This document shows, one piece after another, positions 1 through 64,000 of a DNA stretch of 64,000 nt (positions within the stretch are counted from its first letter, which is position 1; the number at the start of each line of letters is the position of its first letter). The stretch spans positions 124,001-188,000 of the forward strand of contig JAENZN010000005.1 in assembly GCA_016841245.1 (NCBI GenBank), read 5' to 3'. Source of the DNA: Syntrophomonas sp. (GTDB lineage: Bacteria > Bacillota > Syntrophomonadia > Syntrophomonadales > Syntrophomonadaceae). A program made the position numbers and the translations under genes. A model generated the notes under the pieces. The model was not told the DNA's origin. It saw only the letters and a program-made list of their open reading frames with translations, and did no database searches.

Positions 1-48
1 GTGAAGCAGTTGTCAATACAGAATTTCATAGATTGATCAGGTAAAGAC

Positions 49-83
49 GCCTTGAACCCCTAGAGGGAGCAAGGCTTTTTTTT
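49..83 (+). terminator. Intrinsic terminator upstream of the nif cluster
   Basis: The stem is GCCTTG at 49-54 and CAAGGC at 70-75, followed by eight T residues. It probably ends a transcript entering from the left, so nif transcription would start downstream of it. Confidence 0.75.
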
Positions 84-1139
<1,056 letters not shown>

Positions 1140-1158
1140 AAAAGGAGAGTGTCTTATT

Positions 1159-1485
1159 ATGATTATGATTCGAGCCATTGTAAGGCCGGAAAGAACCAAT
1201 CATGTATTGATGGAGTTGAGCAAAGCAGGATTTCCTGCAGTAACCAAGATGGATGTAGTAGGCAGAGGAAAACAGCGCGGAATCAGCGTAGGTGAAATTG
1301 TTTATGATGAGATACCTAAAGATCTTTTGCTGCTGGTAGTGCAGGATGAAGAAAAGGAAGATGTATTCAGCATTATTACCAGATATGCAAAAACTGGAGA
1401 AAAGGGTGCCTTTGGTGATGGCAAAATATTTGTAAGCCCGGTCGAGGACGTATACACCATTAGCAGTGGTGCCAAGAGTTTATAA
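1159..1485 (+). CDS. nifI1: PII-like nitrogen regulator NifI1
   Basis: This 108-aa protein belongs to the GlnB/PII superfamily, NifI1 branch. In methanogens and other anaerobes NifI1 and NifI2 together bind dinitrogenase and block its activity when ammonium is present, and 2-oxoglutarate relieves the block. The sequence has the VVGRGKQRG stretch at the base of the T-loop and a GDGKIFV segment near the C terminus, both typical of the family. AAGGAGAG precedes the ATG at 1159. Its position between nifH and nifD, directly before nifI2, is the diagnostic arrangement and indicates post-translational switch-off rather than a general PII role. Confidence 0.95.
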   Translation: MIMIRAIVRPERTNHVLMELSKAGFPAVTKMDVVGRGKQRGISVGEIVYDEIPKDLLLLVVQDEEKEDVFSIITRYAKTGEKGAFGDGKIFVSPVEDVYTISSGAKSL

Positions 1486-1526
1486 CGAGCTTTCTTACGA
1501 TGCCTAAAGAATGGAGGTGCTGTTAA

Positions 1527-1907
1527 ATGAAAGAAATTATTGCCATAGTCAGAATGAATACGGTAAATGAAAACAAGAAGAATTTGGCAGATATCGGCAT
1601 ATGCAGTCTTCATGCCATGAAAGTTACCGGTCGTGGTCGTGCACCGGTGGGGTATTCAATTGTCAATGAACATGGGGTACGGGAAGAAATCGGAAATATT
1701 ATTGAAGAAGGTCTTTCCGCCGGAGCTCGTCTGGTACCTAAACGGATGTTGACCATTCTGGTTCAGGATGGTCAGGTGGAAGAGGTGGTTGATACTTTGA
1801 TACGGGTCAACAGCCAGGGCAGTCCTGGTGATGGAAAAATATTTGTACTGCCGATTGAAGATGCCATGCGTATCAGGACGGGAGAACGCGGAGAAGAGGC
1901 TATATAA
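1527..1907 (+). CDS. nifI2: PII-like nitrogen regulator NifI2
   Basis: This is the second NifI subunit, 126 aa, the partner of NifI1 in ammonia-dependent inhibition of nitrogenase. The VTGRGRAPVGY motif precedes the T-loop, and the longer T-loop region compared with NifI1 is characteristic of NifI2. The C-terminal SPGDGKIFVLP block aligns with that of NifI1. GGAGGTGC lies before the ATG. The gene sits 34 bases upstream of nifD and is clearly in the same transcript. Confidence 0.95.
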   Translation: MKEIIAIVRMNTVNENKKNLADIGICSLHAMKVTGRGRAPVGYSIVNEHGVREEIGNIIEEGLSAGARLVPKRMLTILVQDGQVEEVVDTLIRVNSQGSPGDGKIFVLPIEDAMRIRTGERGEEAI

Positions 1908-1941
1908 GAAGCAAAAGCAGTCACTTAAGGGGGGATTCCAA

Positions 1942-3561
1942 ATGATAAATAATAGAATTCTGGATGAGATTCTGGGTCAGTATCCGGTCAAAGTAAAAAA
2001 GAATCGTAAGAAGCACATTGTAATTAAAGATGCTGATATGGACAGGCAGGAAATAGATGCTAATACCCGAACTATACCAGGCGTAATTACCAATCGGGGT
2101 TGTGCTTACGCTGGATGTAAGGGAGTTGTCCTGGGGCCGCTAAAAGATGTAGTGCATATAGTGCACGGCCCGGTAGGCTGTGGGTACTACGCATGGTTAA
2201 CCAGGCGTAATAAAGCTAAAAGCGAAGACCCAACTAAAAATTACATGACTTACTGCTTCAGTACAGATATGCAGGAAAGCGATATTGTGTTTGGCGGAGA
2301 GAAAAAGCTGACACGTATGATTGACGAAGTTGTTGAAGTGTTTAAACCAGAAGCGGTAACTATATCTGCTACCTGTCCGGTAGGGTTGATAGGAGACGAT
2401 ATTGGGCAGGTGGCTAAAAATGCTCATGCTAAATATCCGGAAGTCAACTTTACTGCGTACAGCTGTGAGGGGTACAAAGGGGTAAGTCAGTCAGCCGGAC
2501 ACCATATAGCCAATAATGGTTTGATGCAGCACGTGATCGGACAGGGAAATATGGAAGAAGTGCCCAGCTCTTTTACCCTGAATATTCTAGGGGAGTATAA
2601 CATCGGTGGTGATGGCTGGGAAATAAAACAAATGCTGGAGGAGATTGGTTATCATATTCAGACAGTTATGACCGGCGATGGTTCTTATGAGGAACTTAAA
2701 AATGCTCATGTTTCCAATTTAAACCTGGTACAATGCCATCGATCGATCAATTATATAGCTGATATGCTGGAAATTAAATATGGGACTCCGTGGTTGAAAG
2801 TTAACTTTATTGGTATTGATTCCACAATTAAGTCACTGCGGGATATGGCTCTATATTTCAGCGATCAGGGGCTGATGGAGAGAACTGAAGCGTATATCAT
2901 GCGGGAGTTGCAGAAGGTGGAAACCTTGCTGGAACCATACAAAAGGATATGTGAAGGGAAAACTGCTTTTTGTTTTGTTGGAGGGTCACGCGGTCACCAT
3001 TATCAAGGTTTATATAAAGAACTGGGAATCGATACTATACTGGCAGGTTATGAATTTGCTCACCGGGATGATTATGAGGGAAGAGAAATTATTGACTCGA
3101 TTAAGCTTGATGCTGATTCTCAGAATATTCCAAATCTGACCGTTGAACCGGATGTCAATCGCTATCGGGTGAAGGTTTCCCCGGAAAAGATGGAAGAACT
3201 CAAGGAAAAAATTCCTTTGAATTACTATGAGGGTATGATGCGGTCTATGCACGAGGGAAGCATCATAGTTGATGATTTAAACCATTATGAAACCGAAGAA
3301 TTGATACGTATCTTGAAACCGGATATTTTTTCTTCCGGGATTAAGGATAAATACGTTGTCCAAAAAATGGGAATACCCACCAAGCAGCTCCATAATTACG
3401 ATTACAGTGGTCCTTATGCTGGTTTTGGCGGAGCGGTGAATTTTGCCCGGGATATCGCAATGAGTTTGGCCAGTCCGACCTGGAATTATACTGTGCCCCC
3501 CTGGCACAGCAAACCACTCCTGGAGGGAAAAATTTTGGAAAGGGTGAGTGACAATGCTTGA
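1942..3561 (+). CDS. nifD: Nitrogenase MoFe protein alpha chain NifD
   Basis: NifD carries the FeMo-cofactor active site and shares the P-cluster with NifK. The 539-aa chain keeps both cofactor ligands: a cysteine in VQCHRS at residue 265 (C275 of Azotobacter) and a histidine in LHNYDYSGPY at residue 484 (H442). The Q and H of GVSQSAGHH, which line the substrate site, are also present, as are P-cluster cysteines in the GCAYAGCKG, GPVGCGY and ATCPVG segments. These support an active enzyme. AAGGGGGG precedes the ATG at 1942; a longer in-frame extension overlapping nifI2 has no such site. The 3' end overlaps nifK by 8 bases, suggesting translational coupling. Cofactor type (Mo rather than V or Fe) is inferred from the absence of a delta-subunit gene. 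Confidence 0.97.
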   Translation: MINNRILDEILGQYPVKVKKNRKKHIVIKDADMDRQEIDANTRTIPGVITNRGCAYAGCKGVVLGPLKDVVHIVHGPVGCGYYAWLTRRNKAKSEDPTKNYMTYCFSTDMQESDIVFGGEKKLTRMIDEVVEVFKPEAVTISATCPVGLIGDDIGQVAKNAHAKYPEVNFTAYSCEGYKGVSQSAGHHIANNGLMQHVIGQGNMEEVPSSFTLNILGEYNIGGDGWEIKQMLEEIGYHIQTVMTGDGSYEELKNAHVSNLNLVQCHRSINYIADMLEIKYGTPWLKVNFIGIDSTIKSLRDMALYFSDQGLMERTEAYIMRELQKVETLLEPYKRICEGKTAFCFVGGSRGHHYQGLYKELGIDTILAGYEFAHRDDYEGREIIDSIKLDADSQNIPNLTVEPDVNRYRVKVSPEKMEELKEKIPLNYYEGMMRSMHEGSIIVDDLNHYETEELIRILKPDIFSSGIKDKYVVQKMGIPTKQLHNYDYSGPYAGFGGAVNFARDIAMSLASPTWNYTVPPWHSKPLLEGKILERVSDNA

Positions 3562-4939
3562 TTGTACACCAAAAGAAATCACCAAGCGCAGCGGAGGGCT
3601 TATCAACCCGGCCAAGACCTGTCAGCCTTTGGGTGCTATGTATGCCTCATTGGGCATTCATGGCTGTTTGCCCCACAGTCATGGTTCTCAGGGATGCTCT
3701 GCTTATCACCGGGCTCATCTAACCAGGCATTTTAGAGAGCCGGTTATGGCTTCCACCAGCTCCTTTACTGAAGGGGCGTCGGTCTTTGGTGGAGCTTCCA
3801 ATTTGAAGACCGCTATTAACAATGTGTTTACCATATATAATCCTGATGTTATGGCTGTGCATACAACGTGTTTATCTGAAACTATCGGGGATGATGTGGC
3901 TACGATTGTCAAAACCGCTGAAGTTCCTGAAGGTAAAGTGATAATCCATGCCAATACTCCTAGTTATCAGGGATCTCATGTAAGCGGGTTTTCCAATATG
4001 ACCCGGGCCATGGTTCATTATCTGGCTGAGGCGGATGAGGAAAACAAAAAAAGCCAGATAAATATAATTCCGGGATTTGTGAATCCGGGTGATATGAGAG
4101 AAATTAAGCGTCTTGCGGATTTGATGGGGTTATCATCCATAATGTTCCCGGATACATCAGGGGTGATGGATGCACCCCTGACCGGCCATTTTGACATGTA
4201 TCCCCGGGGAGGGACTACAGTAAAGCAGCTTAGAGATACTGGCAATTCATCCCTTACGCTGGCTTTAGGCAGCTATGCTTCTGCAGATGCTGCTCACCTC
4301 TTAGAGAAAAAGTGCAGGGTTCCGGCATTGGTTTTAAGGACTCCGATTGGGGTTAAGGCAACTGATGAATTCATTATGGCTATGCGCCAGCATTCTATTA
4401 AGGAAGTGCCCTATGAATTGGAATTAGAAAGAGGGCAGCTGGTAGATATCATGACTGATGTCCATTACCATTTCCATGGAAAGAAAGTTGCTATTTTTGG
4501 TGATCCCGATATTGTTATCGCTTTGACAGAATTCATGCTCAGCCTGGGTATGAAACCAATCCATGCCTTAACTGGTACACCTGACAGCACTATTGGAGGG
4601 CCCCAGGGCAGTTTTGAAAGAGAAGTAAAAGGGATGCTGGAGCAGGCCGACCTGCAGGGACAGGTGAAAGCCGGGGCTGACTTATTTACTCTGCATCAGT
4701 GGATCAAGAATGAACCGGTGGATCTGCTCATCGGCACCACTTATGGTAAATATATTGCCCGGGCGGAAGATGTTCCGCTGGTAAGGGTCGGATTTCCGAT
4801 CCTGGATAGGGCGGTACATTCCTATCTGCCCATTGCCGGTTATAAAGGGGCGATGCGTCTCCTGGAGATGATTGATAATGCGCTTCTGGAGAGAATCGAA
4901 CGTGATTGTACTGATGAAGACCTGGAGTTGGTGATGTAA
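3554..4939 (+). CDS. nifK: Nitrogenase MoFe protein beta chain NifK
   Basis: NifK is the beta subunit of the MoFe protein and supplies P-cluster ligands. The 461-aa protein shows the expected cysteine segments near the N terminus (KTCQPLG, HGCLPHSHGSQGC) and TTCLSETIGDD. It belongs to the short NifK class lacking the N-terminal extension seen in Azotobacter. ATG 3554 lies 8 bases after AGGGTGAG; a GTG at 3548 in the same frame is an alternative. The start is inside the last codons of nifD, so the two subunits are probably made at a matched rate. Confidence 0.97.
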   Translation: MLDCTPKEITKRSGGLINPAKTCQPLGAMYASLGIHGCLPHSHGSQGCSAYHRAHLTRHFREPVMASTSSFTEGASVFGGASNLKTAINNVFTIYNPDVMAVHTTCLSETIGDDVATIVKTAEVPEGKVIIHANTPSYQGSHVSGFSNMTRAMVHYLAEADEENKKSQINIIPGFVNPGDMREIKRLADLMGLSSIMFPDTSGVMDAPLTGHFDMYPRGGTTVKQLRDTGNSSLTLALGSYASADAAHLLEKKCRVPALVLRTPIGVKATDEFIMAMRQHSIKEVPYELELERGQLVDIMTDVHYHFHGKKVAIFGDPDIVIALTEFMLSLGMKPIHALTGTPDSTIGGPQGSFEREVKGMLEQADLQGQVKAGADLFTLHQWIKNEPVDLLIGTTYGKYIARAEDVPLVRVGFPILDRAVHSYLPIAGYKGAMRLLEMIDNALLERIERDCTDEDLELVM

Positions 4940-4982
4940 TCCTCGCATCAAATGTAAGGATTAACACCATTTAAGGAAAAGA

Positions 4983-6350
4983 GTGAAAAATATGGCAATG
5001 AAGGAATTGGATAATGAAATCATAAAGGAAAGAAGCAAATCTATACGGACCAAAGGCCGGCAGTCACAGCCCATTCAGTGTGAGGCTGACAGTGTCGCGG
5101 GCTGTGTCAGCCAAAGGGCTTGTGTATACTGCGGAGCTAGAGTAGTTTTAAACCCGATTACCGATGCAGTTCATCTGGTCCACGGTCCCATTGGCTGTGC
5201 CAGTTATACCTGGGATATCAGAGGCAGCTTGAGCAGTGGTTCGGATTTGTATCGCTACAGCTTTTCTACTGATTTGCGGGAAGAAGATATCATTTTCGGG
5301 GGCGAGAAAAAATTAGCCCGCTGTATTGACGAACTGGTGGAACGTTACCATCCTGGGCTCTTGCTGGTGTATGCCACCTGTATTGTAGGAGTTATCGGTG
5401 ATGATTTGGGGGCAGTTTGTAAAGCTGCTTCCCTCCGCCATAAGATCGATATTATTCCAGTTGAATCTGCCGGGTTTTCGGGGAATAAATCAGATGGCTA
5501 CCGGGCCGCCTGTGATGTGCTGCTGAGAATGATAGCTTCCGAGGAGGCAGTTCCCAAAAAGGATAATTGTCTCAACTATTTGGGTGATTTTAATTTAGCA
5601 GGTGAAGCCTGGATTATTAAGAGTTATCTAAACGAAATAGGAATACATGTAAATGTTGCTATTACCGGAGATTCGACCTATGATACCCTTTTGGAGGCTC
5701 CGTCTGCTTCCCTGAATATTGTACAATGTGCGGGTTCTATGGGGTATATGGGCAAGAGGATGGAACAAATATACGGTATGCCCTGTATGAATATTTCCTT
5801 TCTTGGTCTGGAGGATACTATGGATTCTTTACGCAGGATCAGCAGTTTTTTTGATAATTATTTTATTTCAAGCAGGGCTGAAGCTTTGATCAAACGAGAA
5901 TATGAGTTATACGCTCCTGTTGTCGAGAGCTGTCGTGCCAGACTTCAGGATAAAAAAGCTGCAATATTTGTTGGGGGAGGATTTAAAGCTATTTCCTTGA
6001 TCAAGCAATTTCGTGAATTGGGCATGGAGGTAGTCATGGTTGGAACTCAGACCGGTCGGGAGGAGGAATATGATACTATTCATCAGATGGTGACGGATGG
6101 TACCGTAGTGCTGGATGATGCCAATCCTTCTGAATTGGAAACGTTCATGCTGGAACAGGGGGCAGACCTGCTGGTAGGTGGAGTTAAGGAACGACCTCTG
6201 GCTTTTAAACTGGGTATTGCCTTTATTGATCATAACCATGAACGCAAGCATCCTTTAAGCGGTTTTATCGGAGCCGCCAATTTTGCCCAGGAAGTATATG
6301 CAACTGTTTGCTCCCCAGTATGGAGATATTTGAATTTAGATGGAATATAA
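4983..6350 (+). CDS. nifE: FeMo-cofactor scaffold protein NifE
   Basis: NifE and NifN form the scaffold on which the NifB-made Fe-S precursor is matured with Mo and homocitrate. The 455-aa protein is a NifD homologue: CVYCGARVVL, HGPIGCASYTWD, ATCIVGVIGDD and IVQCAGS are all visible. The active-site histidine segment of NifD (HNYDYSGPY) is replaced by a different sequence (IDHNHERKHP), as expected for a scaffold. The GTG at 4983 has AAGGA five bases upstream; ATG 4992 is an alternative. It is 43 bases after nifK and followed closely by nifN. Confidence 0.95.
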   Translation: MKNMAMKELDNEIIKERSKSIRTKGRQSQPIQCEADSVAGCVSQRACVYCGARVVLNPITDAVHLVHGPIGCASYTWDIRGSLSSGSDLYRYSFSTDLREEDIIFGGEKKLARCIDELVERYHPGLLLVYATCIVGVIGDDLGAVCKAASLRHKIDIIPVESAGFSGNKSDGYRAACDVLLRMIASEEAVPKKDNCLNYLGDFNLAGEAWIIKSYLNEIGIHVNVAITGDSTYDTLLEAPSASLNIVQCAGSMGYMGKRMEQIYGMPCMNISFLGLEDTMDSLRRISSFFDNYFISSRAEALIKREYELYAPVVESCRARLQDKKAAIFVGGGFKAISLIKQFRELGMEVVMVGTQTGREEEYDTIHQMVTDGTVVLDDANPSELETFMLEQGADLLVGGVKERPLAFKLGIAFIDHNHERKHPLSGFIGAANFAQEVYATVCSPVWRYLNLDGI

Positions 6351-6377
6351 AATTAATTGAGATGGGAGGTGTTCGTA

Positions 6378-7769
6378 ATGACAAAACAAAATCGAGTTCG
6401 CAATGTAACCGAAAATCCCTGCAATATGTGTATGCCCATGGGAGCCATTGTTCCTTTTAAAGGTATTGAGAATGCCATGATAATAATACATGGATCACAG
6501 GGATGTGCAACTTATATGCGCAGGCATATGGCCGAGCATTTTAACGAGCCTATTGATGTAGCTTCAAGTTCTATTACAGAACAGGGCACAATTTATGGTG
6601 GAGAAAATAATCTTAAAAAGGGATTGGAAAATGTGATGCAGCTGTATAAACCGGAATTAGTAGGCATATTGAGCACCTGCCTGGCAGAAACCATTGGTGA
6701 AGATCTGGGACGTACCGCTTCATCCTTTACTAGAGAGCAGGGTGAAGGATTCACAGCCAGATTGGTTCCCGTATCTACACCAGGATATGGAGGCGGTCAC
6801 TATGAAGGTTACATTCAGGCTTTGTACAGCATAGTAGTACAGCTTAGCCAAAAAACTGAAAAGCATGATCGCATTAATGTATTTGTTCCCCATATTAGTC
6901 CGGCTGATATACGAGAAATAAAACGGATACTGGAATTGATGGAGATAAAATATACTCTGCTGCCTGACATATCGGAGACTCTGGACAGCCCTTATATCCA
7001 GCCTTATCGAAGAATACCGGCAGGGGGAACTCCTCTGCAAGAAATTGAAGCTATGCCAGGCGCCAGGGCTACTATAGAATTCATGACTATGTTGGAAGAT
7101 GAACTTTCACCGGGGAAATACCTGGAGTCCGAATTTGGAGTGCCTTTATACCGCCTGCCCTTGCCTATGGGAATTGAAGCCTGCGATGAACTGCTCAGGG
7201 TATTGAAGAAATTGAGCAGCAAGGCGGTTCCTGAGGTTATAAAGAAGGAAAGAGGCAGGCTCCTGGATGCGATGGTTGATTCTCATAAATATAATGGTGC
7301 AGGCAGGGCTGCAGTTTTTGCAGAGCCTGAAGTCTTATACGGAGTTACTCGCATTATGGCGGAAAATGGAATTTTGCCGGCTGTCCTGGCAACAGGCAGC
7401 AAAAGCCCTGCTCTAAAGAAACTACTTCAATCTTTGACCGCTGACTGTGATGAGAAAGCAATTATTCTGCTGGATAGTGATTTTGTAAGCATCCAGGATC
7501 ATTGTGCAAACAGAAAAATTAATCTGGCGGTTGGAAATTCTGATGGACGTTTTATTAGTGAACAGGTGGGTATACCTTTAGTTAGAATTGGATTTCCTAT
7601 TCACGACCGTATAGGTGGTCAGCGCATCCTATCAGTAGGTTATAACGGAACCATGATGCTTATGGATCGGATAACCAACACCCTGCTGGCCGAAAAATTG
7701 AGCAGCTATCGCCAGGATATGTACCAGAGTTTGTACAAATACCCGTCTGCTGCTGCTAATGACCACTAA
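6378..7769 (+). CDS. nifN: FeMo-cofactor scaffold protein NifN
   Basis: NifN is the NifK-like partner of NifE in the cofactor assembly scaffold. The 463-aa protein starts with a cysteine-containing segment (NPCNMCMPMGA) and carries IIHGSQGCATYMRRH and STCLAETIGEDLG, matching NifK in position. GGGAGGTG lies before the ATG at 6378. It sits between nifE and nifB in one transcript. I see no NifX domain fused to it, nor a separate nifX downstream. Confidence 0.95.
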   Translation: MTKQNRVRNVTENPCNMCMPMGAIVPFKGIENAMIIIHGSQGCATYMRRHMAEHFNEPIDVASSSITEQGTIYGGENNLKKGLENVMQLYKPELVGILSTCLAETIGEDLGRTASSFTREQGEGFTARLVPVSTPGYGGGHYEGYIQALYSIVVQLSQKTEKHDRINVFVPHISPADIREIKRILELMEIKYTLLPDISETLDSPYIQPYRRIPAGGTPLQEIEAMPGARATIEFMTMLEDELSPGKYLESEFGVPLYRLPLPMGIEACDELLRVLKKLSSKAVPEVIKKERGRLLDAMVDSHKYNGAGRAAVFAEPEVLYGVTRIMAENGILPAVLATGSKSPALKKLLQSLTADCDEKAIILLDSDFVSIQDHCANRKINLAVGNSDGRFISEQVGIPLVRIGFPIHDRIGGQRILSVGYNGTMMLMDRITNTLLAEKLSSYRQDMYQSLYKYPSAAANDH

Positions 7770-7786
7770 GTCTGGAGGAATTATTT

Positions 7787-8644
7787 ATGATAGATATTAA
7801 GAATATGAACTTAAAACATCCCTGCTTTACCAAAGAAGCATCACATACGAATGCCCGTATTCATCTCCCGGTGGCCAGGCGCTGCAATATAAGCTGCAAT
7901 TACTGCAACCGGAAATATGACTGCTTAAATGAAAGCCGCCCGGGAGTGACCAGTGAAATATTAAGTCCGCAGGAGGCCTTAAAACGCTATTTATTTTATA
8001 AAGAGCAGCTGAATAATTTAAGCGTAGTCGGTATTGCCGGCCCTGGAGATGCTTTGGCAGACTGGGAATTGACCAGCGAAACTATTCGCTTGATTCGTCA
8101 AGAAGACCCGGATGTCTTGCTGTGCATGTCCACTAATGGTTTAAAACTGCCTGCTCTAGCTCCAAGCATTATTGAACACGGGGTCAGCCATGTAACTGTC
8201 ACCGTGAATACTATACTTCCTGAAACTGGAGCAAAAATATATCGCTATGTTAATTACCAGGGTAGAAAATATACAGGTACCAAAGGGGCCAGCCTGCTGT
8301 TGGAGAAGCAGTTGGAAGGAATACGCTATATATCGCAAAAGGGCATGATACTAAAGATCAATATTGTAATGATTCCAGGGATTAATGATAATGAAATTCC
8401 TGATATTGTAGGCAAGATGAAAGCTCTGGGGGTTTATATCACTAATATTATGCCTCTTATTCCGGTAAAGGGGAGTGAATTTGAGAATCTCCCTGCTACC
8501 AATATTCGTGAACTATCAGACATGCGGATGAATTGCCAGACGCAAATGCGGCAGATGTTTCACTGTCAGCAGTGCCGGGCCGATGCAGTAGGCCTGCTGC
8601 AGGAGCATGGCTGCCCTGCTAATGCAGCTCGACAGGTTGTATGA
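7787..8644 (+). CDS. nifB: Radical SAM FeMo-cofactor core synthase NifB, short form
   Basis: NifB fuses two [4Fe-4S] clusters and inserts the central carbide to make NifB-co, using S-adenosylmethionine. The radical SAM motif CX3CX2C is at residues 33-40 (CNISCNYC). Further cysteines, including a CQQC near residue 264, could hold the K-cluster pair. At 285 aa it is the stand-alone SAM-domain type found in methanogens and clostridia; the C-terminal NifX-like domain of proteobacterial NifB is absent. AGGAATT-type spacing from GGAGGAATT supports the ATG at 7787. The gene is 17 bases after nifN. Confidence 0.95.
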   Translation: MIDIKNMNLKHPCFTKEASHTNARIHLPVARRCNISCNYCNRKYDCLNESRPGVTSEILSPQEALKRYLFYKEQLNNLSVVGIAGPGDALADWELTSETIRLIRQEDPDVLLCMSTNGLKLPALAPSIIEHGVSHVTVTVNTILPETGAKIYRYVNYQGRKYTGTKGASLLLEKQLEGIRYISQKGMILKINIVMIPGINDNEIPDIVGKMKALGVYITNIMPLIPVKGSEFENLPATNIRELSDMRMNCQTQMRQMFHCQQCRADAVGLLQEHGCPANAARQVV

Positions 8645-8677
8645 GAGGAGTCAAAGTGCAGAAAGGGGAAACAGAGT

Positions 8678-9307
8678 ATGGAAATAGCCGTATTTGCAGG
8701 GAGAGACGGGTTAACTGCATCTATACAGGAAGCAGGTGAAATCCAGGTTTACCAATATTATTGCGGTAAATGGGACATGTGTCGCAGCATGCCTTTTCAT
8801 CTTCATGCAGCAAAGGAGTTGCAGGGTATGAGAGAACATATGAAGACTGTGCTCCATTTTCTGGGTGAATGCCGGACTTTTATCGGACTTTCGGTGAACG
8901 GACTGCCTTTTTTTGAACTGGAAAAAGCCGGTTTTACCGTGTGGGAAGCAGAAGGTCTGCCTGCTGAGGTTTTAGACGGTGTTCTGGAAGAAGAGAAGAA
9001 GCTAATTGCTGCAGCGGAAGAAACAGCCGAAGCCGTAATTATACCTGAACCTATGGAAATATCGCCAGGATATTATTCCATATCATTAAAAGATATTCAA
9101 AATTATAGCGGCAAGGTTACATCCAAACAGTTGCTTATCCCGCTTTTACAAAAGATGGATTTCATAAACCTGGAAATTATCTGTTCTCATGTACCGCCCT
9201 GGCTGGAGGAACAAATATTATCAGGACAATTAGAGGCCAGAGTAAATAAGCTCAGCAGTTTTGAAAGCCGGGTCAACATTACTGGGAAGAGTGCTTTTTG
9301 TTCCTGA
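8678..9307 (+). CDS. AnfO-family nitrogenase accessory protein
   Basis: This 209-aa protein resembles the AnfO family, first defined by a gene of the iron-only nitrogenase clusters of Azotobacter and Rhodobacter. Shared features are the N-terminal AVFAGRDGLTASI-like start, a central FLGECRTFIG segment followed by GLPFFELEKAGF and VWEAEG, and a C-terminal block ending in a cysteine plus PPWLEEQI. The biochemical role of AnfO is not settled; a part in cofactor handling is a guess from context. Here it lies between nifB and nifV in a cluster with no anfDGK genes, so it would act with the nifDK enzyme. AAAGGGG precedes the ATG. I am fairly sure of the family and unsure of the function. Confidence 0.75.
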   Translation: MEIAVFAGRDGLTASIQEAGEIQVYQYYCGKWDMCRSMPFHLHAAKELQGMREHMKTVLHFLGECRTFIGLSVNGLPFFELEKAGFTVWEAEGLPAEVLDGVLEEEKKLIAAAEETAEAVIIPEPMEISPGYYSISLKDIQNYSGKVTSKQLLIPLLQKMDFINLEIICSHVPPWLEEQILSGQLEARVNKLSSFESRVNITGKSAFCS

Positions 9308-9628
9308 AAAGGCTCAATGCTCTTTTAAAGAGTATGTCCAGATATACTAGCGAACGGTTGAGGAGCATGGAGCAAACACCACCCTTTCCCCTCCGGTACT
9401 ACCCAGAAACGGGACAACTGATGTGCATTCACTTCGTTACTGCACTATTAAGGTTGCTGATGTTCCCGTTGGTCCAACCTATACTCCCTCTGGTCGTCTT
9501 CAATATGATGCTGTGAAGCCGGCTGAGCGGGAGGGGTGAACGCCACCGACAGCATACCCCCGGGCACAACTGTAACCAACTTGCGGTTTCTGATGAAAGC
9601 ATTTATCCAACTTGGTAGGAGGTAAATA
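9308..9628 (+). ncRNA. Structured leader upstream of nifV (candidate cis-regulatory RNA)
   Basis: This 320-base G+C-rich stretch between the AnfO gene and nifV has no credible ORF. A long stem pairs AACGGGACA (9408-9416) with TGTTCCCGTT (9461-9470) with one bulge, enclosing the hairpin GTGCA/TGCAC at 9423-9445. A second domain pairs GGGGT near 9533 with ACCCC near 9556. Close to the ribosome-binding site, ACCAACTTG (about 9577) and CCAACTTGG (about 9608) could take part in alternative pairings. No terminator T-run is seen, so any control would act on translation. I could not match it to a riboswitch consensus I know. Confidence 0.4.
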
Positions 9629-10453
9629 ATGGCGCGCACAATCCATATTATAGATACCACTTTGCGAGATGGAGAACAGGCAGCAGGGATAGTGTTTAAT
9701 AAAAAGGAAAAGCGAGACATTGCTGTCTATCTGGATCAGGTAGGGGTGTATGAAATTGAAGCAGGAACTCCGGCCATGGGTGGAGATGAATGTGAAGCAC
9801 TGGCAGAAATTCTTGCATTAAAGCTGCAGACCCGTGTATCGACATGGAATCGAGCCAATTTAAAGGATATAAAAGCATCATTGGATTGTGGTGCTCATCA
9901 TGTCCATATATCACTTCCGGTATCAGATATCCAAATCAAATATAAGCTGAATAAGGACCGTGAATGGGTTTTGCGGCAGTTAGAGGAAACTGTTGTTTAT
10001 GCCAGGGAGGCTGGGGCAGATGTTAGCGTTGGAGCCGAGGATGCATCTCGGGGGGATTTTCGATTCCTGGTACAGTATGCTTGTTTGGCTCGTGAACTGG
10101 GAGCAGAAAGATTGCGTTACGCTGATACGGTTGGAATTTTAGACCCGTTTATGACCTACAATATTTTTCAGAAACTTATTAAAGAAAGCGGTATGGAGAT
10201 TGAAATACACGCCCATAATGATTTTGGTATGGTTGTAGCCAATACATTGGCTGGAGCTCAAGCAGGAGCTTATTTTGCAAGCACTACGGTTTTAGGATTG
10301 GGTGAAAGGGCTGGTAACTGTCCACTGGAAGCAGCGGTAAAAGTATTGGATCGCTTTCTGCCCATTTCTGTTAATGTCAACCAGTATGCTCTGCAGAGCT
10401 TAATTGAGTACGTAAATTCTATAACAGATAAAAGATGCTGCACACCTGCATGA
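9629..10453 (+). CDS. nifV: Homocitrate synthase NifV, short form
   Basis: NifV condenses acetyl-CoA with 2-oxoglutarate to give homocitrate, the organic ligand of FeMo-co. The protein starts with the DRE-TIM metallolyase signature (DTTLRDGEQAAG, residues 9-20) and has the metal-binding HxH (IHAHNDFG). It is only 274 aa against about 370-400 for single-chain NifV. It therefore holds the TIM barrel and lacks most of the C-terminal subdomain. Some clostridia split NifV into omega and alpha chains; no second chain follows here, and the next 370 bases are noncoding. AGGAGG lies 7 bases before the ATG. Homocitrate synthase is favoured over other DRE-TIM enzymes by the nif context. Confidence 0.85.
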   Translation: MARTIHIIDTTLRDGEQAAGIVFNKKEKRDIAVYLDQVGVYEIEAGTPAMGGDECEALAEILALKLQTRVSTWNRANLKDIKASLDCGAHHVHISLPVSDIQIKYKLNKDREWVLRQLEETVVYAREAGADVSVGAEDASRGDFRFLVQYACLARELGAERLRYADTVGILDPFMTYNIFQKLIKESGMEIEIHAHNDFGMVVANTLAGAQAGAYFASTTVLGLGERAGNCPLEAAVKVLDRFLPISVNVNQYALQSLIEYVNSITDKRCCTPA

Positions 10454-10710
10454 TTATTAGAAAGTTGATAGTCCGTTAATAGCTTAAATTCCATTGATGA
10501 ATTCTAAGTTATCAACCCGACTGAACAATAAATCTTAATTATGGTTTTACCATGCCGACCTGTCTTTCAGGACCTGGAACAGAGCCAGTCCAGCACCTAG
10601 ACAGAACATATTTCATACTTGCACCTCGCCGATGGCTGCTATAACAAAAGGCCGCATTTGGACCCCATTCGGTATAAGTTCCCTGCTGGTAATCTATCCT
10701 GATATTACCT
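10454..10710. other. Noncoding stretch after nifV
   Basis: No gene, terminator or recognisable element was found. Weak inverted repeats are present, for example GTTGATA near 10465 with TTATCAAC near 10508, but no T-run follows. Confidence 0.4.
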
Positions 10711-10740
10711 TTGACGATAATCCATTGCTATAGATAGAAT
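10711..10740 (+). promoter_or_regulatory. Sigma-A-type promoter for the secreted peptidase
   Basis: TTGACG (10711-10716) and TAGAAT (10735-10740) are separated by 18 bases, close to the vegetative consensus. It lies about 80 bases before the start codon. Confidence 0.5.
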
Positions 10741-10821
10741 TGTATGTATAAATGTGCAAGTAACATACAGGAATGGAATTTAGAAGTCTAATAGAATAGG
10801 AACTTATAGTGAAGGAATACA

Positions 10822-12093
10822 ATGGATGGAGATATTATTATGAACAAGAGACTTTCCTGGAGCCTGGTAATTGTCGTATTAGGATTTTTCATAGCCTTTT
10901 CAATCTTTACGTCGGTTTATGGGGGGGACAAGCCCACGGTAATAACGGCTGAGGCACTGGCAGAAGAGACCGGGAATGCTTCATTGAATGGTCAGATCAG
11001 TGACCAGGGTGGGAAAGAAATCACCAGGTATGGTTTTAAATGGGGAAACAGCCCCAGCCTGGGTGAAGAGGCCTTCTGTCAGGACAGCCCGGATAAAAAT
11101 AAGTCATTTACCGTTAGCATTAATGACTTGCAGCCCGGTACTACATATTATTTTCAGGCATTTGCAGTAAATTCTAAGGGTTCTGCTTATGGAGATATCA
11201 AAACTTTTACGGTCCCCATAGATGCTGCGCCTACCGTTACTATCAGCAGTCCGGAGGATAATCTAAGCATTTTTAGCGGGGAAATAGTTAAGATAGCAGC
11301 GGCAGCTGCAGATGACAAAAAAGTAGAGTCTATGGGGCTTTATGTTAACGATAGCTCAACTGTCAGCGTAGAAGGAGATGCTCTGACTTATGATTGGGAT
11401 ACCAGCGGAATAAGCCCGGGAGAATATGTGCTCAAGGTCAGTGCTGATGATGGAACCCAGGAAGAATATCAGTCGATTACGGTATTGGTGGAAGAAAAGC
11501 CGGAAGTGATTAATCTGGCTGCCAATGACCAGCAGCCTGTAATTAAGGAAACTTATACTGAAAGCGTAGCAGTATCTCGATCGGCGGAAGCCACAGATAC
11601 TTATAAATATCCTAATTTGAGCAAGGTTCAGGGATCGTTTGGACAATTCTATTACCGTGATACTTCGGGCGGCAGAATTGAAATAGATCCGGCCTGGATA
11701 GCCGAAAATATAGTGACTATAACTTTGCCTGGATTGAATCGACAGGTACAGGTACATAAGGATGCGGCAGATAATTTTATAGCTGCTTTTAATTACATAA
11801 AAAATGGTACCACTTGGATAAATGGTAAACAGGTTTCTCTATTAAGTCTTATAGATAGTATGGATGGAACCTTTGTCACTCGTCATGTGAATTGGGACTC
11901 GGATCGGGGTTTGAGCAACCATTCCTGGGGGATAGCCATTGATATCAATGCCGCTGATCATTTCAGGTATGTTGATCCCAGCTGGGAAACCAGCGATCCA
12001 AATCTGATACTCTGGGAGAAAGCATTTAAACCGGCGGGATTCAGCTGGGGCAACTCCTATTCAGATGCCATGCATTTTGAGCTGCTGTATTAA
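10822..12093 (+). CDS. Secreted M15-family peptidase with Fn3-like and Ig-like domains
   Basis: The 423-aa protein has an N-terminal hydrophobic segment (about residues 11-30), which looks like a signal peptide or anchor. A fibronectin-III-like repeat follows (about 35-135, with LQPGTTYYFQAFAVN), then a bacterial Ig-like domain (about 138-225). The C-terminal 150 residues are an M15-type D,D-/L,D-carboxypeptidase fold: NHSWGIAIDIN holds the HxxxxxxD zinc ligands and MHFEL the second histidine. Such enzymes trim peptidoglycan stem peptides outside the membrane. GAAGGA is 5 bases before ATG 10822; ATG 10840, just before the signal segment, is an alternative start. It stands alone between a promoter and a terminator. 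Confidence 0.85.
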   Translation: MDGDIIMNKRLSWSLVIVVLGFFIAFSIFTSVYGGDKPTVITAEALAEETGNASLNGQISDQGGKEITRYGFKWGNSPSLGEEAFCQDSPDKNKSFTVSINDLQPGTTYYFQAFAVNSKGSAYGDIKTFTVPIDAAPTVTISSPEDNLSIFSGEIVKIAAAAADDKKVESMGLYVNDSSTVSVEGDALTYDWDTSGISPGEYVLKVSADDGTQEEYQSITVLVEEKPEVINLAANDQQPVIKETYTESVAVSRSAEATDTYKYPNLSKVQGSFGQFYYRDTSGGRIEIDPAWIAENIVTITLPGLNRQVQVHKDAADNFIAAFNYIKNGTTWINGKQVSLLSLIDSMDGTFVTRHVNWDSDRGLSNHSWGIAIDINAADHFRYVDPSWETSDPNLILWEKAFKPAGFSWGNSYSDAMHFELLY

Positions 12094-12123
12094 AAGATGT
12101 AGATAGAATAATTGGTAATATTT

Positions 12124-12156
12124 CACCCCTTAACGTAATCCGTAAGGGGTGTTTTT
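12124..12156 (+). terminator. Terminator of the M15 peptidase gene
   Basis: CACCCCTTAACG pairs with CGTAAGGGGTG with one bulge, followed by TTTTTG. Confidence 0.8.
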
Positions 12157-12520
12157 GTGGGTGCAGAGCTAATATTAACCCTTCTAATCCGACTTATATC
12201 AAGAAGATACCGAGAAATATGACCTGGTTCGCGAAAAATGTTGTTGAAAAATATAAAATATGTATAAAAAAGGAAGGAATTCTCCGTTGGGAGTGGAATA
12301 TGTAGATACAACAAAGCCATAAAGTGCGTTATTGATGAATAAGAGAGAACTGAACTTCTAACTGCTTCAAATCTTCTGCTTATATAAATTACTCGAATAT
12401 ACAAGATATGGGTTATTTATATCACTTTATTTTACTTTACATCTAAACTCGCTATTAATCTTCATCAAGTGCATTTTGCCATACCGGTTGGCATATTAAA
12501 ATTAAAGGAGCATTAATGAA
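12157..12520. other. A+T-rich intergenic stretch
   Basis: No coding or RNA feature is recognised. It must hold the promoter of the following gene; several TATAAA/TATAAT-like boxes occur but none has a convincing -35 partner. Confidence 0.4.
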
Positions 12521-13444
12521 ATGATACACGAGGAAGAGCGCATCCTGATTGTGGATGATGATCGTTTAAACATGATGGTTTTAACCGATATTCTCAAATC
12601 AGATTATACATTGTATTTTGCTCAGAATGGAATCCAGGCTCTGGAATCAGTATTGCAGCAGTTACCTGATTTAATCTTATTGAATGTAATAATGCCGGGA
12701 ATGACAGGTTTTGAAGTTATGAACAAACTTAAAAACCATGATCAGACCAAAGACATCCCGGTTATTTTTGTTTCCGCCCTCAGTGGGGATCAAAATGAAG
12801 AAAAAGGGCTTTTGCTGGGGGCTGTGGATTATATCGCCAAGCCGTTCAACCCGGCTATTGTTAAAGCCAGAGTTAGAAATCATCTTAAAAGTGTGAGACA
12901 TCGAAAGCTGCTGGAGAAAATTGCACTATTGGATGGCTTAACGGAAATACCTAACCGGCGCAGTTTTATTAATCGTTTTTCATTTGAGTTTAAGAGGGCC
13001 ATCCGAAACTCATCAACCTTATCTCTGGCAATTATTGATGTGGATTGCTTCAAAAAATACAATGACAACTATGGACACAGCATGGGAGATCTGGTACTAA
13101 AGAAAGTAGCAGTAGTTATTGCCAAAACCATAAAAAGGCCGGCTGATTTTGTCTCTCGTTTCGGGGGAGAGGAGTTTGCTGTTTTAGCACCGGAAACTTC
13201 TGTACAGGGAGCAAAACAGCTGGCAGAGAAGATTTGTCTTTCCATACAGGAACTCGGCATTGACCATCCTTATTCTGAACCGTTAAAAACATTGACTGTA
13301 AGTATAGGCGGGGCTTCTATGATTCCAACACCCGAGGACGAGGAGCTAATGCTGGTTGGGGAGGCAGACAAAATGCTCTACAAGGCCAAAAATGAAGGCA
13401 GAAACAGGGTGGAGTGGCAGGATCTGTTGGGGGCAATAGATTAA
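12521..13444 (+). CDS. Diguanylate cyclase with degenerate receiver domain
   Basis: The 307-aa protein joins a CheY-like receiver (residues 6-120) to a GGDEF domain (about 135-300). The cyclase signature is GGEEF at 215-219, which is active in many enzymes. RPAD at 206-209, five residues before it, is the c-di-GMP inhibitory I-site. It should make c-di-GMP from two GTP and be feedback-inhibited. The receiver keeps the acidic pair (D12, D13) and the lysine (K107), but the phosphoacceptor is asparagine: PDLILLNVIMPG has N55 where aspartate is expected. Phosphorylation by a histidine kinase therefore seems impossible at that site. AAGGAG lies 9 bases before the ATG. No kinase gene is adjacent. 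Confidence 0.93.
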   Translation: MIHEEERILIVDDDRLNMMVLTDILKSDYTLYFAQNGIQALESVLQQLPDLILLNVIMPGMTGFEVMNKLKNHDQTKDIPVIFVSALSGDQNEEKGLLLGAVDYIAKPFNPAIVKARVRNHLKSVRHRKLLEKIALLDGLTEIPNRRSFINRFSFEFKRAIRNSSTLSLAIIDVDCFKKYNDNYGHSMGDLVLKKVAVVIAKTIKRPADFVSRFGGEEFAVLAPETSVQGAKQLAEKICLSIQELGIDHPYSEPLKTLTVSIGGASMIPTPEDEELMLVGEADKMLYKAKNEGRNRVEWQDLLGAID

Positions 13445-13498
13445 TATAAGCATTCGAGAATCGGAAAATGTATTATTCCTTCGAGATATTAAAGACAT

Positions 13499-13520
13499 GG
13501 GAGCAATGTTTGCTCCTTTA
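13499..13520 (+). terminator. Weak terminator after the diguanylate cyclase gene
   Basis: GGAGCA and TGCTCC form a short hairpin followed by TTTATT. Confidence 0.45.
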
Positions 13521-13602
13521 TTCGTAAAATCCTCGATCCGGTTTAATGTGGCAGGAATTGCAGATATTAAATAAGGAGATTACGATAAGGGGTGAATAAA
13601 CC

Positions 13603-14196
13603 ATGATCCTTAGTTTAACCGGCTTATTGTTAGCTGGAATAACCGCCGCACTATATTTTTTGATTAAGTACCGTCAGGAATACCGGCATTTAAGAAAGAT
13701 TAAATTAGATATACTGCAAACCAGCCATGACATGTATCAGACTATGGCGTTGGGTCTATACCAGCGGTTTAAACAGGAAGAAGGCAAAGAACACAAAAAG
13801 GAAAATCCTATGGAATTTGAAAATTTTGTAGCCCGGGTAATGGTGAATTATTATGGGGGACAGGCTTTCGTAACCGGGGGATCCGGTGATTATGGGATCG
13901 ATATCGAGCATGATCACCGGGCCGGCAAGTATCTGGGTCAGGTAAAATGCTATGCTCCAGATCATTTTGTTCCCTATGAGCCGATTGCTGTAATACATTC
14001 TCAGATTACCAAACAAAATGCCAAAGGGGGATATGTAATTACCACCAGCGATTTTACCCCTCATGCACGCAAATATGCGGAAGGGCTTGACATAATGCTG
14101 ATTAACGGGGCACAGCTGGTTGAATTATGGATGCAGGGACTGGAAAAGGCAGCTAAACCATATAATTATCAGAAGAGCAAATCTGAATCAGCATAA
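13603..14196 (+). CDS. Membrane-anchored Mrr-like restriction endonuclease domain protein
   Basis: The 197-aa protein has one N-terminal transmembrane segment (about residues 3-21), a short charged helical linker, and an Mrr_cat/PD-(D/E)xK nuclease-like domain (about 70-180). The candidate catalytic residues are D100 in GSGDYGID and Q113/K115 in GQVKCY, the usual D...QxK form. Family members cleave DNA, often with modified bases, but membrane-anchored single-domain forms have no settled role. AAGGGGTG precedes the ATG. No methylase or second restriction gene is nearby, so this is not an evident restriction-modification locus. Confidence 0.8.
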   Translation: MILSLTGLLLAGITAALYFLIKYRQEYRHLRKIKLDILQTSHDMYQTMALGLYQRFKQEEGKEHKKENPMEFENFVARVMVNYYGGQAFVTGGSGDYGIDIEHDHRAGKYLGQVKCYAPDHFVPYEPIAVIHSQITKQNAKGGYVITTSDFTPHARKYAEGLDIMLINGAQLVELWMQGLEKAAKPYNYQKSKSESA

Positions 14197-14389
14197 TAAT
14201 ACTGTTAAGGATGGAAAAGCGGGGATGATCATACTGTTTCCAATATCAATTAAATCAAAAAGAAACTTCAAGAGACTTATTGTTAATGGGTGATAATTGT
14301 ATTTGAGCTGCTATTTAGTTACCCTCAAAATTCGACTTGGGTGTAAGGGAATGCATAAATATACTAACGCCCAGTCTTCACATGGACAG

Positions 14390-14560
14390 CAGCCACTGTT
14401 TGCTGACTGGCTTCAGGGGGACAGGGCTAATTCACATCCTTGTTCAGCAGCCCTCTTGCCTCGTCCTGGGGCTCGCCCCCTTCCATCAGTTAACTTCCCA
14501 GGATGCTGTAACCCAGCTCCGCCAACGGTCATCAGACTGTTTATACATACGCTTGAGTAG
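14390..14560 (-). ncRNA. G+C-rich noncoding element related to one at 31.1 kb
   Basis: Read on the minus strand, this block shares a stretch with the element at 31085-31265: a CGGAGC-TGG start, a CATCCTGGGA/CACCCTGCGA segment, and then TGGAAG, GGGCGAGCCCCA and GGACG in the same order and spacing. The block is much richer in G+C than its surroundings and forms strong hairpins such as GGGG-CGAG-CCCC. Short frames through it on the plus strand (14297-14615) have no protein-like composition or ribosome-binding sites. It may be a structured RNA or the remnant of a mobile element. Confidence 0.4.
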
Positions 14561-14629
14561 TTTTTGGAGTTTTTCAGGGGCTGCTAATCAGGGTCAGCCA
14601 ATATCTGGATTATAAAGTGGGTTGTGAAT

Positions 14630-15715
14630 ATGGGGATTATATCTAAAAAACAGATAATTATGGTTTCCCTTCTCCCGGGAGGAATATTATTAACCTGGCT
14701 TTTGGGCTACATACCTGAAATGGTCGAGAAACTGTATTCTAATGGATTTTATAGAATATTGGGGCCAGTTTTGAGCAGACTTACCGGTTTAGTTCCATTA
14801 TCAATAGCTGAACTACTCACCTTGATCGCCTTACTGGCTTTGGCTTGCTTTATGATCAAGTATTTAGTAAACATGGTCAGAAGAACCTCATCGCCTAAGA
14901 TTGTACTTGCAAGAGCAGCAGTTTTAATGCTCGTGGTAGGCAGCATAGTATACTTTACCTTCTTGCTAATATGGGGGTTTAATTATTATCGCCTTCCTTT
15001 TGCGGATATTGCCGGTTTAGATACTGCCGATATAAGGGCCGAGGAACTTGAGGTACTATGTACAGAGCTTATCCAACAGGCTAATGAACTGCGTGCTGCA
15101 GCTGCCGAAGATAATAACGGAGTAATTAGTATAGCTAAACAAGAAATACTGGAACAGGCCTGGCAGGGTTATGCTTTGGCCGAGTCCATGTATCCAGAAC
15201 TGGGAGGGACTTACGGCAGACCTAAAGCGGTAATTTCATCGAGAGCCATGTCGGTCTTCGGGATATCAGGGATATATTTCCCTTTCACCGGGGAAGCCAA
15301 TCTTAATATGGAAGTTCCGGCCCCTCTTTTTCCGGCTGCGGTGTGTCATGAAATGGCTCATCAACGAGGATTTGCGCGAGAAGACGAAGCTAATTACATC
15401 GCTTACCTTAGCTGCCAAAAGCATACTGATCCTTTTTTTCAGTATTCAGGTACTCTCTTGGCCCTCATTAATTCAATGAATGCCCTGTCAGCTTATGACT
15501 ATACCCAATATCTGGAGTTAAGGCAGGGGTACGCAAAGGGAGTTGAGCGGGATTTGTCTGCCGTACAACAGTTCTGGCAGCAGCACCAGGGACCTGTTTC
15601 CAGGGCTTCGGCCCGGGTAAATGACGTTTATCTAAAAACTAACCACCAGCAAGATGGTATAAATAGTTACGGCAGGATGGTAGACCTTTTAGTCGCAGAA
15701 AGAAGAGAGCTTTAG
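14630..15715 (+). CDS. DUF3810 family membrane protein with HExxH motif
   Basis: This protein of about 361 aa has three hydrophobic segments in its first 125 residues (about 10-28, 58-80 and 93-118), then a large domain on one side of the membrane. That domain contains HEMAHQRGF, a zincin-type HExxH, and EANYIAYLSC, whose glutamate could be a third ligand. It fits the DUF3810 family; the function is not established, although a membrane metalloprotease is plausible. ATG 14630 has AGTGGG about 8 bases upstream; a GTG at 14624 is an alternative. Confidence 0.8.
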   Translation: MGIISKKQIIMVSLLPGGILLTWLLGYIPEMVEKLYSNGFYRILGPVLSRLTGLVPLSIAELLTLIALLALACFMIKYLVNMVRRTSSPKIVLARAAVLMLVVGSIVYFTFLLIWGFNYYRLPFADIAGLDTADIRAEELEVLCTELIQQANELRAAAAEDNNGVISIAKQEILEQAWQGYALAESMYPELGGTYGRPKAVISSRAMSVFGISGIYFPFTGEANLNMEVPAPLFPAAVCHEMAHQRGFAREDEANYIAYLSCQKHTDPFFQYSGTLLALINSMNALSAYDYTQYLELRQGYAKGVERDLSAVQQFWQQHQGPVSRASARVNDVYLKTNHQQDGINSYGRMVDLLVAERREL

Positions 15716-15739
15716 AGCTAACAGGAGGTACGGTTCTAC

Positions 15740-15856
15740 ATGGTAGTCTTTAGCCGAAAAGATGACAATCCAGAACCCCAAGTGCATTTAGAAAATGCGG
15801 AGTGGAAAGCAGTGAAAAATAAATTAATATTTTTGGATTGGGGGGAAATAATATAG
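15740..15856 (+). CDS. Small hypothetical protein (38 aa)
   Basis: This short frame was chosen because a strong AGGAGGT lies 10 bases upstream of its ATG, just after the DUF3810 gene. The product begins MVVFSRKDDN and ends in DWGEII; it is charged, with no signal or membrane segment. I recognise no family. Its stop codon is two bases before the inverted-repeat element at 15859, so a transcript would run through that element to the terminator at 16043. Confidence 0.4.
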   Translation: MVVFSRKDDNPEPQVHLENAEWKAVKNKLIFLDWGEII

Positions 15857-15858
15857 CT

Positions 15859-16031
15859 AAGATGTAAAATTGCCGGGCTAAGAATCTCATATACCAACAG
15901 GTGTATATGATTCGACTTGAGGTTAATGCAGAGGTGTGAATTTCTGTATTGGTCGATGAGAAGGCCTGATGTAAATCCATCTATACAACAACATTGCATG
16001 GAGGGATACAAAAAAGGCAATTTTACATCTT
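15859..16031 (+). ncRNA. 173-base element closed by perfect 16-bp inverted ends
   Basis: AAGATGTAAAATTGCC (15859-15874) is the exact reverse complement of the sequence at 16016-16031. The inside holds further hairpins: GAATC-T-CATATAC with GTATATG-ATTC (15882-15913) and AATGCAGA with TCTGTATT (15925-15950). As RNA this is a multi-branched fold closed by a long P1 helix, directly followed by an intrinsic terminator. As DNA it also fits a miniature inverted-repeat element. There is no ORF inside, and I match no known riboswitch. Confidence 0.55.
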
Positions 16032-16042
16032 TATATATATAC

Positions 16043-16067
16043 AGCCTTCACGGAAGGCTATTTTTTT
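16043..16067 (+). terminator. Intrinsic terminator after the 173-base element
   Basis: AGCCTTC and GAAGGCT enclose a 3-base loop and are followed by A and seven T residues. Confidence 0.85.
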
Positions 16068-16262
16068 GCCTATTTATATTTTATTGATTGCAATATTAAT
16101 CAGGTTTGATCCATGAATAATTTTAGCCAGTTTCTATCGTGAGCTGTCCTCATAACGGCGTTTCCTGAACGTGGAAAACCTTTCTTGTGCTATGATAATT
16201 ATTACGGGCATGTATATTGGCAGGATTGACTTATATTGGCCAGGTAATGTTAAGGAGAAAAC

Positions 16263-16643
16263 ATGGATAGTTTTGAGAAAGTAAAACTTAAAGCGAAGAG
16301 TTTAAAGAAAGAGGTCAGGGCCTTATACATAGCATCAAAAAGGCCTGATGTTCCACTCCTTGCCAAGCTGCTTATTATTATAGTGGTCGGATATGCTCTG
16401 AGTCCGCTTGACTTAATACCTGATTTTATACCGGTTCTGGGCTATTTGGATGATTTGGTTTTAATTCCCCTGGGGATCTGGCTGGCGTTGAGAATGATAC
16501 CTGTGAATATCCTGGATGAATGCAGAATGGAAGCTCAAGATAACCTGGCTGTTGGAAAACCGGTCAGCTGGACCGCAGGGATAATAGTGATCATGGTTTG
16601 GATTGTAGTAATAATCGCTATAATCTTGAAGGTGAAGACATAG
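16263..16643 (+). CDS. DUF1232 (YkvA-like) membrane protein
   Basis: The 126-aa protein contains the DUF1232 signature YALSPLDLIPDFIPVLGYLDDL at about residues 44-66, between two hydrophobic segments (about 32-52 and 103-122). YkvA-like proteins are small membrane proteins of unknown role. AAGGAGAAAAC precedes the ATG. It is monocistronic as far as can be seen. Confidence 0.85.
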   Translation: MDSFEKVKLKAKSLKKEVRALYIASKRPDVPLLAKLLIIIVVGYALSPLDLIPDFIPVLGYLDDLVLIPLGIWLALRMIPVNILDECRMEAQDNLAVGKPVSWTAGIIVIMVWIVVIIAIILKVKT

Positions 16644-16741
16644 TTCTGGTAGGTCCACGAATAAATAGCAGGGGCTTAACAGATAGAAGTGAAGATGCTT
16701 GAAAAAGCAGTGGGAGTAAAAATTTTGAGGAAGTGAAAATA

Positions 16742-17218
16742 ATGATCATCAAAGTTGAGGGGGAGGAGCAGATAGAATCTATCAGGGGATTATTTCTGGA
16801 ATATGAGCAATCCCTACCTTTCAGCTTATGATTCCAGGGTTTTAATGAGGAACTGGCAGGTCTGCCAGGGGAGTATTCTAGACCAGACGGAGTGCTATTG
16901 TTATATGAATGGCAAGGCCGGGCAGCAGGGTGTGCCGGCTTAAAGAAAATCGACTCTGATATATGTGAGATGAAAAGGCTCTATGTAAGGCCCGCATTCA
17001 GAAAGAAGGGTATAGGAAAGAAGTTGGCTTTAGAAATTATTAATGAAGCCAGGATTATTGGATACCAATATATGCGATTGGATACGCTGGCTTCTATGCA
17101 GGAAGCCGTTCAATTGTATGAGTCGCTGGGTTTCAAGTACATAGTACCCTATAGATATAATCCTCTGCCAGATGCTTTATACCTGGAATTAAAATTGGAT
17201 ACTGATATCAGGCAGTAA
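16742..17218 (+). CDS. GNAT acetyltransferase with in-frame TGA (possible selenoprotein or pseudogene)
   Basis: Translation from ATG 16742 (after GAGGAAGTG) gives a GNAT-fold protein of 158 residues if the TGA at 16829-16831 (codon 30) is read through. Both sides are in the same frame and protein-like: the TGA sits in SL-stop-FQGFNEELAGLPG. Downstream come the acetyl-CoA loop (RKKGIGKKLA) and the SLGF motif. In relatives I recall, the interrupted position is often cysteine (LCFQ). Centred 27 bases downstream is CTGGCA-GGTC-TGCCAG (16853-16868), a hairpin with the GGUC apical loop typical of bacterial SECIS elements. The same bases encode conserved LAGLP, so the palindrome may be accidental. 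Alternatives are a nonsense mutation or a sequencing error. Confidence 0.6.
16853..16868 (+). promoter_or_regulatory. SECIS-like hairpin inside the GNAT gene
   Basis: A six-bp stem with loop GGTC lies 27 bases after the in-frame TGA, within the window used for bacterial SECIS elements. The apical GCAGGTCTGC is, from memory, identical to that of E. coli fdhF. Confidence 0.4.
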
Positions 17219-17338
17219 ACATGATCGATTAGTGGAATATCAAGCAGTAAGGAACTAATAATTATCACTCTAATTGAGTAATCTAATTATCAGCAGCTTG
17301 TATTCATGTTATTAATTTTTACCAGGAGAATGATCGAA

Positions 17339-17890
17339 TTGAGTACTGATATCATGACCAAAATTACGAACCTGGAAAGAGAACTTCTTCAATTTAGAAT
17401 GGAACACTGGCATGAACACGATTTAGGGTCTATTCAGTGGTGGCTGCTTTTGGCAGTATTAATCTTACCCTGGATAATATGGTGGAAGTATGTGGACAAA
17501 AACCGCTTAATAGAAATCAGCCTTTACGGATCTATGATTCTTATCATATCGTGTTACCTGGATGTCACGCTGACTGATATGGTACTCTGGGTCTATGAGT
17601 ATCATATACTGCCGGTATGGCCCAGGTTGGTATCGGCGGATTTTGCGGTATTACCGGTTGCTTATATGCTCATATATCAATATTTTCCAGATTGGAAAAA
17701 TTTCTTTATTATAATAAGCATTACTTCCGGGATATTTGCTTTCGTTGGTGAACCTTTTCTGGAATGGGCGGAAATTTATAAAGTCTATGGTTGGCAGCAT
17801 TATTATTCTTTTCCCATTTATATAGCTATACCAGCAACTGTTAAATGGGTAATGACCAAGATGATAAGCAAACAAGCTTCATCTGTATAA
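17339..17890 (+). CDS. CBO0543-family integral membrane protein
   Basis: The protein has an amphipathic N terminus and about five membrane segments, with ILPWIIWWKYVDKNRL, WPRLVSADFAVLPVAYMLIYQYFP and FVGEPFLEWAEIYK matching the CBO0543 family known from Bacillus and Clostridium. No function is established. TTG 17339 is preferred because AGGAGA lies 9 bases upstream; ATG 17330 is too close to that site, and ATG 17357 is also possible. Length is about 183 aa from the TTG. Confidence 0.75.
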   Translation: MSTDIMTKITNLERELLQFRMEHWHEHDLGSIQWWLLLAVLILPWIIWWKYVDKNRLIEISLYGSMILIISCYLDVTLTDMVLWVYEYHILPVWPRLVSADFAVLPVAYMLIYQYFPDWKNFFIIISITSGIFAFVGEPFLEWAEIYKVYGWQHYYSFPIYIAIPATVKWVMTKMISKQASSV

Positions 17891-18035
17891 TAGTAATAAT
17901 TCAAAGCCTTAACATTCAGCCTGTTAACAACTGCGGAATATTTCCTTCGTCAAACAGCATTAGATCGTTGGAACTGCTGGCAAAACCACCCAACAAAATG
18001 ATAACAACAAGTAAAAGTTAATCATCTTCCCCAAA

Positions 18036-19532
18036 TTAAAGCATAGGCGAATAGCCATATCCAGTTGATGTGGATGGAGTTTTTCTTTTGCTATAACACC
18101 TGCTTATTTCTATGATGCCTTTTTTAATATCTTTCGGGTAAAGTCCGGCGAAGCTGAGTCGAAAGAATTCGCTATCCCGCTGCTCAGAAGCCGAGAAAAG
18201 GCTGCCTGGGCTGATTATTACCCCCTGCTCCAGACACTGGGTATAAAATTGGTTAGCTGAACTGCCGGTGGGGAGTTTTAACCAAAAATTCAGACCGCCG
18301 CCGGGATTGTTGTAAGTGATCTCTGGTGGGATATGATTCTGCATAGCTTCAAACATGATATAATATCTCTGCTGGTATATGTCTTTCATATATTCTATGT
18401 GTTTCTCCCACAATCCCTTTCTCAAGTAAAGGTCGAAGGCTCGCTGTATTAATCCTGGAGTCGATATATCGGAAGAATGCTTGGCTGATAGGAGGCCGGG
18501 GATGATGGTTGGGGGAGCCAGCAAAAATGCCAGTCTCAACCCGGGCATGAGGATTTTAGAGAAACTCTTTATATAAACAACTCGCTGGTCTTGGTCCAGA
18601 GTTTTTATAGGCTGGTGTTCCTGTCCATCATAGGAGAGCTCAGTAAATGAATCATCTTCTATAATGATTACGTTTTGTTCTCGGCACAAGGTGAGCAGAG
18701 CTTTTTTCTTGTCTTTATGGTAACAGACCCCCGTTGGAGTATGAAAATTTGGAATCAGGTAAATCAATTTGGGGTGATATTTTTTTAGAGCAGTTTTAAA
18801 ATCCTCCAGGGAAATACCGTCTGAATCTATGTTTACAGGGACGATGAGTGCGCCTCTAGATCTAAAAGCCGCAATAGCTCCGGTATAAGTTGGATTTTCG
18901 GTTATAACATAATCACCTGGATTTAGTAAAGATTTAGCGATAATATCGATACCCTGCTGAGCCCCGGAAATCACCTGAATACTGCCTTCGTCAGCCTCAA
19001 TGCCTTTTTGTTTCAGGTATATCGCAAGACTTTCCCGCAAGGTAAAAAACCCCTGGCTTTCCTGATAACCGAAAGCGCTGCCCCCATCTCTATCCAGTAC
19101 CTCATTCAATATATTTTTAAAATCTTCTACCGGAAAAAGTTCCGGGTTGGGAATGGCGCTGGCGAAATTATAAGCTCCGGCTGGGATCTGCAGACGTCCT
19201 TGATCCATGATGTTTAGGCCCGGAATGTTATACTCCTGCTCTGAGTAGGCCGGGGTGTTGTTTGGGGTATATAGCTGCCGGTGATTGGGTTTTACAAAGG
19301 TCCCGCTGCCTATCTTGGAATACAGCAGACCTTCCTGTTCCAGGCGACGATAGGCATTTACAACCGTAACATTATTTACCCCCAGCTTTTGAGCCAGTTT
19401 ACGTATAGGCGGAAGTTTTTCGTTTTCTTTCAGCAAACCTTTTACTATAAAGACTTTAATCTGTTCGGAGAGCTGTTGATAAAGAGGGGAGATGCCTTTA
19501 TTATCTAAATGTATCGATACAAAGTTGTCCAT
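18036..19532 (-). CDS. pdxR: MocR/GabR-type regulator, probable PdxR
   Basis: The 498-aa protein has an N-terminal GntR winged helix (residues 10-80, LPPIRKLAQKLGVNNVTVVNAYRRLE) and a C-terminal fold-type I aminotransferase domain. NPTYTGA, PNFHTPTG and SFSKILMPGLRLAF are visible, and SFSK holds the lysine for the PLP Schiff base. Divergent adjacency to pdxST makes it very likely the PLP-sensing regulator PdxR, which activates PLP synthesis when PLP is low and represses its own gene. The divergent gap carries a matching palindrome. Confidence 0.9.
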   Translation of the reverse strand: MDNFVSIHLDNKGISPLYQQLSEQIKVFIVKGLLKENEKLPPIRKLAQKLGVNNVTVVNAYRRLEQEGLLYSKIGSGTFVKPNHRQLYTPNNTPAYSEQEYNIPGLNIMDQGRLQIPAGAYNFASAIPNPELFPVEDFKNILNEVLDRDGGSAFGYQESQGFFTLRESLAIYLKQKGIEADEGSIQVISGAQQGIDIIAKSLLNPGDYVITENPTYTGAIAAFRSRGALIVPVNIDSDGISLEDFKTALKKYHPKLIYLIPNFHTPTGVCYHKDKKKALLTLCREQNVIIIEDDSFTELSYDGQEHQPIKTLDQDQRVVYIKSFSKILMPGLRLAFLLAPPTIIPGLLSAKHSSDISTPGLIQRAFDLYLRKGLWEKHIEYMKDIYQQRYYIMFEAMQNHIPPEITYNNPGGGLNFWLKLPTGSSANQFYTQCLEQGVIISPGSLFSASEQRDSEFFRLSFAGLYPKDIKKGIIEISRCYSKRKTPSTSTGYGYSPML

Positions 19533-19552
19533 AAAACTTCTCTCCTTAATTA

Positions 19553-19581
19553 TTGACAGTGGGTTGGCTGTGTGTGATACT
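19553..19581 (+). promoter_or_regulatory. pdxST promoter
   Basis: TTGACA (19553-19558) and GATACT (19576-19581) are 17 bases apart. The -10 box overlaps the left arm of the palindrome at 19577. Confidence 0.6.
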
Positions 19582-19601
19582 TATGCTTATTGTATAAGTA
19601 T
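19577..19601. promoter_or_regulatory. Palindromic operator between pdxR and pdxS
   Basis: ATACTTAT (19577-19584) and ATAAGTAT (19594-19601) are perfect inverted repeats separated by 9 bases. They overlap the -10 regions of both divergent promoters, so this is the best PdxR-binding candidate. Confidence 0.5.
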
Positions 19602-19625
19602 ACAGTAAAAAATGTAACGGTACAA
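19597..19625 (-). promoter_or_regulatory. pdxR promoter
   Basis: On the minus strand TTGTAC and TATACT are separated by 17 bases. The -10 box overlaps the right arm of the operator. Confidence 0.5.
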
Positions 19626-19673
19626 TTAATGCTGTGCCATATGGAAATAGTAAACTAAAGGAGGATATAAACT

Positions 19674-20543
19674 ATGGACAGGTATACTCTTAATAAAAAT
19701 CTGGCCCAGATGCTCAAGGGCGGAGTAATAATGGATGTTACCAATGTGGAACAGGCTCTCATCGCAGAAGAAGCAGGGGCAGTAGCGGTAATGGCTCTGG
19801 AAAGAGTACCCGCAGATATAAGAAAACAGGGCGGAGTGGCTCGCATGTCTGACCCCCAGATGATTAAAGAGATAAAAAAGGCGGTTAGTATCCCGGTTAT
19901 GGCCAAGGTGAGGATTGGACATTTTGTGGAAGCTCAAATTTTACAGGCTATAGGTATTGACTATATCGATGAAAGCGAAGTGCTCACACCGGCTGACGAA
20001 ATGTTTCATATAGATAAAAAGAGTTTTGATATTCCTTTTGTCTGTGGCGCCAGGAACCTGGGAGAAGCACTGCGCCGCATTGGTGAAGGGGCAGCTATGA
20101 TCCGTACCAAAGGTGAAGCCGGTACCGGCAATGTAGTCGAAGCAGTGAGGCATATGCGCTCAATTATGTCCGAGATACGCCGGGTGATGATGCTGCCGGC
20201 AGAAGAGCGTATGACTTTCGCCAAAGAAATCGGGGCCCCGGTTGATCTCTTGGAATACATTGCTGAACATAAGAAACTGCCGGTGGTAAATTTCGCTGCC
20301 GGTGGGATAGCCACCCCGGCAGATGCGGCTCTGATGATGCAGCTGGGCTGTGACGGGATATTTGTAGGATCAGGTATATTTAAGTCTGGCGATCCGGCCC
20401 AAAGGGCAAGGGCTATAGTCAAAGCTACCACCCATTATAATGATCCTAATATTATCATGGAAGTATCTGAAGGATTGGGAGAAGCCATGGTGGGAATAGA
20501 AATTGATAAATTGGAAGACCAGTATGCTAAACGAGGCTGGTAG
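19674..20543 (+). CDS. pdxS: Pyridoxal 5'-phosphate synthase subunit PdxS
   Basis: PdxS builds PLP from ribose 5-phosphate, glyceraldehyde 3-phosphate and ammonia supplied by PdxT. The 289-aa TIM barrel is nearly invariant across bacteria: [13 protein letters not shown] at the start, [14 protein letters not shown]-type segment, and the C-terminal [18 protein letters not shown] and [11 protein letters not shown] phosphate-binding loops. The catalytic lysines lie in KGGVIMDV (near residue 16-18 region lacks one) and in MAKVRIGH and [17 protein letters not shown] lies before the ATG, and pdxT follows after two bases. Confidence 0.98.
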
Positions 20544-20545
20544 GA

Positions 20546-21151
20546 ATGATAAAGATAGGTATTTTAGCTTTACAGGGTGCGGTTATTGAACATATTCAAT
20601 CTCTTAATAAAATTGAGGATATACTGGTAGTTGAAGTGAAAAGAGCAGAACAGCTGCTGGAAATAGATGGACTTATTATACCCGGGGGAGAAAGTACTGC
20701 TATTGGCAAACTGCTGCGGGAATATAATATGATGGAGCCTTTAAAGCGGCTCATCAATTCTGGTCTGCCGGTATGGGGAACCTGTGCCGGTATGATCCTG
20801 CTGGCCAAAGCTATAGTTAATGATGAAGAAGTATACCTGGATGTTCTGGATGTTTCAGTCCGGCGCAACGCCTACGGAAGTCAGTTAGACAGCTTTCAAA
20901 GCTCAGCGATGATAGAAAAAGTTGCTGAGCATGATATTCCTTTGATCTTTATCCGGGCACCATATATTGAAAAATGCGGCCCGGATGTTGAGATTTTGCT
21001 GACTCTGGATGGCAATATAGTAGCAGTTGAACAGGACAATATACTGGCTACCTCGTTTCATCCTGAACTGACAGAGGATTTAAGCTTTCATAAATTTTTT
21101 ATAAATAAAATAAAGGCTTTCTTGGGAAAATCATATGCGGCAAGTCTATAA
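20546..21151 (+). CDS. pdxT: Glutaminase subunit PdxT of PLP synthase
   Basis: PdxT hydrolyses glutamine and channels ammonia to PdxS. The 201-aa class I amidotransferase shows IGILALQGAVIEH at the N terminus, the oxyanion segment PGGESTAIGKL, the nucleophile cysteine in WGTCAGMILLA, and the His-Glu pair in TSFHPELTED. Only two bases separate it from pdxS, so the two are co-transcribed and translationally coupled. Confidence 0.98.
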   Translation: MIKIGILALQGAVIEHIQSLNKIEDILVVEVKRAEQLLEIDGLIIPGGESTAIGKLLREYNMMEPLKRLINSGLPVWGTCAGMILLAKAIVNDEEVYLDVLDVSVRRNAYGSQLDSFQSSAMIEKVAEHDIPLIFIRAPYIEKCGPDVEILLTLDGNIVAVEQDNILATSFHPELTEDLSFHKFFINKIKAFLGKSYAASL

Positions 21152-21391
21152 TAAGGAATTTCAGCCTGATCCTGACCAATACCATTTTTACCGCTTACAT
21201 CGACTCCTACCGTAGAAGCTATTCTTCTAAGAAAACCTTCAAATGCTCTTCCTGCGCATTCTATAGCACCTCGTGCATCAGTAGTACATTTCTTGTATGC
21301 ATCAACTAAGGAATTTGGGCTGCTGATAAACAGGCGAGACATAAAGAAAAGTTTATCCGAGGGGACAGCAGCAGAAGGTATATCCTCGGGA
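21152..21391 (-). pseudogene. Protein fragment of unknown origin between pdxT and the ligD operon
   Basis: The minus strand carries an open, protein-like frame just after the polymerase gene, in a different frame. It includes SLVDAYKKCTTDARGAIECA and AFEGFLRRIAS. The pattern is vaguely like the C-terminal helical domain of abortive-infection proteins. It has no ribosome-binding site or plausible start and merges into sequence antisense to the pdxT end, so it looks like a leftover fragment. Confidence 0.35.
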
Positions 21392-21394
21392 AAT

Positions 21395-22318
21395 CTATTT
21401 ACTTACATACTGCGGCATCCCAAGTTTCTCCCCAGCATAATCGAGGTTTTGACTTTCATCCAGTACTGCAGTGAATAAATCGCCAAACTGCTTAACTCGA
21501 GGCAGTATAGTCTTTATAGTAAAATCAGCCGGTGATATCATGGATACCTCTTCCCACTTCAAAGGAGCTGATACCGGTGCACCTTTTTTGGGGCGAACGC
21601 TGTAAACTGAACAAAGGGTTTTGCCTCGTACGTTCTGCATGTAATCAATATATATCTTGGGGCCTCGTTTATTTACCGTTCGCTCAATGGTGCTTATATC
21701 AGAACGTATCCCTGCTATAACTGAGGCTATTGTCTTTCCCAATTCGCGTATTTGCTGGTAGCTGTAAATATTATTGACTGGAATATAAATGTGCAATCCT
21801 TCTGATCCAGAAGTTTTAGGGTATGATTTAAGTTTTAATTCATCCAGGATATTCTTGAGCAGCAGTGCAATATCTACTACTTGTTTAAAGGTATTATCCG
21901 GGGATGGGTCTAAATCAATTACTAAATAATCTGGATTTTCGAGATTATGAATCCGGGAAAGCCAGGGATGAATTTCGATACAGGCATGATTAGCCAGCCA
22001 TACCAGCACAGCTGCTTCCCTGATAAGGATATAATCTATATCCCGCTCTGATTCACTGGCATAGTGGGTATAAGTATCTATCCAATCGGGTAAATACTCC
22101 GGGGCATTTTTTTGATAAAAATGTTTTCCATTAATACCGTCGGGATAGCGGGTGAAAACTATGGGGCGATCCTGCAGATGTTTTATTATATAAGGTGATA
22201 TTTCCAGGTAATATTTAATAAGATCACCTTTGGTATATTTTTCTTCCGGCCAGAATACTTTATCCAGGTTGGAAACTGAGAAACTGCGGGTATCTACTAG
22301 AATGTTCATTTTTTCCAT
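21395..22318 (-). CDS. ligD: LigD-type NHEJ polymerase (primase-polymerase domain)
   Basis: This 307-aa stand-alone LigD polymerase domain fills and extends broken DNA ends, preferring ribonucleotides, in Ku-dependent end joining. Visible signatures are LDKVFWPEEKYTKGDLI at the start, the metal-binding LVIDLDPSP, KTSGSEGLHIYIPV and VRGKTLCSVYSVRPKKGAPVSAPL. AAGGAG precedes the ATG. It is the last gene of a minus-strand ku-ligase-polymerase operon, 43 bases after the ligase gene. The phosphoesterase domain of three-domain LigD is not present in the operon. Confidence 0.95.
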   Translation of the reverse strand: MEKMNILVDTRSFSVSNLDKVFWPEEKYTKGDLIKYYLEISPYIIKHLQDRPIVFTRYPDGINGKHFYQKNAPEYLPDWIDTYTHYASESERDIDYILIREAAVLVWLANHACIEIHPWLSRIHNLENPDYLVIDLDPSPDNTFKQVVDIALLLKNILDELKLKSYPKTSGSEGLHIYIPVNNIYSYQQIRELGKTIASVIAGIRSDISTIERTVNKRGPKIYIDYMQNVRGKTLCSVYSVRPKKGAPVSAPLKWEEVSMISPADFTIKTILPRVKQFGDLFTAVLDESQNLDYAGEKLGMPQYVSK

Positions 22319-22361
22319 ACCAGAACTCCTTTCGATATTATTAACTGCAGAAGTAAAATAC

Positions 22362-23285
22362 TTAAAGTGTACATTCTTCAGGTTTGGTGATATTTAACTC
22401 TTTGATAACGGGAGACCTTAAGTGCATATTTTCAGTCCATTCTGCATACTCAACCCGTACAGTAAGAAGAGGCCTGGTATAAATAGCCGGAGGAACTTCT
22501 GTATTTATGCTGAAAGGGGATAAGGAAGAATTAATTTCTCCCAACCTCGCACTCAGTAAATCCTTATTTCTTTCACTGAGGCCGCTGCCGGACCGGCCTA
22601 TATATATCAGTTTTTCATTCTGGTAAATTCCCAGCAAGAGTGAATTTACCCTGCTGCTGCGCAGAGTGTAACCACCTATAACACAATTTATGCTGCGGCG
22701 GTATTTTATCTTAAACCAGTCACGATGTTGTTTGCCTGCAATGTACAGGCTGTTCTTTTTCTTGGCTACAATTCCTTCCAAATCTTTGTTCCTTACCGCC
22801 TCAAACAAGTTTTTTCCCTGGCTGAAATTTTCCACCAGGTGCAGCGGAGGAGAACTGAAATCAACGGTATCGGCTAATAGTGCAGCCCGCTCCAGGTAAG
22901 GGGCAGCAGTAAGGCTGCTTTTGTTTAAGAACAGAATATCAAATACCATATAGTTTATTGGAAGCAGGCCACATAGATAGGAGATGGTCTTTGCATTGGA
23001 AGTCTGATCTCTTTTCATAACTGATGGAAAGCTCGGTTTGCCATCTTTTAATACTATTATTTCTCCATCCAGGATAACCCTATCACTTGTTAGAAACTCC
23101 GGCAGCTGCTGCAGTTCGGGATACTGGACCGTCCTGGGATTAAGTTTCTTATTTATCAGCCTGACTTCATTTCCATCGATGTATGACAGCATGCGAACAC
23201 CATCCCATTTCACCTGGTAGACGTAATCGCTGCTGTCAAATGCTTCAGGGTAAGATATCGGTTCCATGGGTCTGATAACATCCAT
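22362..23285 (-). CDS. ligD: ATP-dependent DNA ligase (LigD ligase module)
   Basis: The 307-aa protein is the ATP-dependent ligase of the NHEJ system, split from the polymerase domain. The adenylated lysine is K26 in QVKWDGVRM. Further nucleotidyltransferase motifs follow: LDGEIIVL, YMVFDILF, LEGIVAKKK and WFKIKY. An OB-fold-like C-terminal part ends near TVRVEYAEWTE. It starts 11 bases after the ku stop codon on the minus strand, indicating co-transcription. Confidence 0.95.
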   Translation of the reverse strand: MDVIRPMEPISYPEAFDSSDYVYQVKWDGVRMLSYIDGNEVRLINKKLNPRTVQYPELQQLPEFLTSDRVILDGEIIVLKDGKPSFPSVMKRDQTSNAKTISYLCGLLPINYMVFDILFLNKSSLTAAPYLERAALLADTVDFSSPPLHLVENFSQGKNLFEAVRNKDLEGIVAKKKNSLYIAGKQHRDWFKIKYRRSINCVIGGYTLRSSRVNSLLLGIYQNEKLIYIGRSGSGLSERNKDLLSARLGEINSSLSPFSINTEVPPAIYTRPLLTVRVEYAEWTENMHLRSPVIKELNITKPEECTL

Positions 23286-23296
23286 ATCAGTATCTC

Positions 23297-24127
23297 TTAG
23301 CTTCCTGTTTTTTTTCTGCGTTTTGGTTTTTTATCATCTGCTGCTTCTTTTCGTTTTTCCTCTGATAGTTCGATGCTGGCCTTTAAAGCTTCCATCAGAT
23401 CTACAACATTTCCCTTCATGTCCGGGGCGGCGGGGGAAACCATCTCTTTACCTGCGGCTTTTGCTTCGATCATTTCCCAGAGAGCCTGTCGGTATTCATT
23501 ATGGTATTTAGAAGGATCAAAATCAGCAGACAAATTTTGTATCAGGTTAACCGCCATTTTAACTTCATTTTCATGGGGCTTAACCTTATCCAGACCCGGG
23601 TTCAGGGAAGCCGGGGAACGGATTTCATCCGGGTAAAATATAGTTTCCATCAAGAGAGTCTTTTCCTTTACTCGCAGGGCGGCCAGGGTCTGCTTGCTGC
23701 GGATAATTACTTTAGCTATAGCTACTTTTCCAGTCTGCTGCATGGCATCGATCAGTAGGGTATAGGCTTTCTCACCCCCCTGGGATGCTTCCAGATAATA
23801 AGTTTTATCAAAGTACACCGGATCTACCTGGGTCAAATCAACGAAGTCCAGTATATCTATAGTCTTCGTGTTTTCCAGGGGTATGCGTTCCAGGTCTTCA
23901 TCATTGATTACCACATAGCTGCCCTGCTGGTATTCGTAGCCGCGGACAATTTCTTCACTGCTTATCTGCCGGTTGCAATTGGGACAGAATTTCTGGTATT
24001 TAACCGGTGTCATACACTCTTTATGCAGATAATTGAATTTGATATCCTTCCGCTCAGTGGCGACATACATTTTCACCGGGATGTTGACCAGACCAAAACT
24101 AACGGCGCCTTTCCAGAGAGTCTTCAA
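23297..24127 (-). CDS. ku: Non-homologous end-joining protein Ku
   Basis: Ku forms a homodimeric ring on double-strand DNA ends and recruits the ligase and polymerase encoded downstream. The 276-aa chain shows LWKGAVSFGLVNIPVKMY at the start, a CPNCNR segment, VDPVYFDKTYYLEA and the C-terminal lysine/arginine-rich tail (KPKRRKKTGS). TTG 24127 was chosen: it follows AGAGGAAG by about 8 bases and gives the usual family length. An upstream extension to 24295 has no ribosome-binding site. In spore formers this system repairs breaks in the dormant or germinating cell. Confidence 0.95.
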   Translation of the reverse strand: MKTLWKGAVSFGLVNIPVKMYVATERKDIKFNYLHKECMTPVKYQKFCPNCNRQISSEEIVRGYEYQQGSYVVINDEDLERIPLENTKTIDILDFVDLTQVDPVYFDKTYYLEASQGGEKAYTLLIDAMQQTGKVAIAKVIIRSKQTLAALRVKEKTLLMETIFYPDEIRSPASLNPGLDKVKPHENEVKMAVNLIQNLSADFDPSKYHNEYRQALWEMIEAKAAGKEMVSPAAPDMKGNVVDLMEALKASIELSEEKRKEAADDKKPKRRKKTGS

Positions 24128-24230
24128 AATAATCTTCCTCTCAGTTCTTTTGTAGTTAGCTTTTATTATTGAGCCTGCTTTTATGCTTAAAGCTTTATTG
24201 AGTAGAAAACTATAATTTTTGCAAAATATA

Positions 24231-24259
24231 TTGACAGGAAAAATAAAAAAAGGTATAAA
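24231..24259 (+). promoter_or_regulatory. Promoter of the perR-rubrerythrin operon
   Basis: TTGACA (24231-24236) and TATAAA (24254-24259) are separated by 17 bases, a near-consensus vegetative promoter. Confidence 0.75.
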
Positions 24260-24263
24260 TATA

Positions 24264-24278
24264 TTGTAGTGATTACAA
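24264..24278. promoter_or_regulatory. Fur/PerR-type operator at the perR start site
   Basis: TTGTAGTGATTACAA is an imperfect 7-1-7 palindrome resembling PerR boxes. It lies directly after the -10 box and would block transcription when bound, giving autoregulation. Confidence 0.55.
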
Positions 24279-24354
24279 ATCGAAAACAAATACAAAAATG
24301 AAATTATGACAGTAATGGAGGTGCCGTATTAATAGCTAAAGGAGAAGATAATAA

Positions 24355-24774
24355 ATGGATATTAAAGAAATTGAAAAATTTCTTAAGTTTAACCAAATAA
24401 AACCTTCCCATCATCGCTTAAAAATATATGAATATCTGGTGAAGAATAAGAATCACCCCACAGTGGATTTAATTTATAAGGAATTGGTCGATGAAATACC
24501 AACCCTTTCTAAGACTACGGTCTACAATACTTTGAACTTATTTGTTGAAAAGGGAGCAGTGCAGTTGATTACCATTGATGAAAGTGAAAACCGCTATGAT
24601 GCTGATATGTCTATTCACGGTCATTTTAAATGCAAACACTGCGGGAAGGTTTATGATTTTCCAGTAAAATTTAGCGCTATGGATATGGGTGGGCTGCAGA
24701 ATTTTCAAGTAGAAGAAAATCATATTTATCTAAAGGGTCTGTGTAATGAATGCCAGATCAAAAAAGAAGTTTAA
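24355..24774 (+). CDS. perR: Fur-family peroxide regulator, probable PerR
   Basis: The 139-aa protein has the Fur winged helix (residues 10-75, [14 protein letters not shown]) and a dimerisation domain with two CxxC zinc pairs (CKHC and CNEC). The regulatory metal site fits PerR: RYDAD supplies an aspartate, and HGHF two histidines, matching D85/H91/H93 of Bacillus PerR. Metal-catalysed oxidation of those histidines by peroxide releases the repressor. It is followed by a peroxide-reducing reverse rubrerythrin gene after 29 bases, which supports the assignment over Fur or Zur. Confidence 0.85.
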
Positions 24775-24803
24775 AATTTTGTAAAGAAAGAAGGGCGATA
24801 TTA

Positions 24804-25352
24804 ATGAAAAAATGGGTTTGTTCAATATGTGGTTATATTCATGAGGGAGAAAATCCTCCGGATCAGTGCCCGCAATGCGGGGCATCATCAGATAAATTTA
24901 ATGAATATGTAGATATCAATAACCTGCAGTTTGCTGATGAACACCGGGTAGGCATCGCTAAAGGCTTAGATGAAAAGGTAGTAGAGGACTTGAGAGCCAA
25001 TTTCCTGGGAGAATGCACCGAAGTCGGTATGTATCTGGCCATGAGCAGGCAGGCCGACCGGGAAGGATATCCGGAAATCGCTGAGGCTTATAAGAAATAT
25101 GCCTGGGAAGAAGCCGAACATGCAGCAAAGTTTGCTGAGCTCCTGGGAGAGGTACTTACTGCAGATACCAAACAAAATGTAAAAATGAGAGCTGAAGCTG
25201 AACATGGCGCCTGCCAGGGCAAAAAGGATCTGGCCACCCGGGCCAAAGAGCTCAATTATGATGCCATCCATGACACAGTTCATGAAATGTGTAAAGATGA
25301 AGCCCGTCATGGAGCCGGATTTGCCGGATTATATAAAAGATATTTCGCATAA
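24804..25352 (+). CDS. Reverse rubrerythrin (NADH peroxidase type)
   Basis: The 182-aa protein has an N-terminal rubredoxin domain (CSICGY and CPQCGA at residues 5-26) and a C-terminal diiron four-helix bundle. ExxH pairs occur in EEAEHAAKF and DEARHGAGF, with other iron ligands in GECTEVGM and EAEHGAC. The domain order is the reverse of classical rubrerythrin. Such proteins reduce hydrogen peroxide in clostridia and are made under PerR control. ATG 24804 follows GAAGGGCG. It is in an operon with perR. Confidence 0.93.
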
Positions 25353-25372
25353 TAAAATATAAACAGCACGGT

Positions 25373-25396
25373 GAAAGCCGGGATTTTCCCGGCTTC
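25373..25396 (+). terminator. Hairpin after the rubrerythrin gene
   Basis: GAAAGCCGGGA and TCCCGGCTTC form a stable stem. No T-run follows, so it may be a Rho-type or 3'-stabilising structure. Confidence 0.45.
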
Positions 25397-25421
25397 AGAC
25401 CCTCAAAAAACCCGAATAGCT

Positions 25422-25760
25422 TTCATCGATATAAGACAGCATGCCAACACCATCCCATTTCACCTGGAAACATAATCACTGCTGTTAAACACCTCGGGGT
25501 TGAGATATCGGTTCCATTGGTTTGATAATATCTATATTAGTATAGCTTGGCTTCCTGTTTTCTTTCTCCGTTTTGTTTTGTTATCATCAGATACTCCTTT
25601 TCATTTTTCTTCTGATAGGTCAATACTGGCCTTCAAAGCTTCCATAAGATCTACTGCATTTCCTTTCATATCACACCTTTCCCCAGAGCCTTCAAGGGAT
25701 CTTCCTGTCATCAAGTTTCTTAGCTTTTATGAAGTTGACTTAAATTTTATTCCTGGGGTT
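25422..25760 (-). pseudogene. Decayed second copy of the ku-ligase junction
   Basis: Positions 25422-25675 align closely with 23172-23425, the region covering the start of the ligase gene and the end of ku. Long stretches are identical, for example CACCATCCCATTTCACCTGG and GATATCGGTTCCAT. The copy has stops and small deletions in every frame; the rest, to about 25760, matches more of ku with an internal deletion. It is a relic of a tandem or dispersed duplication of the NHEJ operon, or of a second acquired operon. Confidence 0.75.
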
Positions 25761-25864
25761 TAAACGACAATGGATTAAGTGCCTGATTGAACATTTAATG
25801 AAATAGTCCATATAGATCAGTTTGTGTAGGTATATTAGTTTTTTTGTTCAGGCCTTTAGGCTGG

Positions 25865-25886
25865 TTGATTGCCCGATGGCAATCAA
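25865..25886 (+). other. Perfect 9-bp hairpin upstream of the chemoreceptor gene
   Basis: TTGATTGCC and GGCAATCAA enclose the loop CGAT. It is not followed by a T-run. The rest of 25761-26114 holds no recognisable feature apart from the ribosome-binding site of the next gene. Confidence 0.45.
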
Positions 25887-26114
25887 TTACAATTTAGCAT
25901 AAGATGACGAAATAGGGAGAATAGTGGAGAAAAAAATAATTATATGTCAGCTTAAAATTCAAGATGATTGGCATTAATGAAAGGGCGGTGATCAATTATT
26001 TAAGGCTTTGGCAGGAAAATCAGAATAGGAATACCGTAAGGTGAGCAGGGATTAACAGTGCTGCAAAGGTTAAAAAACTATATACAATAATGAATGTGGA
26101 AGGGAGTAACAGCT

Positions 26115-28160
26115 GTGAAAAAACTATTTGTAAAAATAATGATTTTCTCTTTGGTACTGGCATTAATACCCATGAGTATGATCGGGTGGGCCAGTGTTAA
26201 CCGTTTTTCTGATACCCTGAACAATGAACAGGTAGATACCATGGCCAGTCTGGCCCAACAACGGGTGACAGTGTTAAGTGAAAAGATTGATGGTCTAAGG
26301 CAGGAAATGGAAAAGGCGGCTGTAAATAAATCAGTTATCGAGTATATGCAGGTATCTAATAAAGTGGGCGGAGAACCTGCAGAACTACAGGCGAACTATG
26401 CTGATATCGATCGTTCTTTTAAACAGGATATCGAGAAAAGAGGAGGCCTTATTGTTGATTTGATTCTGGTTGGTGCTAACGGAGCAGTATATTATAATGC
26501 TAATGGCAGTATACCAGCCAGCTTCAATGATGTGAATTACTACAACGATATGATGAATTCTGGACAGATATTAAGTGCGGTTTTTGCATGGGAAGAAACC
26601 GGGCAGGCAGTTACGGTTTTAGCTACTCCGGTCAAAAATAATTCCGGGCATATTCTAGGCGGTTTGCTGACGGTAATTGATTATGAATTGCTTACCGCCA
26701 CTACTATAGGCCATGATCCTCTGCACGAGGAACTTATCTTTGGTATCATTTCTAATGACGGCTTCGTTATTTCTCATGATAATAAAGATTATATACTAAC
26801 TTATGATTATAAAGTGCAGACTAATGGGCTGGAAAAAGTATTTGGGAAAATGCAGGAGAACAAGGCGGATCATGCCTTTTATTCCCTGGACGGGGTAGAA
26901 AAATTGATGGCCTTTAATCCCTACACTTTTAATGATAATCTGGGGCAAAACTGGTATATCTGGTGTGCAACAACGGTAAATTTGTACATGGCTCCAGTTA
27001 AATCAGCCACCAATTATGTATATTTAATAGGCCTAATTGCAGTATTAATTGCTAGCCTGCTTGCTTTTTTCTTTGGAAATAATATTGCTAAACCAGTAAA
27101 AAATTTAACCGGGGCTGCAATGGAAATTGCTCAGGGCAATCTGGCAGTTGAAATACAAAGTTTTTCTGGCACAGACGAGATAGGACAGCTGAACTCCCAT
27201 TTTATTGAAATGGTAAAAAGCCTGAGGAACGTTATCAGTAATGTCTTTATGGAAGGACAAAAGTTAAAGGAAGCGGTCACAAAGGCAGGGGGGAGTTTCG
27301 AAGAACTACAGGGATCGGTGCAGGAAATATCTATGCGGGTTGAGCAAATATCTGCCGGTATGGAGGAATCCGCAGCATCTACTCAACAAGTGAATTCATC
27401 CTCCCAGGAGATTAATTCGGCGATTGAAATTACAGCGGAGAAGGCAGATGATGGTGCCAAGTATGCTCGCGAGATGTTGGACCGAGCGATAGAGCTGAAG
27501 GCTACGGCTCAGAAATCTCAGGCTAACACGACTGCAGTTCTCCAGGAGACTCGGGGTAAGTTGGAGAATGCGGTAGAAGAATCAAAAGTTGTATCTAAAA
27601 TAAATAAACTTACTGATGAAATACTAGAAATATCTGCTCAAACCAATTTATTGGCTTTGAATGCTGCTATAGAGGCTGCAAGGGCAGGGGACGCTGGACG
27701 TGGTTTTGCTGTGGTCGCGGAAGAGGTCAGGAAACTTGCAGAGCAGTCATCAGATACGGCTAGTAATATTCAAGGTATAACAACTCAAGTCTACCAATCC
27801 GTTCAGAATCTGGTGCAAAGTTCCAATGAACTAATGGGATTTATCGATAAGAATGTATCAAGTGATTACAGGCTTTTGGTTGAAACCGGAGAGCAATATA
27901 ACACCGATGCAGAAATTCTGGCAAAACTTATGGATGATTTCAGTCAGACTTCCAGCCAGCTGATGAATACTGTTTCTCAGGTAGTCATAGCAGTTGATGA
28001 AATTGCTCAAGCGGTTGGCAGCAGCGCTGCAGAAGCAGGAATCATTAATGCTAATGTAGTGAGGATTGTAGAGCAAGCCGAACATATGGCGCAGATGATA
28101 GATGATAATGGTCAAAGCGCCGCCAACTTAATTGGAGTAGTGAAGCAGTTTAAATTATAA
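26115..28160 (+). CDS. Methyl-accepting chemotaxis protein with periplasmic Cache-type domain
   Basis: The 681-aa receptor has a first membrane segment (about residues 5-24), an extracellular domain of about 250 residues of the dCache kind, a second membrane segment (about 300-320), HAMP, and a cytoplasmic signalling domain. The kinase-control hairpin tip reads [21 protein letters not shown] with [17 protein letters not shown] after it. It should bind a small extracellular ligand and control CheA. GTG 26115 was chosen because GGAAGGGAG lies 8 bases upstream and it places the membrane helix at the N terminus. Confidence 0.93.
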
Positions 28161-28177
28161 TTCCAGGTGTTAAATGA

Positions 28178-28205
28178 AGGGAGTGCTGCCTGGGCACTCC
28201 CTTTC
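28178..28205 (+). terminator. Terminator of the chemoreceptor gene
   Basis: GGGAGTGC and GCACTCCC form the stem, followed by TTTCT. Confidence 0.7.
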
Positions 28206-28212
28206 TGGTTAA

Positions 28213-28506
28213 TTAGGTTTTAATTACATAGAGTTTTTCGTAAATTCTATAATAAACTCCCGCTAGGATTTGGAGTGCAGATTTTAAGACTGTTTCGCTA
28301 AGAAAGCACTTTTCAAAATGCTCTCGTTCAGCAGGATCAGCAATCCTTTTTGTCCCGTTCTCATTATAATCTATCGGGTATAGGTCATATTTGGCTGCAA
28401 TGCTCCCCAGCTCGAAAAGTTCCCTAGCAGAAGTCCACTAGGTCTAAAAACCTTCATAAGCCAAAGAGATTGCACCCTTAATCATCCTCAGCATTGAGAA
28501 CCTAAA
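28213..28506 (-). pseudogene. C-terminal gene remnant with two in-frame stops
   Basis: The minus strand reads as a protein-like frame ending YYRIYEKLYVIKT before the stop at 28213. It includes ARELFELGSIAAKYDLYPID and HFEKCFLSETVLKSALQIL. Two TAG codons three codons apart near 28440 break the frame; upstream it continues as MLRMIKGAISLAYEGF. There is no ribosome-binding site. I cannot name the family; it appears to be the decayed end of a helical protein. Confidence 0.45.
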
Positions 28507-28647
28507 TTGTTGTGCTGTAAGTCTGCCCTTATTGGTGTTAGCACTTGGCGATACCACATCAGCTGGCCAGGCACGGGTGATTCCCGGAGGGGTTTTTTGT
28601 CATCGGTTTGGCAGGACGTATTTTACGTCCCATCAACAATTTCAATT

Positions 28648-28683
28648 AAAAAAAGCCAGCATATCGGCTCAGGAAATGCTGAC
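28648..28683 (-). terminator. Terminator of coaD (minus strand)
   Basis: On the minus strand GTCAGCAT pairs with ATGCTGGC and is followed by seven T residues. The stem begins inside the last codons of coaD. Confidence 0.75.
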
Positions 28684-29157
28684 CTGGTATTTTTGCTTTA
28701 ATGCTTCATTTACTGATATGGGCACCAGACTCTCCACGTTACCACCTACCATAGCAGCTTCCTTTACGGTACTGGAACTGATAAAAATATAGTTTTTATT
28801 GGAAGTTATAAAAATGGTATCAATATCAGGAAGAAGTTCTTTATTCATCATGGCCATATGCAGTTCATATTCAAAATCTGTAACTGTTCTAAGACCCCGT
28901 ATGATAGCACAGGCCTGTTTTTCTATAAGATAATTGGCCAGCAAACCGCTGAAACAATCGATTTCCACATTGGGGATATGGGCAGAACTCTGCCTGATCA
29001 TGTCAACTCTTTCTTCCAATGTGAACATGGCTTTTTTAGTAACATTGTGAACAACTGCAATAATAATCCGGTCGAATATTTTACTGCTTCTTTCCAGTAC
29101 ATCTACGTGGCCGTTGGTAATCGGATCGAAGCTTCCCGGGTATACTGCCACACGCAA
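28669..29157 (-). CDS. coaD: Phosphopantetheine adenylyltransferase CoaD
   Basis: CoaD transfers AMP from ATP to 4'-phosphopantetheine, the penultimate step of coenzyme A synthesis. The 162-aa protein shows the nucleotidyltransferase motif YPGSFDPITNGH near the N terminus, IRGLRTVTDFEYE, and the C-terminal FISSSTVKE that corresponds to the family ISST motif. The TTG at 29157 is chosen because it follows AAAGGGGGG and gives the expected MRVAVYPGSFDP start. In many clostridia coaD lies beside rsmD; here rsmD is 20 kb away on the other strand. Confidence 0.97.
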   Translation of the reverse strand: MRVAVYPGSFDPITNGHVDVLERSSKIFDRIIIAVVHNVTKKAMFTLEERVDMIRQSSAHIPNVEIDCFSGLLANYLIEKQACAIIRGLRTVTDFEYELHMAMMNKELLPDIDTIFITSNKNYIFISSSTVKEAAMVGGNVESLVPISVNEALKQKYQVSIS

Positions 29158-29349
29158 TTTGATACCCCCCTTTAATCCCACAATCACAAAATAGAATTTC
29201 TACCTTGTGATTATAATTCCCTGCCTGATATAATATTTTTCTTTCTGATTAGGCATAAAAAATCTTTATTTTCGAGAAATAATAACATTATTCGTATAAT
29301 TAGTAGAGAATATATGACGATAAATAAAAATAACCAGGACTGTTTATGC

Positions 29350-29375
29350 AAAAAAAAAAGCCCCTGGTAAGGGGC
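29350..29375 (-). terminator. Terminator of the 3D-domain gene (minus strand)
   Basis: GCCCC and GGGGC form the stem on the minus strand, followed by at least nine T residues. Confidence 0.8.
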
Positions 29376-29383
29376 AATATTGA

Positions 29384-30010
29384 TTAGTCTAGAATAGTAA
29401 CCGTCACGGTTTTGATACCCCAGTCCAGTGCTTGCTGGTGAGTACTAAAGCATAAATCCAGTCTATTTCCATTAATTGCACCGCCCTGGTCAGCAGCTAT
29501 GCCTTCTCCGTATCCCGGAACATAGAGTCTGGTTCCCATGGGGATAACATCAGGGTCGGTGGCTATTATTCCATATCCCAGGGGATAGCCCAGGTAAGAA
29601 GGCTGACCATAGAACGGATAGTTGCACTTGGCGCATGGACAATAACCGGTGGCTACCATGGTAATAGTCCGACTGCTTCCAGATCTTGACACCTGGGTGC
29701 TGCTGGCGGCCTGACTTCCCAACCCTAAATATTTAAGAGTTACCGGGCCCGCCACACCATCGACGCTAATGCCAACGTCTTTTTGAAAACTTACTACTGC
29801 ATTATAGGTTTTGGAACCGAATATGCCGTCCGCACTACCGCACCAGTATCCATTATTATTAAGTGTTTGCTGCAGCTGGGTTACTTCACTGCCGGTATCT
29901 CCCCACGATAGTACATTGTCTGCCGCTATTGCGCTACCTGTCATCAAACTTGTAAATATTAAAATAAAAGCTGTCAAACATAGAGAAAATAATAGTTTCT
30001 TATTAAACAT
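29384..30010 (-). CDS. Secreted peptidoglycan-binding protein with 3D domain
   Basis: The 208-aa protein has a signal peptide (residues 1-30, cut near AIA-AD), a PG_binding_1 domain (about 33-95, LQQTLNNNGYWCGSADGIFG) and a C-terminal 3D domain (about 110-207). The 3D domain carries the aspartates of its name: ATDPDVIPMGTRLYVPG, AADQGG and RLDLCF. The fold resembles the MltA lytic transglycosylase core, and such proteins act on the cell wall, often in germination or resuscitation. It is expressed alone, with a structured leader upstream. Confidence 0.92.
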   Translation of the reverse strand: MFNKKLLFSLCLTAFILIFTSLMTGSAIAADNVLSWGDTGSEVTQLQQTLNNNGYWCGSADGIFGSKTYNAVVSFQKDVGISVDGVAGPVTLKYLGLGSQAASSTQVSRSGSSRTITMVATGYCPCAKCNYPFYGQPSYLGYPLGYGIIATDPDVIPMGTRLYVPGYGEGIAADQGGAINGNRLDLCFSTHQQALDWGIKTVTVTILD

Positions 30011-30027
30011 AATCTTATCATTCCTTT

Positions 30028-30087
30028 CTAAACTGTTGGGTCGTTAAGTTCGTAACTAATTTCCTTTCTAACGGCTTATCAGTTTAG
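30028..30087 (-). promoter_or_regulatory. Stem-loop leader immediately before the 3D-domain gene
   Basis: On the minus strand CTAAACTG and CAGTTTAG pair over a 44-base loop, itself containing CGTTAG paired with CTTAACG. The stem ends directly before the ribosome-binding site. A near-copy of that site and its flank (TTAGAAAGGAA) is inside the loop. Confidence 0.4.
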
Positions 30088-30385
30088 TCAGGCAGCAACG
30101 ACATGCCTTATTCTATTAGCATTATGGAAATAGTTCAAACAGGTATAACCGGGTCTGGAATAGATGTGCATTTTTGTAGAAGGTTTGTCCTGCTGTCAAT
30201 AAAGGTATTCTTAGTGATCATCTGCTTATCACCCTCATGGGAAAATATCACAGAAAACCGTTAATATATCTGCGGATTGAGCTATAAAGCTGGCTTATGC
30301 TGCCATGGTAAATGCCGGAAGCTAATAGGGGAGCGATAAACGCAGCAATGGCAGGGAATAAAAATATACCCCCTGCCCGTAAAGA
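30088..30385. other. Noncoding stretch between the 3D-domain and carbonic-anhydrase-like genes
   Basis: No gene is seen. GCTGCCAT at about 30298 and ATGGCAG at about 30348 could pair over 40 bases. The promoter of the 3D-domain gene should lie here, but no strong boxes stand out. Confidence 0.35.
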
Positions 30386-30916
30386 TTAGGAGTTTATCAG
30401 TTTTAGACTTTTTTGGTAACGCCCCGAAAGTTCCCGATACAGGGCCGGAGCCTTTTCGCTATAATATAATAATTTCTCGTCCAGAGGCTTTTTCGGCGAG
30501 GCCGGGTTGCCTGCTGCCATGGTTCTCTCTGGAATGTGCTGTTCCGGTAAAAGAACACTCCCTGCGGCCAGGAAACCATATGAACCAATCTCGCAGCCGA
30601 CAGATACGATTGCTCCCATTCCAATTATCACATTATTTTTTATTAAACAGGGACCATGTACTATAGCTCCATGACCAACAATAATGTCGTTTTCCATTAT
30701 CACAATGCTGTTGGGTTCAGAATGGATTATGCAGTTATCTTCAACCGCACAACCTGATCCCAGACATACTTTTCCGTAGTCTGCCCTGATAACAGCACCC
30801 GGGCCCACAAAACATTGAGCTCCAATTAAAACATTGCCTATTACTGAAGCGCTTGGGTGGATAAAGGCGGACTCGCTTATTTCGGGACAATTGCCTTCAA
30901 ATTCATATACTGCCAT
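30386..30916 (-). CDS. Gamma-carbonic anhydrase-like hexapeptide-repeat protein
   Basis: The 176-aa protein is a left-handed beta-helix with hexapeptide repeats (for example GNVLIGAQCFVGPGAVI and KNNVIIGMGAIVSVGCEIG). Metal-binding histidines are present in the expected places (NCIIHSE, IVGHGAIVHG). The family (PaaY/CaiE/YrdA) includes zinc- or iron-dependent carbonic anhydrases, but many members have no tested activity. ATG 30916 is preferred over ATG 30922, since GGAGG lies too close to the latter. Confidence 0.88.
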   Translation of the reverse strand: MAVYEFEGNCPEISESAFIHPSASVIGNVLIGAQCFVGPGAVIRADYGKVCLGSGCAVEDNCIIHSEPNSIVIMENDIIVGHGAIVHGPCLIKNNVIIGMGAIVSVGCEIGSYGFLAAGSVLLPEQHIPERTMAAGNPASPKKPLDEKLLYYSEKAPALYRELSGRYQKSLKLINS

Positions 30917-31084
30917 GATCATTCCTCCAAGGTTGGTAGAGTAAGTAAGTTAATTGGATGAAAACATGTCTGATTTAAAGGTACTATATTTTTACTTGAA
31001 TTAAAACTATATAAATATATTTTTGAGATGCTCCCACTGCAAAAAGGTATAATGTGCTGGCTTGGATGCAGGAATATTCCGTCG

Positions 31085-31265
31085 TCAAGACTCCGTATGA
31101 GAAAGACCAACTGCTCGTTTTGCGGCTCCAGTCTGACGTACCGATTCCGCATCCGTGCGGAGCGTCACTCTCGTTCCGTCCATGGGGCTCGCCCTCTTCC
31201 ACCGCTCCACCTCGCAGGGTGTTCTACCATGCTCCGTCGACGGCTCCTGCATATTTATGCAACCA
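31085..31265 (-). ncRNA. G+C-rich structured element, paralogue of the 14.4-kb block
   Basis: On the minus strand the block runs from GTCGACGGAGC through GGAAGAGGGCGAGCCCC and GGACGGAACGAGAGTGACG to a hairpin TCCGCA-CGGA-TGCGGA and then GTACGTCAGACTGG. The repeated small hairpins and shared order with 14390-14560 suggest a structured RNA. A 54-codon frame through it has no ribosome-binding site and an odd composition, so I do not call a protein. Its G+C content is clearly above that of its surroundings. HEARO/omega-RNA-like elements of transposon-associated nucleases are one thing to test; this is a guess. Confidence 0.45.
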
Positions 31266-31389
31266 ACCAGGGCTTTTGTAGAATTAAAGTTATAAGGCAT
31301 TAAATTAATCTTTTCTCAAAAATTTTTTAAAACTGCTGCATTTGTGGTTATAATTACTAATGAAGTAGTATAAATAAAGGAATGTTAAT

Positions 31390-32283
31390 GTGATTAAGCA
31401 AGACTATTTAATTAAAGCAGTTGACAATGATAAACAGGTACGGATCATCCTGGCCAGTACTACTGGCCTGGTGGAAGAAGCGCACCGCAGGCACAATACC
31501 TCGGCGACTGCTTCTGCTGCGCTGGGCAGGGTCTTGACGGCCGCTCTGATGATGGGAAGCGACCTGAAGGGGGAAGAAGATGCACTTACTTTAAGAGTCA
31601 ATGGGGATGGGGCTGCAGGTTCTATCGTTGCTACGGTTGATGCTGCAGGTAATGGAAGGGCTTTGATATCATCACCTCAGGCAGACCTGCCGTCTCGGAT
31701 GCCGGGTAAATTAGATGTGGGTGGTCTGGTAGGGAAAAATGGCTACCTGGAGGTTATTACTGATTTGGGGCTTCGGCAGTCCTTTACTGGCCGGGTGAAT
31801 TTGCTCAGTGGGGAGATAGCAGAAGATTTGGCCCAGTACTATAGTCAGTCAGAACAGATACCTTCCCTGGTTTCACTGGGAGTGCTGGTAGATAGAGATT
31901 TGAGCATCAAATCAGCCGGTGGCTTAATTATACAGGCTATGCCAGGAGCTGGAGATGATATCCTGGAACATCTGGAAAAGAATGTAACCAGGATGGGGCC
32001 GATCAGTGAAGCTGTACAAAATAGTGAATCGCTGGAACAAGTGTTAGTTGCGGTCATGAATGGTATACCATATCATCAGATTGAAGAAAGGGAACTGGCT
32101 TTTAAGTGTAAATGCAGCAGTACAAGGCTGGCGGTAATACTGTCAGGTTTATCAAGTGAAGAATTAGCAGATATTTATAAAGAAAATGGCAGGCTGGAAG
32201 TTACCTGTAACTTCTGTAACGAGGCGTATAGTTTTACCATGGAAGAAATCGAGGCCTTAAAAAACAAAAAACCCAAGATATGA
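31390..32283 (+). CDS. hslO: Redox-regulated chaperone Hsp33
   Basis: Hsp33 holds unfolding proteins during combined oxidation and heat stress. The 297-aa protein has the N-terminal substrate-binding domain and a C-terminal zinc switch with CKC (about residues 237-239) and CNFC (about 269-272), whose oxidation activates the chaperone. GTG 31390 has AAAGGA 8 bases upstream. It is followed by rpmB on the opposite strand, whose terminator overlaps the end of this gene. Confidence 0.96.
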   Translation: MIKQDYLIKAVDNDKQVRIILASTTGLVEEAHRRHNTSATASAALGRVLTAALMMGSDLKGEEDALTLRVNGDGAAGSIVATVDAAGNGRALISSPQADLPSRMPGKLDVGGLVGKNGYLEVITDLGLRQSFTGRVNLLSGEIAEDLAQYYSQSEQIPSLVSLGVLVDRDLSIKSAGGLIIQAMPGAGDDILEHLEKNVTRMGPISEAVQNSESLEQVLVAVMNGIPYHQIEERELAFKCKCSSTRLAVILSGLSSEELADIYKENGRLEVTCNFCNEAYSFTMEEIEALKNKKPKI

Positions 32284-32295
32284 TTTATCCTGGGC
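32261..32295 (-). terminator. Terminator of rpmB (minus strand)
   Basis: CCCAGGAT and ATCTTGGG form the stem (one G-U pair) on the minus strand, followed by TTTTTTGTTTT. It lies over the 3' end of hslO. Confidence 0.7.
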
Positions 32296-32303
32296 TCTGC
32301 TTA

Positions 32304-32492
32304 TTATATAGCTCTCTGTACTTTCCCTGAACGCAGGCAGCGGGTACATACATAAACTCTCTTAGGAGTTCCATCAACAATAGCTTTTACTCGTTGAATG
32401 TTTGGTTTCCATTGCCGGTTAGTTCTTATATGGGAGTGGCTGTACTTTTTACCAAAACCAATGCCTTTCCCGCAAATTTCACATTTAGCCAC
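32304..32492 (-). CDS. rpmB: 50S ribosomal protein L28
   Basis: The 62-aa protein has the four-cysteine L28 form: AKCEICGKG at the start and VCTRCLRSG at the end, with [15 protein letters not shown] between. The GTG at 32492 gives the normal length and follows GAGAGGGGG; a 15-residue in-frame extension is not typical. It is divergent from asp23-fakA, the usual clostridial arrangement. Confidence 0.96.
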
Positions 32493-32614
32493 GTTTCTTG
32501 CCCCCTCTCTTTCAAGTGCACTTACATATTTTATCAAAATGAACGATAAAGGGCAAGAAAAAGGAATAAATATTCTGTTGTAGAATTATGAATTAACAGA
32601 TAGGAGGTAATCAC

Positions 32615-32977
32615 ATGTATACCATTAAGACAAACGATATTGGTGCAGTGAAAGTAGCGATAGAGGTAGTCCAGACTATTGCTGGTTTAGCCGCTCTTGA
32701 TTGTTATGGCCTGGTGGGCATGGTCGCTCAGGATTTACAGTCCGGGCTGACTAGTGTTTTAGGGAGAGAATCAGTACGTAAGGGTGTTACCGTTAAAACA
32801 AGTGAAGATGGACTGGAAGTGGACTTACATGTTATAGTTGGCTATGGTATCAAGATAAAAGAAGTCGGCAACAATGTCATGCAAAAAGTAAGATACGAAT
32901 TGGAGAAGAATGCAGGGATACCAGTTGCCGCTGTCAATATTAACGTAAGAGGCGTCAAGGTTCTTGCAGAAAAATAG
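32615..32977 (+). CDS. Asp23/Gls24 family envelope stress protein (YloU-like)
   Basis: The 120-aa protein has the Asp23 (DUF322) pattern: IAVEVVQTIAGLAAL-like N terminus, GVTVKTSEDGLEVDLHVIVGYG and INVRGVKV. It corresponds to YloU, nearly always found before fakA. Members associate with the membrane and affect envelope stress. GGAGG precedes the ATG, and fakA follows after 15 bases. Confidence 0.93.
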   Translation: MYTIKTNDIGAVKVAIEVVQTIAGLAALDCYGLVGMVAQDLQSGLTSVLGRESVRKGVTVKTSEDGLEVDLHVIVGYGIKIKEVGNNVMQKVRYELEKNAGIPVAAVNINVRGVKVLAEK

Positions 32978-32992
32978 GGGAGGATAATCAAG

Positions 32993-34624
32993 TTGAGTCT
33001 CGAGTTTGTTGAAGGAATTGATCTGGTAAGAAGTATAAAAGCGGGCTGCATTAAACTGGAGCACAATAAAGATAGAGTCGACCGGCTCAATGTATTCCCG
33101 GTGCCGGATGGAGATACCGGGACCAATATGTATCTTACCCTGATGTCAGCAGTAAGAGAAGGCGAAAAGAATCAGGAACAAGCTCTGGGTAAGGTGGCTA
33201 AAGCTATATCCAAGGGGGCGCTTATGGGTGCCCGGGGAAATTCCGGGGTTATTTTATCCCAGATTTTCAGGGGAATAGCCCGGGAACTCGAAGGAAAAGA
33301 AAAAGCCAGTTCCATGGATATAGCCCAAGCCTTTAAAACAGGATCAGATACTGCCTATGAAGCAGTTATGAAACCGGTAGAAGGGACTATCCTTACAGTT
33401 ATTAGAGAGGTAGCCCGGGCTTGCGAAAGCGAAGCGGTTCGAAATAAGGATATCATAGCTATGCTTCTGGCAGGAATTAACGCTGGCCTGATTACCCTGA
33501 AGAAAACCCCGGATATGCTGCCGGTTTTGAAAGAAGCGGGAGTAGTAGATTCGGGTGGGCAGGGATTGGTATATTTCCTGGAAGGTTTTATGGAAGGATT
33601 TGCTTTCGAAAAAGAAATTCCTCTGGATACCTATCACTACGGTATGGTACCGGAGGCGGCAGATGAAATAGATAGGCTGCATGAAGAGCTGAAATACCAG
33701 TATTGTACCGAACTGCTGATTAAAGGTGAGGATTTGGATGCCGAAGAGGTAAAGCAGCATCTGGGCCCCCTGGGTGACTCTATGCTGGTAGTTGGCGGGG
33801 ATGATCTGGTTAAAGTGCATATACATGTCAACCATCCGGGTAAGGTTTTGGAATCGTGCCTGCAATGGGGACATTTAAGCGATATCAAAATTAACAATAT
33901 GCTGGAAGAAATACATGAACACCGTCTTAATATGGAACAAGACCAGAAGCAAAATCTGGCTCCAGCTAAAAAGATCGGACTGGTAGCCGTAGCAGCTGGT
34001 GATGGGGTTATAGAGATATTAAAGAGTCTGGGGGTAGACGAAGTGGTCGAGGGTGGGCAGACTATGAATCCCAGTACCGAAGACCTTTTATGTGCCACTG
34101 AGAAAGTAAATGCTAAAGCGGTGATAATATTTCCCAATAACAGCAATATCATTATGGCTGCTCAGCAGGTGGACAATTTAAGTGACAAGAAAATCTTGGT
34201 AGTACCTACCAAATCGGTAATGCAGTCCATAACGGCACTTGTTGCATACGACCCCGAGGGAGAGATTGATGACATTTTTAATGAAATGCTCGAAGAAATT
34301 AAACAGGTCAAATTTGCTGAAATTACTTATGCCGTAAGGGATTCAGTGATGAATGGGCTGGAAATCAAAGAGGGAGATAAAATAGGAATTGTGGATGGGG
34401 AAATCTCTGTTACCGGAGATGACGAAAACGAAATCGTGCTTAAATTATTGGAAGAAATGGTAGATGAAGATAGCGAGCTGATTACCCTTTTCTATGGTAA
34501 TGGCCTGCAGGAAGAAGAGGCGGCAGTTTTAAAGGATATTATAGAAGAAGAATTTCCCGAGCATGAAGTTGAAATGCATTGGGGCGGCCAGCCTCACTAC
34601 AGTTATTTTATTTCAGTAGAATAA
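32993..34624 (+). CDS. fakA: Fatty acid kinase catalytic subunit FakA
   Basis: FakA phosphorylates fatty acids held by FakB (DegV-type) proteins, feeding PlsX/PlsY phospholipid synthesis. The 543-aa protein has an N-terminal DhaL-type ATP-binding domain (VFPVPDGDTGTNMY, residues 32-45, and GARGNSGVILSQI), a middle domain and a C-terminal DegV-like domain ending in HWGGQPHYSYFISVE. The TTG start follows GGGGAGG. Its operon partner is the Asp23 gene. In most relatives recG comes next; here 9.7 kb of other genes intervene. plsX is present at 57.2 kb. Confidence 0.95.
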   Translation: MSLEFVEGIDLVRSIKAGCIKLEHNKDRVDRLNVFPVPDGDTGTNMYLTLMSAVREGEKNQEQALGKVAKAISKGALMGARGNSGVILSQIFRGIARELEGKEKASSMDIAQAFKTGSDTAYEAVMKPVEGTILTVIREVARACESEAVRNKDIIAMLLAGINAGLITLKKTPDMLPVLKEAGVVDSGGQGLVYFLEGFMEGFAFEKEIPLDTYHYGMVPEAADEIDRLHEELKYQYCTELLIKGEDLDAEEVKQHLGPLGDSMLVVGGDDLVKVHIHVNHPGKVLESCLQWGHLSDIKINNMLEEIHEHRLNMEQDQKQNLAPAKKIGLVAVAAGDGVIEILKSLGVDEVVEGGQTMNPSTEDLLCATEKVNAKAVIIFPNNSNIIMAAQQVDNLSDKKILVVPTKSVMQSITALVAYDPEGEIDDIFNEMLEEIKQVKFAEITYAVRDSVMNGLEIKEGDKIGIVDGEISVTGDDENEIVLKLLEEMVDEDSELITLFYGNGLQEEEAAVLKDIIEEEFPEHEVEMHWGGQPHYSYFISVE

Positions 34625-34635
34625 AACGTGAAGCA

Positions 34636-34668
34636 AAAAGGAGCTCAAAATCTTGAGCTCCTTTTATT
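34636..34668 (+). terminator. Terminator of asp23-fakA
   Basis: AAAAGGAGCTCAA and TTGAGCTCCTTTT form a 13-bp stem over a 4-base loop; its 3' arm ends in T residues. Confidence 0.85.
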
Positions 34669-34919
34669 TATGGTGCTTGTGCGAAAAAATATCGTCAGTG
34701 CAGCAGTATATGGTGTTAACTTGCAGGATTTGTTAATAATATAAAGAATGGTATTTATCAGGAGTATTTTTCATAATACTTAACAGTATTTAAGGAAATT
34801 CCTGCTTAGCTTTACTGAATATAAGGTTACTAAAGAATTAGGTTTACATCAATGTTTGTTCTTTTGGGGCTTTCCCCCCGGGAAGCCAATTTTAATGTTT
34901 GCGAAAGCGGTGGGGGAAA

Positions 34920-36935
34920 ATGAGTAATAAGAGTAAAGTTGAACCGACCAGTATCGGTGCGGTATGGGAAAAGTTTATTATTGACGGGAACGCTGAATCC
35001 CTTCCGATAAGAACGGAAATACTTGAATCATGGAAACGGTGTTATGCAGCGGGAGTAAACCCATATGATGGCACCAGTTATCGAGCGCTGGAAAATGGCG
35101 AGTTGACGGAACTGTTATATAGGCACCGGGAAATGATTAGAGTAGCCAAGCCTTTTATGGTTAAGTTATATGAATTTGTCGCAGGATCCGGTTTTGTAGT
35201 CTTCCTTGCTGATGAACGCGGCTATATGCTGGAAGTGATGGGGGATTACGATATCCTGGAAAACGCCCGCAAAGTTAACTTAAGCAAGGGATTTGGCTGG
35301 ATGGAAGAGGAAGTCGGAACCAATGGCATAGGAACTGCCTTGGCTCTGGGGGCGCCTTGCCAGGTTTCAGGCCAGGAGCACTATTGTCAGAAGATTCATT
35401 CATGGACCTGTTCCGCTGCTCCCATCATGGATGAAGACGGAAAGGTGTTAGGGGCTCTGCAAATGTCGGGGCCTTCGCGCAAGGCTCATTTACATACTCT
35501 AGGGATGGTAGTGGCGGCTGTCGAAGCTATTTTTGACCAGATGAGGATAAATAAGCAGAATCGGGAATTGACAGTATTGAATAAATGTATGAACGACATA
35601 TTCCAGACTATGTCCGATGGAGCTATGATTGTAAGCCTGGATGGTTTGATCAGTCAGATCAATCCAGCTGCGGAACAGATACTGGGCAAAGAAGTACTGG
35701 GTGTTTCCATAAACGAGGTTTACGGGCGGTCCGAAGTAATAAGCCTGATGTTGTCAGAGGCCAGGGACTTTGCGGATGTGGAGATTATAGTGGATAGTTC
35801 AAGGGGCCATCTGCACTGCATGGTTACCGGCAAAGCACTGAAGGATGGGAAGGGCCAGGTAAGTGGGGCGGTTATTTTCTTCAATCCCATTAATAAAGTT
35901 AAAAATTTGGTTAATCGTATAAGCGGTGCTCAGGCCAGCTTTTATTTCAAAGACATTATAGGCCATAGCCCTAAATTGTTACACGCCATACAAACAGGTA
36001 TGCAGGCGGCATCTTCAACAAGCAACGTCCTTATTCAAGGAGAAAGCGGAACCGGCAAAGAGCTTTTTGCCCAGGCTATTCACAACCATAGTCCTCGCCG
36101 CAATGGACCTTTCATCGCCCTGAACTGTGCCGCTATACCGAGGGAATTGATAGCCAGCGAGCTTTTTGGTTATTCTGAAGGGGCTTTTACGGGAGCCAAA
36201 CGAGGGGGGAGGCCTGGAAAGTTCGAATTGGCAGCAGGAGGCACACTTTTCTTGGATGAAATTGGTGATATGCCTCTTGATCAGCAAGCTTCTTTGTTGA
36301 GGGTCCTGCAGGAAAAGAAGATCACACGGGTAGGAGGCGAAAGGATCATTTCTGTGGATGTAAGAGTGGTATGTGCTACCAACAAGAACCTCCAGGAGGA
36401 GATTAGAAAAAATAATTTTCGTCAAGATTTATATTATCGTTTAAATGTAATATATATTTCCATACCTCCTTTTCGGGAACGGCGGGAAGATATCCTATTG
36501 CTCTTTTATTATCTTTTGGATCGGATTACCAGTAAAATGCAGGTGGAAATCCAGGATATTGAACCTGAACTCCTGGAATGTCTTAAGAACTACGATTGGC
36601 CGGGTAATGTTAGGGAATTGGAAAATGTGGTAGAAAAGATAGTCAACCAGGCCAATGGACCCTTTTTAAGATGCGAACACCTTCCTGCTGAAATTATGGC
36701 TATAGAATCCAACAGCTCATGTTTAAGTTCACTCTTACCGGTTGAAGAAGAGAGGCAGGAACATCGGAAAGAGGTAATTACTGATTTTCTGGCTGAACGA
36801 CAGACTATTGTTAATTCCCTGGCAAGGCATCGGGGGAATATAAGCAAGGTGGCCAGAGAACTGGGGTTATCCCGCAATACCGTTTATCGTAAAATTGAGT
36901 TTTATAAAATATCCCGAAAACAATCATTTGATTAA
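34920..36935 (+). CDS. Sigma-54-dependent activator, AcoR-like
   Basis: The 671-aa protein has an N-terminal GAF-type sensor (about residues 60-200, with FGWMEEEVGTNGIGTALA as in AcoR), a PAS domain (about 225-330), a AAA+ domain (about 340-570) and a C-terminal Fis-type helix-turn-helix (about 630-668, ISKVARELGLSRNTVYRKI). The AAA+ part has the Walker A ESGTGKELFA and the sigma-54 contact loop GAFTGA. It should bind upstream sites and open promoters held by RpoN. Two consensus -24/-12 promoters follow, before the alcohol and aldehyde dehydrogenase genes, so these are the probable targets. The inducer would be a small metabolite such as an aldehyde or alcohol (inference). ATG 34920 follows GGTGGGGG. 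Confidence 0.93.
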   Translation: MSNKSKVEPTSIGAVWEKFIIDGNAESLPIRTEILESWKRCYAAGVNPYDGTSYRALENGELTELLYRHREMIRVAKPFMVKLYEFVAGSGFVVFLADERGYMLEVMGDYDILENARKVNLSKGFGWMEEEVGTNGIGTALALGAPCQVSGQEHYCQKIHSWTCSAAPIMDEDGKVLGALQMSGPSRKAHLHTLGMVVAAVEAIFDQMRINKQNRELTVLNKCMNDIFQTMSDGAMIVSLDGLISQINPAAEQILGKEVLGVSINEVYGRSEVISLMLSEARDFADVEIIVDSSRGHLHCMVTGKALKDGKGQVSGAVIFFNPINKVKNLVNRISGAQASFYFKDIIGHSPKLLHAIQTGMQAASSTSNVLIQGESGTGKELFAQAIHNHSPRRNGPFIALNCAAIPRELIASELFGYSEGAFTGAKRGGRPGKFELAAGGTLFLDEIGDMPLDQQASLLRVLQEKKITRVGGERIISVDVRVVCATNKNLQEEIRKNNFRQDLYYRLNVIYISIPPFRERREDILLLFYYLLDRITSKMQVEIQDIEPELLECLKNYDWPGNVRELENVVEKIVNQANGPFLRCEHLPAEIMAIESNSSCLSSLLPVEEERQEHRKEVITDFLAERQTIVNSLARHRGNISKVARELGLSRNTVYRKIEFYKISRKQSFD

Positions 36936-37262
36936 GATTTCCTTAAGGCTCCTTTGGGTTTTATGTTCATCTTAAAAACAAAGCAATCATGTCCACCCGA
37001 ACTGGGATGCAGTTTTCAAAACCCTATCACAGAAACACACCTGATTTTTCTTCCTTATTTTATAATAAACGCTGTTTCATTCACATTTCATATGGATTTG
37101 TGCGTTGTTCATCGTTAACATATGTACTATTTTCCGCAACATTTGTCCAATAACATGACATACATTAAATCCCCCGACATCTTATCTCCCATAAATAAAA
37201 AATAATATGAGTAATCATAATATAGGATCTGCGCAAACTATACGGGTGATTCTTGACACGTG
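36936..37262. other. Long upstream region of the alcohol dehydrogenase gene
   Basis: There is no gene here. The length fits an upstream activating sequence for the sigma-54 activator. Imperfect half-sites TTTGTGCGTTG (about 37094), CCGCAACAT (about 37135) and TGCGCAAAC (about 37231) could be such sites, but the match is too loose to call. Confidence 0.35.
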
Positions 37263-37279
37263 TGGCACCACTCTTGCAT
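37263..37279 (+). promoter_or_regulatory. Sigma-54 promoter of the alcohol dehydrogenase gene
   Basis: TGGCAC-N5-TTGCAT matches the -24/-12 consensus completely. It is 128 bases upstream of the start codon. Confidence 0.9.
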
Positions 37280-37407
37280 GAATAGGTGCGTCAGTGGGAT
37301 GAATCACAACTAAAATAAATGCAAAGGGGGAATAATCAACATAATTAACCAGCATGGTGACGATAGGGTATCCAGCTCAAATGCGGTAAATACGAGGAGG
37401 AAATAAC

Positions 37408-38625
37408 ATGTGGGAAACCAGGATGAATATCAATCAGGTAGTTGAAATTAGGAGTAAAACACTTTGCTACTTTGGAGTGGGAGCATTACAAAAAGTAAAC
37501 GATATCTGTGATTATCTGAAAAAGCAAGGCATTTCGGCAGTGCTGGTGACAACTGATGAGATAGTGTACAAAGTGACCGGAGTCTGGGAAGTATTACAGC
37601 CTGCTTTGGAATCCCGGGGCATCAAGTATGCGCTCTACACCGGGGTAGTGCCCAATCCAACCGTGGATGGCATTGATGAAGCCGTAGCCATCGGCAAAAA
37701 AATCAACGCTGGGGCAGTCATAGGTATTGGCGGAGGAAGCGCTATTGATACGGGAAAGAGCGCAGCTGTACTGCTTCACCCCGATTATGTCCAATATAAT
37801 GCCCGCGATCAATATCTGTTAAAATTCGATATTGAGAAGGCTGTCCCGATAATTGCCATCAATACCACACATGGTACCGGTACTGAGGTTGATAGATTCG
37901 CGGTAGCCAGTATTCCCGAACTAAACTATAAACCAGCTCTGGCGGTGGACAGCCTATATCCGGTCTTTGCCATTGATGATCCGGCTATCATGACCAAATT
38001 ACCGCCCGGACAAACCATTTACACGGCTATCGACGCGCTTAATCATGTAGTAGAAGCAGCTACTTCGGTGGCTACTAATCCTTACGTGGTAATGTTGGCA
38101 GTGGAAACCGCTAGACTGGTAGCCAAATATTTACCCCGGGCGAAAGCTCAGCCGGAGGATCTGACCGCCCGTTACTACTTACTTTATGCATCGATGATGG
38201 GAGGCATTTGTTTTGACAATGGTCTGCTTCATTATACACACGCTATGGAGCACCCATTAAGCGGGTTAAAACACGACCTGCCGCATGGCATGGGACTTGC
38301 TATGCTCCTGCCGGCGGTGATAAATTGCATCTATCCCGCCTGTCCGGAAATATTGGCATCAATATTTGCTCCGTATGTACCGGGACTAAAAGGGGAGCCG
38401 AATGAAGCGGCACTATGTGCCGCAGGTGTGGAAGAATGGCTGTTTAATGTGGGGGTAACCGAAAAACTTTCCGATATGGGCTATACCGAAAAAGATGTCG
38501 ATACTTTGACCAAACTCACCTTTGAAACACCGTCTTTGAGCTTGCTTCTAAGCATGGCACCTGTAGAAGCTACAGAAGCCAATGTGAGAAAGATATATAT
38601 GGATAGTATGAAACCTATGCAATAG
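37408..38625 (+). CDS. Iron-containing alcohol dehydrogenase
   Basis: The 405-aa protein belongs to the type III (Fe-ADH) family and interconverts alcohols and aldehydes with NAD(P)H. Visible features are the nucleotide-binding GIGGGSAIDTGKSAA, TTHGTGTEV, and metal ligands in DALNHVVEA, HAMEHPLSG and HDLPHGMG. AGGAGG is 7-8 bases before the ATG. It has its own sigma-54 promoter and terminator. With the aldehyde dehydrogenase gene next to it, it probably serves ethanol or longer alcohol turnover; direction and substrate cannot be read from the sequence. Confidence 0.95.
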   Translation: MWETRMNINQVVEIRSKTLCYFGVGALQKVNDICDYLKKQGISAVLVTTDEIVYKVTGVWEVLQPALESRGIKYALYTGVVPNPTVDGIDEAVAIGKKINAGAVIGIGGGSAIDTGKSAAVLLHPDYVQYNARDQYLLKFDIEKAVPIIAINTTHGTGTEVDRFAVASIPELNYKPALAVDSLYPVFAIDDPAIMTKLPPGQTIYTAIDALNHVVEAATSVATNPYVVMLAVETARLVAKYLPRAKAQPEDLTARYYLLYASMMGGICFDNGLLHYTHAMEHPLSGLKHDLPHGMGLAMLLPAVINCIYPACPEILASIFAPYVPGLKGEPNEAALCAAGVEEWLFNVGVTEKLSDMGYTEKDVDTLTKLTFETPSLSLLLSMAPVEATEANVRKIYMDSMKPMQ

Positions 38626-38713
38626 CCTATTCTGTGTGCAGTCTCTCGACAGACTGGCGTTTGCCGGGAGAAGGATAAATAGTATCAGAGGCTTTGGGCA
38701 CCAATATGTACTG

Positions 38714-38756
38714 ATTTTAACACCTGTTACATGTCTATGTAACAGGTGTTAAAAAA
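38714..38756. terminator. Strong bidirectional terminator after the alcohol dehydrogenase gene
   Basis: TTAACACCTGTTACAT and ATGTAACAGGTGTTAA pair perfectly over a 4-base loop, with T residues on one side and A residues on the other. Confidence 0.85.
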
Positions 38757-38839
38757 TATGGAAAAATTATATTAAAAATAAGTTCTATTTATCATTAAAA
38801 ACCTTCGTTTCTCTGGCATTAATTGAATAAGTAACCATT

Positions 38840-38856
38840 TGGCACAAATTTTGCTA
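38840..38856 (+). promoter_or_regulatory. Sigma-54 promoter of the aldehyde dehydrogenase gene
   Basis: TGGCAC-N5-TTGCTA matches the -24/-12 consensus, about 190 bases before the start codon. It is the second such site within 1.6 kb. Confidence 0.88.
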
Positions 38857-39045
38857 AATAGTTGTTTAGTACATACCGGGGTACACAAATCCTGGATAGC
38901 TATCAATGTGGGAAAGAGGTTGGGAGACCAGAACAGAAGTTGCTTGATAAGGTTAGTGAGGGAAGGGAGGGAATTAGTAGAACCTTTATAAAACAATGGA
39001 CGGAGAATTACTTGTATCGGAAAAACAACAATGGAGGGATTAATA

Positions 39046-40524
39046 ATGCAAAAACCTATCGACAAAAATTACAAACTTTTTATTGATGGAAAATGGGTGG
39101 ACAGTAAAGAAGGACAGACTTTCGACGTATATTGTCCTGCCAATGGTGAGATGCTGGCTACCTGTGTGAATGGCAGTCGGGAAGATGTTGATGATGCGGT
39201 AAAGGCAGCATGGAAAGCATTCGAAACCTGGAAAAATGTTAGTCCCGCGGAACGGGCCGGCTATTTGCTCAAGATAGCAGATAAAATTGAAGAGAATGCA
39301 GAGAAAATGGCTATGGTCGAAACCCTGGACAATGGTAAACCCATCCGGGAAACCACCGGTATCGATATTCCCTTTGGTATAGATCATTTTCGTTATTTTG
39401 CCAGCGCTATAAGAACTGAGGAAGGTTCTGCCAATATGCTTAACCAGAGCCATTTAAGCCTCATTCTAAGGGAACCTATAGGTGTGGTAGGCCAGATCGT
39501 CCCCTGGAATTTTCCCTTCTTAATGGCCTGCTGGAAATTGGCCCCTGCTCTGGCGGCGGGCGATACGGTAGTATTCAAACCTTCTTCTGATACTTCCCTG
39601 AGCGTATTGGAATTAGCCAAGATATTAGCAGAGGTACTTCCTCCCGGTGTTGTCAATATTGTAACCGGCAAGGGGTCTACTACCGGCAATTATGTTCTGG
39701 AGCATGAAGGTTTCCGCAAATTGGCCTTCACCGGATCTACTGAAATCGGCTATGAGATTGCCAATGCAGCAGCCAAGAAGTTAATCCCCGCCACATTGGA
39801 ACTGGGCGGAAAATCAGCCAATATTTATTTCTCTGACTGTAACTTTGATAGAGCGGTGGAAGGAACTATGCTGGGAATCCTGTTCAACCAGGGCCAGGTT
39901 TGCTGCGCTGGTTCCCGCATCTTTGTCCAGAATGACATCTATGATAAATTCCTGGCAGCAATGGTTGACAGATTTAATAAGGTCAAAGTCGGCATGCCGT
40001 GGGAAATGGAAACCCAGATGGGCAGCCAGATCAACCGCACTCAGGTTAATATTATTCTTGACTACGTTGATATTGGCAAGAAAGAAGGAGCCAAAGTGGC
40101 CTGTGGAGGCTATAAGATCACTGAAAACGGTATGGATAAGGGCAACTTTGTCCGGCCAACCATTCTGGCCGATGTGAATAACAAGATGAGAGTGGCCCAG
40201 GAAGAGATCTTCGGACCTTGCGTAGTAGTTATTCCCTTCAAAGATGAAGGCGAAGTCATCGCTATGGCCAATGACAACGAATACGGTTTGGGCGGTGCTG
40301 TGTGGACCCAGGACATCAACCGCGCGCTCCGGGTGGCCAAGGCGGTGGAAACCGGCCGGATGTGGGTCAACACCTACAATCAGATTGACGCGGGGGCTCC
40401 TTTCGGCGGCTACAAGAAGTCGGGTATCGGCCGCGAAACTCACAAGATGATGTTGGCGCACTATACTCAGAGCAAGAACATTTATATCAGTATGGATGAA
40501 GGTCCCTTTGGACTTTATTCATAA
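39046..40524 (+). CDS. NAD(P)-dependent aldehyde dehydrogenase
   Basis: The 492-aa enzyme oxidises an aldehyde to the acid, with NAD(P). The catalytic cysteine is in GQVCCAGSR and the general base in LELGGKSANIYF; GSTEIGYEIA is the cofactor loop, and GYKKSGIGRE is near the C terminus. It is the classical ALDH type, not the CoA-acylating one. GGAGGG precedes the ATG at 39046. The upstream sigma-54 promoter and 400-base leader suggest control by the AcoR-like activator. G+C is visibly higher in the last third of the gene. Confidence 0.95.
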   Translation: MQKPIDKNYKLFIDGKWVDSKEGQTFDVYCPANGEMLATCVNGSREDVDDAVKAAWKAFETWKNVSPAERAGYLLKIADKIEENAEKMAMVETLDNGKPIRETTGIDIPFGIDHFRYFASAIRTEEGSANMLNQSHLSLILREPIGVVGQIVPWNFPFLMACWKLAPALAAGDTVVFKPSSDTSLSVLELAKILAEVLPPGVVNIVTGKGSTTGNYVLEHEGFRKLAFTGSTEIGYEIANAAAKKLIPATLELGGKSANIYFSDCNFDRAVEGTMLGILFNQGQVCCAGSRIFVQNDIYDKFLAAMVDRFNKVKVGMPWEMETQMGSQINRTQVNIILDYVDIGKKEGAKVACGGYKITENGMDKGNFVRPTILADVNNKMRVAQEEIFGPCVVVIPFKDEGEVIAMANDNEYGLGGAVWTQDINRALRVAKAVETGRMWVNTYNQIDAGAPFGGYKKSGIGRETHKMMLAHYTQSKNIYISMDEGPFGLYS

Positions 40525-40566
40525 AAACCGGCAAAGATAAAACGATACCATTTGCCCAACCTAAAT

Positions 40567-40720
40567 GCTGCCCCTGTTGGTGAGAACCTGATCTTCCATC
40601 GGCTGATAATCATGATAAGAATCGGATATCAAGATGTTGGGGCAGAGAGCATCAGCGGTAGATGCCGGGCCTGCAGCCCAGGTGAATATATGTGTCCCTG
40701 CCCCGTAGGGGGGCAGGGAC
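40567..40720 (+). ncRNA. Structured leader before nadK
   Basis: CTGCCCC near 40567 can pair with GGGGCAG near 40640. Three local hairpins follow: GCATC/GATGC, GGGC/GCCC, and a very stable GTCCCTGCCCC/GGGGGCAGGGAC (40694-40720). No T-run follows, so this is not an ordinary terminator. It may be a leader or a processing or repeat element. Confidence 0.4.
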
Positions 40721-40758
40721 GAATATACAAAGCAGACAGAATGAAAAGAGGCGGTTTT

Positions 40759-41574
40759 ATGAAAGTTCTCATCCTCCATAAAAACGGACCCCGGGCTTAT
40801 GAACTGGCCTGTACAATTGAGGCCGACCTGAAAGCCAGAGGCATAGAAACTGTGGTAAGGGAAAGTCATAATACAGCTTCATGGGATTGGCAGGATATTA
40901 CTCTGATCATTGTTCTGGGAGGGGATGGAACTATTCTGGAAACCGCTCGTGTATTGACTGGAAGTGATATTCACCTGCTGGGGATAAACTTTGGAAAGAT
41001 CGGCTTTTTAAGCAGCATTGAACCAGAGGACTGGCCGATGATCCGGGAAAAAATCATAAATCAGCAGTATACCCTGGAAAAGCGAATGACAATTGAAACT
41101 CAAATTGTAAGGAACGGGCAGACCCTGAACCTGGGTCGGGCTATAAACGATGCAATCATCAGATCTCAGGTTTTACATATCGTTACTCTGGGGCTGTACA
41201 TTAATGGTATCCCGAATGGTACTTACCGGGCTGATGGGGTAGTCTGCGCCACCCCCGCTGGTGCGACGGCTTATTCTTATTCGGCAGGCGGCCCGGTTCT
41301 GGCAGGCGATTTGGATGCAATGGTAATAACTCCGATTTGCCCTCAGTTGTCCTGCTCCAGGTCCCTCGTGGTAAAGGGCGATGCCCAACTGGAATTCACC
41401 ATTGATTGTGATTGCACCTCGAGAATCGCTCTCGACGGGGAAATAGAAATGGACCTGATCAAAGGGGACCGAATTTTAATACGACAATCAAGGGAAACCG
41501 TAGATTTTGTCCAGATCAATTCGGTCAGCAGTATGGAAAAGATCATGCATTGCCGCCACAAGATGCCTTATTAA
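40759..41574 (+). CDS. nadK: NAD kinase
   Basis: NadK phosphorylates NAD to NADP. The 271-aa protein has the conserved LGGDGTILETAR motif (about residue 52), IPNGTYRADGVVCATPAGATAYSYSAGGP-type core (split here only for identification) and a C-terminal beta-rich domain. ATG 40759 follows GAGGCGG and yields the usual length. It is directly upstream of nfnAB, an unusual and functionally sensible partner, since NfnAB needs NADP(H). Confidence 0.93.
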   Translation: MKVLILHKNGPRAYELACTIEADLKARGIETVVRESHNTASWDWQDITLIIVLGGDGTILETARVLTGSDIHLLGINFGKIGFLSSIEPEDWPMIREKIINQQYTLEKRMTIETQIVRNGQTLNLGRAINDAIIRSQVLHIVTLGLYINGIPNGTYRADGVVCATPAGATAYSYSAGGPVLAGDLDAMVITPICPQLSCSRSLVVKGDAQLEFTIDCDCTSRIALDGEIEMDLIKGDRILIRQSRETVDFVQINSVSSMEKIMHCRHKMPY

Positions 41575-41609
41575 AATGACTTTGCAATAAGAGAGGAGGA
41601 AGGTATCTT

Positions 41610-43840
<2,231 letters not shown>

Positions 43841-43989
43841 TAATAGGAACAACCAGCGGAATCAAATGAACTCCAAACTAGCTATTTAGAACGGCAGTAT
43901 TCAATGCCCAAACCCTGGGTGGTATATGATAAATGTTAAGGGAAAAAGTTATATAGCATATATAGATAATGATACGAAGGTACCAATAA

Positions 43990-44066
43990 TATAGGGATAA
44001 AAAATCAGAAAGGCTGTAACGCAAAGCCTGAAGGCTAGGCGATTTATTATCAGCCACTATGCCAGT
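43990..44066 (+). promoter_or_regulatory. Candidate c-di-GMP-I (GEMM) riboswitch
   Basis: The segment has the GEMM-like order GGGATAAA, a short hairpin, ACGCAAAGCC, GGCTAGG and AGCCACTATGCC, followed at once by a terminator. ACGCAAAGCC is the most conserved part of the class. The P2 hairpin is short and lacks a clear GNRA loop, and P1 has a mismatch, so it may be a variant, a degenerate copy or a chance match. Confidence 0.4.
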
Positions 44067-44069
44067 TCA

Positions 44070-44102
44070 GCTGCGGTATTTAATACTGCGGCCCTTTTTT
44101 AT
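44070..44102 (+). terminator. Terminator after the riboswitch candidate
   Basis: GCTGCGGTAT and ATACTGCGGC form a stem with G-U pairs, followed by CCTTTTTTAT. Confidence 0.75.
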
Positions 44103-44377
44103 CTGAAAATATATCTAAAGGCAGAAAACATCAGGTTTTCGACAAATGCAGTCATGTACCTCAAGCAGGGAGATTAAAATTAATGGAGAATTTTTTATCA
44201 ATAACATCTTTAGAGGATGGTTCCCGACTTATGCTGCACGACTGGGACGGTTTTGCCGATTCATATCCATTATAGTAATGGAATAAGTCTTGAATCATCC
44301 CCCAAAAGAAATTCATGGAATAAGTCAGCCGAATCGTTCCCTAATGAGTCAAAGCCCCCCGGCACTAGGAGGAAAGA
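44103..44377 (+). other. Leader between the terminator and recG
   Basis: A 30-codon frame from ATG 44183 (GGGAG about 10 bases upstream, beginning MENFLSITSL) could be a leader peptide, but nothing else supports it. No other feature is recognised. Confidence 0.25.
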
Positions 44378-46414
44378 ATGGAACATCTTTTTCAGGATAT
44401 ACAATACTTAAAGGGAATCGGTCCCAAAAGGAGTCAGCAGTTTAAACGACTGGGAGTGGATAATATATTTGATCTGCTCTGGCATGTGCCGCGGGCTTAT
44501 TTTAACCGCAGCAATCCGGATAAGATAAAATCTCTGGTACATGGTGAACCTGCGGCGGTGCGAGGAGTTGTTAAAGGCACCCATTCTTCCCGCAGCCGAA
44601 GGGGCATGAATATTTTTAAAGCTCTGGTACAGGATGATTCAGGGGCAGTGACGGCGGTATGGTTTAATCAGCCCTTTTTAGCTGGCATAATCACTTCCGG
44701 ACAGGAGATCTTTGTGAGTGGCAAAGTCAAGGGAACTCAGGGAGCCTGGGAATTGAATGTCAGCGAATATGAGGTGCTGGATGAAAGCTCCCAGCATATC
44801 GATGTGCTGCCGATTTATACTCTTACTGAAGGATTGAGCCAGAAGGCCTTAAGAGCCATTATGATGAATATCCTTACTGAATATCTGCATCATTACCCGG
44901 AAATACTTGGTGAAGAAATTAAGAAGCAATATGATGTTTGTGATATAGCCTTTGCCTTTCATAATCTGCATTTTCCTCAAGATGGAAAGGCCTATTTGAG
45001 AGCTAGAAAGCGGCTGGCCTTGGAAGAATTGCTCTTATTCCAGCTCAGCCTGCGTCTGGAACAGGCGAAATCACAGCCCCAGTCAAGTATAGTGCATATA
45101 GAAAAGACTGATCTGGTCCAGGATATGAGGGATAAACTGCCCTTTGAGCTGACCCAGGCCCAGGCCAAGGTGGTGGATGAAATATACTATGATATGGAGT
45201 CACCACGCCGTATGAACCGTCTTTTACAGGGAGATGTAGGTTCGGGAAAGACTATCGTAGCTGCTTTGGCTATGGCCAGAGCAGTGGCCAGTGGATTCCA
45301 AGCCGCCATCATGGCACCTACGGAGATACTGGCAGAACAGCATTACCTGTCCATAAACAGGTTGTTTAATCATCACGAGGTGGTCGTTGCCCGCCTGACT
45401 GGTTCCACCTCCATGGGAGAACGCAGGATGATTCTGGAGGCCCTGGCTTCCGGGCAGATAGATATACTGGTCGGCACCCATGCTCTGATTCAGGAAGATG
45501 TGCAGTTCTGGCGCCTGGGTCTGGCGGTGATTGATGAGCAGCACCGTTTTGGGGTAAAACAGAGGGCGCTGCTGGGTTTAAAAGGGGATATGCCTGATGT
45601 GCTGGTGATGACAGCAACACCCATACCCCGTACGCTGGCTTTAACTGTATATGGTGATTTGTCGGTATCAATTATCGATGAAATGCCCCCGGGCAGAAAA
45701 ACAGTCCAGACCATATTTGTAAGAAATTCAGACGGAAACAAAGTATATGATTTTATCAGCAGTCAGATTGATGAGAATGCTGCCCAGGCTTATATAGTAT
45801 GTCCTCTGGTGGAGGAGTCAGAAAAGCAGGATCTCATTGCAGCAGTTACCCTGTATGAAGAATTGAGAGAAGATGTGTTTGCTGATATTCAGGTGGGCTT
45901 GATACACGGAAGATTGAAAGCAGCGGAAAAAGAATACATAATGGAACGTTTCAAGCAGGGTGAGGTCCAGGTGTTAGTATCTACCACAGTAATAGAAGTG
46001 GGGGTTGATGTTCCGGCTGCCACCATCATGGTGGTGGTACATGCCGAACGCTTTGGCTTGTCGCAGCTGCACCAATTGCGTGGCCGAGTAGGCAGGGGTA
46101 ATAAACAGTCCTACTGTTTTCTAATCGGTGATCCACACACAGAAGATGGTTATAAGAGGCTGAGAATAATGGAGAAGACTAACGATGGCTTTAAGCTGGC
46201 TCAGCATGATCTGATGATTCGGGGGGCAGGCGAATTCTGGGGGGTTAAACAGCATGGTCTAAACCAGCTCAAGGTAGCCAGCCTGGTAAAAGATCAGAAA
46301 TTGATTGAGACCAGCCAGCGCCTGGTTGAAAATCTGAATTGGGCAAATTGCAATTATCTGGAAAATTATATAAATAGGAAATTTAAAAAAACCCAGCATA
46401 TTGCCGGTAATTAA
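44378..46414 (+). CDS. recG: ATP-dependent DNA helicase RecG
   Basis: RecG remodels stalled forks and branched DNA. The 678-aa protein has the N-terminal wedge/OB domain (LKGIGPKRSQQFKRLGV at 8-24), then superfamily 2 helicase motifs: GDVGSGKT (Walker A), DEQHRFGVKQR (DExH box), TATPIPRTL and the motif VI region (QLHQLRGRVGRG). AGGAGG precedes the ATG. It is separated from fakA by the sigma-54/NADPH module, unlike the usual clostridial order. Confidence 0.97.
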   Translation: MEHLFQDIQYLKGIGPKRSQQFKRLGVDNIFDLLWHVPRAYFNRSNPDKIKSLVHGEPAAVRGVVKGTHSSRSRRGMNIFKALVQDDSGAVTAVWFNQPFLAGIITSGQEIFVSGKVKGTQGAWELNVSEYEVLDESSQHIDVLPIYTLTEGLSQKALRAIMMNILTEYLHHYPEILGEEIKKQYDVCDIAFAFHNLHFPQDGKAYLRARKRLALEELLLFQLSLRLEQAKSQPQSSIVHIEKTDLVQDMRDKLPFELTQAQAKVVDEIYYDMESPRRMNRLLQGDVGSGKTIVAALAMARAVASGFQAAIMAPTEILAEQHYLSINRLFNHHEVVVARLTGSTSMGERRMILEALASGQIDILVGTHALIQEDVQFWRLGLAVIDEQHRFGVKQRALLGLKGDMPDVLVMTATPIPRTLALTVYGDLSVSIIDEMPPGRKTVQTIFVRNSDGNKVYDFISSQIDENAAQAYIVCPLVEESEKQDLIAAVTLYEELREDVFADIQVGLIHGRLKAAEKEYIMERFKQGEVQVLVSTTVIEVGVDVPAATIMVVVHAERFGLSQLHQLRGRVGRGNKQSYCFLIGDPHTEDGYKRLRIMEKTNDGFKLAQHDLMIRGAGEFWGVKQHGLNQLKVASLVKDQKLIETSQRLVENLNWANCNYLENYINRKFKKTQHIAGN

Positions 46415-46462
46415 AATATGGCAATAAATGCTTAAATAAAATAGCAGAACAAGAAAAAAGCT

Positions 46463-46499
46463 AATACTGCAGGCGCTAAAGCCAGCAGTATTTTTTATT
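46463..46499 (+). terminator. Terminator of recG
   Basis: AATACTGC and GCAGTATT form the stem, followed by TTTTATTTT. Confidence 0.8.
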
Positions 46500-46528
46500 T
46501 TGAAATGTAAATTCAGGGAGGTGAAAAA

Positions 46529-46648
46529 GTGGACAAAAAGAAAAAGGGATCTCCGGATGCCCCAAGAGCGAAGTCAGAAGGGCATCAGGAAGCAGCAACC
46601 GTTAATGATGATTCTAAGCAAAACAAGAAAAAAAATAAAAAGTCATGA
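46529..46648 (+). CDS. Lysine-rich small protein (39 aa)
   Basis: GTG 46529 follows AGGGAGGTG by 6-8 bases. The product begins MDKKKKGSPD and ends KKKNKKS, with 13 lysines in 39 residues and an acidic middle. It has no cysteine or membrane segment. The position after the recG terminator and before the SASP gene suggests a spore-associated small protein, but I know no matching family. Confidence 0.5.
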   Translation: MDKKKKGSPDAPRAKSEGHQEAATVNDDSKQNKKKNKKS

Positions 46649-46720
46649 AAATACTTCTAGCATATAAGTTACTACTCGGGAGACACTAAGACTACTAAAG
46701 CAAAGGAGGTGAAATAAAAC

Positions 46721-46918
46721 ATGGCAAGCAATAAACTTTTAATTCCTCAGGCCAGACAGGCCATGGATCAGTTCAAAATGGAAGCAGCTCAGGAAGTAGG
46801 AGTAAACCTGAAACAGGGATACAATGGCGACCTGACTTCACAGCAGGCTGGTAGCATAGGTGGTCAGATGGTTAAGAAAATGATCTATTCTTACCAGCAG
46901 AACCAAACCATGAAGTAA
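46721..46918 (+). CDS. Alpha/beta-type small acid-soluble spore protein
   Basis: The 65-aa protein coats and protects spore DNA, switching it toward an A-like form, and is degraded at germination. It has the family motifs: a germination protease site in FKMEAAQEVGV and the GSIGGQMVKKMI segment near the C terminus. AAAGGAGGTG precedes the ATG. The degrading protease gene gpr lies 1.2 kb downstream on the other strand, separated by an IS element. Confidence 0.95.
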   Translation: MASNKLLIPQARQAMDQFKMEAAQEVGVNLKQGYNGDLTSQQAGSIGGQMVKKMIYSYQQNQTMK

Positions 46919-46951
46919 TAATATAGTTTGATTGACTAATCATACTACTTT

Positions 46952-46990
46952 AACAAGCGGATTATTTAAAAAATATCCGCTTGTTTTCAT
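46952..46990 (+). terminator. Terminator of the SASP gene
   Basis: AACAAGCGGAT and ATCCGCTTGTT form an 11-bp stem, followed by TTCATTTTA. Confidence 0.85.
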
Positions 46991-47015
46991 TTTATTTGAA
47001 ACGTAACAAGGGGAC

Positions 47016-47061
47016 GGTTCTGTTGTTACATTACCAAATTTAAAGATGTAACAACAGAACC
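47016..47061. repeat. Perfect 16-bp hairpin inserted in the left IS end
   Basis: GGTTCTGTTGTTACAT and ATGTAACAACAGAACC pair over a 14-base loop. Together with the flanking GGGGACGG it resembles repeats tied to IS200-like or REP-type transposases. Confidence 0.7.
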
Positions 47062-47144
47062 GGCAGACTGTGTGAAAAGTCCATTTCACGCATCCCAACT
47101 ATACTCATTTTTGGGTAAAATAAATATAGTGGGAGGTGCTAAAA

Positions 47145-48026
47145 ATGGCATATGTAAAGGGAGAGAACCGGCAACAAATTAACATGTTTCCGAAAATAAT
47201 AGATGATTACGTTGGTGAGGATAATCCAGTTAGAGTCATAGAAGCCTTTGTTATAAGTTTAGACATGTCTGAGTTAGGTTTCGAAAGAGCAGAAGAGCCT
47301 ATTTTAGGCAGACCAGCATATGATCCACGAGATCTATTAAAACTCTACCTTTACGGATACTTGAACCGTATACGTTCATCCCGCAAACTTGAGAGTGAAG
47401 CAAGCAGAAATCTGGAAGTAATATGGTTAGTATCCGGACTAAAACCCGATTTTAAAACCATAGCCGATTTCAGAAAAGATAACAAAGAAGCGGTTAAAAA
47501 AGTGTTTAAACAGTTTAGCCTATTATGCAAAGAATGGGGATTATATGGACAAAACCTGGTAACTGTGGATGGCTCTAAGTTCAGAGCTAGTAACTCCAAA
47601 AAGAAAAACTTTAATGAGAAGAAGCTAAACCGTCATCTCAAATATATTGACACAAAAATTGAACAGTATCTAAACGAGCTTGGTCGCGATTATCACAATT
47701 ACAAAGCTTGTAAGAAATGTAAACTGAGAGATCATTGCACAAAGGCCAAGCGAGGCAGATCAATATACCGAAGTATTCACCAGGATCTACTAGATGAGGT
47801 TGATAAGCGAACTCGAGAAAACAAAGAACTTTACACCAAGCGGCAAATGATAGTGGAACACCCGTTTGGAACCATCAAACGTAGTTGGGGCTATAATTAT
47901 TTCCTAACCCGAGGACTTAATTCAGTAAATGCTGAATCTGGTCTTGCTTTTCTTGCCTATAACATAACCAGGGCAATAAATATCCTAGGAGTTAAGGAAA
48001 TAGTGAGTAGATTACAGGCCGTATAA
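47145..48026 (+). CDS. IS1182-family transposase, internally deleted
   Basis: The frame begins MAYVKGENRQQ (GGGAGGTG upstream) and gives 293 aa, whereas intact IS1182 transposases have about 450-550. The N-terminal domain (RPAYDPRDLLKLYLYGYLNRIRSSR) and first catalytic segment (TVDGSKFRA) are present, as is the C-terminal part (cysteine cluster CKKCKLRDHC, VEHPFGTIKRSWGY). The middle, which should hold the second catalytic aspartate, is missing, joined in frame near EQYLNELGRDY. A non-functional product is expected. Confidence 0.88.
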   Translation: MAYVKGENRQQINMFPKIIDDYVGEDNPVRVIEAFVISLDMSELGFERAEEPILGRPAYDPRDLLKLYLYGYLNRIRSSRKLESEASRNLEVIWLVSGLKPDFKTIADFRKDNKEAVKKVFKQFSLLCKEWGLYGQNLVTVDGSKFRASNSKKKNFNEKKLNRHLKYIDTKIEQYLNELGRDYHNYKACKKCKLRDHCTKAKRGRSIYRSIHQDLLDEVDKRTRENKELYTKRQMIVEHPFGTIKRSWGYNYFLTRGLNSVNAESGLAFLAYNITRAINILGVKEIVSRLQAV

Positions 48027-48159
48027 GCCTTAGACAAATCATTTTTTATACATTTTACTGTTCAACAACCGAGACAGGGGAAGTAAACTGTGTGCTATTA
48101 GGTTTGTGGGCCATTAGAGTGACTAATTTTTCACACAGTCTGCCGTCCCCTTGTTACGT

Positions 48160-49119
48160 TTAGGTCGTATAGAGTTCCAGTTGTTCCCGGGATATGCCGG
48201 GGAATAGTGATTGGGCTACTCCCATGGAAATGGTTTTGGAAGTGTTTTCGATAATGTCATCAATTTCTTTGGGAGTTACTGCCAGGCTGCCGCCAAAACG
48301 AGATAAAATAGATTTAATGGTATCGCTGGAAACCGATTCATTATACATAGCACCACTGTTAACACAAAACTGTTTAACCGCCTGAGTAGCAATAATCGAG
48401 GCGCTTACTATGGTGGGACAGCCAATGGCAATTACGGGCAGACCGAGTTCTTCTTCTGTTAATGCATGCCGGGCATTGCCTACTCCGCCTCCAGGTTGAA
48501 TACCGGTATCTGACATCTGTATAGTGGTCCCGATGCGGTCAACGTTCTGTGCCGCCAGTGCATCCACTACCACTAATAAGGCAGGTTTAACATTATCTAC
48601 CGTTCCTTTTATAACCTCAAAAGTTTCCAACCCGGTAATGCCCAACACTCCCGGTGCAATGCCGCAGACCGGCCTCATACCTTCAACCAGTGCATCGGGT
48701 GCAAATTGATGATATTGCCTGGTTATAGGACTGTACTCGATGAATTTTGGTCCCAGAGCATCGGGGGTAGCTCGCCAGTTGCCCAGGCCTACCATTAACA
48801 CTAGATCCCCGGGATTAAGTTTGCCAGTAGTAAGAGTAGTCATGGATTTCTCTACCGCCTGAATTACTTCATCATTAACATAAGGGTCATTGATTTTTAA
48901 AGGGGGAGATTCGATGGTTATATAAGTACCTACAGGTTTGCCAACCTTACCAGCACCAATATTATTAAGAATATTAATGGTAGTAATTTTAATGTGTTCC
49001 AAATTTTCGACTTTTTCTTCTACCCCTTCGACTTCAACATCAGCGGCCCCCCGAGCCAAATCTCGTGCTTCAACGGCCAGGTCTACATGCAGCTTGAATT
49101 CTTTAATGCTTGTTTCCAT
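48160..49119 (-). CDS. gpr: Germination protease Gpr
   Basis: Gpr degrades alpha/beta SASPs when spores germinate and is made as a zymogen that self-processes near its N terminus. The 319-aa protein has the propeptide-type start (KLHVDLAVEARDLARG), GLGNWRATPDALGPK, and IQPGGGVGN. The stop codon TAA at 48160-48162 uses the last two bases of the adjoining IS element, so the element joined exactly at the 3' end. The C terminus (REQLELYTT) still resembles the family ending, so little has been lost. It is convergent with the SASP gene. Confidence 0.95.
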   Translation of the reverse strand: METSIKEFKLHVDLAVEARDLARGAADVEVEGVEEKVENLEHIKITTINILNNIGAGKVGKPVGTYITIESPPLKINDPYVNDEVIQAVEKSMTTLTTGKLNPGDLVLMVGLGNWRATPDALGPKFIEYSPITRQYHQFAPDALVEGMRPVCGIAPGVLGITGLETFEVIKGTVDNVKPALLVVVDALAAQNVDRIGTTIQMSDTGIQPGGGVGNARHALTEEELGLPVIAIGCPTIVSASIIATQAVKQFCVNSGAMYNESVSSDTIKSILSRFGGSLAVTPKEIDDIIENTSKTISMGVAQSLFPGISREQLELYTT

Positions 49120-49202
49120 AGTTCATTACCTCCTCTAATCTATTCTCCATACAAAACAGTATAATTATTCAAGAAATTATAAGTTTTGATACCTTATAGA
49201 AT

Positions 49203-49236
49203 TAAAATGGCGATCTAAAAGACCGCCATTTTGGGG
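49203..49236. other. Hairpin between gpr and rsmD
   Basis: AAAATGGCG and CGCCATTTT form a 9-bp stem. It could work as a weak bidirectional terminator, though both neighbouring genes point away from it. The rest of 49120-49403 shows nothing recognisable. Confidence 0.4.
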
Positions 49237-49403
49237 AGAGGAGAATTTTGTAAAGTTGTTGGGGAGGGTTTGTTTACCAGAATATCTATCTGGTACTAAT
49301 ATCATTGCCTCTGATTGCAGATTATATACAATATTTTAAAAAAATTTTGTGATAAAATATTAGAAATAAGTGGTAGATAATTAGAAAAGCAAAGGTGAGG
49401 TAT

Positions 49404-49979
49404 TTGAGGGTTATTTCAGGAACTGCCAAGGGTAAGCGGTTAAAGGCTCCCCCGGGTATGACTACCAGGCCGGTAACCGATATGGTAAAAGAAGCTCTGT
49501 ATAACGTACTCGGCTTTGACGTGGTTGGTTCGCTATTTCTAGATCTGTTTGCAGGCAGTGGAAGTATAGGTATCGAGGCACTAAGCAGGGGGGCGAACCT
49601 GGTTATTTTCATAGATCGGGATGCCAGAGCAACTCAGGTTATTAAAGGCAACCTCGATAATTGCGGTTTTGACCGCAAACTATATGAAGTTCACCGTAAT
49701 GATGTATTTAAAGCCCTGGATATACTGCAGAAACGGAAAGTGAAATTCGATTTCATATATATAGACCCTCCATTTACTGACGAAGAGATCTTTGGCAGGA
49801 TTTTGCACCGAATGGATGCAGCTGATATTATGAAGCATCAGGGCCGAGTTATTATTAGAACCCGCCGCAAAAAGATACTGCCAGAAGACCTCAAAAATCT
49901 AAGAAAATACCGCGTAAACGATTACGGTGAGTCCACCTTGCATTATTATTATAGGAATGAGGAGGATATTAACATATGA
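49404..49979 (+). CDS. rsmD: 16S rRNA (guanine(966)-N2)-methyltransferase RsmD
   Basis: RsmD methylates G966 of 16S rRNA. The 191-aa SAM-dependent enzyme has LDLFAGSGSIGIEALSRGA and the NPPY-like catalytic motif as DPPF (YIDPPFTDEEI). TTG 49404, six bases after AAGGTG, gives the normal MRVISGTAKG start; a GTG at 49395 is less well placed. It overlaps the next gene by 4 bases. Confidence 0.95.
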   Translation: MRVISGTAKGKRLKAPPGMTTRPVTDMVKEALYNVLGFDVVGSLFLDLFAGSGSIGIEALSRGANLVIFIDRDARATQVIKGNLDNCGFDRKLYEVHRNDVFKALDILQKRKVKFDFIYIDPPFTDEEIFGRILHRMDAADIMKHQGRVIIRTRRKKILPEDLKNLRKYRVNDYGESTLHYYYRNEEDINI

Positions 49980-50443
49980 TGGAAATATACAGGATACTGG
50001 ATGATCTGGAAGCAATGGCCAAAGCGAGCAAAAAGGTACCGTTATCAAGCGGTAAAATTATTATTGACAGCAACGACTTTCTGGACCGGGTAGATCGCAT
50101 CAGGGCCATCATGCCCGAGGAACTGGAAACGGCCAGATTAGTTATATCAGAGAAGGAAAGAATTATTAAAGAAGCCTGCAGCCAGGCAGACCAGTATGTC
50201 GATGAATCCAGAGATAAGGTGGCGCGCATGGTGGATGACAATGAGATAACCCGCAATGCAGTTAAAATGGCGGAAGAGATTGTCGAGCGTTCCGAAGAAG
50301 TAGCCGCGGATATCCGAAAAGAAGCTAACGAATATGCCAAGCAGATTCTTACTCATATAGAAATGGTATTGAACCGCAGTCTGGATACTATAGGTCAGGG
50401 TAAGGATGAACTGCATCGGGAAATTGAAAAAGGTTCTATTTAA
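49976..50443 (+). CDS. Coiled-coil protein of the rsmD-ylbJ region
   Basis: The 155-aa protein is charged and mostly helical, with a long coiled coil from about residue 48 to 150 rich in E, R, K and A, resembling peripheral-stalk subunits of ATPases. It overlaps rsmD by an ATGA junction and so is translationally coupled. Homologues sit beside rsmD in other clostridia. The function is unknown; an ATP synthase subunit is unlikely, because no ATPase genes are near. Confidence 0.85.
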   Translation: MMEIYRILDDLEAMAKASKKVPLSSGKIIIDSNDFLDRVDRIRAIMPEELETARLVISEKERIIKEACSQADQYVDESRDKVARMVDDNEITRNAVKMAEEIVERSEEVAADIRKEANEYAKQILTHIEMVLNRSLDTIGQGKDELHREIEKGSI

Positions 50444-51614
50444 TATTTCTGCTCAGACTAAATATCATCATCATTACTATAATAAACAAGCAGACAACCA
50501 TGCACCACAGCGATAAATGCCAGGCATCGAATGAATAGAGGACTTTTTCAATCGGAAATGATATAGTGGAAATTGTACCATAGCTGAGAAATATACGGTA
50601 TCCGGCCCAGGATATTATCACCGAAAGGAACATCTGTATCAGGCGGGATTTTAAATAAAAGGAAAGACGAACCGGCATATCGGCAACAATACCCATAATC
50701 TGGGCTATTATAGAAAAGCCGCTGAATGCCAGTACCATACTAACGGCCAGCAGCTGGCCCAGAATGTCATGGTCAGCAGCCGCAGCAATAGTTTGTGATC
50801 CTATGGTGATTTCAAACATTCCCATCCCTATCCCATAAGCAGTTTGATAGGGAAGGTTGAGGAAAAAAAGTAGTTTACTCCAAAAAATAGCGATATAGTG
50901 CATAATACCCCATACGGACAACATCCGGGTTAAAACAGAGAAAATAATAATAAAGCCGGCTATGGCCAGAATATTATTGATGGCGGTTTTGATAGATTCA
51001 CTGAGCAGCTTACCTGGGGATGTATCATCATTTTTATTATCGGCCAGCATCTTGATCGCTTCTGTTAAAAGCTGCCGGGGGGCAGTTTTTTTTAACGGCA
51101 ATCTCTGGGGGGCAGTTAATCCCCATATTAATCCCACTAGAAGGTTGGCCAAATAGTGGGATACTGCCAGAATGCAGCCCATCATAGGTGAGTTGAACAT
51201 ACCTACTCCGACCGCGCCGAGTATAAACAGGGGACTGGAATTGTTGGTAAAAGATACCAGGCGTTCAGCTTCCGGTCCGGTTATCATTTTATCATCATAC
51301 AGCCGCCTGGTTAAGATGGCCCCGATGGGAAAGCCGGAAGTGAATCCCATAGCTACCACCAGCGAAGAACAGCCGGGCAGTTTGAACAGGGGCCGCATTA
51401 CTGGTTCCAGAACTACTCCCAGAAATCGGGCAAATCCCAGGCTTATCAGGAGATCCGCAGCAATAAAAAATGGCAAAAGAGCCGGTACTATTATGGAATA
51501 CCACAATTCAAAACCACTTCCAGCAGCATTAACGGTCTCATTTGGATTGATGATCATAAAAAAGGTTAGAATAATTACTATACCCAGAAAAAACATACGG
51601 CTGTAACTGGCCAA
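50436..51614 (-). CDS. ylbJ: Sporulation integral membrane protein YlbJ
   Basis: The 392-aa protein has about eight membrane segments and the paired nucleoside-transporter-like (Gate) repeats of YlbJ, with PALLPFFIAADLL, GFTSGFPIGA and FTNNSSPLFILGAVG. In Bacillus YlbJ is needed for normal spore coat or cortex development under sigma-E control. It converges with the coiled-coil gene and overlaps its end by 8 bases. Confidence 0.93.
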   Translation of the reverse strand: MASYSRMFFLGIVIILTFFMIINPNETVNAAGSGFELWYSIIVPALLPFFIAADLLISLGFARFLGVVLEPVMRPLFKLPGCSSLVVAMGFTSGFPIGAILTRRLYDDKMITGPEAERLVSFTNNSSPLFILGAVGVGMFNSPMMGCILAVSHYLANLLVGLIWGLTAPQRLPLKKTAPRQLLTEAIKMLADNKNDDTSPGKLLSESIKTAINNILAIAGFIIIFSVLTRMLSVWGIMHYIAIFWSKLLFFLNLPYQTAYGIGMGMFEITIGSQTIAAAADHDILGQLLAVSMVLAFSGFSIIAQIMGIVADMPVRLSFYLKSRLIQMFLSVIISWAGYRIFLSYGTISTISFPIEKVLYSFDAWHLSLWCMVVCLFIIVMMMIFSLSRNIK

Positions 51615-51765
51615 GATAGCAACTCCTCTGTGTAAATTTTATAAGTTAGAGGGACTGTTTTCATCCATACATATGTATGCTATAGATATAAATAGAAGTA
51701 CACAAGCTGTGGTGGCATGCTTTGCGTTTGCGGAGTTAACAACAAATCGGGAGGTGAGTAAAATA

Positions 51766-52548
51766 ATGGATAAACCTATAGTGGCCCTGGTATTAGGTGC
51801 GGGCAGTGCCAGAGGATTGGCGCATATCGGAGTTTTGCAGGTGTTGGAGGAGAATCAAATCCCGTTTGATTTAATAGTGGGAAGCAGTATGGGCGCTATG
51901 ATAGGTGGTATCTATGGTTCTGGTGCAGATATTAAGATGCTGGGCAAAGTAGTAGAACATATGGATATGGGCAGATTTTTTGAAGTCAGCGTTCCCCGCA
52001 TGGGTTTTATTAATGGCAATAAAATTAACGAATTTATAAAGTTGCTTACTAAAAATAGAACTTTTAATGAGTTATCTCTGCCCGTATATATGGTGGCTAC
52101 AGACCTCTATACTGGTGCCAGCATTATCTTACAAGAAGGAATAGTTGCCGAAGCAATTAGAGCCAGTATATCAATCCCGGGAATATTTAAACCGGTAATG
52201 AAAGATGATATGCTGCTGGTAGATGGCGCAGTTACTGATCGTGTGCCGGTTGAAGCTGCTGCCCAGTTGGGTGCGGATGTTATTGTTGCTGTTGATGTAA
52301 AGTATGGAGTAGGCAAACAAATCGTAATTAATAATACTTTAGATGTTATCCTGACTGCCCTGGACATCATGCAGAAAAGACAATTAGAGACCATATGCGG
52401 TATTTCTGATATAGTGATACAACCTGCTGTAGCTGGTTATAACTCCTGGGACTTTGACAAGGCCTATGAACTTATAGAACTGGGAAGAGAAGCGACTCTG
52501 GCGAAACTTCCCGAGTTAAAAGAAGTAATCAAGCTTGGCCAGAGGTAG
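51766..52548 (+). CDS. Patatin-like phospholipase (YlbK/RssA type)
   Basis: The 260-aa protein has the patatin serine hydrolase features: the oxyanion loop GAGSARGLAH (residues 11-20), nucleophile elbow GSSMG, and the catalytic aspartate in VDGAV. Such enzymes hydrolyse acyl esters of phospholipids on the cytoplasmic side. ATG 51766 follows GGGAGGTGAG; the longer frame from 51673 is not supported. It corresponds to ylbK, next to ylbJ and ylbM in Firmicutes. Confidence 0.92.
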   Translation: MDKPIVALVLGAGSARGLAHIGVLQVLEENQIPFDLIVGSSMGAMIGGIYGSGADIKMLGKVVEHMDMGRFFEVSVPRMGFINGNKINEFIKLLTKNRTFNELSLPVYMVATDLYTGASIILQEGIVAEAIRASISIPGIFKPVMKDDMLLVDGAVTDRVPVEAAAQLGADVIVAVDVKYGVGKQIVINNTLDVILTALDIMQKRQLETICGISDIVIQPAVAGYNSWDFDKAYELIELGREATLAKLPELKEVIKLGQR

Positions 52549-52561
52549 GGTACCATGTCGT

Positions 52562-53809
52562 TTATACTTTGACCGGCGATGTGGTATAGTCTCTGGCACC
52601 AGTTCTGGAGTCAGGATCGGGCATAAGCAGGCTGTAGATATCAGTAGCCTTTATATCAAGTTCCAGCATGGAACCCGGAGCGTACCCTTTATTTTCCTCA
52701 TAGAAGCGTTTGACGTCTTTGCCCCGATTTAAAACCTGTAAGCTGCTGCGAGTATTTATCTCCTGGAGTATTTGCTTGCCCCGATGGGTAAAACCCAGGA
52801 CATGCAGGTAAGTAGGTCCCTCTTTATCAAGATCCTCAACCAGAGATTTATTTACTTCCAGGAGGCTGTATAAAAGTATGCGGTTAATTCTGGTGAGGCT
52901 GTAGCGCCGGGATTTTATATACTGCCGCAGACCGGCCAGGGTTCCACAGCTTCGGGATGCTTCATAGATTCGGTATTCCAAACCTTCTGATACTTCATAC
53001 AACTGCTTTATTTCAGGTATAGACAGGGTGCGTAATCTGCATAAGATAGCCTGTTCCAGGGAGTCGCTCAGAATCGGGGCCTGGCCGGAGTCAATTTCCT
53101 TGCTCAATATCTCCCAGCTGGCCAGGGGCATTGTGCTTTGGATTTCTTCACCATGGCGGCCATCCAATAAGGAACTGCGGATAGCTGTAGCACTGGCCAG
53201 GGTTGATAAGTCTGGATCGTGGTAGGCCTTGCCTTTTCTGCTTATAGTCAAGGGCATAAGAGGGAGGTTTAATTCTTCTATAACTCTTAAATATTCCAGA
53301 GCCAGTATATTATTAGGTCCTGAAAGCAGTTGGTCTAAATCTGACTGGCTGGGCTCCAGATAATCCTGGAGAGCTCTGGACCGTGCGGCTGGATAACTTA
53401 GACCAGAGGCCAGTTTTTCCCTTAAAATCAATTTATATTCATCCGGTTCGAAGGCTAATATTCTGGCCACATATTTTAATGGTTCCAGATTCCCCGCTTC
53501 GCTTCCAAAAGCCAGGTGGGATACTATTCTGGAGCCATATAGAGATTGGATTGCTCCCCGGGCAAAATAATAGGCGCTTCTTACCGCATATATAAAGGGA
53601 AGCTCAATAACCAGATCAGTTCCGCATCGCAGAGCCATTTCTGCTCGAGCCCATTTGCTGCATACTGCTGGTTCACCACGCTGAACAAAATTTCCGCTCA
53701 TGATGCATAAAACCGCGTCGAAATGCTGCTTTTTCTTAGCTTCCTCTATTAAATGCCAATGTCCATTGTGAAAAGGGTTGTATTCGGCAATAATTCCCAG
53801 TACTTTCAT
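52562..53809 (-). CDS. tmcAL: tRNA(Met) cytidine acetate ligase TmcAL
   Basis: TmcAL (YlbM) makes N4-acetylcytidine at the wobble position of elongator tRNA-Met, activating acetate with ATP. The 415-aa protein has the nucleotidyltransferase HxGH-type motif in GIIAEYNPFHNGHWHL, MSGNFVQRGEPA and the ISxxA-like SATAIRSSL. ATG 53809 follows AGGAG at the right spacing; ATG 53815 is too close. It is divergent from pta-ackA, whose pathway makes acetate. Confidence 0.94.
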   Translation of the reverse strand: MKVLGIIAEYNPFHNGHWHLIEEAKKKQHFDAVLCIMSGNFVQRGEPAVCSKWARAEMALRCGTDLVIELPFIYAVRSAYYFARGAIQSLYGSRIVSHLAFGSEAGNLEPLKYVARILAFEPDEYKLILREKLASGLSYPAARSRALQDYLEPSQSDLDQLLSGPNNILALEYLRVIEELNLPLMPLTISRKGKAYHDPDLSTLASATAIRSSLLDGRHGEEIQSTMPLASWEILSKEIDSGQAPILSDSLEQAILCRLRTLSIPEIKQLYEVSEGLEYRIYEASRSCGTLAGLRQYIKSRRYSLTRINRILLYSLLEVNKSLVEDLDKEGPTYLHVLGFTHRGKQILQEINTRSSLQVLNRGKDVKRFYEENKGYAPGSMLELDIKATDIYSLLMPDPDSRTGARDYTTSPVKV

Positions 53810-53956
53810 AAACATGCTCCTGTAAATATTTATGTGATAATAGTAACATAAATGTTACCACTAATATTTTGATTTATGCTAGAATTAATGAAGAATGTGA
53901 ATCGTGGAATTATTAAAAAATTCGATCACAAGACAAAAAAATGGGGAGGTTAGTCC

Positions 53957-54949
53957 ATGAGTTTGTTAGCTCAAATTAGAGAAAAAGCAGCAATAAAAGG
54001 GAAAACAATAGTTCTTCCCGAAGGGACCGAAGAAAGAACACTTCAAGCAATCAAAGGCATCGTTGACAATAAGATAGCTAATCCAATTTTGCTGGGGGAT
54101 GAAAGTGCAATTAAGGGATTAGCAGTCAAATTGGGTGCCGACATTTCAGGAGCAGAGATTATCAATCCGGCTACTGCTTCATTTAAAGATGATTTTGTAC
54201 AAGCATTCTATGAAATGCGTAAAAGCAAAGGCGTAAGTATGGACCAGGCTGCAGCAACTTTACTGGACCCGCTGTATTTTGGCTCTATGATGGTCATGAT
54301 GGGAAAAGCTGATGGAGAGGTAGCAGGAGCTGAAAATACTACTGGTAATGTATTAAGACCAGCACTGCAGATCATAAAGACTGCGCCCGGCATATCTGCC
54401 GTTTCCGGTTCATTTATTATGATCGTACCCAATTGTGAATTTGGAGATAATGGATTATTTGTCTTTGCTGATTGTGCAGTTACTATCGTTCCAACCGCAC
54501 AGCAAATGGCGGAATTTGCCAAGGCTTCAGTTGCAACAGCAGTTAATATTTGTGGATTCAAGGATCCCAAAGTCGGAATGTTATCATTCTCTACCAAAGG
54601 CAGTGCCAGTCATGAACTGGTAGATAAGGTGGTTGAGGCTACCAATATCGCCAAAGCCAAATTCCCCGAACTCAAGGTCGATGGAGAATTCCAGTTTGAT
54701 GCTGCTATCGTGGCTAGTGTAGGGGCATCCAAAGCACCGGGAAGCGATATTGCCGGCGACTGCAATGTGCTGGTATTTCCCGACATTCAGGCAGGTAATA
54801 TTGGATATAAACTGGTACAGAGGCTGGCCAAAGCTGAAGCGATTGGACCTATCCTGCAGGGAATTGCCAAACCTGTTAACGACCTGTCCAGAGGCTGCAG
54901 CGTAGAAGATATTGTGAATGTGGTAGCTATGACTTCTATGCAGGCATAA
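53957..54949 (+). CDS. pta: Phosphate acetyltransferase
   Basis: Pta converts acetyl-CoA and phosphate to acetyl phosphate, the first step of acetate formation with ATP gain. The 330-aa short form has the PTA signature KTIVLPEGTEERTLQA and the C-terminal DIQAGNIGYKLVQRLA, with GEVAGAENTTGNVLRPA in the middle. GGGGAGG precedes the ATG. ackA follows after 88 bases. In a syntrophic fatty-acid oxidiser this pair would be the main substrate-level ATP source. Confidence 0.97.
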   Translation: MSLLAQIREKAAIKGKTIVLPEGTEERTLQAIKGIVDNKIANPILLGDESAIKGLAVKLGADISGAEIINPATASFKDDFVQAFYEMRKSKGVSMDQAAATLLDPLYFGSMMVMMGKADGEVAGAENTTGNVLRPALQIIKTAPGISAVSGSFIMIVPNCEFGDNGLFVFADCAVTIVPTAQQMAEFAKASVATAVNICGFKDPKVGMLSFSTKGSASHELVDKVVEATNIAKAKFPELKVDGEFQFDAAIVASVGASKAPGSDIAGDCNVLVFPDIQAGNIGYKLVQRLAKAEAIGPILQGIAKPVNDLSRGCSVEDIVNVVAMTSMQA

Positions 54950-55037
54950 TAATAAAAACAAGAAATTGGTCTGAGCAGGGAGAAAAATATCAACTCCTGA
55001 GCTAAATATTCTTTATTATTTAGGGAGGTAGAATGAA

Positions 55038-56231
55038 ATGAAGGTTTTAGTAGTAAATGCGGGTAGTTCATCAATCAAGTATCAAGTAATGGACATGACT
55101 GATGAATCAGTATTAGCCGTTGGTCTGGTAGACCGGGTAGGTATTCCTGGCAGCACTCTGGAACATAAGCCTATGGGCAAAGACGAAGTGGTTATCAAGA
55201 AAGACCTGCCGGATCACACCGCGGGAATGGAATTGGTTCTGGAAGTACTGGTTAACCCTGAATACGGCTGCATCCAGAGCATGGATGAAATTGGAGCCGT
55301 TGGACACCGGGTAGTGCACGGGGGAGAAGCTTTTGCAGAATCGGTAGTTATCGATGATCAAGTTAAGAAAGTAATCAGAGACTGTTTTGACATTGCACCT
55401 TTACATAATCCTCCTAATATGATGGGAATTGATGCATGTCAAAGACTGATGCCCAACGTTAAGCACGTAGCAGTTTTCGATACTGCTTTCCATCAGACTA
55501 TGGAGCCTGCTAATTATATGTATGCTATTCCTTACGAGGCATATGAAAAGTTCCGTATAAGAAGATACGGTTTCCATGGTACTTCCCATTATTATGTAGC
55601 TCATCAAGCGGCTGAAATGCTGGGCAAACCTTATGAAGAATGTAAGATTATTACTCTTCATCTGGGGAATGGAGCAAGTATGGCAGCTATCAAGGATGGC
55701 AAGGTAATTGAAACTTCCATGGGGTTCACTCCGCTGGAAGGGTTAGTTATGGGTACCAGGTCCGGTGATATAGATCCAGCTATAGTATTCTTCCTTATGG
55801 ATAAATTAGGCATGGATTCACAAGAAGCTAATAATTACTTTAACAAGAAATCAGGTATGCTGGGACTATCTGGAGTATCTAACGACCTCCGAGATGTGCT
55901 GGAAGCTGCCGCATCAGGTAATGAAAGAGCCCAGATTGCTCTGGACGTATACTATAACGCCATTAAAGGATATATTGGAAGTTATTTTGCCAAGCTGAAT
56001 GGCTGTGACTGCCTTATCTTCACTGCTGGTGTAGGTGAAAATGCCATAGATATCAGAGCCAACATCTGTGCAGATCTTGAAGCTCTGGGAATTAAAATGG
56101 ATGTAGAAAAGAATAAAGTTCGAGGCAAAAAAGTGGATGTAGCAGCAGCAGATTCTCAAGTTCGTATTTTTATAATACCTACCAATGAAGAACTGGTTAT
56201 TGCCAGGGACACCTACGGTCTTACCAAGTAA
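55038..56231 (+). CDS. ackA: Acetate kinase
   Basis: AckA transfers the phosphate of acetyl phosphate to ADP. The 397-aa ASKHA-fold kinase has both family signatures: VLVVNAGSSSIKY at the N terminus and MGTRSGDIDPAIVF in the middle, plus GVVHRVVHGGE-type and FHGTSHYYV segments. GGGAGG precedes the ATG. It is the second gene of pta-ackA. Confidence 0.98.
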   Translation: MKVLVVNAGSSSIKYQVMDMTDESVLAVGLVDRVGIPGSTLEHKPMGKDEVVIKKDLPDHTAGMELVLEVLVNPEYGCIQSMDEIGAVGHRVVHGGEAFAESVVIDDQVKKVIRDCFDIAPLHNPPNMMGIDACQRLMPNVKHVAVFDTAFHQTMEPANYMYAIPYEAYEKFRIRRYGFHGTSHYYVAHQAAEMLGKPYEECKIITLHLGNGASMAAIKDGKVIETSMGFTPLEGLVMGTRSGDIDPAIVFFLMDKLGMDSQEANNYFNKKSGMLGLSGVSNDLRDVLEAAASGNERAQIALDVYYNAIKGYIGSYFAKLNGCDCLIFTAGVGENAIDIRANICADLEALGIKMDVEKNKVRGKKVDVAAADSQVRIFIIPTNEELVIARDTYGLTK

Positions 56232-56235
56232 TTTA

Positions 56236-56285
56236 TTTTTGAAAAAGTGAGGTGGGAGTTGTTCCCGCCTCACTTTTAATTTGTG
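56236..56285 (+). terminator. Hairpin after ackA
   Basis: AAAAGTGAGGTGGGA and TCCCGCCTCACTTTT form a long, nearly perfect stem; its 3' arm ends in TTTTAATTT. Confidence 0.75.
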
Positions 56286-56341
56286 AGTCAAAAAAACCGT
56301 TCAAACCGTCCCTTTGACTTACGAGTATGAATGGTGATAGG

Positions 56342-56371
56342 TTGACAATAATAATAGGTGCAGACTATAAT
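56342..56371 (+). promoter_or_regulatory. Promoter of yceD-rpmF
   Basis: TTGACA (56342-56347) and TATAAT (56366-56371) are both consensus, separated by 18 bases. Confidence 0.8.
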
Positions 56372-56401
56372 TAATCTGGTGTTTTTGTGGGGTGGTATGG
56401 T

Positions 56402-56899
56402 ATGAAAGTTGATTTGAAATCGCTGCAGATGCGCACCATGGAATCTGAAGAGTTCCATCTTAGTACTCAGGGCAGAGATTCGTTGCTCTCGGATATAGGT
56501 GGAAGGTTTTTGGAATCAATAGATGTTGATCTGATTATTGAGAACACTGGTAAGATGTTTATGGGCAGAGGACAGGTCTCAACAACCATCGCATTAACTT
56601 GCGGACGCTGCCTGGAAGAGTTCAAATTTTCAATTATAACCGACCTAACCCTGACTGCATCTGAATCATCATCAGGTTATGGGGAAAATGAAGAACTGAT
56701 TGTGCTGGAGGATAACCAGGCAGATATTATGCCCCGGATAGAGCAGGAAATATTTTCCTTAATACCGTTGAATCCCCTGTGCAGCGAGGAATGCAAAGGT
56801 TTATGCCCCCTTTGTGGGGTCAACAGAAACTTGACCATCTGCAGCTGTGGAAAAAATGATATTGATCCCAGGTGGGAGAAATTAAAACAATTGAAATAG
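56402..56899 (+). CDS. yceD: YceD/DUF177 family protein
   Basis: The 165-aa protein belongs to the DUF177 family linked to 23S rRNA accumulation, and is almost always encoded just before rpmF. A central CGRCLEEF and a C-terminal cluster CSEECKGLCPLCG with CSC could bind zinc. ATG 56402 follows GGGGTGG; upstream extension is not favoured. rpmF begins 19 bases after it. Confidence 0.92.
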   Translation: MKVDLKSLQMRTMESEEFHLSTQGRDSLLSDIGGRFLESIDVDLIIENTGKMFMGRGQVSTTIALTCGRCLEEFKFSIITDLTLTASESSSGYGENEELIVLEDNQADIMPRIEQEIFSLIPLNPLCSEECKGLCPLCGVNRNLTICSCGKNDIDPRWEKLKQLK

Positions 56900-56918
56900 A
56901 GTAAGGAGGTTAAGAGAG

Positions 56919-57089
56919 ATGGGTGTTCCAAAGAGAAGGCATTCTAAATCTCGGAGCAATAAACGAGCTTCAGAATGGCGTAAGATTGATAAACCTGGCC
57001 TGGTTGAATGTCCCCAGTGCAAGGAATTAAAATTACCTCATCACGCCTGTTTAAGCTGCGGGTATTATAAAGGGAAATCTGTAATGTAA
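56919..57089 (+). CDS. rpmF: 50S ribosomal protein L32
   Basis: The 56-aa protein begins GVPKRRHSKSRSNKR, the typical L32 start, and has two CxxC zinc pairs (CPQC at 31-34, CLSC at 44-47). AAGGAGG precedes the ATG. It is in an operon with yceD and is followed by a terminator. Confidence 0.98.
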   Translation: MGVPKRRHSKSRSNKRASEWRKIDKPGLVECPQCKELKLPHHACLSCGYYKGKSVM

Positions 57090-57106
57090 TATTTAATAGG
57101 AAAGCT

Positions 57107-57156
57107 CAAAAAGTAAGATTTAAGGCCCGCCAGCCGAAAGCTTACTTTTTGTTTTT
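57107..57156 (+). terminator. Terminator of yceD-rpmF
   Basis: CAAAAAGTAAG and CTTACTTTTTG pair, followed by TTTTT. The inner loop is G+C-rich. Confidence 0.75.
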
Positions 57157-57183
57157 GGTGCACAAATGTACTCAGGATATAAT
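57155..57183 (+). promoter_or_regulatory. Promoter of plsX-acpP-rnc
   Basis: TTGGTG and TATAAT are separated by 17 bases, 47 bases before plsX. I see no FapR-type palindrome. Confidence 0.6.
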
Positions 57184-57229
57184 AGTAATATGATTTCATA
57201 CCTGCAAGAGGCGTACAAGGAGGAATATG

Positions 57230-58186
57230 ATGAAAATTGCAGTTGATGCCATGGGTGGCGACTATGCTCCCGTGGAGGTAATAGCCGGTGCTGCAGAGTG
57301 GGCGAAAAATACCCGGAACCAGGTGATCCTGGTGGGTAAGCAAGAAAACATAGTGAAGGAACTTAAAAAGCACATTTATGATGAATCGCTGCTTACCATA
57401 GTAAATGCCAGTCAGGTTATAGATATGGACGAATCGCCTGCCCTGGCTCTTCGTAAAAAAAGGGATGCTTCAATAATAGTGGCTACCGGGTTGGTTAAAC
57501 AAGGACTGGCTGATGCAGTTGTTTCATGTGGCAGTACCGGAGCTCAAATGGCTGCCGCCCTATTTTTATTGGGCAGAATGGAGGGAGTAGAACGGCCTCC
57601 TATATGTGTTTCTATACCTAATCAGGCCGGCGGTACAACTTTGTTAATGGATGTAGGTGCCAACGTTGATTGTAAAGCTTCTCAGCTGGTGCAATTTGCT
57701 GCCCTGGGCAGTTCTTATGCCGCTTCAGTCCAGGGTATAGAAAGACCACGAGTAGCTCTTTTAAATAATGGTGAGGAAGAAACCAAGGGGAACAGTGTAA
57801 GTGTGGAAGCCTATGCGATGTTGAGGGAACAGAAGAGTCTTAATTTTATTGGCAATGTCGAAGGACGGGACCTGTTCAATGCAAAAAGTGATGTTATAAT
57901 ATGTGACGGATTTACTGGGAATATTGTACTAAAGAGCATAGAAGGTCTGGCCATGTTTATGGCGGCCTTAATCAGTCGGGAGCAAGGTATGGTTCCTAAA
58001 GCAATCTCTAAGTTGGATTATACCCAGGTAGGGGGAGCTCCGCTTTTGGGTGTAAAAGGAATAAGCGTAGTTTGCCACGGAAGTTCCAGGCGTAATTCGG
58101 TTTACAGTGGCATAAATATTGCCAGTGATTGTATTAATAATAATATGATGCAAATGCAGCAAGAAACTATAAAAAGTCTAACTTAA
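57230..58186 (+). CDS. plsX: Phosphate acyltransferase PlsX
   Basis: PlsX makes acyl-phosphate from acyl-ACP for glycerolipid synthesis. The 318-aa protein starts with the signature KIAVDAMGGDYAPVE and contains VVSCGSTGAQMAAAL, LMDVGANVDCK and ICDGFTGNIVLKS. ATG 57230 gives the better spacing to AGGAGG than ATG 57227. acpP follows directly, but the fab genes usually found between them in Bacillus are absent. Confidence 0.97.
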   Translation: MKIAVDAMGGDYAPVEVIAGAAEWAKNTRNQVILVGKQENIVKELKKHIYDESLLTIVNASQVIDMDESPALALRKKRDASIIVATGLVKQGLADAVVSCGSTGAQMAAALFLLGRMEGVERPPICVSIPNQAGGTTLLMDVGANVDCKASQLVQFAALGSSYAASVQGIERPRVALLNNGEEETKGNSVSVEAYAMLREQKSLNFIGNVEGRDLFNAKSDVIICDGFTGNIVLKSIEGLAMFMAALISREQGMVPKAISKLDYTQVGGAPLLGVKGISVVCHGSSRRNSVYSGINIASDCINNNMMQMQQETIKSLT

Positions 58187-58267
58187 TATAGAGGATTTTT
58201 ACTAATTATTAAGAATCGATATATATGAGGGATGCACTGTACTTACTAATGTTAGGAGGTTATGAAT

Positions 58268-58519
58268 ATGCAGGAATTTATTGAGCTAGCCAGAAAAATA
58301 TTTGCCGAACAGTTGGACCGGGAACCACAGGAAATAGAGATGGAGACTACTTTTGAAGAACTTGATGCTGATTCTATAGATATTGTGGAATTAATTATGG
58401 CTCTGGAAGATATCTATGATGTGGAATTTCCTGAAGAAGATCTGGAAGACTTCCCGGCTTTCGGCTCTCTGGTGCAAGCACTCTATTCCTATATTCAGAA
58501 GGCAAAAGATGAGCAGTGA
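58268..58519 (+). CDS. acpP: Acyl carrier protein
   Basis: The 83-aa acidic protein carries growing acyl chains on phosphopantetheine. The attachment serine is in LDADSIDIVEL; the usual DSLD reads DSID here. ATG 58268 lies 8 bases after AGGAGG; ATG 58262 is too close. Its end overlaps the rnc start by 11 bases. Confidence 0.96.
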   Translation: MQEFIELARKIFAEQLDREPQEIEMETTFEELDADSIDIVELIMALEDIYDVEFPEEDLEDFPAFGSLVQALYSYIQKAKDEQ

Positions 58520-59240
58520 GAAAGATCTGATTCTAGAATTTACTGATAATATTAATATACAATTTAATAACTATAATCTGATCTATATGGCCTTGATACA
58601 CCCGTCTTATTCGCAAGAAAAAAATGCTGTTGGCAATAACCAGCGACTGGAGTTTCTGGGTGATGCAGTTCTTAACTTTGCAGTGGCCGAGTACCTTTAC
58701 AATAATTATAAGGAAAAAGCGGAAGGCGATTTAACCAAGATAAGAGCTCGGGTAGTATGCGAAAGATCGCTGACTGAGGTAGCTCGAACCATTGACCTGG
58801 GTAAATACCTGCTGCTGGGTAAGGGTGAGGAAATGTCCGGGGGGCGTAAAAGGAAGTCCATACTGGCAGATGCGGTTGAATCGGTAATAGGTGCCATATA
58901 TCTTGATCAGGGTTATGAAAAGGCGGTTGATTTTATCCTGACCCATCTGAAGGGTTTAATAAAAGAAGCTTCCCAGGGTGATTATTATGACTACAAGTCC
59001 CGGCTGCAGGAACTGGTTCAGGGTAAAAATAAACAGAATGTTTATTATGAAATAATAAACGAAAGTGGGCCAGCTCACGCCAAGGTATTTGTGGCAGGAG
59101 TATATTATAATGGACAGTTGTTGGAAACTGGAAGCGGAAAAAGTAAAAAGGAAGCTGAGCAAAAAGCTGCTGAAGCAGTTTTGAAGGACAACAAAGTACT
59201 AGAATGTCTGGATAAGGTTTTAAAATATGAAACACTATAA
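58509..59240 (+). CDS. rnc: Ribonuclease III
   Basis: RNase III cuts double-stranded RNA in rRNA maturation and antisense regulation. The 243-aa protein has the catalytic signature NQRLEFLGDAVL, the second acidic site DAVESVIGAIYLD, and a C-terminal dsRNA-binding domain (YKSRLQELVQ to KKEAEQKAAEAVL). ATG 58509 lies within the last codons of acpP, giving translational coupling. The next gene overlaps by 14 bases. Confidence 0.97.
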   Translation: MSSEKDLILEFTDNINIQFNNYNLIYMALIHPSYSQEKNAVGNNQRLEFLGDAVLNFAVAEYLYNNYKEKAEGDLTKIRARVVCERSLTEVARTIDLGKYLLLGKGEEMSGGRKRKSILADAVESVIGAIYLDQGYEKAVDFILTHLKGLIKEASQGDYYDYKSRLQELVQGKNKQNVYYEIINESGPAHAKVFVAGVYYNGQLLETGSGKSKKEAEQKAAEAVLKDNKVLECLDKVLKYETL

Positions 59241-60321
59241 TATACCTATCTTCATTCCCCATCTGGGATGTCCGTTTAATTGTATATTCTGCAATCAAAA
59301 GAATATCGCCCAGCATGAACCGGCACCTGATTCGTCGGTAGTATCCCTTATGGTGCAGAAGGCTTTGGATACCATTCCATCCCCTGAGCCTGAACGAGAA
59401 GTAGAAGCAGCTTATTTCGGCGGTAGTTTTACCGCCCTGGATAATAAATTGCAAGAGGATTATCTGAGGGCCCTCCAACCATTCATAAATGAAGGATTTA
59501 TAGATGGTATACGTATATCAACTCGTCCTGATTTTATAAATGAATCTATTCTGGAATTTCTCATGAAAAATAGTGTTAAAACTATCGAATTAGGAGTTCA
59601 ATCTTTGAAAAATGAGGTTTTGCAGGCTTCTGGCCGCGGTTATACGGCCGAGACGGTTTTTTATGCCTGCAGTCTGATCAAACAGTATGGATTTAAACTG
59701 GGTGTGCAGCTTATGATTGGACTACCGGGTGATAGTTTTGATTACGATATTGATACTGCCATCGGCACTATTTCTATATTACCTGATATGGTAAGGATTT
59801 ATCCGGTACTGGTAGTGAAAGATACTGCACTGGAAAAATTATATTATCAGGGTTGCTATGAGCCGCTGCGGCTGGAAGAAGCCGTCGATATTTGCTGTGA
59901 AATGTTTTTGCGCTTTCAACAAAAAGGTATAGAGGTTATACGTATGGGACTCCATCCTTCAGAAGAATTGAGAGAAGATGGTGTAGTAACCGCAGGACCC
60001 TTTCATCCAGCCTTTGGAGAAATGGTGGAACAGGAGGCTTTTAAAAAACAGGCCCTGGTTTTGCTGCATAACTATATTAATACCGGGATTATAGATCAGG
60101 AGTTAAAATTGTACAGTAGTTACCGGGATTTATCTAAAACAATGGGGCAAAAAAAGGCTAACCTGTTATATCTTACCCATCTGTCTGACCTGCCCCGCAT
60201 AAACGGCGTTCAGGTTGATGAGCAACTAAAAAAAGATGAACTGGGAATAGGTCCAGCTGGTTCTGAGCAGTCGGCCATGAGACTGGCCAGGCAGGAATTT
60301 ATAGAAATATATCTTCAATAA
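59227..60321 (+). CDS. Elp3-like radical SAM protein
   Basis: The 364-aa protein has a radical SAM cluster motif CPFNCIFC at residues 15-22, followed by N and Q as in Elp3, and AAYFGGSFTAL, ELGVQSLKNEVL and GVQLMIGLPGD. It lacks the acetyltransferase domain of full Elp3. Homologues lie between rnc and smc in many clostridia. The reaction is unknown; tRNA modification is a reasonable guess. It overlaps rnc by 14 bases. Confidence 0.92.
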   Translation: MKHYNIPIFIPHLGCPFNCIFCNQKNIAQHEPAPDSSVVSLMVQKALDTIPSPEPEREVEAAYFGGSFTALDNKLQEDYLRALQPFINEGFIDGIRISTRPDFINESILEFLMKNSVKTIELGVQSLKNEVLQASGRGYTAETVFYACSLIKQYGFKLGVQLMIGLPGDSFDYDIDTAIGTISILPDMVRIYPVLVVKDTALEKLYYQGCYEPLRLEEAVDICCEMFLRFQQKGIEVIRMGLHPSEELREDGVVTAGPFHPAFGEMVEQEAFKKQALVLLHNYINTGIIDQELKLYSSYRDLSKTMGQKKANLLYLTHLSDLPRINGVQVDEQLKKDELGIGPAGSEQSAMRLARQEFIEIYLQ

Positions 60322-60348
60322 TCGACCCTGTAAATACCCAAAACAGAT

Positions 60349-60387
60349 AAAAAAAGACTAAAGAGGTAGAACTATAGTCTTTTTTTG
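60349..60387. terminator. Bidirectional terminator after the radical SAM gene
   Basis: AAAAAAAGACTA and TAGTCTTTTTTT pair, so T-runs are present on both strands. On the minus strand it would serve the small frame ending at 60397. Confidence 0.75.
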
Positions 60388-60396
60388 TGTAAAAGT

Positions 60397-60585
60397 TTAG
60401 GATATTTTTAGTATACTAACAATATGTTGGTTTTTACTGGAAGGGATTACTGCTCTGGATGTATAAATAAATAATATCTGATAATATTGATTCCTGTTAG
60501 AAAAATAATAATCTGCTGATTTTGAATAAATAAATATTTTGCGGACAGATTTCCTGTACAGCAGCTGGTCCAACTGCTCCTGCAT
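60397..60585 (-). CDS. Small hypothetical protein (62 aa)
   Basis: The minus-strand frame has GAAGGA 6-7 bases before its ATG and a bidirectional terminator 10 bases after its stop, which together favour a real gene. The product starts MQEQLDQLLYRKS and is basic, with several tyrosines and no clear membrane segment. I recognise no family. The 16 bases around its start (ATAAATATGCAGGAGC) recur on the minus strand at about 31.25 kb beside the G+C-rich element. Confidence 0.35.
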   Translation of the reverse strand: MQEQLDQLLYRKSVRKIFIYSKSADYYFSNRNQYYQILFIYTSRAVIPSSKNQHIVSILKIS

Positions 60586-60671
60586 ATTTATTCCTTCAAA
60601 ATAAGCAGATGATTTTGCTAGAGGGGTTTAGCACTAAAGCAGTTAAGTAAAAAATAAGGTGGTTTTATTCT

Positions 60672-61439
60672 TTGCCAGATAGGTTGATGAACATTTCCAA
60701 AAACAAGCTGTTAGGTAAGAGGATTATTCACCTGGCTAAGGTGGATTCAAGCAGTAATTATATTAGGAGGGAAATTGAGGCAGGAGAAATAACTGAAGGG
60801 ACAGTAGTTGTGGCTGGCAGTCAGATGAAAGGCAGAGGCCGTGCCGGCAGAGCATGGGAATCTCCCCCCGGGGGTTTATGGTTCTCTGTACTTCTGCGTC
60901 CCAGGCTGCCGGTAGATGAGAGGGCTCTTTTATCTCTGGTATTTGCCGTAGGTATCAGCAGGGGGTTAGATAGTTTCATAGAGCAAAAGTGTCAAATCAA
61001 GTGGCCCAATGACATTTATCTGGACCATAGGAAACTGGCCGGCATACTCCTGGAGACCAGCGGTGTTGAGGAAGATGCCTATCTCATTGTAGGGGTGGGA
61101 ATCAACGTAAATATCGATTGCGATAAACTTGGTTCTTTGAGCAGCAGGGCGGTATCTTTAGGTGACTATTCATCAGCCGCCCTGGAACTGGATAGTATTC
61201 TCGAAATTGTACTTCAGTGCATGGAAAGGTATTATTTTAATTTCCTGCACCAGGGATTCCTTGAAATACTGGAGGAATTTAAAACAGTGTGTCTGCACCT
61301 GGAGAAGAGAGTGGAAATTGCCAGCGGCAGCCGAATAATATCGGGAATTAATGTAGATATTGATTCGAAGGGTAGATTGCTGGTAGATACGGGTATAGAT
61401 ATTGAGAAAATAAGTACTGGAGACGTTAACGTATTGTAA
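60672..61439 (+). CDS. birA: Biotin-[acetyl-CoA carboxylase] ligase, short form
   Basis: BirA activates biotin with ATP and attaches it to biotin-dependent carboxylases. The 255-aa protein has the biotinyl-AMP loop GRGRAGRAWESPPGGLWFS, the catalytic lysine in IKWPNDIYL, and a C-terminal SH3-like domain. The N-terminal DNA-binding domain of bifunctional BirA is missing, so it is not a repressor. TTG 60672 follows AAGGTGG by about 9 bases; ATG 60687 is an alternative. Confidence 0.94.
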   Translation: MPDRLMNISKNKLLGKRIIHLAKVDSSSNYIRREIEAGEITEGTVVVAGSQMKGRGRAGRAWESPPGGLWFSVLLRPRLPVDERALLSLVFAVGISRGLDSFIEQKCQIKWPNDIYLDHRKLAGILLETSGVEEDAYLIVGVGINVNIDCDKLGSLSSRAVSLGDYSSAALELDSILEIVLQCMERYYFNFLHQGFLEILEEFKTVCLHLEKRVEIASGSRIISGINVDIDSKGRLLVDTGIDIEKISTGDVNVL

Positions 61440-61496
61440 AAAACTTATGTAATCACCAGCAGCATTAGAGCAACATTTTAAACGGGAGGAACCAGA

Positions 61497-64000
61497 GTGT
61501 ACCTGAAAAGAATGGATATCAAAGGTTTTAAATCGTTTGCAGATAGTACCGAGGTAGTATTACAGCCTGGTATAAATGTTATTGTAGGACCCAATGGATG
61601 TGGGAAAAGCAATATAGTAGATGCGATTCGCTGGTGTCTGGGAGAAAGCAATGTACGCAATCTGCGAGGACACAAAGGAGAAGATGTAATATTCAACGGA
61701 ACTGATGATAAAAGAGCTCAGAGTATGGCTTTTGTCCAGCTATCGATTGATAATCAAGACCAGGTGCTTCCCTTTGACTACAACGAGATAACCATAGCCC
61801 GCAAGCTTTTCAGATCTGGGGAGAGTGAATTTTATATTAATAAGTCACGGGTACGTATGAAAGACATCTATGGTATGTTTACTGGTACCGGGTTGGGTAA
61901 GAAGGGATACTCAATAATCAGCCAGGGAGAGCTGGAACAGGTATTAAATGGGCAGCCTCTGGATAGGCGTTTTATATTGGAAGAGGCTTCGGGAATAATA
62001 AAGTACCGGCATCAAAGGGATGAAGTAAGAACCAGACTGGCCAATACCGGTAATGATTTGACCAGATTGCGGGATATTCTGGCTGAGTTAAAAAAGCGCC
62101 GGGATGAACTGCAGAATAAAGCAGAAAAAGCCAGGATACATATTAGTTTTAATAGTGAGAAAATGCAGCTGGAAGAAAATATTCTCCGATTCGAAATTCA
62201 TAAGATGCAAAATGATCTGATTAAAAGAAACGATTCTTTAAAGAATAAGAAAGAGGAGATAGAAGAACTTAAAAAACGGGTGCAGGAACAGGAAGATGCT
62301 ATAGCCCAGGAAGAACTTAAGCTGTCAAATTACCGGGAGATGATTAACAGCCTGAAGGATGATAGACATAATGGAGACAATCGGCTCTCAGCTTTGGATA
62401 GCGAGGTCAGGTTAAGTGAAGAGAGAATTAAGAACTATGGGGAAAGAGCAGCTGCAGCAGCCGAAGATGAGAACAAATACCAGGCAATGCTGCAAAAGAT
62501 CAAAGAAGATTTGACCACCAAGCTGGAGGACTACGAGCAGCAGAAAAAAAGCCTGTCTGTTTTGACCGCCAACTTTGAGCAATTAAATTTGCAAATTCTT
62601 GACCTGGAGAATTCTATGCATGACAGCCTACAGCATTTTGAAGAAAATAAAGCTCGGGTCTTTGACCGTATGCAGGAAGAAAGCAGGCTAAATAATCAGG
62701 TGCTGGAAATTGAAGAAGAACAGAGAAAGCTGCGGGAAAAGAAAGAACGGATGGATATACTCAGCAGCGATTTAAAGAGTAAAATAGGCCAAAAGGAAGC
62801 CCTGCTCAACAATATAGAAAATGAAAAACAACAGTTCCTAAGAGTTATTAAAGAGCTTAAAAATAGTCTGGAAATAATAGAGAATAATAAGCAGGAGCTG
62901 GAAGAATTATTAGAAAACAATGCTGCTCAGTATGCCCTGCTCAGCGAAGAAGAACTCAAAATAGATAAAAAAATTCTGCTGCTAAACGATATGGAAAGGA
63001 ACCTGGAGGGATATTCCCGGGGAGTAAGGTCAGTTCTGGAAACCTATCAAAAAGGAAAACTCAGTGGAATCAAAGGTTTGGTAGGAGAGGTGATTGACGT
63101 ACCTATGGGGTTGGAAACAGCGATAGAAACTGCTCTGGGAAGAAAACTGGAAAACATAATCGTTAAAAACAGTGAAAGTGCCAGAGAGGCCATCGAGTAT
63201 CTGAAAAAGACCAGGTTAGGAAGAGTAACCTTTTTGCCCTTGGACATTTTGTTAAGCACCCCGGTACCTCATAACATTAAAGAAACCCTGGGAAGGTTAG
63301 ATGGGGTATTGGGGATAGCTTCAGATATTATTAACTATCAGCAGGAATATAAAAAGGCGGTAGAATACCTGCTGGGGCGAGTGGTACTGGTAAGAGATAT
63401 GGAGACGGGAATAAAGGTTTTCAAGAGCAGCAGCTATCCTCTGCAAATCGTCACCCTGGAAGGGGAACTTATAAATGTAAGCGGAGCCATGACCGGGGGC
63501 AGTAATGATCACCGAAGAGAGACCCCCTTGCAGCGAAAAAAGGAAAAGAAAAATCTTCTGGAACAACAGGCTCAAGTAAAAGAGAGTCTGGAGCAGAATC
63601 GACTGGAAAGCGAAAATATATATCGGGAATTCGAGAGGGTTAAAAAACAAGTGGAAGCTCAAAAAAATACCTTGATCGAAAAGGAATTCAGGTTTGAAAT
63701 TATCGATAAACAGGCTCTTCAGACTAATGGTGAAATAGTAAATGATCGAAGGGAATGGGAAGCCAATGTTGAGCAATTAGGCCGGTTGGAGACCAGCTAT
63801 GAGCAGCTGCTGCTGGAAATGGAAGACCTGCAGCAGAAGAAAAACGCCATCCATGGCAGCAGCGAAAGTGAGTCAAAAAAATTAGAAGAATTAAAAGAAA
63901 AAATCGATATTAATAAAAGAAACTATGAAGTACACCAGGAACGGCTGATATCCTATCAGGAGCAGTTAGATTCAAAAAGAAGAGAATTGGAAAGCATAGA
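61497..64000 (+). CDS. smc: Chromosome segregation ATPase SMC, 5' part
   Basis: SMC condenses and resolves the chromosome with ScpAB. The frame starts at GTG 61497 after GGGAGGA and is open to the window end, so 834 codons are seen of the roughly 1,190 usual. Residues 1-165 form the ABC head with Walker A GPNGCGKSNI. A long coiled coil follows (about 165-500). The hinge is at about 515-660 (GLVGEVIDVPMGLETAIETA, and the glycine-rich SGAMTGGSNDHR), then the returning coil begins. The C-terminal head with Walker B is beyond the edge. Confidence 0.97.
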   Translation, partial: MYLKRMDIKGFKSFADSTEVVLQPGINVIVGPNGCGKSNIVDAIRWCLGESNVRNLRGHKGEDVIFNGTDDKRAQSMAFVQLSIDNQDQVLPFDYNEITIARKLFRSGESEFYINKSRVRMKDIYGMFTGTGLGKKGYSIISQGELEQVLNGQPLDRRFILEEASGIIKYRHQRDEVRTRLANTGNDLTRLRDILAELKKRRDELQNKAEKARIHISFNSEKMQLEENILRFEIHKMQNDLIKRNDSLKNKKEEIEELKKRVQEQEDAIAQEELKLSNYREMINSLKDDRHNGDNRLSALDSEVRLSEERIKNYGERAAAAAEDENKYQAMLQKIKEDLTTKLEDYEQQKKSLSVLTANFEQLNLQILDLENSMHDSLQHFEENKARVFDRMQEESRLNNQVLEIEEEQRKLREKKERMDILSSDLKSKIGQKEALLNNIENEKQQFLRVIKELKNSLEIIENNKQELEELLENNAAQYALLSEEELKIDKKILLLNDMERNLEGYSRGVRSVLETYQKGKLSGIKGLVGEVIDVPMGLETAIETALGRKLENIIVKNSESAREAIEYLKKTRLGRVTFLPLDILLSTPVPHNIKETLGRLDGVLGIASDIINYQQEYKKAVEYLLGRVVLVRDMETGIKVFKSSSYPLQIVTLEGELINVSGAMTGGSNDHRRETPLQRKKEKKNLLEQQAQVKESLEQNRLESENIYREFERVKKQVEAQKNTLIEKEFRFEIIDKQALQTNGEIVNDRREWEANVEQLGRLETSYEQLLLEMEDLQQKKNAIHGSSESESKKLEELKEKIDINKRNYEVHQERLISYQEQLDSKRRELESI

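Follow-up and report, generated by a model that had tools for sequence, protein, structure and literature searches.

The element at positions 15859 to 16031 of the window (the whole 64-kb stretch of DNA that was analyzed) is almost certainly a conserved structured RNA and very probably belongs to a family of much larger RNAs. The explanation that we favor, with moderate confidence, is that it is a reduced member of a large structured RNA family of endospore-forming Bacillota, transcribed in the forespore and acting in trans, probably as a scaffold. The conserved fold, the spread of the RNA, a promoter motif upstream of 72 of the 130 copies, an association with spoIVA, and the lack of a constant neighboring gene were computed directly. 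The place of the element as the reduced form of a larger RNA with forespore-type promoters is not visible from the window alone.

The two ends of the element, AAGATGTAAAATTGCC at 15859–15874 and GGCAATTTTACATCTT at 16016–16031 (plus strand), are complementary at all 16 bases, as an earlier note on this DNA had claimed, and form the closing stem P1. No other perfect inverted repeat of at least 12 bases with a spacer of 80–220 bases is found in the whole 64-kb window, and 20 composition shuffles of the window gave a mean of 0.7 twelve-base matches. When folded as plus-strand RNA, positions 15855–16035 reach −63.3 kcal/mol, compared with −36.8 ± 4.38 for 200 dinucleotide shuffles (z −6.05), none of which was as good; the minus strand gives a z of −4.55. 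The hairpins said to be enclosed by the ends are present in this fold: P2 (15882–15913, plus strand) and P3 with its flanking conserved linkers (15916–15960, plus strand), both supported by covariation over 6 sequences and over 99 matches, and further structure at 15970–16010 (plus strand), which alignment with copies from two genomes of the same genus, G003 and G001, identifies as a P4 remnant plus an extra hairpin. That extra hairpin is common to the window and G003 and missing from G001, and 33 alignment columns that in G003 contain the 3′ part of P4 are empty in the window copy. In the minimum-energy fold of the window copy, the P2–P3 domain is closed by an alternative helix spanning 15875–15967 on the plus strand (GGGCU at 15875–15879 with GGCCU at 15963–15967), whereas in the G003 and G001 folds P2, P3, and P4 are closed together. 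A canonical intrinsic terminator begins 11 bases past the element, where it had been placed before (16043–16067, plus strand; stem 16043–16049 with 16053–16059, AGCCTTC-acg-GAAGGCT, and T run 16061–16067); its stem and T run are kept in G003, and a different inverted repeat takes their place in G001. The 38-codon frame described as preceding the element does exist, at 15740–15856, but it is not conserved. Nothing in Pfam matches it, and in the closest relative, G003, it is not preserved, the frame of a DUF3810 gene extending there through part of the stretch; we therefore rejected it as a gene. No match to Rfam 15 at the gathering score was detected in the window, and a permissive E-value scan of 15700–16150 gave matches all far below that score.

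A DNA search of 61 genomes with the element detected copies in G003 and G001; weak matches in G034, G022, and G057 (E about 0.005) were taken as chance. The covariance model R1, built from the window, G003, and G001 copies, finds the element in all five genomes of the window's genus, including G002 and G004, and in each of the five it lies 3′ of a DUF3810 gene (Pfam PF12725) on the same strand. The copies of the relatives fold with z-scores of −7.17 (G003), −7.14 (G001), −8.16 (G002), and −7.07 (G004). P1 forms 16 of its 16 pairs in the window, G003, and G001, 15 in G002, and 13 in G004, with compensatory changes at pair 2 (A-U to G-C in G002 and G004), pair 4 (A-U to G-C in G002), and pair 14 (G-C to A-U in G002). 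The window genome holds a single full-length copy, the remaining listed matches being 15–47 bases long. One conserved copy with covariation is what the earlier note had set as the outcome for an RNA and not a mobile element, and its suggestion of a new structured RNA with a long P1 and multiple branches is borne out by the orthologues and their covariation. Its other suggestion, a miniature mobile element with inverted repeats and a terminator, could draw on the perfect terminal inverted repeat and on the tandem copies in some genomes (two in locus L141, 689–1609, plus strand, and three in L175, 435–1846, minus strand, about 490–508 bases apart), but with no second full copy, an orthologous position in five of five species, ends that covary as a helix, and a two-linker family pattern (described below) that matches no viral contig, it is hardly credible.

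In the window, G003, and G001, the element is followed by a DUF1232 gene in the same orientation. There the element stands between two same-strand genes, with a terminator intervening, an arrangement that would suit action in cis, either on the DUF1232 gene as a leader or riboswitch or within the 3′ UTR of the DUF3810 messenger RNA. Against this, the next gene in G002 and G004 is another one, on the opposite strand, and in the family as a whole the closest ORF downstream lies on the same strand in 60 and on the opposite strand in 89 of 149 cases. The flanking genes are diverse, with the commonest neighbor cluster comprising 14 loci, and a constant same-strand downstream gene, as a riboswitch or leader would have, was not found across the family. 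Cis-regulation was therefore rejected for the family, and for the element itself it is very improbable. Also in the window, a GNAT acetyltransferase region (16733–17218) is split, with a stop codon inside 16802–17215 and a Pfam match to the 3′ part, 16892–17215.

R1, which rests on the genus only, also matches G008, from another genus of the same family (E 7.0e-4 per genome and 4.4e-6 within the fetched loci), and the match is the start of a far larger structure, of which a 441-nt stretch has a folding energy of −200.9 kcal/mol (z −16.66). R2, a covariance model of the P2–P3 core from six sequences, the window's genus included, finds G007 at 1.3e-9 and matches 30 of the 398 phylum genomes sampled; its matches L034 (in G074, E 0.057) and L035 (a second one in G002, E 0.085) were taken as chance. 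Double changes occur in 10 of the 29 pairs of the R2 alignment, a number that none of 500 shuffles reached, while its count of further pair types was equalled by 20 of 500. A search of named genomes with a two-linker pattern, which fixes parts of the linkers J2/3 and J3/4, returned at least 120 stretches, and a sequence profile confirms the large RNA family in 119 of them; the lone stretch without a profile match, L071 (titled Promineifilum), was taken as chance. Carriers among the matches listed are Pelotomaculum, Desulfosporosinus, Desulfofundulus, Desulforamulus, Carboxydocella, Thermoanaerobacterium, Tepidanaerobacter, Propionispora, Lucifera, Clostridium lacusfryxellense, Thermohalobacter, and Sporotomaculum, together with many metagenome-assembled Bacillota. 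The species Carboxydocella thermautotrophica, Desulfofundulus thermosubterraneus, and Thermoanaerobacterium saccharolyticum are among the carriers.

The core covariance model R3 was built from 99 matches, again with the window's genus included. In the alignment of these matches, 25 of 29 pairs are double-changed, in 627 cells against 161 in shuffled alignments, and none of 500 shuffles does as well, although these counts favor the structure because the sequences were fitted to a model of that same structure and include three second, internal matches (L087, L118, and L148). R3 finds the RNA in 163 of the 398 sampled phylum genomes and 113 of 267 genera at a threshold of E ≤ 0.01, at which about 4 of 398 would be expected by chance; 150 of the 163 matches reach 1e-5. 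Absences in this survey are soft, since the phylum searches scored the best 10 candidates per genome. Six genomes of one family (f51: G110, G148, G182, G237, G261, and G433) gave weak but consistent R3 matches, with E from 7e-6 to 2e-3, perhaps a diverged branch of the RNA.

From 138 full-length matches, 8 that were identical to another or held an N were dropped, and the remaining 130 distinct sequences were folded together with RNAalifold. The full RNA is about 420 nt long and consists of the closing stem P1 and five arms, P2 to P6, that meet at one multi-way junction. P4, P5, and P6 each comprise an inner and an outer helix, mostly of 15–16 bp, and paired bases make up about three quarters of each molecule (153 pairs over 438 columns). 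Over the 130 sequences, 95.2% of cells pair, against 73.9% in shuffled alignments, and double changes occur in 130 of the 153 pairs (4414 cells against 1252 shuffled); these figures come from a set that keeps near-identical, nonindependent rows and from a structure derived from that same alignment. P5 and P6 are tipped by GNRA tetraloops in 107 and 111 of the 130 sequences, respectively, while the other loops vary, including the hairpin loops of P2, P3, and P4b. The linkers between the arms are alike and purine-rich (GUCGAGCUAAGAU and similar); conservation of J2/3 and J3/4 arises partly by selection, as the search pattern fixes parts of both, whereas the helices and the other linkers lie outside the pattern. 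The core profile has further matches in later parts of the same molecule, so that the arms resemble repetitions of a single theme. In 86 of 151 copies, the RNA is followed by a T-rich stretch.

The window's genus retains only P1, P2, P3, and, in four of the five species, a P4-like arm, and most of P4 is lost in the window copy. The G001 copy consists of P1 and three arms, to which the G003 copy adds one hairpin. The two-part arms P5 and P6 with their GNRA tips are absent, and we therefore regard the genus as carrying a reduced relative of the large RNA. A core profile made without the window's genus and without loci L026, L031, and L033 was run in the reverse direction: it recovers G007 (8.3e-23) and G008 (2.6e-16), finds G001 at E 2.6e-4, and reports the window (E 0.3) and G003 (E 0.33), both at the right place and strand, with G004 reached only at E 3 and G002 not matched. 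These modest scores mean that the case for membership of the genus in the family owes more to structure and to chained searches than to sequence. Loss of the arms, including most of P4 in the window copy, together with a strict promoter motif in none of the five genus members (see below), would also suit an eroding relic, a functionless copy degenerating in this genus, and the window copy may be decaying. That reading is unlikely, because all five genomes of the genus have the element, its folds there are strong (z −6 to −8), and it shows compensatory changes in P1, P2, and P3.

The −35 box consensus for forespore sigma factors (sigma-F/sigma-G) is GNATA. A first forespore pattern occurs upstream of 58 of the 130 copies (shuffled mean 4.7, maximum 10), and a combined sigma-F/sigma-G motif occurs in 72, its −35 box always starting between −38 and −31 from the first position of the profile, and is absent from the other 58. 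The same combined motif was found in a mean of 1.4 and a maximum of 5 of the 130 when the upstream sequences were shuffled, in 1 of 130 copies on the reverse strand, and upstream of 4 of 477 other ORFs at the same loci. The pattern was composed after inspecting the upstream regions, but its near-fixed position and the controls make chance implausible. Simple sigma-A, sigma-K, and sigma-E patterns, all strict, matched none of the 130 copies. The strict motif is found in none of the five copies of the window's genus and a relaxed motif in three. The window copy is preceded by a weak −35-like box, TAATA (15825–15829, plus strand), which fits the relaxed motif only, with T in place of G as its first base, and, 14 bases further on, by a −10-like box, GGAAATAATA (15844–15853, plus strand), that fits GGNNANNHTR. 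We consider expression of the family in the forespore likely.

The distribution of the RNA also links it to sporulation. The same 398 genomes were surveyed for spoIVA with TIGR02836, which matches 336 of them, including the window's genome. A spoIVA match is present in 160 of the 163 RNA-bearing genomes and in 176 of the 235 others (Fisher 9e-12, with genomes treated as unrelated), the three RNA-bearing exceptions being G137 (97% complete), G291 (75%), and G337 (61%). As the 176 spoIVA genomes gave no RNA with 10 candidates scored per genome, sporulation in general does not depend on the RNA. All three genomes of family f46 that have both carry the RNA core at 326–349 bases from spoIVA, in convergent orientation (G105:C6, G352:C1, and G413:C27).

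Precedents exist for the broad types, large structured RNAs and forespore small RNAs, while the class matched no known RNA among those tested: Rfam 15 at the gathering score gave no matches in 20 family loci, and E-value scans of 5 and 6 family loci gave nothing near that score over the RNA. One of these scans shows a partial TPP riboswitch match in locus L037 (3040–3098, minus strand; 39.7 bits, under the gathering score) that is truncated by the end of the locus. We found no description of the large RNA in the open-access papers searched, so that a description elsewhere, in subscription papers or preprints, is possible. OLE RNA is similar in being a large structured RNA of mostly anaerobic or extremophilic Bacillota, but it has no Rfam match at the gathering score in the 20 loci, and published work ties it to growth under stress. 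ROOL and GOLLD have ornate helices in common with the large RNA, and their self-assembly, as reported in PMC12286853, is a model for one reading of it, but neither has an Rfam match in the window or the 20 loci. The raiA motif RNA is likewise widespread and structured in Bacillota, according to PMC11706538, but its Rfam family is not found at the gathering score in the 20 loci.

Closest in behavior is Bvs196, a sporulation small RNA of Bacillus velezensis and a homologue of B. subtilis S357/S547. In its published account (PMC9147052), Bvs196 is a structured RNA of about 294 nt, an independent unit located between hinT and ecsA and expressed specifically in the forespore under sigma-F and mainly sigma-G, and deletion of bvs196 lowers heat and UV resistance. 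Bvs196 was not found to be homologous to the large RNA: in the hinT–ecsA region of 12 EcsB loci from Bacillus-like genomes, a presumed orthologue site taken from the location given in PMC9147052, R3 has no match at E ≤ 10 and a 16-sequence profile has none. Six of the 12 loci were inspected by eye; in L204 the region is mostly coding, and in L202, L203, L205, L206, and L207 several copies of CACCTCATTT lie upstream of ecsA on the ecsA strand (GAGGTG on the other strand), a repeat that occupies the region assigned to Bvs196 in PMC9147052 and whose complement resembles a ribosome-binding site. CsfG of the Bacillaceae, as described in PMC3574147, is a sporulation-specific, conserved, trans-encoded forespore RNA, but at 136 nt with CU-rich loops it is set apart by description from the large RNA, which is about 420 nt long and whose linkers are purine-rich.

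The main rival to our explanation is drawn from these RNAs: a trans-acting antisense regulator like Bvs196 or CsfG that would pair with spore messenger RNAs through its loops and linkers. The promoter class and an independent transcription unit, as in the account of Bvs196 (PMC9147052), and the conservation of single-stranded linkers agree with it. We consider it unlikely, because conservation lies in long perfect helices and in the linkers of the junction, the hairpin loops of P2, P3, and P4b are the variable parts, and most of the molecule is paired.

In the explanation that we favor, a reduced member of a forespore RNA family, the RNA would have a transcription unit of its own, read in the forespore by a polymerase carrying sigma-F or sigma-G, and would act in trans, with a rigid scaffold as its most likely role. 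The scaffold might gather proteins at its repeated linkers or join other copies through the tetraloop tips, and the RNA may thereby serve spore maturation or dormancy, with the window's genus keeping a reduced version. The trans-acting scaffold, taken by itself, is a tentative proposal that we hold at somewhat below even odds. A bolder and doubtful form of the proposal is a spore-core RNA particle, a rigid body with a six-way junction, regular 15–16-bp arms, and GNRA tips, made in the forespore only, assembled with copies of itself or with spore proteins, and aiding dormancy of the core in more than 100 genera.

If the favored explanation is right, this is a large and widespread RNA class that has no Rfam family even though its core model matches 163 of 398 phylum genomes, and it belongs to the forespore, a cell type with few understood RNAs. 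The RNA is single-copy in many genomes, and its regular architecture makes it a cryo-EM candidate alongside OLE, ROOL, and GOLLD. The reduced form in the window's genus would show which parts of the RNA are dispensable.
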